DNA of 24,102 nt from a virus, in the IMG/VR virus record IMGVR_UViG_3300022723_000136, positions 1 through 24,102 of that record; one strand, written 5' to 3'. A model generated the notes under the pieces. It did not search any database and was not told where the DNA came from. It was given only the letters and a program-made list of their open reading frames with translations. Positions 1 through 24,102 of the stretch are shown in pieces. Each line of letters starts with the position of its first letter. Positions within the stretch are counted from its first letter, which is position 1. The translations under genes and the position numbers were made by a program.

Positions 1-103
1 CGGTTTTGGTCGTAGTGATTTCAGTTTCGATAGCATCCGCCGCATGGTCATGCGCAGACGCCGCCTCTTCAGCGGCGGTCTTGTTTTTGATATTGATAGC
101 CAT
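1..103 (-). CDS. N-terminal fragment of an unidentified protein (MAINIK leader)
   Basis: This is the first 34 codons of a gene that leaves the window on the left. Its ATG (101-103) directly abuts the TAA stop of the preceding gene (104-106), and a GGAG Shine-Dalgarno lies just upstream, so the two are co-transcribed. The visible protein starts MAINIKNKTAAEEAAS and continues as an acidic, Ala-rich, His-containing segment that looks like a flexible tail. The first eight residues almost match those of the putative ssDNA-binding protein at 2924-3949 (MAINIKGK), and the DNA is similar there too. The two may be paralogues or share a copied initiation region. Function cannot be assigned from this fragment. 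Confidence 0.75.
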   Translation of the reverse strand, partial: MAINIKNKTAAEEAASAHDHAADAIETEITTTKT

Positions 104-568
104 TTAGATACTCCAATTTTGATGGATGGTGGTGACGAGTTTATCCAGTTCGGTACGGGCATGCTGCCCTTCTTCAGTTCGAGTCGCGCGCAAAAAGGGA
201 GACCACTTGGCCAAAAACGATTCAAGCTGTGCGATGAAGTCCACTTGCTGGTAAGTGTAAAGGCGCAAGGGACGGCTTACGATAGCCGAAGGAAGATACC
301 CCGCCTTTTGTAGATACTTGAGCCGCGCCTTGTCAACGCCAAGCTCAGCTTGAACCATATCTACAGTCTTTGCCGGAACTGTCTGCCCGTCTTTTTCGAT
401 ATACGGATTCGCCAGAAACTCGGCGCGCTCGGCTTTCCGCTTTTCGCGATACGCCTTTGACTGCTCAAGAACACTCGCACGGTAGTCGGGATCAGAGTGA
501 TACCGATCACGGCGCGTTTTGCCAATCTTATCCTTGTTGGCCTCATACCATTTTTTAGTGTAAGCCAT
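104..568 (-). CDS. Small protein with MerR-like helix-turn-helix
   Basis: The 154-residue product is highly charged at the N-terminus (about residues 3-50, Lys/Arg/Glu-rich and probably helical). Residues about 67-115 resemble a MerR-type winged-helix DNA-binding segment: a TVDMVQAELGVDKARLKYLQ helix-turn-helix, then an aromatic/arginine wing and a YTYQQVDFI helix. I chose the ATG at 566-568 because AGGA lies 8 nt upstream; the open frame extends to 682 but would then overlap the helicase gene. It has its own promoter (597-625) inside the 3' end and just past the stop of the helicase gene. A role in transcription control or DNA binding late in the early region is inference. Confidence 0.7.
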   Translation of the reverse strand: MAYTKKWYEANKDKIGKTRRDRYHSDPDYRASVLEQSKAYREKRKAERAEFLANPYIEKDGQTVPAKTVDMVQAELGVDKARLKYLQKAGYLPSAIVSRPLRLYTYQQVDFIAQLESFLAKWSPFLRATRTEEGQHARTELDKLVTTIHQNWSI

Positions 569-596
569 AGCCGTGTCCTGAATTGCCCGCATAGTC

Positions 597-625
597 AGGC
601 TAGGGACGGGGGCGTGGTTTGTCAA
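597..625 (-). promoter_or_regulatory. Sigma70-like promoter for the MerR-like gene
   Basis: On the minus strand the -35 is TTGACA (620-625), followed by a 17-bp spacer (603-619) and the -10 TAGCCT (597-602). The -35 context AGTTGACAAA is identical to that of the promoters at 5608-5650 and 9391-9433. The element lies in the 62-bp gap after the helicase stop (631), which fits a promoter for the 154-residue gene and the gene that follows it. Confidence 0.6.
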
Positions 626-630
626 CTGCA

Positions 631-2910
631 TCACTGGAACGGCCCTTTCCATATCGCACCGATCTTTCGTAAATACTCCCATCGCTTAGTAGCGATAGAC
701 CGCAGCGTTCCACAGTCTTCATCCCATACATCCAGAACGATAGGCGGTTGCTTTCCGGGAAGCTTGCGCAAAATGCGCCCGACTGCCTGTCGCGGGTCCA
801 ATAGCGGGTGTGCGAGAATACAAGTATCCAAGGCCGGGATATTGGTGCCTTCAGCGGTGTACTTATACGTCGCTATTAGGATCATGCCTTCAGGACAAGC
901 TTTGGCCTTTTCCTTAAGGTCTTTAGTAATTGAGCCATTGTATTCGATCACTCTGCTTTCCGGCACGCCCATTGACCTGAGCGCCGATTTGATTTTTTGC
1001 CCATGCTTTACTTGCTCTACAAAGACGATGATGCGCCGCCCGGCTTTATGCGCCCGCCATGCCGCCCCGGCTATTCGGGCATTACGCACACTATCCTGCA
1101 TCATAGACCGCTTGGCATGGTTGGTGCGGGACGGATCGTACCGAACTACCTTGCCGCTGTTACTCTTGGGTTCTGTCCAAGAAGAGGGTATCAGGTAGTA
1201 CAGGGGCTTTTCAGCGTCGGAATGTCCGACTACATGACGCCAGCCCATATGGCTATGTATCAAATCCATTTTTCCATCACGCCGTTCTGGCGTGGCGCTC
1301 AGCCCTAATCGAAACATGGCCGGAAACTGAAGCATTACTTTGCCGAATTCTTGAGAGCCTATCCGGTGGCAATTGCCTGATACTGAAACAGTGCCGTTAT
1401 ACCGGGTAAACACATTTCCACTTTGAACTGTTACACAATGAACTAGCCCCGAGTAAGGAACCTTTTTCTTTCTTATTGAACTGGAATTAACCCATCCGGT
1501 AGAGGCTGACCACCTGACTCTAAATCTGCCGGGTTTAGGGTGCGTTATACTAGCTTGGTGCCCAGTAACATGAGCCGCTAACCTGACCAGTTCCGCACAG
1601 GGCTTACTATCGGTTTCCCAAAAATTGGAAGCAGGGGTCACCCACCCATCCCATTTGGTTAACTCTTCCAGAAATTCCAAAGTTTTACGACCTGAAAGGA
1701 AAGGATCAAACCACTGTAGAGTCTTAGTAAAACACGGCATACTATTAAAAGTAAAGCTGGTATCCCCTTGGGCGTTTACACTCTCTTTATATTCAATGTT
1801 TGCAGCCCCTAACAGAAGACGCACCCGTTCTATCTTACGCACCCTCCTGAACATAAAGCGATGATACCCACTGTTAGGGCAGAGCAAACACCCATCGGCC
1901 TCATGGGCTATTCTTAACTTATCCATGGGGGATAACCCATCTTCGCCGGATAGCATCCCAGATACAGGCACTTTAACTTTGCTTTGGGGTGCCAAGCTCC
2001 CTAATTTTACACGGTCTAAACTGTAGTCCCCGTTCTTCCGTTTGCGTTTAATCGGCTGTTCGTGTCCCGGCGTAGTAAGTCCCTTGTAAGTTGGCCCCTC
2101 AAGAGAAACCATATCCCCTGAAAAATGCTTAGTTACAATCCGCTGTGCCTCTTGAAACAAAGCCTCCCCTGTCTCGGCATTAAAAGACAGAACAGCGTCC
2201 CCTTTACATACCTCAGAAACAGGAGTCCAACCCCTGCCCCTTACATACAGGTCATGACTAGGATGAAAACATTCATCTACAATCAGACAAGCAAAGCGGT
2301 TGTAGATACTCGCCGGATAGTAGCCTTGCCGATACACGGATTGCAGCATTGCGATTACAACCCACGCCTCGGGGTCCGGCAAATGCCCGCCCTGCCAATA
2401 ATCAATCTTGTTTTCCGGGATCGTCGTATGCTTCAGGAGTTCGGGCTTCCAATCCAAGTCCCCCTTGGGAATGACTACGCAGATTGGTCGCCCGATTTGC
2501 GCAGCTAACCAGCACGCGGTTGTTGTCTTGCCGAAACCGGTGGGGGCTTCCCCGATGCACCCAAGTTCATTTTCAAGAGTATTGAAAACCCCGGATACAA
2601 AAGGAACCTGCTCTGGCCTCAAATCACCAGTAAACTCAGCTTCGAATTCAAAGGCCCCTGTAGCCCGGTAGTCCCGATCTGGCGCTGGTTCCGGGGCAAG
2701 GGTGCGCGGCACGCCCAGCCAATGCTCTACTGAGGGGTGCGGCGTAAGAAGCGGAACAATTTCACTTCTTGCTTCAAAGGTCATGTCAGTAAGGGCTGCA
2801 CCATGTTCGTGGATATCATACCACGCAAGGCTATCTACGCGCTCGGGTTGGCCTAGCATGCGGGGAAAGCCGGGGGGCGGCAACCCGCCCCCCTTCAGAA
2901 TAGACGGCAT
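631..2910 (-). CDS. SF2 DECH-box DNA helicase interrupted by an intein
   Basis: The 759-residue precursor would splice to a helicase of about 459 residues. Visible helicase motifs are the P-loop APTGFGKTT (residues 122-130), motif II split as DE (212-213) and CH (514-515), motif III GLSATPERRDG, and motif VI QAVGRILR near the C-terminus. These define a superfamily 2 DNA/RNA helicase related broadly to the UvsW/T5 D10-type phage recombination helicases. Residues 214-513 are an intein. I chose the ATG at 2908-2910: it has AGGGG upstream and starts 13 nt after the stop of the SSB-like gene, whereas the longer frame to 3075 would overlap that gene by 152 nt. The helicase cannot be active before splicing because motif II is broken. 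A role in recombination-dependent replication or repair is inferred from family and neighbours. Confidence 0.88.
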   Translation of the reverse strand: MPSILKGGGLPPPGFPRMLGQPERVDSLAWYDIHEHGAALTDMTFEARSEIVPLLTPHPSVEHWLGVPRTLAPEPAPDRDYRATGAFEFEAEFTGDLRPEQVPFVSGVFNTLENELGCIGEAPTGFGKTTTACWLAAQIGRPICVVIPKGDLDWKPELLKHTTIPENKIDYWQGGHLPDPEAWVVIAMLQSVYRQGYYPASIYNRFACLIVDECFHPSHDLYVRGRGWTPVSEVCKGDAVLSFNAETGEALFQEAQRIVTKHFSGDMVSLEGPTYKGLTTPGHEQPIKRKRKNGDYSLDRVKLGSLAPQSKVKVPVSGMLSGEDGLSPMDKLRIAHEADGCLLCPNSGYHRFMFRRVRKIERVRLLLGAANIEYKESVNAQGDTSFTFNSMPCFTKTLQWFDPFLSGRKTLEFLEELTKWDGWVTPASNFWETDSKPCAELVRLAAHVTGHQASITHPKPGRFRVRWSASTGWVNSSSIRKKKVPYSGLVHCVTVQSGNVFTRYNGTVSVSGNCHRIGSQEFGKVMLQFPAMFRLGLSATPERRDGKMDLIHSHMGWRHVVGHSDAEKPLYYLIPSSWTEPKSNSGKVVRYDPSRTNHAKRSMMQDSVRNARIAGAAWRAHKAGRRIIVFVEQVKHGQKIKSALRSMGVPESRVIEYNGSITKDLKEKAKACPEGMILIATYKYTAEGTNIPALDTCILAHPLLDPRQAVGRILRKLPGKQPPIVLDVWDEDCGTLRSIATKRWEYLRKIGAIWKGPFQ
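1372..2271 (-). mobile_element. Intein (300 aa) with degenerate LAGLIDADG endonuclease domain
   Basis: In-frame insertion between VDE and CHRIG of the helicase. It starts with Cys (CFHPSHDLYVRGRGW, block A), has a block B TxxH motif (TPGH at intein residues 67-70) and ends with block F/G VHCVTVQSGNVFTRYNG then VSVSGN, with Cys as the +1 extein residue. The penultimate residue is Gly rather than the usual His; GN endings are known in other inteins, especially from phages. Between the splicing blocks lie two LAGLIDADG-like stretches: DKLRIAHEADG (117-127) and FLEELTKWDG (200-209), both keeping an Asp-Gly. This suggests a DOD-type homing endonuclease, intact or decaying. Local base composition is more AT-rich than the helicase flanks. 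Confidence 0.92.
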
Positions 2911-2923
2911 AGCTTGCCCCTGT

Positions 2924-3949
2924 TCAGATAAGCGCCCACGGATAGGGGCTGAAAGGCACTTCATCGTCAATTTGCCCCGTAGGGTCAGCGCCGAAACCAG
3001 AGGGCGGGGCCGATGCCATGGGGGAATACGCCGTAAAGCCCGCCATTGACGCGATATCCGGGCGTAGTTGTGCAATCTCGGCGTTGGTCAGAACCGGGTA
3101 AGCCTTGGCATAGTCGTAAACCTTTGTCGGCGCGGGCTTGTATTCCTTCTTGGCCTCGTCATACACGGTGTCCAACAGGGGATACTTCTGCAACACACTC
3201 TGCATAGGCACGTCTTGGATATACTCAATATCGTTCCCGGTGCGCGGGTCTTGCTTGGTTTCCCGGCTGAATTGATAGATCGAACCGGCCAGCGTGTTGT
3301 TACGGAGCTTGGCCCGGTCCATAAGCTTTTTCCGAACCTTCATAGTCGCCGGGAACAACTGCAAGCGCGCGGGCAGAACCTGCCCTTTGCGTGGCCCATT
3401 CTGGATGGTGTAGGGCATGATATTGATCACGGTAAAAAGCTGGAAAGTCTGGGGCTGCGATTTGTCAGCATTGGAGTTGCATACGATGCACTGCCCCTCA
3501 GTGTGGTTGTTGCAAACGAACTTGGCCCATTGGCCCCCGATCTGCATAAAGTGAAGACTTACCATAGGCGTGTCGAAAACGCCATCTTCTTGAACCGTTC
3601 CGTCCAAGAAATAGAGCTTGGCATACTCGCCGGGGTCCAACCAGAATTCCCGCGCATTGCTGCGGAGTTTGGCCCGCATGTCCTGATATGCGGTTACTTG
3701 CTGGACTTGGTTTTTCTGCTGTGCGCCCGACATGAGAAAAGAGGCCCCGGTCTGGTGGCCCGGTGCGGCCATAGGGCTGCCCTGTGGGGGCGAAGGCTGA
3801 TCAGTAGGGGGGTTGGGGGGCTGGTCGGCTGAAGAGCCTTCCTGTGGCGGCTGTGCGGCGCTATCAGCGCCGCCGGTTCCACCGAGCTTGTCGAGATTTG
3901 TCTGGTCGTCCTGTTTGGGGGCAGCCTTGCCCTTGATATTTATAGCCAT
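2924..3949 (-). CDS. Putative ssDNA-binding protein with zinc-binding motif
   Basis: The protein has 341 residues. Residues 1-75 are a Pro/Gln/Ser-rich flexible leader beginning MAINIKGK. Residues about 95-280 form a folded core with REFWLDPGEYAKLYFLDG and a C-x2-H-x4-C-x2-C cluster (Cys146, His149, Cys154, Cys157) likely to bind zinc. This arrangement resembles the zinc-containing OB-fold ssDNA-binding proteins of phages (gp32-like). The C-terminal tail is acidic then hydrophobic (IDDEVPFSPYPW), similar to the DDEIPF tips used by SSBs to recruit replication partners. It sits between primase and helicase and has its own promoter (4014-4042) behind a terminator, consistent with a need for high-level expression. 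The start ATG has AAAGGA upstream. The SSB assignment is by resemblance and is not certain. Confidence 0.6.
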   Translation of the reverse strand: MAINIKGKAAPKQDDQTNLDKLGGTGGADSAAQPPQEGSSADQPPNPPTDQPSPPQGSPMAAPGHQTGASFLMSGAQQKNQVQQVTAYQDMRAKLRSNAREFWLDPGEYAKLYFLDGTVQEDGVFDTPMVSLHFMQIGGQWAKFVCNNHTEGQCIVCNSNADKSQPQTFQLFTVINIMPYTIQNGPRKGQVLPARLQLFPATMKVRKKLMDRAKLRNNTLAGSIYQFSRETKQDPRTGNDIEYIQDVPMQSVLQKYPLLDTVYDEAKKEYKPAPTKVYDYAKAYPVLTNAEIAQLRPDIASMAGFTAYSPMASAPPSGFGADPTGQIDDEVPFSPYPWALI

Positions 3950-4013
3950 GTCATGTCCTTTCGAATGCCCAAGGGCGGTTTAGTTTCAGCGCGTACCAAT
4001 AGGTAGCCCCTCT

Positions 4014-4042
4014 TTAATAGGCCCCGGCACTTGCCTTGTCTA
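4014..4042 (-). promoter_or_regulatory. Promoter upstream of the SSB-like gene
   Basis: On the minus strand the -35 is TAGACA (4037-4042), with a 17-bp spacer (4020-4036) ending GGGGCC and the -10 TATTAA (4014-4019). It follows a rho-independent terminator and precedes the SSB-like start codon by about 64 nt. The -35 TAGACAAG is shared with the lysis promoter at 15752-15780, and the GGGGCYTA junction resembles the promoters at 5608-5650 and 9391-9433. Confidence 0.6.
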
Positions 4043-4060
4043 CCCCCTTGAAACAGGAAG

Positions 4061-4085
4061 TAAAACAAAAGCCTAGCTAGGCTTT
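4061..4085 (-). terminator. Rho-independent terminator at the end of the primase gene
   Basis: Positions 4068-4085 are a perfect 18-bp palindrome, AAAGCCTAGCTAGGCTTT, followed in the minus-strand transcript by TGTTTTA (4061-4067). The hairpin begins inside the last codons of the primase, and its TAG stop (4077-4079) lies in the loop region. Because the stem is symmetric it could also act on plus-strand transcripts, where it is followed by CAGCC and not a T run. Confidence 0.72.
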
Positions 4086-5063
4086 CAGCCATGGGCTTTG
4101 GGTTTTCAAAGTATCCAGTTGCATCTTGATTTCATCCGGGCTGCTATCCCCCGGATCATCGCGGCCCGGTGGCGGGGGCAAGTGCCACACACGCGCACCT
4201 GAAGGCGCTAATTCATTCAAACGACTTTTCGCCAATTGCCCGCCTTTACCAACATCAAACATGGAAACCCACCGAGTTACGCTGGTGTGCCAGCCCAAGC
4301 CGGGGTGCCGAAAGGCGATGGACAAAGAGGCTACTACATTCTTGTAAACGGGCCAGACCTTGATCGCGTCAAATATACCCTCAACCACAAGCACTGGCTT
4401 ACTTAGATCAAGGGCGTGTTCCCCGTGCCAAGTAAATCCGCGAGGGGCGTTCCCCTTGTAAGGATAGTAGAAATAACGCGGCCCTTCGGGGTTTGGGATA
4501 AGGGTACGCCCGACACACCCGCGAAACCTTTGAGCCCGATCATAAAGTGGGAACACGACGCGATACCGCATTGGATCAAATCGAATATCAAAATGATCAG
4601 CTACAGCCGCCGATACGCCCCGGTTATTAAGGTATTCCATCGCCGGGGCATGCTGTTTGGTAACTCGGGGGAAACTTCCCAGCCATTCAGGGTCAGGGAA
4701 CGGATCATCCAGAGTATGGGCGCTCAGGCTCAAAGGTAGATTGCCTGTCTTTACGGTTTCCATGAGGTCCGTTACGACTTTAAGATCGGTTGCGGTAATA
4801 TCCTCATAGCTATAAAGCGTGGCGGCTATATCCCGTACATCACCGGAATACCCACAAGAAAAACAGTGCGCGTGCCCTTCCATCTTATGGGCCTCACCGC
4901 TGTTGTAAACCACGCCGAATGACGGGTTGTTGTCTACTCCTTTTTCATGCCGGTATTTGGCAAGGGGGCAGGATGCATGCACCCAGCCCCGCTTGGTAGC
5001 GCCTACTGTGGACCCAAGCTGTTCCAGAATGGCCGCAATAACCTCTTCATTACTCGCAGCCAT
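4077..5063 (-). CDS. DNA primase (zinc finger plus TOPRIM)
   Basis: The product has 328 residues. The N-terminal zinc-binding site is Cys32, His39, Cys67 and Cys70 (CPLAKYRHEKG then HCFSCGYSGD), as in CHC2-type primases. The core has FPLYDRAQRFRGCVGRT, typical of the RNA polymerase domain of phage and DnaG primases, followed by the TOPRIM glutamate motif VLVVEGIFDAIK (Glu228). The second TOPRIM motif reads MFDVGKGG, where DnaG-type enzymes normally have D-x-D; the first Asp (270) is present but the second is Gly. It would make RNA primers for the DnaB-like helicase encoded nearby. The protein has no helicase domain, unlike T7 gp4. It ends in a terminator. The start ATG at 5063 has only a weak GGA upstream. 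Confidence 0.85.
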   Translation of the reverse strand: MAASNEEVIAAILEQLGSTVGATKRGWVHASCPLAKYRHEKGVDNNPSFGVVYNSGEAHKMEGHAHCFSCGYSGDVRDIAATLYSYEDITATDLKVVTDLMETVKTGNLPLSLSAHTLDDPFPDPEWLGSFPRVTKQHAPAMEYLNNRGVSAAVADHFDIRFDPMRYRVVFPLYDRAQRFRGCVGRTLIPNPEGPRYFYYPYKGNAPRGFTWHGEHALDLSKPVLVVEGIFDAIKVWPVYKNVVASLSIAFRHPGLGWHTSVTRWVSMFDVGKGGQLAKSRLNELAPSGARVWHLPPPPGRDDPGDSSPDEIKMQLDTLKTQSPWLKA

Positions 5064-5101
5064 CTAGGGGGTCCAATCTTGAAACGTCGCAGTAGCCACG
5101 A

Positions 5102-5593
5102 TCAAAAATCGAGTTCGGTGTACTCGTCCGATTTCGTAGCCCGGATCGTAAGGCGGGGCTTGCCTTTCGACCGCGTGACGTGCCGTTCGAACTCTTCAGG
5201 TTTGAGAATAGTTTGCAGCGCCTTCAGGTCCGGCTTGTAGCTGATGCGCAGTTGTTCGGCGGTCAGATTCTCCACCGTAAAATCGCGATCTTTGAGTTCG
5301 ATTTTATCCGGGCCGTCAAGATAGGTGGCCATCCCGACCTCGGTTCGAAGGGTCTCCCGATGGTCTTCAGACAACTTTTCGTAGTGCGCATCAATACGCC
5401 CGCGCAAAACCTGTTCGATAGGGGCCAAGGCTTCGACCCGCTCCCGTTCACGTTTGAAGTAAATCAGGGCTTCCAACATGGCCTCGACCGGGAGCTTCGC
5501 GTCGGCCAGTTTGGCGGCGATTTGATCGCAGTCAAAGGCCCCATCCTGTTCAATGACTATCCGGGGGAGGGGTATTCCGTTAAGGCTGGGCAT
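5102..5593 (-). CDS. Unknown replication-module protein (163 aa)
   Basis: I do not recognise a family. The protein is acidic and mostly helical in appearance. It has a Lys/Arg/Glu-rich helix (YFKRERERVEALAPIEQVL, about residues 45-63), a central IELKDRDFTVENLTAEQLRI segment, and an acidic C-terminal tip ending DEYTELDF. The ATG at 5591-5593 has AAGGAT upstream. The gene is the first one behind the strong promoter at 5608-5650 and lies between the DnaB-like helicase and the primase, so a replication or recombination accessory role is plausible but unproven. The acidic, aromatic-ended tail resembles partner-recruiting tips of SSB-like proteins, but nothing else supports that. Confidence 0.75.
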   Translation of the reverse strand: MPSLNGIPLPRIVIEQDGAFDCDQIAAKLADAKLPVEAMLEALIYFKRERERVEALAPIEQVLRGRIDAHYEKLSEDHRETLRTEVGMATYLDGPDKIELKDRDFTVENLTAEQLRISYKPDLKALQTILKPEEFERHVTRSKGKPRLTIRATKSDEYTELDF

Positions 5594-5607
5594 GGTGCTA
5601 TCCTTAT

Positions 5608-5650
5608 GTTGTGGTGTTGCAAAATTAAGCCCCTATATCCGCTTTGTCAA
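5608..5650 (-). promoter_or_regulatory. Strong promoter with conserved ACCACAAC start region
   Basis: On the minus strand the -35 TTGACA (5645-5650) is followed by a 17-bp spacer ending AGGGGCT and the -10 TAATTT (5622-5627). Six bases later comes ACCACAAC (5608-5615), near where transcription should begin. The spacer end, the TGC after the -10 and ACCACAAC are shared with the promoter at 9391-9433. It sits in the 57-bp gap between the DnaB-like gene and the 163-residue gene. Confidence 0.72.
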
Positions 5651-6940
5651 CTATAGGAATGTCAGATCGTTTTCAGTTTCAGTCGAACTTATTTCATCAA
5701 AATTCATCTTGTTGAAATCAAAGTGGATATCAAACCCGCCGACCTCCCCGTTACGCCCCTTCATAAGGGTTATGCGCTTCTTGGACATCTGGTTCAAATT
5801 CTTCGGGTTTTCCAATAACCCCATGATCACTGTCATGTACTCGGGGATAGCATGGCTATACCCGATATCGTCCAGATCGGGCGTACCCCCCGCGTCATCC
5901 TTGCCGGACCCTCGTTTGAACTGCCAGCTTGAAAACGTCATGGTGCCCGTGCGCTGTTGCCACTGCTTCATGAGATCAAGGTTTTCAGGCACGCGCTGAT
6001 AGCGGCCCAATCGCGTATCGGGGTGTCGCAACATGTAGGCCCCGTCAATCCAGACTGATTTCACGCCATGCAAAGCCGCGATAGCCTCTATGTCGCTTAC
6101 TGTGCCCGCCATCTTGCTGTCGTAAATCAGGAAAGGTATATCCTGCTGTTTCAAATAGGCTTCAGCACTTTTCAATGCGGCCATGTACTCTTCTGGTGTG
6201 GGGCCGGGCACTTGGTATTGCATGAGTTTACCCGAGTATAACGGGCCGGGATTGACCTCAGCCAACATAGGTATCGCCCGCTTTTCCATCTGTGCCGCAC
6301 TCATTTCTTGAGTAACGAACATGACGGGCTGATTATATTCGGTCCAATGTGAAAGCGCCGTGTAGAGCATAAGCCATGTTTTGCCGGAACCGGGCCGTCC
6401 GATAAGCCCGAACATATCACCGGCTTCAATAGACCCTTGCGCATCAATGGTCGGATACCCGATGCCCAATCCCTTATCTACTTTCCCATCCAATTGGGCC
6501 TGATAGTGATCCAATGCCGTGGTATGCCGGAGGTCGGTCACTTGTGCCGCTGTATGGCCCTGAGTGATGGGCAGGAGTGCGGAAATCATCTGTTGCAGGG
6601 CGTCCCCCGCCTTGCCCTCTTGAAGCAAACCAGAGGCACTATCTGAAGCCGCGCGCATCGCGTCTTCTATGAACCGGTTCTTGAGTTGGCTGACCTCGAA
6701 TTCATAGGGCTCAGTGAGCGGGGGGAGAAATATGCTCTTTTGATCAAGCAAAGTGTCGGGATGGGGCAGTTGCCCGAATTCAGCCAAATGGTTTCGAATG
6801 AACCCGAATGCCTTCTGGTCTTCATCATAGGTAAGGTAGGGCTGAACCCGTGAGAGTTCAGCCCCGGCTTGCTTTGGTGGTAAGTCCAGTATTCCTCGAA
6901 GAACCCGAAGGCCCGCCGTGCTGGCGTTCATAGACGACAT
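5651..6940 (-). CDS. DnaB-like replicative DNA helicase
   Basis: The product has 429 residues. An N-terminal helical domain (about 1-135) is followed by a RecA-like ATPase: Walker A GRPGSGKT (181-188), the catalytic Glu in VTQEMS (Glu212, equivalent to the LEM position of DnaB), and Walker B SVWIDG (Asp299). A later QFKRGSGKDD loop resembles the DnaB hexamer arginine-finger/DNA-binding region. It would unwind the fork 5'-3' as a hexamer, loaded by the initiator and loader-like proteins encoded immediately upstream. The ATG at 6940 has AGAGGGG upstream. The N-terminal part is shorter than in bacterial DnaB, as in many phage helicases. Confidence 0.85.
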   Translation of the reverse strand: MSSMNASTAGLRVLRGILDLPPKQAGAELSRVQPYLTYDEDQKAFGFIRNHLAEFGQLPHPDTLLDQKSIFLPPLTEPYEFEVSQLKNRFIEDAMRAASDSASGLLQEGKAGDALQQMISALLPITQGHTAAQVTDLRHTTALDHYQAQLDGKVDKGLGIGYPTIDAQGSIEAGDMFGLIGRPGSGKTWLMLYTALSHWTEYNQPVMFVTQEMSAAQMEKRAIPMLAEVNPGPLYSGKLMQYQVPGPTPEEYMAALKSAEAYLKQQDIPFLIYDSKMAGTVSDIEAIAALHGVKSVWIDGAYMLRHPDTRLGRYQRVPENLDLMKQWQQRTGTMTFSSWQFKRGSGKDDAGGTPDLDDIGYSHAIPEYMTVIMGLLENPKNLNQMSKKRITLMKGRNGEVGGFDIHFDFNKMNFDEISSTETENDLTFL

Positions 6941-6960
6941 AGTGCCCCTCTACCCGGTGG

Positions 6961-7554
6961 TTAGCCGGGTGCCTGTACCCCGTTGAGAACGGAGAAGTGT
7001 TTGGTGTATGCCGGGGCTTCAGCCCCGAAAATGTCATTCAGGCCCGCTTTGTTCGGAACCCCGATAACCGTCTGCCGCCCACGCGCCATACGCCCCATAA
7101 GCCACGAGCCGATTGCCCGCCGCGTAGACGCGGGCGCATCCGCATAGGACAGATCGGGAATGGCCACCAGATCAGCATCCGGTTGGCGGCGTTTGTCAAA
7201 CAGTTCCGATACAAGCTCTTCCCGGACAATCAGCCGCGCCGGGATGAAGTTGCGGATAAGCGCCCCACAGACAGACCGTTCCCTGAGTGTAACGCTTGGA
7301 TCATGCGCCCCGATGTAAATCAGGCCCAGCTTCCCGGTCTTGCCAGTTCGGCGGAATCCAGTGAGATACTCCCGTTCAAAATCGGTCAGGTGGTAAAGCT
7401 CGCCGGTAACATCGGCCACGGTAATTCCGGCTTCAGCGGCAATGCGTTCCAGTTCTTGGACAAGCGGATCATGGAAACCGGGAACGAGCTTCCCGTGCTT
7501 GAAGGCGCTATGCGCGGCCCCGGTTGGGGCGAGGGCGTGAGCGTGGGCGGTCAT
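6961..7554 (-). CDS. DnaC-like helicase-loader homologue with degenerate P-loop
   Basis: The product has 197 residues. I infer a AAA+ helicase-loader ancestry from pattern and position. GKLGLIYIGAHDPSVTLRE (75-93) sits where DnaC/DnaI proteins have GLLLxGPPGTGKT, ADLVAIPDL (127-135) looks like Walker B, and GRQTVIGVPNK (159-169) resembles the sensor-1 strand ending in TSN. The P-loop lacks the GKT, so ATP binding in the normal way is unlikely. It lies between the winged-helix initiator and the DnaB-like helicase, where lambda P or DnaC-type loaders are usually found. The ATG at 7552-7554 has AGGA 6 nt upstream and follows the initiator stop by 9 nt. A generic unknown protein is the alternative. 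Confidence 0.55.
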   Translation of the reverse strand: MTAHAHALAPTGAAHSAFKHGKLVPGFHDPLVQELERIAAEAGITVADVTGELYHLTDFEREYLTGFRRTGKTGKLGLIYIGAHDPSVTLRERSVCGALIRNFIPARLIVREELVSELFDKRRQPDADLVAIPDLSYADAPASTRRAIGSWLMGRMARGRQTVIGVPNKAGLNDIFGAEAPAYTKHFSVLNGVQAPG

Positions 7555-7563
7555 GGCCGGTCC

Positions 7564-8562
7564 TCATTCCTTCTTGTCCTTTATCCATTTCGAACCGGGC
7601 TTCCACGGTTCGGGTTTATAGCTTTCTTGAGGCCCTTTATCGCCTTTGTTGAGGCTCATGTCTACAGCCTCTTGTACGATTGGATTGGCCATTGCGGCTT
7701 TTTGGTCGTCAGTGAACTCAAGTTCATTGAACTCATCGCTCGGAAGTAAAGCCCCCGGTTCGATTACAAGCTCGTATGTGCGGTTGATAGCCCATGGGTG
7801 CGGCGGCGCTTTCCCAAGCGTCTTGGGGCGGATATCTACCCAGCGCCCAATCCGGTATTCCAGCTTTTCAAGAAAAGCCGCCGTGCCTTTGCAGTCAAAT
7901 AGCCGAACTGTCTTTTTGATGTGGGCCAGAGTCTTGCCATCAATCTCAAAGGATTTGTACCCGTAGTCCCGCAAGAGCCGGTTCCATTCATACGCCAGAG
8001 TCTTGGGGGCCGGGGGCCTCGCGCGCGCGCGCGCGTATGAGACCTCTTGTTTCTGTTTCAGGCGATCAGATACCCCTGATAACTTCTTATTCAAAATCAT
8101 TTCGGTCACCCCGAAAGCGTTAGCCCGTTCAGGGGTAACGCCAATACTATCTCCTTTACTTTCTTTATCCCCTTTAACTCCTATAATGTTGCTTTCATGT
8201 TGCCTCGATGTTGATTTCATGTTGCCTGACGTTTCTTTGGGCCGGGCCAGAACCCATATTTTGAGCCGCCCGGACCGGCCAATTCGAACCCGTTCAACCC
8301 GCAAAAAACCATGCTGAGTGAGCCATTGAACATGCTTGGTAATAGTCGCCCGATTGACCTGATAATCAGCGGCCCATTGCATGAGCTTGGGGACGACATA
8401 GGGTCGGCCCCGATCATCCTTGTAAGTTGTTGTATCCATCCATGATAGCAGGCGGGCATATACCAAGGCGCGGGTAAACACCCCGCCGACAAGATCGGTA
8501 AGCTCGGATGCCCGAAACCGATAGGGATGATGGTCTGAAAGCTGTATGACATTGGCTGGCAC
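7564..8562 (-). CDS. Winged-helix replication initiator (lambda O-like role)
   Basis: The 332-residue product starts at GTG (8560-8562), which has a perfect GGAGGA Shine-Dalgarno 7 nt upstream; a TTG at 8577 in the same frame would leave that site inside the gene. Residues about 10-105 form a winged-helix DNA-binding domain (QWAADYQVNRATITKHVQWL recognition region, then LRVERVRIGRSGRLKIWVL). A low-complexity linker follows (about 110-190), encoded by the origin-like DNA at 8020-8229, then a helical C-terminal domain with a KPEPWKPGSKW tail. DNA-binding N-terminus, origin inside the linker, and partner-binding C-terminus repeat the plan of lambda O. The loader-like and helicase genes follow directly. 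It would bind the iterons and recruit the helicase; this is inference. Confidence 0.75.
   Translation of the reverse strand: MPANVIQLSDHHPYRFRASELTDLVGGVFTRALVYARLLSWMDTTTYKDDRGRPYVVPKLMQWAADYQVNRATITKHVQWLTQHGFLRVERVRIGRSGRLKIWVLARPKETSGNMKSTSRQHESNIIGVKGDKESKGDSIGVTPERANAFGVTEMILNKKLSGVSDRLKQKQEVSYARARARPPAPKTLAYEWNRLLRDYGYKSFEIDGKTLAHIKKTVRLFDCKGTAAFLEKLEYRIGRWVDIRPKTLGKAPPHPWAINRTYELVIEPGALLPSDEFNELEFTDDQKAAMANPIVQEAVDMSLNKGDKGPQESYKPEPWKPGSKWIKDKKE
8020..8035. repeat. (CG)8 alternating purine-pyrimidine run
   Basis: Sixteen bases of uninterrupted CG dinucleotides inside the initiator gene, encoding an Ala-Arg repeat (ARARAR). Such runs can adopt Z-DNA under negative supercoiling. It lies at the far edge of the origin-like region, about 150 bp from the iterons. 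Confidence 0.9.
8071..8137. repeat. Dyad and hairpin in the origin-like region
   Basis: TACCCCTGA (8071-8079) and its exact reverse complement TCAGGGGTA (8129-8137) flank a 49-bp interval. Inside it TTTCGG (8100-8105) and CCGAAA (8111-8116) form a 6-bp stem with a 5-base loop. Confidence 0.6.
8141..8229. other. Putative replication origin: iterons plus AT-rich, G-free tract
   Basis: Positions 8186-8229 contain four 11-bp units each starting ATGTTG (at 8186, 8197, 8208 and 8219). Next to them, 8141-8187 has no G on the plus strand and about one third GC (16 of 50 over 8141-8190 by hand count). Iterons next to a strand-asymmetric AT-rich tract, inside the linker-coding part of an initiator gene, is the organisation of lambda ori. 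This is inference from organisation only. Confidence 0.62.
8186..8229. repeat. Four 11-bp ATGTTG iterons
   Basis: The units are ATGTTGCTTTC, ATGTTGCCTCG, ATGTTGATTTC and ATGTTGCCTGA, with no gaps. Units 2 and 4 share the longer repeat TTTCATGTTGCCT at 22-bp distance (8193-8205 and 8215-8227). The 11-bp period is about one helical turn, placing all copies on one DNA face. It is not a multiple of three, so the encoded protein (GNMKSTSRQHESN) is not itself a repeat. Confidence 0.85.
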
Positions 8563-8646
8563 TTTAGAGTCCTCCAAAAGAAAGCGCGCCCGCCGTGAGG
8601 GGCAAGCGCGCTGCTATACGGTGGTGGTCACCGCCCCTCGAAAGGT
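8563..8646 (-). promoter_or_regulatory. Structured leader of the initiator gene
   Basis: This 84-bp gap contains nested inverted repeats: GAGGGGC (8597-8603) with GCCCCTC (8633-8639), and inside it CGGTG (8619-8623) with CACCG (8629-8633), two alternative pairings that share G8633. AAGCGCGC is directly repeated at 8582-8589 and 8604-8611. No T run follows, so it is not a standard terminator. I see no convincing -35/-10 pair. It could be an mRNA structure controlling initiator translation or a binding site. Confidence 0.45.
8570..8575 (-). promoter_or_regulatory. Ribosome binding site fixing the initiator GTG start
   Basis: The minus strand reads GGAGGA, 7 nt before GTG (8560-8562). It decides the start against the TTG at 8575-8577 in the same frame. 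Confidence 0.8.
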
Positions 8647-9375
8647 TCAGTGATCAGTGGGCTCAGAGTCCTCTTCAGGGGCTTGGCCGATCACATGCAC
8701 CTTGTCCCCCAGAATAGGCTCAGGGTCTGCACTGCTGTCAATCCCCTGTTTTTCAAGAGTATTCGGGGCTTCGGGTTCAAAATCCCCACCCTTGGGAACC
8801 AGCGTGTGGACAGGAGCGCCAGTGTCGTCTTTCCCGCCGGGAACTGCGGCAAAAGGAGACTTGGGTTGGGTTGCCGTGGTCTGGGTGTAAATCATAAGAT
8901 CGAACGGGTTCATGAGGGGGCTAGCGCCAGAAAAGTCCTTGGCCGGATGGACCGGCGCGATAGCTGACGTAACCAGTTGGGCAAAGTCATGCGTGAAATC
9001 ATCCCGGCGGTCTTTTACTGTCAGGCATTCCTGCGTGTCGGCCTCTGTCCCGATCAGAAAGCCCGCGCAAGTATCATAGACTTTCTGGGCCACGATATCG
9101 GGAAAGCCGGTGCCGATCTTGTCAAGAGTAAAGCCGGTGTTCAAAACCATATGCCCGCGCAATGTATTTTGGCTGCGCTCTATGCCCCCTACCAATACCT
9201 GTTTCGGGGCCAGCATGGGATCGAAGTAGTCTGAGAGTAGGCTCTTGTACCGGCACCTCAGATCAAGAAATACCGTAGTGGATTGAAGTGCAAGAGTCGG
9301 CATAAGCGAAAGCTCGAACTCCGTATTGTTCGCAAGCACGGCATAAACCTTGCCGCTACCAGATTGAATAAGCAT
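8647..9375 (-). CDS. Unknown early-region protein (242 aa)
   Basis: No family is recognised. The N-terminal half (residues 1-150) looks like a folded alpha/beta domain with no transmembrane segment or signal peptide. The last 75 residues are Pro/Glu/Asp-rich and probably disordered, ending EEDSEPTDH. The ATG at 9373-9375 has AAAGGA upstream; an in-frame ATG further up (9405) overlaps the promoter -10 and is unlikely. It is the first gene behind the conserved promoter at 9391-9433 and precedes the initiator, so it heads the replication transcript. A regulatory or replication role is possible but unsupported by motifs. Confidence 0.78.
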   Translation of the reverse strand: MLIQSGSGKVYAVLANNTEFELSLMPTLALQSTTVFLDLRCRYKSLLSDYFDPMLAPKQVLVGGIERSQNTLRGHMVLNTGFTLDKIGTGFPDIVAQKVYDTCAGFLIGTEADTQECLTVKDRRDDFTHDFAQLVTSAIAPVHPAKDFSGASPLMNPFDLMIYTQTTATQPKSPFAAVPGGKDDTGAPVHTLVPKGGDFEPEAPNTLEKQGIDSSADPEPILGDKVHVIGQAPEEDSEPTDH

Positions 9376-9390
9376 GGGTGTTCCTTTGCG

Positions 9391-9433
9391 GTTGTGGTAT
9401 AGCAAAGCTAAGCCCCTTAAAGGCGTTTGTCAA
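9391..9433 (-). promoter_or_regulatory. Conserved promoter heading the replication module
   Basis: On the minus strand the -35 TTGACA (9428-9433) is followed by a 17-bp spacer ending AGGGGCT, the -10 TAGCTT (9405-9410), TGC, and ACCACAAC (9391-9398). This matches the promoter at 5608-5650. The -35 is part of a small palindrome, GTCAAGTTGAC (9429-9439), which could be an operator. Confidence 0.72.
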
Positions 9434-9470
9434 CTTGACTTTAAGTTAGAAAGGGGATTGCCGGGGATGG

Positions 9471-9507
9471 GGGATGCAGGCCGATCACCACAACCCGCCC
9501 GCATCCC
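9471..9507. other. Strong intergenic hairpin between two promoters
   Basis: GGGATGC (9471-9477) pairs with GCATCCC (9501-9507), and GGC (9479-9481) with GCC (9497-9499), with one mismatch between them and a 15-base loop. No T run follows on the minus strand. It lies in the transcript that would start from the promoter at 9559-9588, so it may be a leader structure, a small RNA or an attenuator. The rest of 9376-9584 holds the two promoters and no supportable ORF. Confidence 0.5.
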
Positions 9508-9558
9508 GCCGGTCACCACGCACACAAGGCTTGGAGAAACCTCGCGCCAGCACCTCAA

Positions 9559-9588
9559 TATATAGGGAACGACCCTACCGGATGTCAA
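9559..9588 (-). promoter_or_regulatory. Promoter overlapping the end of the glycosyltransferase gene
   Basis: On the minus strand the -35 TTGACA (9583-9588) includes the TGA stop of the glycosyltransferase gene. It is followed by an 18-bp spacer and the -10 TATATA (9559-9564). Both hexamers are at or close to the sigma70 consensus. It is the upstream member of a tandem pair with 9391-9433. Confidence 0.55.
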
Positions 9589-10406
9589 GCGCCCGCGAGT
9601 TTCAAATCTACTTCAAGATTGCGCCAAGGTAAAAGGCCCATGCGCTCGGGTCGGATTGCCGAATGCAACCATGCCTCTCGTTCACGTAACCAGAAGTCGA
9701 ATTCATCCGGGCTGGTTTCATACATATCCGGGTTCAGCCACGGCGACATTTCAGAAAAATGCAGGCCCTTTATCGGAGTCGGACGTTCATCCAGCGACGG
9801 AATGTAGTGCCATGCCGGGTCAATATCCCAAAAGGCCGCGTCCGGCAGGCCGCAGAACCCATGAAGCTCACGGCCCGGTAGCTCATTTACTGCGTCCGGG
9901 GTAAAGGTTTCGGTCCATTTGGATTGAGGGGTAAACGTGAACAGGGCTGACCACAGCTTTCGTGAGTAGTTCTGCTGTAGCATGCCATCCATCTTGATCG
10001 AGTTTTCCTCGACCTTGCGGTCGCGCATCACCACCCCGATCTTGTCCGACTGTTGCCGCTGCTGTTCCATAAGCTTGGAAGGGTCGTCCAAAAACAACCA
10101 GTCACAATCCACAAACATGCAGGGGCCGGTGCACTTGAGTTCACTGGCAAGATGAAACACGAGAAAGCGCGAATGGCTGAATGCAGTGCTGAAAGGACGC
10201 CCATCGGAAACATCCTGCATCTGCCCGTCCGGGTGCGTATGCCATGCCCGCCGAAACAGACCAAGCTTTCGCAGTTGCATATGTTCAAGTATATAGATGC
10301 GCGCCCGTGGGTGTCGCGCCCGCACGGCGATGGAATGCGCCGCTACCTTGGCGGCTTCATCTTCGCGGGCGTCATAGCCTATGAAATAGGTATGTTGTTC
10401 TTGCAT
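9585..10406 (-). CDS. Glycosyltransferase (GT-A fold, DxD)
   Basis: The product has 273 residues. The N-terminus HTYFIGYDAREDEAAKV matches the start of GT8-like and phage GT-A transferases (IxIGYDxRE). FSHSRFLVFHL (76-86) precedes the metal-binding DxD in MFVDCDWLFLDD (Asp100, Asp102). A late LPDAAFWDIDPAWHYIP segment may line the acceptor site. It would transfer a sugar from a nucleotide donor, in the cytoplasm. No membrane segment or signal is seen. The ATG at 10404-10406 has AGGAGA upstream. It is the last gene of the glycan cassette, 9 nt after the sulfotransferase. Donor and acceptor are unknown. Confidence 0.75.
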   Translation of the reverse strand: MQEQHTYFIGYDAREDEAAKVAAHSIAVRARHPRARIYILEHMQLRKLGLFRRAWHTHPDGQMQDVSDGRPFSTAFSHSRFLVFHLASELKCTGPCMFVDCDWLFLDDPSKLMEQQRQQSDKIGVVMRDRKVEENSIKMDGMLQQNYSRKLWSALFTFTPQSKWTETFTPDAVNELPGRELHGFCGLPDAAFWDIDPAWHYIPSLDERPTPIKGLHFSEMSPWLNPDMYETSPDEFDFWLREREAWLHSAIRPERMGLLPWRNLEVDLKLAGA

Positions 10407-10415
10407 GTACTTCTC

Positions 10416-11129
10416 CTAGATAGTGAAGCCGTAGCGGGCGGCTATCTTGGCGGCGCGGGCAATAGTGCCCCGGCCCAGATAGTTGGTATAGCCCCGCACT
10501 TGGCCCTTGCGAACCTTTGCACTTTCAGGGTTGGGGCGTGGTTGGGTCAACCGATAAAAATGCCCGATCTTGCTACTCTGCACTTTCCGCATGGCTTCGA
10601 ATGATGTCGCATCCGCCAAATCGCGCCACATGGTAGGCTCCCGATCTACCACCCCCTGCCACGTAAAGAAGTCCTTGAATGCCGTTTCCGGGTCAGCATG
10701 AAACTCTTCATATTGAAACGTGCGTGATCCGGGCGCGATGTTATCCAGCCATGTCCGATTATACTGGCAAACGGCCTCTATGCCATAAAGCGGGTGCAGC
10801 ACGCACTTGTTTATCTTGACAGGGGGCATGGGCACGCCCCGATCTTCAGCCCGCCGCCATGTCTTACGTCCGGGCACCACATCCTTGTACATCAATTGGA
10901 AAAAATAGCTGACCGCAGTATCCAGCGGGTTGCGGTACAGGAACGCAATGGGTCTTTCCCGATATTCAATAGGGATGCCCGCCCATGGGTGCCCTATGAA
11001 CTCGGCCTGAGTATAAATCCCGGCGTGATCAAACTCCAATGCGCAGTCCAGTTGCACTCCGGCATAGCGCAACCAAGTGCGCCCCGCCTTGGGGTAAGAG
11101 ACGACTGGATACTTGGGCGGCGTTGTCAT
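10416..11129 (-). CDS. PAPS-dependent sulfotransferase
   Basis: The product has 237 residues. The 5'-phosphosulfate loop is YPKAGRTWLR (12-21; cf. YPKSGTTWL). The 3'-phosphate motif is LYRNPLDTAVSYF, with Arg66 and Ser74 at the canonical 8-residue spacing. The C-terminal VRKGQVRGYTNYL (206-218) corresponds to the RKGxxGDWKNxF motif. All PAPS-binding elements of the Sulfotransfer_1 family are therefore present, so it should move a sulfate group from PAPS to a hydroxyl or amine. Its ATG overlaps the methyltransferase stop (ATGA at 11126-11129), and it is followed by a glycosyltransferase. The acceptor is probably a glycan made or altered by the neighbouring enzymes; this is inference. Confidence 0.85.
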   Translation of the reverse strand: MTTPPKYPVVSYPKAGRTWLRYAGVQLDCALEFDHAGIYTQAEFIGHPWAGIPIEYRERPIAFLYRNPLDTAVSYFFQLMYKDVVPGRKTWRRAEDRGVPMPPVKINKCVLHPLYGIEAVCQYNRTWLDNIAPGSRTFQYEEFHADPETAFKDFFTWQGVVDREPTMWRDLADATSFEAMRKVQSSKIGHFYRLTQPRPNPESAKVRKGQVRGYTNYLGRGTIARAAKIAARYGFTI

Positions 11130-11842
11130 CCCGGAACCATAATGTGATCGCCCCCGATTTCGGAATGCTGCACATAGCCCAGTTCGATCAGTGCGGCTAC
11201 GGCCCCTTTGCGGGTAAATCCATAGTGGCGGTTTTCAAATTTCTGTTCGACCACAATCAAAGGCTTCCACCGCTGTATGGTGTTGCGCGCGCCCCGTATA
11301 ACCTTCTCTTCATATCCTTCACAATCAATCTTGAGAATGCCAACCGGCATTTCGTAAACTTGCGCGTCAAGGGTTGTAGTTTCCGCATACACGAGGTCTA
11401 CATCATGTTTCTCGCCCGGCGCATAGGCGCGGGTGCCTCCCGTATTTTCCGGGTCCACCCGCATTTCCAGACGCTGCCCTGCCTTGTCTGAAACAGCGTA
11501 GGGAACCAACACATAGTTATCGGCACGATTCAAAGCCATCTGTGCCTCGTAAATCCGGCGGTACAGCGGGATGGGCTCAAAAGCATAGATGGTCTTGACC
11601 ACAGGTGCCCACCACATCGACCACAAGGCGCAGTGAGCGCCGACATCAATCATCCCGCGCCCTAGGAAGCCCCCGGCCTTGGCGGCACTCAGGGCGGCTT
11701 CCTGCTTCCCCCATTGATACGTTATCTTGCCTTCACGGCGCACGGCTTTCTTGCCATGACACATCCAGTCTATGAGGTGCTTTTCCTTGGCGGGTAAATA
11801 AACCCCCTCGACCATGATTGCGCCCTCAACCTGCTGTGCCAT
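11126..11842 (-). CDS. FkbM-family SAM-dependent methyltransferase
   Basis: The product has 238 residues. The SAM-binding motif I is MIDVGAHCALWSM (64-76), then AFEPIP (87-92), and the hallmark FkbM segment GILKIDCEGYEEKVIRGA (168-185) before a LIVVEQKF strand. Members O-methylate sugars or small hydroxyls. I chose the ATG at 11840-11842 because AAAGGA stands 6 nt before it; the in-frame ATG at 11848 directly abuts that site. It is coupled to the sulfotransferase by an ATGA overlap and follows the capsule-transferase-like gene within 3 nt. It probably caps or decorates the same glycan. Confidence 0.82.
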   Translation of the reverse strand: MAQQVEGAIMVEGVYLPAKEKHLIDWMCHGKKAVRREGKITYQWGKQEAALSAAKAGGFLGRGMIDVGAHCALWSMWWAPVVKTIYAFEPIPLYRRIYEAQMALNRADNYVLVPYAVSDKAGQRLEMRVDPENTGGTRAYAPGEKHDVDLVYAETTTLDAQVYEMPVGILKIDCEGYEEKVIRGARNTIQRWKPLIVVEQKFENRHYGFTRKGAVAALIELGYVQHSEIGGDHIMVPG

Positions 11843-11844
11843 GC

Positions 11845-12699
11845 TCATTCCTTTCCGTACCAGTAGCCCCGCCGCTTATCAGGGGGTGGGGACAGGAGTT
11901 GTTCGAATACCTGCGGGCTGGACAGCTTTACTTTATCAATCTCATAGCTGGCCAACTTCAGGCATAAGGTGTCTACATCCGCCTTGGTCGGCCTACCGGC
12001 TTTACCTCGATCAGGCAAGCGTACTGGCGCATAGGGGGACAGAGTACAATCCAGCATGCAATAAGAAGGGATACCATAGCGCAAGGCTTTCAAGGTAGCG
12101 GCGCTGTTCAGGCTGACCACGATACCGGCCCGCGCCATTTGGTCAAAGAATGTCTCGGCTTCGGTGTTCTTCTTGGTTGGCTTTTCCCGTATCTCCACGC
12201 GATAGCCCTTCATTTCCAGAAAGCGGGCAGTGGCCTTTGTCCATGTTTCCAGTGAGTACCCCAGCCTGAGATTGTCAAAATAAAGGCGGGATTGCAGCAC
12301 CAATAAGGCCAGATCGGGTTGAGGTTTTCGCCGCAATTCCGGCAATTTCCCAAAACGGATAACGGCTTGCCGGGGGGCGGGTGGCATATCCTGCAAAAAA
12401 GACTGGACTCCATTCCATGAAAATCGAAAGGTTGGGAGTTCGGGAGTAGATAGCCACCCGTTGTCCAGATAAATCGCCGACCGCTCAGCTTTGTAATAGC
12501 AGAACGCAGAGTAAGTTTCGGGGACTACCCCGTAAAAAAGGCCGATACGTCCCGGTTTTGGATAGTGCTTTTTGGTAATTTCCAAATCGTAACCCGCAGC
12601 GGTTGCCGCCGTTTTCAAACGATCAGCGATCATGTCCGCTTTTGGCTTGTGCGCATGGAAGACAAACCGGGGAATGGGGGTTCGGTTAGAGCCGGTCAT
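11845..12699 (-). CDS. Capsule-transferase-like protein A
   Basis: The product has 284 residues. The ATG at 12697-12699 overlaps the previous stop (ATGA) and has AAGGG upstream; an upstream ATG at 12768 would overlap that gene further. The C-terminal half contains IVVSLNSAATLKALRYGIPS (about 193-212), which matches the nucleotide-sugar site of capsule polysaccharide and Kdo-type transferases of the GT-B fold (V-N-S-x3-EAL-x-G-P). The next gene has the same element at the same residue numbers, so the two are probable paralogues, although their N-terminal halves look different. Catalysis is not proven; it could be a pseudo-enzyme or a partner subunit. Confidence 0.6.
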   Translation of the reverse strand: MTGSNRTPIPRFVFHAHKPKADMIADRLKTAATAAGYDLEITKKHYPKPGRIGLFYGVVPETYSAFCYYKAERSAIYLDNGWLSTPELPTFRFSWNGVQSFLQDMPPAPRQAVIRFGKLPELRRKPQPDLALLVLQSRLYFDNLRLGYSLETWTKATARFLEMKGYRVEIREKPTKKNTEAETFFDQMARAGIVVSLNSAATLKALRYGIPSYCMLDCTLSPYAPVRLPDRGKAGRPTKADVDTLCLKLASYEIDKVKLSSPQVFEQLLSPPPDKRRGYWYGKE

Positions 12700-13511
12700 A
12701 GGACATCCCTTAATGCCCATTGAAACGCAATCCCATTTTCTAACTCGGGAAGGGACCATTGAGCCCATGCAACCTTTTTAAATGCGGCCAGTCTATCTGG
12801 TTTGGACGGGGAGGGTAATTCAGTAAGATCAGATAATGCCGCCGCATTTACATGATAGGGGGCACATCGGAATGTGGGGATACCGGCTAACAGCGCCTCA
12901 TTTGCGACGTTGGAAGCCCATGTCACCACGGCCCGGCAGTCCCGCAAGTCTTCACTCAGAGTAGTAGTAGGTGCATGCCTGCCCGGATGTCGCCGCCACT
13001 TGATTTCAGGGCAGGAATTACGGCCAAGTTTGCGCATGAATATCTTCTTTATGCGGGGTACTACGGTGTCATAAAAAGGGGCCGGGCACTTCATCAAATC
13101 GGAACCGATACCCCGTTGATCCGCAATCAGGATGTGCCCTTTTTCATTATCCTGCCATGGGTGCAGGGTCTGGCCAAGCAAGGCCCAGCGGTCCTCGGGT
13201 CCGACAAACCACGTCCCGGACCCGTTATGCCCATTGCGGGCAAGGGCATAGTATTGTTGTGCTTCCCCGGCTTTGGGCACATACCCGTTCTCGGCTACAA
13301 GAAGTGCAGCCCCGGCCTTACTCGCAGTTTCAGCCGCGCCCCGATAGCGCGGGTTCAAATTCCACACAACGACTACATCGCCCGGTGCAATCTTATGCGG
13401 GGGAAATGCCATCTTTACTTGAAAGCCCAGAGCTTCAAACCCGGCGGCAAAAGCGTCGGCCCGATAATGAGGCTGGTGCCTTAGAGTTATCCAAGCTGTT
13501 CGGGCTGGCAT
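12696..13511 (-). CDS. Capsule-transferase-like protein B
   Basis: The product has 271 residues. It starts MPARTAWITLRHQPHYRADA with a Rossmann-like N-terminal half (GDVVVVWNLNPRYRG). The C-terminal half has ILIADQRGIGSDLM, KWRRHPGRH, and AVVTWASNVANEALLAGIPT (194-213), the GT-B sugar-nucleotide site also seen in the next gene at the same residue positions. The start at 13511 overlaps the end of the DUF115-like gene by 25 nt, with a weak GGA upstream, suggesting translational coupling. Probable glycosyltransferase acting on a surface glycan; substrate unknown. Confidence 0.6.
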   Translation of the reverse strand: MPARTAWITLRHQPHYRADAFAAGFEALGFQVKMAFPPHKIAPGDVVVVWNLNPRYRGAAETASKAGAALLVAENGYVPKAGEAQQYYALARNGHNGSGTWFVGPEDRWALLGQTLHPWQDNEKGHILIADQRGIGSDLMKCPAPFYDTVVPRIKKIFMRKLGRNSCPEIKWRRHPGRHAPTTTLSEDLRDCRAVVTWASNVANEALLAGIPTFRCAPYHVNAAALSDLTELPSPSKPDRLAAFKKVAWAQWSLPELENGIAFQWALRDVL

Positions 13512-14170
13512 TGCAAGTCTTCCATGGCAAGATCAAAAGGCTTGGCCGGGATATTGGCCTGTGTTGGCGTAATCGCTTCTATCGTTATACCTAAAGTAGC
13601 GGCCTCTTCAACAAAGGCTTCAAGCGCCGGTCGAAACCGTATCTCGTAATTTGACTGTGACGCGGGCACGGCATGGCCAGCATGCCAATGCGTGCGCGAC
13701 CCCTTGAACCCCATGTCAAACCCCGCGAGGTAAATGCGCGATGCACCTAAGTGCACTGCAAGCTGAATGGCCCCATGCCCGCTGTTTTTCCCGGTGATGC
13801 GCGCCCGATCTTGGGTCAAAGCCACTTCTGGCAATAGCTGCATATGGTAGATGTTCAAACCCGGCGGATAGCCGTTTGCGCCGGGGCGACTGGCCGTTAT
13901 CGGCAGGTGCCCTATCTGTGCGACTATGCCGCCATGCCACTGCCACCACCGCCGATCTCGTGCGAAAAGCGGGTGCGGTGTTTCGGGAAATAGCAGATAG
14001 GAGTTATTGACCAAGATCAGCCGTTCCGCATGCTTAAGGTGGGTCGCATGTTCCAGCGTAAGGCCCGGACCCCCGCCGACTATGGCGACTGCGCGGCCCT
14101 GCAAAGGGCGATTTACCGGTTCTACAAAAGGGCCCGTTGCTTTCCAAGAAATGTCCGTTTGCCAACTCAT
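13487..14170 (-). CDS. DUF115/MptE-like Rossmann protein
   Basis: The product has 227 residues. VAIVGGGPGLTLE (28-40) is a Rossmann-type loop, and GKNSGHGAIQLAVHLGASRI (127-146) followed by YLAGFDM is the hallmark of the DUF115 / 6-hydroxymethylpterin pyrophosphokinase MptE-like fold. That fold is also found in flagellin-glycosylation Maf proteins and in many phage proteins of unsettled function. The gene is coupled to the outer spanin by an ATGA overlap (14167-14170) and opens the six-gene glycan cassette. Activity on a nonulosonic-acid or similar activated sugar is a reasonable guess from the Maf resemblance and the neighbours, no more. Confidence 0.65.
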   Translation of the reverse strand: MSWQTDISWKATGPFVEPVNRPLQGRAVAIVGGGPGLTLEHATHLKHAERLILVNNSYLLFPETPHPLFARDRRWWQWHGGIVAQIGHLPITASRPGANGYPPGLNIYHMQLLPEVALTQDRARITGKNSGHGAIQLAVHLGASRIYLAGFDMGFKGSRTHWHAGHAVPASQSNYEIRFRPALEAFVEEAATLGITIEAITPTQANIPAKPFDLAMEDLQCQPEQLG

Positions 14171-14451
14171 TTAGATAGGGTGTCCTTTATCGCGGCCAGT
14201 TGCTCTTGGTAATAGGCCCGTTCGGCCCGGCGCTTCTGTATGCAGTCCGATAGAGCGGCATAAGTGCGCACCAAAGCTGTTTGCATATCGGAAGACAAGC
14301 CCCGAGTAGGGAGGTCCGGCCACTGGCAGGGGGCCGCTAATGCGGGTGGGGGTGGATCAAGGTCGAAGTCGTTGGATGGTAGAGTCGAGGACGCGCAGTT
14401 GCTCAACAGAAACGCACTCAATAGCATCGGTGTCAGAAACCGCAGTTTCAA
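14167..14451 (-). CDS. Outer-membrane spanin lipoprotein (Rz1-like)
   Basis: The product has about 94 residues. I propose the TTG at 14449-14451 as start because it gives a complete lipoprotein signal, MKLRFLTPMLLSAFLLSNC, with the modified Cys at residue 19; the ATG at 14427 is the alternative and would lack the basic n-region. Asn before the Cys is not the usual residue. After the Cys comes a short Pro-rich stretch (DPPPPALAAP) typical of Rz1, then a helical tail. The gene begins inside the inner-spanin gene in another frame and runs past its end by about 190 bp. It should reach the inner spanin across the periplasm and fuse the membranes at lysis. Confidence 0.72.
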   Translation of the reverse strand: MKLRFLTPMLLSAFLLSNCASSTLPSNDFDLDPPPPALAAPCQWPDLPTRGLSSDMQTALVRTYAALSDCIQKRRAERAYYQEQLAAIKDTLSK

Positions 14452-14689
14452 AATCCGCAAGGATGCGCTGGTGCTGTTCTTGCAATTGGACAAGCTCAAG
14501 AGTAGCCGCCCGCGCATTGTCCCGCGCCGTTCGTAATTTGATCCGAAGTTGGGTCGTAATTTCATCCTGCTTACTTTCCCAAACAGCCCGCTCCTGTTCG
14601 ACTCCAAACATATAGGCTTTCCACACTACCAGCCCGGCGATGGTAAGGGCGGCGATCACATGCCCGTATCGGGAAAGAACCCAGAGCAT
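14357..14689 (-). CDS. Inner-membrane spanin (Rz-like)
   Basis: The product has 110 residues. An N-terminal transmembrane helix (about residues 8-25, HVIAALTIAGLVVWKAY) is followed by a long periplasmic helix with coiled-coil character (about 30-110: VEQERAVWESKQDEITTQL, then LELVQLQEQHQRIL). This is the plan of i-spanins. It starts 2 nt after the endolysin stop with no clear Shine-Dalgarno, so translation is probably coupled. The outer spanin overlaps it in a different frame. Confidence 0.8.
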   Translation of the reverse strand: MLWVLSRYGHVIAALTIAGLVVWKAYMFGVEQERAVWESKQDEITTQLRIKLRTARDNARAATLELVQLQEQHQRILADFETAVSDTDAIECVSVEQLRVLDSTIQRLRP

Positions 14690-14691
14690 GA

Positions 14692-15729
14692 TCAGCGACT
14701 AAGGCGGTATTCAGCCAAGCGTGCGGCCTTCGAACGGTTGGAATAGAGATAGGCCCCCGCTGCAATGACGCCTAGAAGCACCACAGCGGCGATCAGAGCG
14801 ACCTTTACGGTATCTGAGGGGGTATCCCCCAGAATTGCCGTAGTCGCCCCTGTGGCGGCTGTGCTGAGCCCTGTGACGGCCTTTACTTTGTCGGCAAGGC
14901 TTTCGCTCTCGGTAGCTTCCAACTCGGGCTTGGGGGAGTAGCTTGCTGTGTCTCTCAGTTTTTCCCAAGTCTTGGCCCCGACTACCCCATCAACCACCAT
15001 CTTGTGCGCCGCCTGAAAAGCCCGGACCCCATCAAGAGTTTCCGCCCCGAAGTAGCCATCCACTTCCACGGCATAGCCCCGAGTTGCCAACGCCTTTTGA
15101 AGTTCAAGAACAGGTGCGCCCCGCGAACCGAGCCGAATGACACTAGGGGAGCCGCCGCCCGTAATACGGGCATATGCCGTTCGGATTTTCCGGGCATAGA
15201 CTTCCGGCTGACCTGAACCGTTGTATTTGCGCGCGAACTGATAGAAATCTTGTGCCCGCAAGTCTCCATCGGCCCCGATAGTCTGAATGAAAGTGACTGC
15301 CGCTTTAAGCTGATGGTCTACGTTTTCCTCGAACCGCTGTACCATGTCCAAAGCGGATTTGAACCCGGATCGTTCAGCGTTGAACCCCATGATCTGGAAA
15401 CCGCCCCAGCTTGAAGCGTAACACGCTGCTTCTTGATCACGGGCATAGGCTTGCATGAACATGCGGCGGCGTGTCAGCGTAGCCAATTTGAGGCTATCCC
15501 GCCATGTGCCGCTGAAACCGATAGCGCGTTGCAACTCTTTCGGCAGGTGGTGTGGTTCAAAGCGCCGGATGAAAGACCCGTCAGATGCGTACCACCGGCC
15601 CGACGCCTCTACCTGTATCACAGCCTGCAACAGTTCAACGCTGATACCCAGATCGCGGGCCGCGCGATTGAGGGCCGTTTCTGACGGGCTTGAATTCGAG
15701 CCCCGGTATTTGAAAACTGAGTGTGACAT
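14692..15729 (-). CDS. Endolysin: N-acetylmuramidase, peptidoglycan-binding domain, C-terminal membrane helix
   Basis: The product has 345 residues. Residues about 15-185 match the N-acetylmuramidase (DUF3380) fold, with a VEASG motif (Glu41 likely catalytic) and SWGGFQIMGFN (107-117). Residues 198-260 are a PG_binding_1 repeat (VIRLGSRGAPVLELQKAL, then VDGYFGAETLDGVRAFQ). After a Glu-rich linker there is one strong membrane segment (about 309-329, VKVALIAAVVLLGVIAAGAYL) with a basic tail NRSKAARLAEYRLSR. No N-terminal signal is seen. It cleaves the glycan backbone at lysis; the membrane helix may anchor it or substitute for holin function. It has its own promoter at 15752-15780 and a GGAGG site before the ATG. 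Confidence 0.85.
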   Translation of the reverse strand: MSHSVFKYRGSNSSPSETALNRAARDLGISVELLQAVIQVEASGRWYASDGSFIRRFEPHHLPKELQRAIGFSGTWRDSLKLATLTRRRMFMQAYARDQEAACYASSWGGFQIMGFNAERSGFKSALDMVQRFEENVDHQLKAAVTFIQTIGADGDLRAQDFYQFARKYNGSGQPEVYARKIRTAYARITGGGSPSVIRLGSRGAPVLELQKALATRGYAVEVDGYFGAETLDGVRAFQAAHKMVVDGVVGAKTWEKLRDTASYSPKPELEATESESLADKVKAVTGLSTAATGATTAILGDTPSDTVKVALIAAVVLLGVIAAGAYLYSNRSKAARLAEYRLSR

Positions 15730-15751
15730 GGGCGTGTCCCTCCGATGCAGA

Positions 15752-15780
15752 AACCTAGTCTAGCTTTTGTCGCTTGTCTA
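15752..15780 (-). promoter_or_regulatory. Promoter of the lysis genes
   Basis: On the minus strand the -35 TAGACA (15775-15780) is followed by a 17-bp spacer (15758-15774) and the -10 TAGGTT (15752-15757). It begins directly next to the TGA stop of the LamG gene and lies 23 nt upstream of the endolysin ATG. TAGACAAG is shared with the SSB promoter. Confidence 0.55.
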
Positions 15781-16503
15781 TCACGTTACCGGGAAGGTCT
15801 CTTCAGGCGTAAAGCTTGCCGAGTATCGGGACGTGCCGTGCGTGATACGAACAGGCCCCATATTTCCGGTGAAACGACGACTGGTATTGAACCGGTTGTC
15901 TCCGATATAGATGTCCTGCCCATTGGAACTTGGGGTCAGGGCTTGGATATCCGTAGAAGTTTGGACCACCCCGTCTATGAATATGCGATGCACATTGGAA
16001 GTTCGGCTTACCGCAACGTGGTACCATTGAGCCGGATTTAGGCTTGTGTCCGATATAAGCGTAACTAAAGAACTTCCACTCCGAAAAGCATCCCAACGTA
16101 GATCACCAGAGTTGTTCACGGTTAAGCGGCCCTCTTCGGCCCCAAAGGCGTCTCGCTTGCCTATGACCGTGTTAATTTCGGTAGTGTCGTCAATGTATAC
16201 CCACGCTTCCCATGTGAAATCATCGGAGTTCGCAATGGAAGCCGACGCGCTGGTGCCGGTAACATGAAGGGCAGACGAGCCATCCAACCCGAGGGTCGTG
16301 TTCCCATTCAAAAGCAACGTGTCATCAAGCGTCGGGGTTCCGACTTCAAACACGGTGTTAGCCGCAGGGGATTGATCGTCAAACCCGGCATAATAGTCAT
16401 TGTTCACGTAGAGCACATCGGCGATGTGAGGGTCCGTAATAACCCCACCCGCCCCGGCAGGGCTATTTTGGGCAATCACACCCATAAGTGTGGTCAGGCT
16501 CAT
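15781..16503 (-). CDS. LamG/concanavalin-like tail appendage protein
   Basis: The product has 240 residues. From about residue 70 it reads as a Laminin_G_3-type jelly roll: DDFTWEAWVYIDD, INTVIGKRDAFG, AQWYHVAVSRTSNVHRIFID, GQDIYIGDNRF and FTGNMGPVRITHGTSRY. Such domains bind carbohydrates and are common on tail fibres and on the C-termini of phage structural proteins. The ATG overlaps the previous stop (ATGA, 16500-16503), so it belongs to the tail operon. A surface-exposed receptor-binding or glycan-binding role is likely; the exact virion location is not known. Confidence 0.75.
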   Translation of the reverse strand: MSLTTLMGVIAQNSPAGAGGVITDPHIADVLYVNNDYYAGFDDQSPAANTVFEVGTPTLDDTLLLNGNTTLGLDGSSALHVTGTSASASIANSDDFTWEAWVYIDDTTEINTVIGKRDAFGAEEGRLTVNNSGDLRWDAFRSGSSLVTLISDTSLNPAQWYHVAVSRTSNVHRIFIDGVVQTSTDIQALTPSSNGQDIYIGDNRFNTSRRFTGNMGPVRITHGTSRYSASFTPEETFPVT

Positions 16504-17210
16504 ATCGTTTCCAAATCCCCGAACAGATAGTACGTATCAGCAGTGCCCAGATCAGGCAAGAGAGTAACCGCCGCGCCAACCCCGGTCGTGCGAGTAGCCC
16601 CGGCCTTGGCGATGATAGATACGCCCGATTGCTCGTCAAATGTCCATTTCCCGTTATTGATCTGGATAAAGGTAACGGGTTCTGTTCCGGTCAAACCGGA
16701 AGGTACAAAGATCGTTGCGGCAGACGCGCTATTCAAGAAAACCACGTTGTTTCCATCAAGATCAGCATCGGTCAGATCACGGGAAGTTGTCGTCGTGGAT
16801 TGGGATTGGCCGGGGGCGGAGCTGCTACCCCCTGACCCACCGCCGGACACTGTATATACATCAGCCCCGTCCGTATGCATAAGTGCCAGTGTGCCAATGC
16901 CGATCACAGCCGCGTCAGTACCCGCGTCCAGCACTTCGATAGTCGCCGCTGCATCGGTCGTGTTGAGAACGGCCCAACGCCGGGCGATATTCGGCACGCG
17001 CACAACAAAACCCGAGCCCGGCGTTCCGGTCAATTCCAAAAGCCCGTATTCCAAGAATTCGGTGTTTGTCAGGGTAACATCGCCCGTAATCGCTTTGGAC
17101 AGTACCCGGTTCTGGGCGTTGTCAAGGATATCGAAGGCGTCGTTTATCGTGACTTCCTTGTTGCTCTGTCCGACCGTTACGTGCGTGATATTCAGTTGAC
17201 CAGTTGCCAT
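16500..17210 (-). CDS. Putative tail fibre / structural protein
   Basis: The product has 236 residues, beginning MATGQLNITHVTVGQSNKEV, a beginning commonly seen in tail-fibre proteins of alphaproteobacterial phages. Two beta-rich halves are separated by a Gly/Ser linker (SGGGSGGSSSAPGQSQSTTT, about 123-142). The second half has FVPSGLTGTEPVTFIQINNG and an AGATRTTGVGAAVTL stretch typical of repeated beta-prism units. The ATG overlaps the preceding stop (TAATG, 17208-17212). No enzymatic motif is seen. Likely part of the tip or fibre with the LamG protein. Confidence 0.6.
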   Translation of the reverse strand: MATGQLNITHVTVGQSNKEVTINDAFDILDNAQNRVLSKAITGDVTLTNTEFLEYGLLELTGTPGSGFVVRVPNIARRWAVLNTTDAAATIEVLDAGTDAAVIGIGTLALMHTDGADVYTVSGGGSGGSSSAPGQSQSTTTTSRDLTDADLDGNNVVFLNSASAATIFVPSGLTGTEPVTFIQINNGKWTFDEQSGVSIIAKAGATRTTGVGAAVTLLPDLGTADTYYLFGDLETI

Positions 17211-20200
17211 TAGCTTTCCTCTACGTAGAGTGCCCGAACTTTCGACATACCGCGCCCGACTTGCGATGATAGCTGGAACACGCGAACATAAATCGGGTCC
17301 AGCCCTGCTATTACTCGCGCCGCGTCGAAACCATCCGCCGACATTTGCGCCTCAGTATACTCTACCGCTTCGCTGGTTGCATCAAGAGTTCGGCGAATTC
17401 GATAGGCGACCCCATCCTCACTATAGGCTTCCGTATCTTCAGACAGGGGGACTTCCCCGCTTGGGGCGCTATTCAAAAGCCGCCCGCCAACCCGAGTACG
17501 GCGCACCCACTGTATTTCGTATTCGCTGCTTTCAGGTACTAGCTTGATATGAGTGGGCTCATAGGGTTGCAAGGCCCGCAATTGCAGCGTTTGGGTTCGA
17601 TCCTTCGCTACAAAACCCGGTGAGTGCGCGGGCAGGATTTGATAGCGGGCGGATGCCCCGTCAGAATTCAATCCCTCAAACCACCCGGTTGTCCAACCGG
17701 GATCAAGGAAAATCAGGTAAGTCAGGCCCGCCCCATTGCCGGTTGTGCCCGGCGCATCGTAGCCAGTAGCAAAGGTATCCGTCCCCCGCTTGCCGCGAAT
17801 GAACCCGCTAAGGCGGTAGTCTCCGTTGCTTAGAAGCTCTACATCTCGAAACCCGATAATCTCCACTTCACCAGAACCGCTCTTCAAAAGAGCGGCTGTA
17901 TTGAAATCGAACTGCACCATGTCCGTTTCCGAAACACTGGCAAGCTGGTCCGCCCCTACCAGCATCCCGATATCCACTGAGGCTTCCTGTATGCCATTCC
18001 AGAAATCGCCGGGGATGTCCGGCATGGCCTCGCGTAGAACGCCCCACGGGGCTTCGCGTGGGATCACTGTCTTGGTCGTAAACCCGCCACCCTCTATGGA
18101 AAGCCGCAGTGCAGTTCCGGGATACACGCGCGTGCTGCCCACGGGCGAACGCGCGCCCGCGCAATAGATCAGGGCAGAGTTGCGGCCTTCCATGTCTCCA
18201 TCCCGCAAGAGCGGCATGTCAAGAAGCCAACCAGTAACGGCTTTGGTGTACGAGGCCGTAAGCCCGCCAACCGTATAGTTCGGTGATCCCGGCGGCTGAA
18301 CGCCCTGTATCCGCTGCGTATAGATTTCAGTGTCAGCAACGGGGCCTTCTATCTCTACTTCGAGATTGGCCCCAACGCTTACGCGGTTGGCCCGAATGCC
18401 CTCTACGCGCCCCTCAGCAGTTACTTGCACGATATCATTCGGCAAAAGAGAGACATAGCGCGGGGGCAGGCGCAACCGAAAAATCTCGGCGATGCGTGCC
18501 CCTTCATCCGCAGTAAGATACAGGGGGAGTTCAATATGCTGTTCCCCGACTGAATTCATGGTCGTAGCCGGTGTGCTTATGCGCCGCGCGCCCTGCACCA
18601 TCTTGTTGTCGTCTTCTACCGGATCAAGGTGTTTGACAAACAAGGCACGCGGCGTTTCCAATTCCTGACCACGGGACTCTTCGAACAGATTGGCATTCTG
18701 CGGTCGCACCAAGTCCTCTTCAGGAATTACCATATCAAGCTGGTTATCGTGGAATCGGAAAACCAATTGCCCATTCTCTTCGCGGCCATAGAAGTTAAAG
18801 GCCGTCATGAGCGGTTCTAAAGCCGCGCGATAGGACAGGCTACGGGAAATCCCGTAGCCTTGCACCGATTGGGTTGCTAGGTCCGTGGTATCTATGTCGC
18901 TGAGTGAAAGCTTGCTGCGCTGCACAATGTCTTTCACGATAACGTCAAGGTTTTCCGGCGCGCGTTCCCCCTCTACAAAGAGATAGAATATGCCACGATT
19001 GGGGTCGATCTGCCGACCATCTTCTACAAAGAATTTACCGTTTACAGCCCCGCCGGACCAAATTACGCCATCGCCGCGCGGATAATCAGTCGGGGCAGAA
19101 TTGTACTCATCCAGAAGTTCCCCACTGGCCGTGTCATACGTATTGAACTCGCGCATGGATATGTCGCGATAGATGTAGCCTTCAGAAAAATCGAACCAGC
19201 GCGTCGTATAATACGGGGCAGGCATGGGATCATCGGAGTTCCACAGGGTTTGCGGGCTGAATTGAAAGGCCCCCTCAGTGATGCCAAACCCGCCCTTGGG
19301 GGCTACTGCCTTGTTAAGTCGATAGGCGATTGTATCGGGGCCGTCAGTGCCGGGGATGGACCACACAAGGATATCTTGCGCTTCATCATACCAGATGTGT
19401 TGCCGCCCGGTCCCCGCAGTATTGGACCGGCGGGTAATAAGGATTTCAGGGTCATCGGGACTGCCGCTTCCAAGTCCGGCAATCGTATTTGCCGGAAGGT
19501 TCCGAACACGATAGGCAATCAGATGATAAGGCCCGTTTGTGGTATTCAGGTTGCTATCTTCCTCTATGCCGATAGCAAAGAAATACCGGGCTTCGGTGGT
19601 CTGTGGCCCTTGGCATAGGGACGCGCCGCCTGCGAATCCGACAATATCGGGCGGATCGTTTGTACCGTCATCCAACTCTTGACCGGCGTCATTGGACCCC
19701 CACTGGTATTTGAAACCCAGATCGGTCAGTTCTACAACCGACATGACTGCGGTATCTTGAAGGGGCGAAAAGGTATTAGTGCCCAGAAACACCCCGAAGT
19801 ATTTCTTGGGATTGGCAACTGAACCTTCGACCCCTTGAAAAGAGAGCGGCCCCCCGCTTTCGATAATCTCGATATTGCGATTGCCGTTCAGGTAAATCTT
19901 TTCGGGTTCAAAATCCAAACAGATAGGGTCGCGCTCCCCCTGCTTCATAGCGGCCCCTACATCAGACTTCGGGCCGGATGCACACACCTTGAAAGTCGGG
20001 CTTCGAAAAGACCGCTGTATCAGCGTAAGGCTTTCTTTCTCAATCAGGGCATAGTTTTCATTATCGCTGGGTGCAGAGGTGCCTACTAGCAGATAGGGGC
20101 AATCCCGGCCCGCCCGGATAAGCCGGGTAGGGCTCCCTGTAAAGATGGGGCTGATATCGGAAAAGGCCCGCTTGGCGACCACCTCCCCGGTAAAGGCTTC

Positions 20201-20929
20201 ATTCACAATCAGGGAAGAGACGCCATCGTCGTCCTCACCCGAGGTATACAGCATCTCGTTTACCGGGTCGTAATCGGCCCATGTATCAGAGTCCCCATCC
20301 CGGATATCGTCCAGATAATAGCTGAATTTGTCGGCCACCACTTGATCAAAGGCCACCAAAAACCGGAGCGTGGGGATGCGGTTGCCGAAGTTTTCCAAGG
20401 GCAGGCGATTGAAAACGACATAGGCAATCCCCCGATAGGCCGGGCACTCCTCGGTGCCGACATCGGCCTCTATGATCGGATCACGGGGTTGGTCTGCCGT
20501 GCCCTCGTACACTGTGAAATCAAGGTCTTCCATTATGTCAGGCAACTCAGTGCCTTCATCCAGTTGATCATAGATGATCTTGCCGTCAGCATAGATGCGC
20601 AGTATGCGTGCGATTTGGCGGCGGCACAGGCCAACTGCAAAAGTCCCGAAATACCGATAGGTGATGTTCTCCCCAAGGCTGAAAGGGTCGCCTTTGGAAA
20701 TGTCAGATGTGGTAACTACCTCTTCAATATCTTGCCCCCAGATAATGTTACCGGACAAAATGGTGGTGCCGTACCCCAAACTGATTTCCTCCCCGTAAGT
20801 AGAGGTGGTCAGCGTGGTATCGTCCAGCCGGGGGCCTTCATTTACTTGCTTTGGAGTAAGCGCCGATATGGCCAGCCGAATTGCGGCTTGCAGGGCTATG
20901 TTGATAAGGATGCCACCGGGATCAGCCAT
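17210..20929 (-). CDS. Giant tail-tip protein (GTA gp15 'megatron' / lambda J-like)
   Basis: The product has 1239 residues from the ATG at 20927-20929, which overlaps the peptidase stop; an in-frame TTG at 20932 is less likely. The N-terminus has a hydrophobic helix (ILINIALQAAIRLAISAL, about 6-23) and then YGEEISLGYGTTILSGNIIWG, characteristic of central tail-tip proteins. The C-terminal third (WTGWFEGLNSDGASARYQIL; ALQPYEPTHIKLV) has the fibronectin-like and receptor-facing layout of GTA gp15 and lambda J. It forms the host-contacting tip beneath the hub. Its size and place after DUF2460, DUF2163 and NlpC/P60 genes match the GTA cluster order. A block of about residues 190-580 with Asp/Gly-rich loops may be a beta-propeller insertion; I cannot confirm it. 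Confidence 0.8.
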   Translation of the reverse strand: MADPGGILINIALQAAIRLAISALTPKQVNEGPRLDDTTLTTSTYGEEISLGYGTTILSGNIIWGQDIEEVVTTSDISKGDPFSLGENITYRYFGTFAVGLCRRQIARILRIYADGKIIYDQLDEGTELPDIMEDLDFTVYEGTADQPRDPIIEADVGTEECPAYRGIAYVVFNRLPLENFGNRIPTLRFLVAFDQVVADKFSYYLDDIRDGDSDTWADYDPVNEMLYTSGEDDDGVSSLIVNEAFTGEVVAKRAFSDISPIFTGSPTRLIRAGRDCPYLLVGTSAPSDNENYALIEKESLTLIQRSFRSPTFKVCASGPKSDVGAAMKQGERDPICLDFEPEKIYLNGNRNIEIIESGGPLSFQGVEGSVANPKKYFGVFLGTNTFSPLQDTAVMSVVELTDLGFKYQWGSNDAGQELDDGTNDPPDIVGFAGGASLCQGPQTTEARYFFAIGIEEDSNLNTTNGPYHLIAYRVRNLPANTIAGLGSGSPDDPEILITRRSNTAGTGRQHIWYDEAQDILVWSIPGTDGPDTIAYRLNKAVAPKGGFGITEGAFQFSPQTLWNSDDPMPAPYYTTRWFDFSEGYIYRDISMREFNTYDTASGELLDEYNSAPTDYPRGDGVIWSGGAVNGKFFVEDGRQIDPNRGIFYLFVEGERAPENLDVIVKDIVQRSKLSLSDIDTTDLATQSVQGYGISRSLSYRAALEPLMTAFNFYGREENGQLVFRFHDNQLDMVIPEEDLVRPQNANLFEESRGQELETPRALFVKHLDPVEDDNKMVQGARRISTPATTMNSVGEQHIELPLYLTADEGARIAEIFRLRLPPRYVSLLPNDIVQVTAEGRVEGIRANRVSVGANLEVEIEGPVADTEIYTQRIQGVQPPGSPNYTVGGLTASYTKAVTGWLLDMPLLRDGDMEGRNSALIYCAGARSPVGSTRVYPGTALRLSIEGGGFTTKTVIPREAPWGVLREAMPDIPGDFWNGIQEASVDIGMLVGADQLASVSETDMVQFDFNTAALLKSGSGEVEIIGFRDVELLSNGDYRLSGFIRGKRGTDTFATGYDAPGTTGNGAGLTYLIFLDPGWTTGWFEGLNSDGASARYQILPAHSPGFVAKDRTQTLQLRALQPYEPTHIKLVPESSEYEIQWVRRTRVGGRLLNSAPSGEVPLSEDTEAYSEDGVAYRIRRTLDATSEAVEYTEAQMSADGFDAARVIAGLDPIYVRVFQLSSQVGRGMSKVRALYVEES

Positions 20930-21353
20930 CAATCACCCCCGGAAAATCCCAAGCGCACAAAAGCTTTCGGGTCTTTTTACCATGATGCAGCATGTCCACC
21001 ACAACCCGCTTCTTGCTGGCAAGGGCGTGCACGATGCTGCCCCGATCTGGATCAAGCACGATACCGGCATGATACGGTGAGCCTTGAAAGGAATAGACCA
21101 CCGCAGTTCCGGGCTTAAGTGAACGCAAGTTCACTACAGGCTGCATGTATTTCTGGAAGTACCGCAGCATAGTTCCATCGGGTTGCGCGCGATACGGGGG
21201 TATCTTGGGCTGGGGGCTGAGCCCGAGGTCACACCAGACCGATATGAGCAACCCCACGCAATCGACCCCGGTGTGATCACGCCCCATATGCCGCCATGGC
21301 ACTCCGACATGATTTCGGGCCAAATCAACAATATGCGTGCGGGTCAGGTTCAT
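20922..21353 (-). CDS. NlpC/P60 peptidoglycan endopeptidase of the tail tip
   Basis: The product has 143 residues. The NlpC/P60 triad is visible: Cys32 in VDCVGLL, His95 in SPYHAGIV and His109 in IVHAL. It is equivalent to gp14 of the Rhodobacter GTA and to lambda K and would open the cell wall locally during DNA entry. The ATG overlaps the DUF2163 stop (ATGA, 21350-21353) and the gene overlaps the start of the tip protein. The length is typical for stand-alone tail members. Confidence 0.88.
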   Translation of the reverse strand: MNLTRTHIVDLARNHVGVPWRHMGRDHTGVDCVGLLISVWCDLGLSPQPKIPPYRAQPDGTMLRYFQKYMQPVVNLRSLKPGTAVVYSFQGSPYHAGIVLDPDRGSIVHALASKKRVVVDMLHHGKKTRKLLCAWDFPGVIDG

Positions 21354-22444
21354 AGTTTTGCGTCCGGGTAGTTTTTCAGATAGTCATCGCCCGGCACATG
21401 CGGGAAGCCTTTGAAATTGATCGCGTTGGCAAACTTGTTATGACAGGTTTCGATACTCTTGTCACATCCCGGAAAGAGCCACACCAAATCCCCCGCGTTG
21501 ATATCGAAAGGGCTGCGCAGATAAAGAACCACAGTCGCGGCTCCATCGCTGTTTTGATCCACGTATTTTATTTCGCGGCTTACTCCCTCATTTGCCCCGG
21601 TACGAAACGTCACCAGTCCTTGATCAAAATGGCGGGGGTCTGCGTCCAATCGGGCAGTGGAAACTGTCACTTCAAAGGTCCGGCGATCAGGAGTGGGGTT
21701 GGCGTTGACAACGCCCGGAATACGCCACGCCTCGAATACCTCCCATATTTGCTCCCCGTCAGAAATGGTCTCACCTATAGAGGCATAGAAGAAGTTGTCA
21801 TCGTAAGGGTCTTCCCCATAGCGCGCGGATAGCGTAGCCCGAAACACTATGTCGTCGGTCCCCTCTACCCGGACCTCTTTGCCCGCTTCATAGAACGTAT
21901 CATCTGTTCGCAAGGGTGGCACAAGATCACGCCCGCACCATGCCTCAGTGTTGTCCCCCAATACCGAGCCCAGATCAGCCGGGCAGCCGGGTGTATAAAC
22001 CCGAGACAGATTCTCAGACATGGCTTCGGCGATGCCCCTGAGTTCAGTATCAAACTGGCCAAGGTTGTTCTGCTTCAACTCCCCAAGCCATCCCCGCCGC
22101 CGGATCAACGACCCCGTATCAGGGGCTTCCCAGTTCACGATACGCACCCAGACTTCAGCCCCATCCAATAGCCCGGCCCGAATGTCTTCGCGTGTTATCT
22201 CGTCAATAGACAGTGTGCCTTGGATGTTGAGATTGTCTGACGACAGATCGGCCTTGTCCTCTATCGCACTGCGATCATAGCCGACCCCCGATTTGTAAAG
22301 TTGCCCCTCAAACGTGATATCCTGATCGTGATCCGTGTACCGATAGGTCACGCCATCCACACGAATGATTTCCCATAATGTCGCCAACGTCAGGGCTTCA
22401 CGATCAAGATGGTCGCTCAGAGCGGCGGTTAGGGTCAGGGGCAT
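21350..22444 (-). CDS. Tail hub protein, DUF2163/BR0599 family (GTA gp13)
   Basis: The product has 364 residues, matching DUF2163 (residues about 1-150: LATLWEIIRVDGVTYRYTDH, ITFEGQLYKSG) plus the C-terminal BR0599 domain (PGCDKSIETCHNKFANAINF). Four cysteines (154, 170, 327 and 334) occur in the PGC and CxxxxxxC contexts that bind an iron-sulfur cluster in lambda gpL and the GTA hub, so a cluster is probable here. It links the tail tube end to the tip. The ATG at 22444 has AGGA 7 nt upstream. Confidence 0.85.
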   Translation of the reverse strand: MPLTLTAALSDHLDREALTLATLWEIIRVDGVTYRYTDHDQDITFEGQLYKSGVGYDRSAIEDKADLSSDNLNIQGTLSIDEITREDIRAGLLDGAEVWVRIVNWEAPDTGSLIRRRGWLGELKQNNLGQFDTELRGIAEAMSENLSRVYTPGCPADLGSVLGDNTEAWCGRDLVPPLRTDDTFYEAGKEVRVEGTDDIVFRATLSARYGEDPYDDNFFYASIGETISDGEQIWEVFEAWRIPGVVNANPTPDRRTFEVTVSTARLDADPRHFDQGLVTFRTGANEGVSREIKYVDQNSDGAATVVLYLRSPFDINAGDLVWLFPGCDKSIETCHNKFANAINFKGFPHVPGDDYLKNYPDAKL

Positions 22445-22453
22445 GGCGTGTCC

Positions 22454-23101
22454 TTACAGCTTAAGTTCAACGATGGGTATCGCCGGTTGGGATATCACTT
22501 CATGCGTCGTAATGACTGAATTCAATACATCCGTATCAAAGCGCACTGGCAGATCAAAGGTGCCTTCCCATGTCACCCGGCTATTGTATTCCGGCGCGAT
22601 ATCAAACGTGATGATGCCCGTAGTAAAGTCCATGGTGTAATCCACCTCGGGTATCAGCGCCCCTTCGATATAGACTTTGAAAGTAGCGTCATCCACCGGT
22701 TTGACGATCTTCTTGGTATACGAATAGACCGAAGTATCGGAATACGTGTAATAGAGTTGGAATGTCTGTGTCGTGCCATCCGCTTCAGCCGGTTCGCCAG
22801 TGGCAACAGTGCTGAGCCCAGCCGGTTGTTGCGCCCCATTTTCAGTTCGATAGTTTGACCAGTCCCGGAACCGGAACCCAAACAACCGCCCCCGCCGGGC
22901 ATAGAAGAAATCACGTATGGCCAGTGCATCCTCCCGTGTCTGAATACCATAGCCGATATCCCAACGCCCGCGATCTGTCTCCCACAGGGAGTTCCGCTGT
23001 TCTTTGCCGGATTGCAAAGCCGATACGTTGGTAAGAAAGCCGGGACCGCCTGACGCGCCGCGTTCAACACAGGTAGGTAGCCGAACTTCATGAAATGACA
23101 T
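22454..23101 (-). CDS. Distal tail protein, DUF2460 family (GTA gp12)
   Basis: The product has 215 residues. The start MSFHEVRLPTCVERGASGGP and the segment ALAIRDFFYARRGRLFGFRFRDW (about 59-81) are hallmarks of DUF2460. VYIEGALIPEVDYTMDFTTG, the second half, fits the family's beta-rich C-terminus. It lies directly after the tape measure gene (TAATG overlap at 23099-23103, AAAGGA upstream) and before the hub gene, as in the GTA. It forms the ring at the end of the tail tube. Confidence 0.87.
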   Translation of the reverse strand: MSFHEVRLPTCVERGASGGPGFLTNVSALQSGKEQRNSLWETDRGRWDIGYGIQTREDALAIRDFFYARRGRLFGFRFRDWSNYRTENGAQQPAGLSTVATGEPAEADGTTQTFQLYYTYSDTSVYSYTKKIVKPVDDATFKVYIEGALIPEVDYTMDFTTGIITFDIAPEYNSRVTWEGTFDLPVRFDTDVLNSVITTHEVISQPAIPIVELKL

Positions 23102-24102
23102 TAGTTGTTCCTTTGACTGGCCCGCTCTAGGCTACGGGACATTTGAGCTTCTATCTGTCCTTGCGACCGGCGGAACCCGTCAACATCCGGGGTCGTGATA
23201 TTGAAGGTCATGTTTATGGCTTGGGGTCCGGCCATTGCGGCCATAGTCTCTTCATTAGGAATGACAGTGCCAGTGTTGCCGGGCACAAACAGTTCCGGCC
23301 CCTGTTCCCCTACCAGATAAGGTGTTCCGGCACGAGCCGTGCCGCCGGTTGCCAAACCCCCGCCGAATATACCACCGAAGAGGCTGCCCCCGTTGGTACT
23401 GCTACCGCCGAGTAGGCCCCCTACGAAATCGGTAGTACCCAGACCCCCGGTCCCGCCGGTTCCATCGCCATTGACCCCTAGGAAGTCGATTACCAAGCGG
23501 TTGGCAAGAAACTGGGCAATCTGTCCAAGCAAGTCGGTCAACAGACCTTCGAAATCCAGCTTCCCGGTTTTTACAAACTCGGCGATGGTATCGGATAGCC
23601 CTTGGAAAGCCGACTGGGTGAAGTCGCGCGCAAACTCCATGTTTGTCTGCACACTATCTGCAAAGTCGGCAAACCCCTGTTTTGCCCCGGCAGCGAAAGT
23701 CTCGGCTGCCCGTGCGGCCTCTTCATACGCGGCTTTCTGTGCCAGCACGCTTTCTACCACTTCAGGGGACAACTCAACCCCGTCCGCTTGTGCCGCTTGC
23801 AGTAGCTCTTGCTGAATACGGTAGTTTTCAATTTCACGCGAAGTAAGACCAGCCGTCTCGGCCATTTCACGATACCGGCCAGTGATCCCTTCGATTGCTT
23901 GGGTCAGACTGCTCTCCTGTCCGCCGCCCGCGCCCGCGCTTTCGCCTTCGCCCGCACCGGAACCTGCACTACTGCTACCGGATGATCCACCTGAAGACCC
24001 CCCAACGCTGCCTGTAAGGGACTCTGTTGCGGCCCGCAACAGATTGGTCTTCTGTTCCGTAAGGGTCATCTGTTCGCGTGTAATAGCCAGTTCCGCATTC
24101 AG
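23101..24102 (-). CDS. Tail tape measure protein, C-terminal part
   Basis: The frame is open to the right edge, so at least 334 codons belong to a longer gene. Visible features are a Ser/Gly-rich linker, a long helical part (RIQQELLQAAQADGVEL; ESVLAQKAAYEEAARAAETF), an amphipathic segment (FLANRLVIDFLGV), and the typical end PYLVGEQGPELFVPGNTGTV followed by VIPNEETM. That GPELFVPG signature marks the C-terminus of many tape measure proteins. It sets tail length and is followed by the DUF2460 gene. Confidence 0.85.
   Translation of the reverse strand: MNAELAITREQMTLTEQKTNLLRAATESLTGSVGGSSGGSSGSSSAGSGAGEGESAGAGGGQESSLTQAIEGITGRYREMAETAGLTSREIENYRIQQELLQAAQADGVELSPEVVESVLAQKAAYEEAARAAETFAAGAKQGFADFADSVQTNMEFARDFTQSAFQGLSDTIAEFVKTGKLDFEGLLTDLLGQIAQFLANRLVIDFLGVNGDGTGGTGGLGTTDFVGGLLGGSSTNGGSLFGGIFGGGLATGGTARAGTPYLVGEQGPELFVPGNTGTVIPNEETMAAMAGPQAINMTFNITTPDVDGFRRSQGQIEAQMSRSLERASQRNN

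Follow-up and report, generated by a model that had tools for sequence, protein, structure and literature searches.

The window analysed here is the full 24,102-nucleotide record IMGVR_UViG_3300022723_000136 (positions 1-24,102), which is probably a piece of a larger genome, complete relatives measuring 87-102 kb. A replication operon runs along its minus strand. The initiator gene (7564-8577, minus; 337 amino acids when read from TTG at 8577) matches a PHROG replication initiation profile with an E value of 6e-4. The annotated TTG sits within a Shine-Dalgarno-like stretch, TTGGAGGA (8555-8577), and the GGAGG found there suggests that GTG at 8562 is likelier to be the true start. The earlier note on this DNA had placed loader-like and DnaB-like genes downstream of the initiator. 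Both have been found, as a predicted helicase loader of 197 amino acids (6961-7554, minus) and a DnaB-like replicative helicase (5651-6940, minus; PF03796, E 8e-16; phrog_19, E 8e-42). A DNA primase follows (4077-5063, minus; phrog_47, E 3e-37), and the order initiator, loader, DnaB, primase is kept across relatives. The product of 2924-3949 (minus) matches phrog_17226, a family of unknown function; its position, and the analogy with gene 57 of phage RcZahn, annotated as T4 gp32-like, make it a probable gp32-like single-stranded DNA-binding protein. In the neighbouring UvsW-like helicase (631-3075, minus) the DECH motif is apparently split by an intein-like insert of about 280 residues, which begins with CFHPSHD and finishes with VSGN ahead of CHRIG; no family model matched the insert. 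Farther away, 17210-20932 (minus) encodes a baseplate protein of the gene-transfer-agent type (NCBIfam GTA_megatron, E 1e-105, under the cut-off score of the model), which hints at an alphaproteobacterial host.

The initiator is predicted by AlphaFold2 to consist of two confident domains, a winged-helix DNA-binding domain (residues 23-109; 8251-8511, minus; pLDDT about 88-95) and a helical C-terminal domain (residues 169-249; 7831-8073, minus). The linker between them is predicted to be disordered, with low confidence at about residues 117-163 (pLDDT 42-58). Foldseek matches of the winged-helix domain include the N-terminal domains of plasmid Rep proteins (4pt7, 5kbj and 4pql, E about 0.01). 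No Pfam family was found for the initiator, and weak NCBIfam matches (sigma factor, PhnF) fell below cut-off and were dropped. Compared with lambda O by hhalign, the protein gave probabilities of 1.7% and 0.45%, hence no significant homology; for some relatives, matches to PHROGs called 'replication initiation O-like' were obtained. Against a profile of the relatives' initiators the window protein scored a probability of 97.7 and an E value of 1.8e-12 (a single comparison), with 221 columns aligned. The best Foldseek match of the 197-amino acid protein is DnaC in the E. coli DnaBC complex (6qel_G, E 1.8e-5, TM 0.62), and its fold is of the DnaC-like AAA+ type. No conserved GxxxxGK[ST] P-loop was seen at the expected strand in an alignment of 41 sequences of the loader family; the GxxxxGKT string of the window protein lies upstream of that strand, and is not common to the family. 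Judged from these sequences, the loader may have lost ATP binding.

Inside the initiator gene lies an array of short repeats (8186-8238, minus), read as ATGTTG on the plus strand and CAACAT on the coding strand. Units start at 8186, 8197, 8208 and 8219, exactly 11 bp apart as originally described, and the array is extended by a fifth, degraded unit (AAACGT, at 8230). The exact pattern of four ATGTTG at 11 bp occurs once in the window, and in none of 100 dinucleotide shuffles. The notion of short iterons one helical turn apart holds for the spacing and has to be amended for the unit. Tandem Repeats Finder reports 11 bp x 3.6, but gives a better score to 22 bp x 2.5 over 8186-8238, and units alternate along the coding strand as GGCAACATGAA, ATCAACATCGA, GGCAACATGAA and AGCAACAT; the repeat is therefore better described as a 22-bp unit containing two halves of 11 bp. 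No dyad symmetry is seen in the units (p = 0.88). The array covers codons 114-131 (gene nucleotides 340-392), thus falling, as had been proposed, in the part of the gene which encodes the linker. Near-perfect copies of the repeats tried are confined to the initiator gene, both in the window and in three relatives.

Read along the gene, which lies on the minus strand, the order is winged-helix domain, iterons, A-rich tract, hairpins. The tract, a predicted DNA unwinding element (8142-8185, minus), is 68% AT and lacks C on the coding strand (G on the plus strand); its AT content is exceeded in just 40 of 24,058 windows of the same size. The surrounding 47-nucleotide G-free run (8141-8187), singled out in the earlier note for its lack of G and low GC content, is longer than any other in the window, the runner-up being 36. 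Directly behind the tract is a hairpin with a 9-bp stem and one mismatch (8117-8141, minus; GCGTTA.CCC/GGG.TAACGC), followed by a second one (8100-8116, minus; TTTCGG/CCGAAA). The dyad and hairpin listed in the earlier note are real, the tandem folding as single-stranded DNA at -12 kcal/mol (z = -3.9). The (CG)8 run at 8020-8035, also counted at first as a piece of the origin, does exist, but it corresponds to Ala-Arg codons outside the conserved part and probably does not belong to the origin. A CG-rich stretch coding for ARAH is present in the closest relative, L011, and no such run in another relative, L013; the run is not general, and its reading as a Z-DNA element was dropped.

Relatives of the initiator itself were found neither by tblastn in phage records nor by peptide scans of viral contigs, and queries consisting of the window helicase or loader sequence by itself yielded almost nothing. 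The neighbouring 197-amino acid and DnaB-like proteins have relatives in phage records by tblastn, and initiator relatives were reached via these. Seven phages of the same order were read (DLP3, DLP5 and Summit, of the genus Delepquintavirus, RcZahn, RHph_TM16, RHph_Y1_11 and KarBoss), and further loci (79 + 18) were obtained from viral contigs by profiles. Most of the seven carry repeats at the same position of the gene, mostly as units of 22-23 bp, and in several of the phages these show dyad symmetry. The stretches of their records that were examined carry no origin annotation, and the DLP3 paper mentions no origin; a search of the open-access literature found no report of intragenic origins in these phages. 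Array sequences differ from phage to phage, and spacing is kept by most relatives. Units such as CCCCTCACTCCAGTGAGGGG and GGTGCAGATATGCACC exemplify the dyad-symmetric type, dyads being significant at p <= 0.05 in 21 of 35 arrays. L011, whose helicase is 67% identical to that of the window, is the closest relative, a search for closer ones having found none; it has three copies of AACGTCAAACG (AACGTC) spaced by 11 bp at the position of the window array, the linker peptide having diverged. In L013, GCAAC units are about 22 bp apart.

The DNA behind the array is also similarly built. In the 35 arrays profiled, window included, some 50 bp are A-rich and C-poor on the coding strand (A 0.33-0.44, C 0.15-0.23), with an AT content of 0.53-0.65 versus about 0.45. 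Words of the TACAGAGA type and GACTAC are enriched there, and are repeated every 12-13 bp in many phages. A hairpin starts +33 to +59 bp past the array in 25 of the 35 cases, though by simple shuffles hairpins are significant (p < 0.1) in just 54% of cases. The 12-13-bp A-rich repeat, often of the ACAGAGACTACA type, was observed in the predicted unwinding element of L006, L008, L018, L022, L040, L057, L062, L097 and L118. As it is similar across several phages with differing iterons, a shared factor may read it. Of five loci found later in bacterial genome assemblies, four have 12-mer repeats or an array. Assemblies from Acetobacteraceae, Burkholderiaceae, Roseococcus and Reyranella (L117-L121) carry the same replication module, and the contigs on which two of these loci reside, about 96 kb long, may be phage-plasmids. 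Phage DLP5 was obtained as a phagemid (PMC7326821).

The interval 8100-8238 is very probably an intragenic replication origin, bound by the initiator encoded by the same gene. Since the window is a 24-kb fragment, another origin may be present elsewhere in the genome. The most serious competing view, improbable in our opinion, holds that the repeats are an operator through which the initiator, or another phage regulator, controls the replication operon, replication starting elsewhere. Initiator binding sites often serve autoregulation, and these sites do sit in the operon. Cumulative GC skew, recommended in the earlier note as a check on the origin, does not mark the array and lends no support to an origin there. 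The window being a fragment, skew was computed for four complete relatives (DLP5 and KarBoss, and RcZahn and TM16 without their final ~1 kb), and its extrema fall at least 19 kb from the array; nearly all genes of these four phages lie on one strand, which makes skew a poor guide in them. Against an operator stands the location of the repeats deep within the gene, away from the promoter. Moreover, in most relatives, as in lambda ori, the array comes together with an A-rich tract and a hairpin, neither of which an operator would need.

Less plausible still is the view that the array is a low-complexity linker, expanding and contracting by tandem duplication, and devoid of any function as DNA. 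The linker is predicted to be disordered, and disordered linkers tolerate repeats, but periods of 11, 22 and 23 place successive copies in different reading frames. The issue was addressed by shuffling codons among synonyms within the gene, which keeps both the protein and the codon usage. The self-similarity of the window array was reached by none of 5000 such shuffles, and the array is therefore a DNA feature, as the earlier note had argued from the change of frame. By the identical measure lambda ori scores 13.5 versus 17.5 for the window array, and 1 of 200 shuffles reaches lambda's score. Significant tandem arrays (p 0.01 in the same test) are found in 40 of 64 non-identical initiator genes from the same replication operon, compared with 3 among 200 other genes from these loci (Fisher p = 5.6e-27); the remaining 24 initiators are above p 0.01, and several of them show just a 12-mer or one or two visible units. 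At p <= 0.02 the best period is 23 in 12 initiators, 24 in 7 and 22 in 6. Periods of 22-24 bp thus prevail whether multiples of three or not; as the frame is preserved by 24 but shifted by 22 and 23, the helix and not the codon seems to set the spacing. That most relatives retain this spacing under different repeat sequences equally disfavours a coding origin. Synonymous change in the array region is, if anything, lower than elsewhere. Between Summit and DLP3, array and tract show 3 synonymous changes at 41 sites versus 39 at 220 in the rest of the gene, and 9 amino-acid changes in 52 codons versus 19 in 253. The comparison of synonymous sites that had been called for, carried out on DLP3, DLP5 and Summit, gives fewer synonymous and more amino-acid changes in the array region, on small numbers. 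A conserved protein over freely varying DNA, the pattern named in the earlier note as adverse to an origin, was sought in the relatives and not found: the linker protein diverges, the repeat layout stays.

It is equally unlikely that the array is a partition site, parS or centromere-like, for the ParB-domain proteins that these phages encode, some being phage-plasmids as the phagemid DLP5 indicates, since the array, where present, follows the DNA-binding domain of the initiator and not parB genes, and varies in sequence from phage to phage, whereas ParB sites are usually conserved in sequence.

The interpretation as an intragenic origin gains from comparison with known systems. The logic of lambda O and its ori, invoked in the earlier note, is recognizable in the order and distances of the elements, and the layout recurs in dozens of large phages that are only distantly related. 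In both systems repeats lie behind the part of the gene encoding the DNA-binding domain (nucleotides 349-433 of lambda O, 340-392 in the window), and are followed by about 43-45 nucleotides of purine-rich, AT-rich DNA, and then by a hairpin. In lambda the iterons, inverted repeats of 18 bp at intervals of 20-24 bp, are occupied by O dimers (PMC5043065), whereas window units are direct, 11 bp apart and lack a dyad. The window phage also encodes its own DnaB-like helicase and primase, in contrast to lambda, whose P loader takes over the host helicase, and its initiator lacks detectable homology to O. In SPP1, initiator gp38, loader gp39 and the DnaB-family helicase gp40 (PMC6316719) are encoded in the same order as in the window, with an origin, oriL, inside gene 38. 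SPP1 differs in using the host primase and in having a second origin, oriR, and the window in having a loader of DnaC-like fold. By layout, the probable origin in the window is thus of the lambda/SPP1 kind, in a variant form. Membership in the lambda O family is not supported, as the features compared, sequence homology, site symmetry and loader strategy, were not found to be shared.

Plasmid iterons usually reside outside the rep gene. In plasmids such as P1, F and RK2 they are, as in the window, direct, helix-phased repeats adjoining an AT-rich region; they are bound by monomers, and helical phase is kept (PMC5043065). The 13-mers in the unwinding element of RK2 recall the 12-13-mers in relatives of the window, and the P1 origin contains in addition DnaA boxes (PMC5043065). 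The likeness extends to the protein, as the winged-helix domain of the window initiator resembles Rep N-terminal domains. Being direct and helix-phased, window units are built like plasmid iterons inside a gene arrangement of the lambda type and, by analogy, would be bound by monomers.

According to the model favoured here, an intragenic origin served by its own initiator, the winged-helix domain would bind the phased iterons, and bend or wrap them, and the initiator would melt the adjacent A-rich tract. The C-terminal domain would then recruit the DnaC-like loader and the phage DnaB-like helicase, with the phage primase and SSB acting next. Once the strand is opened, the sequence behind the tract would fold into its hairpin, which may restrict melting or set the place of loading. 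Two aspects are new, the breadth of this layout among large phages for which no origin is mentioned in the records and papers, as far as these were examined, and the direct iterons spaced by one turn in the window and L011. More tentatively, and in our view somewhat less likely than not, the branch including the window and L011 may have replaced dimer-bound sites with dyad symmetry, spaced by two turns, by direct half-sites one turn apart, occupied by head-to-tail initiator monomers as in iteron plasmids, with a DnaC-fold loader which lost its ATP-binding loop, the layout at large representing a broad unannotated class of origins in phages of about 100 kb.

To our knowledge, the origins of most large uncultivated phages are not known. 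A rule based on sequence only, which looks immediately after the winged-helix domain for repeats spaced by about 11n bp, an A-rich tract and a hairpin, yields dozens of candidate origins and initiator-iteron pairs, the site being particular to each phage. Pairs of this kind would help explain how winged-helix proteins of the family select their sites, and replicons for use in alphaproteobacteria and other hosts could be derived from them. The intragenic arrangement of lambdoid phages and SPP1 would thereby be extended to large phages endowed with their own helicase and primase.
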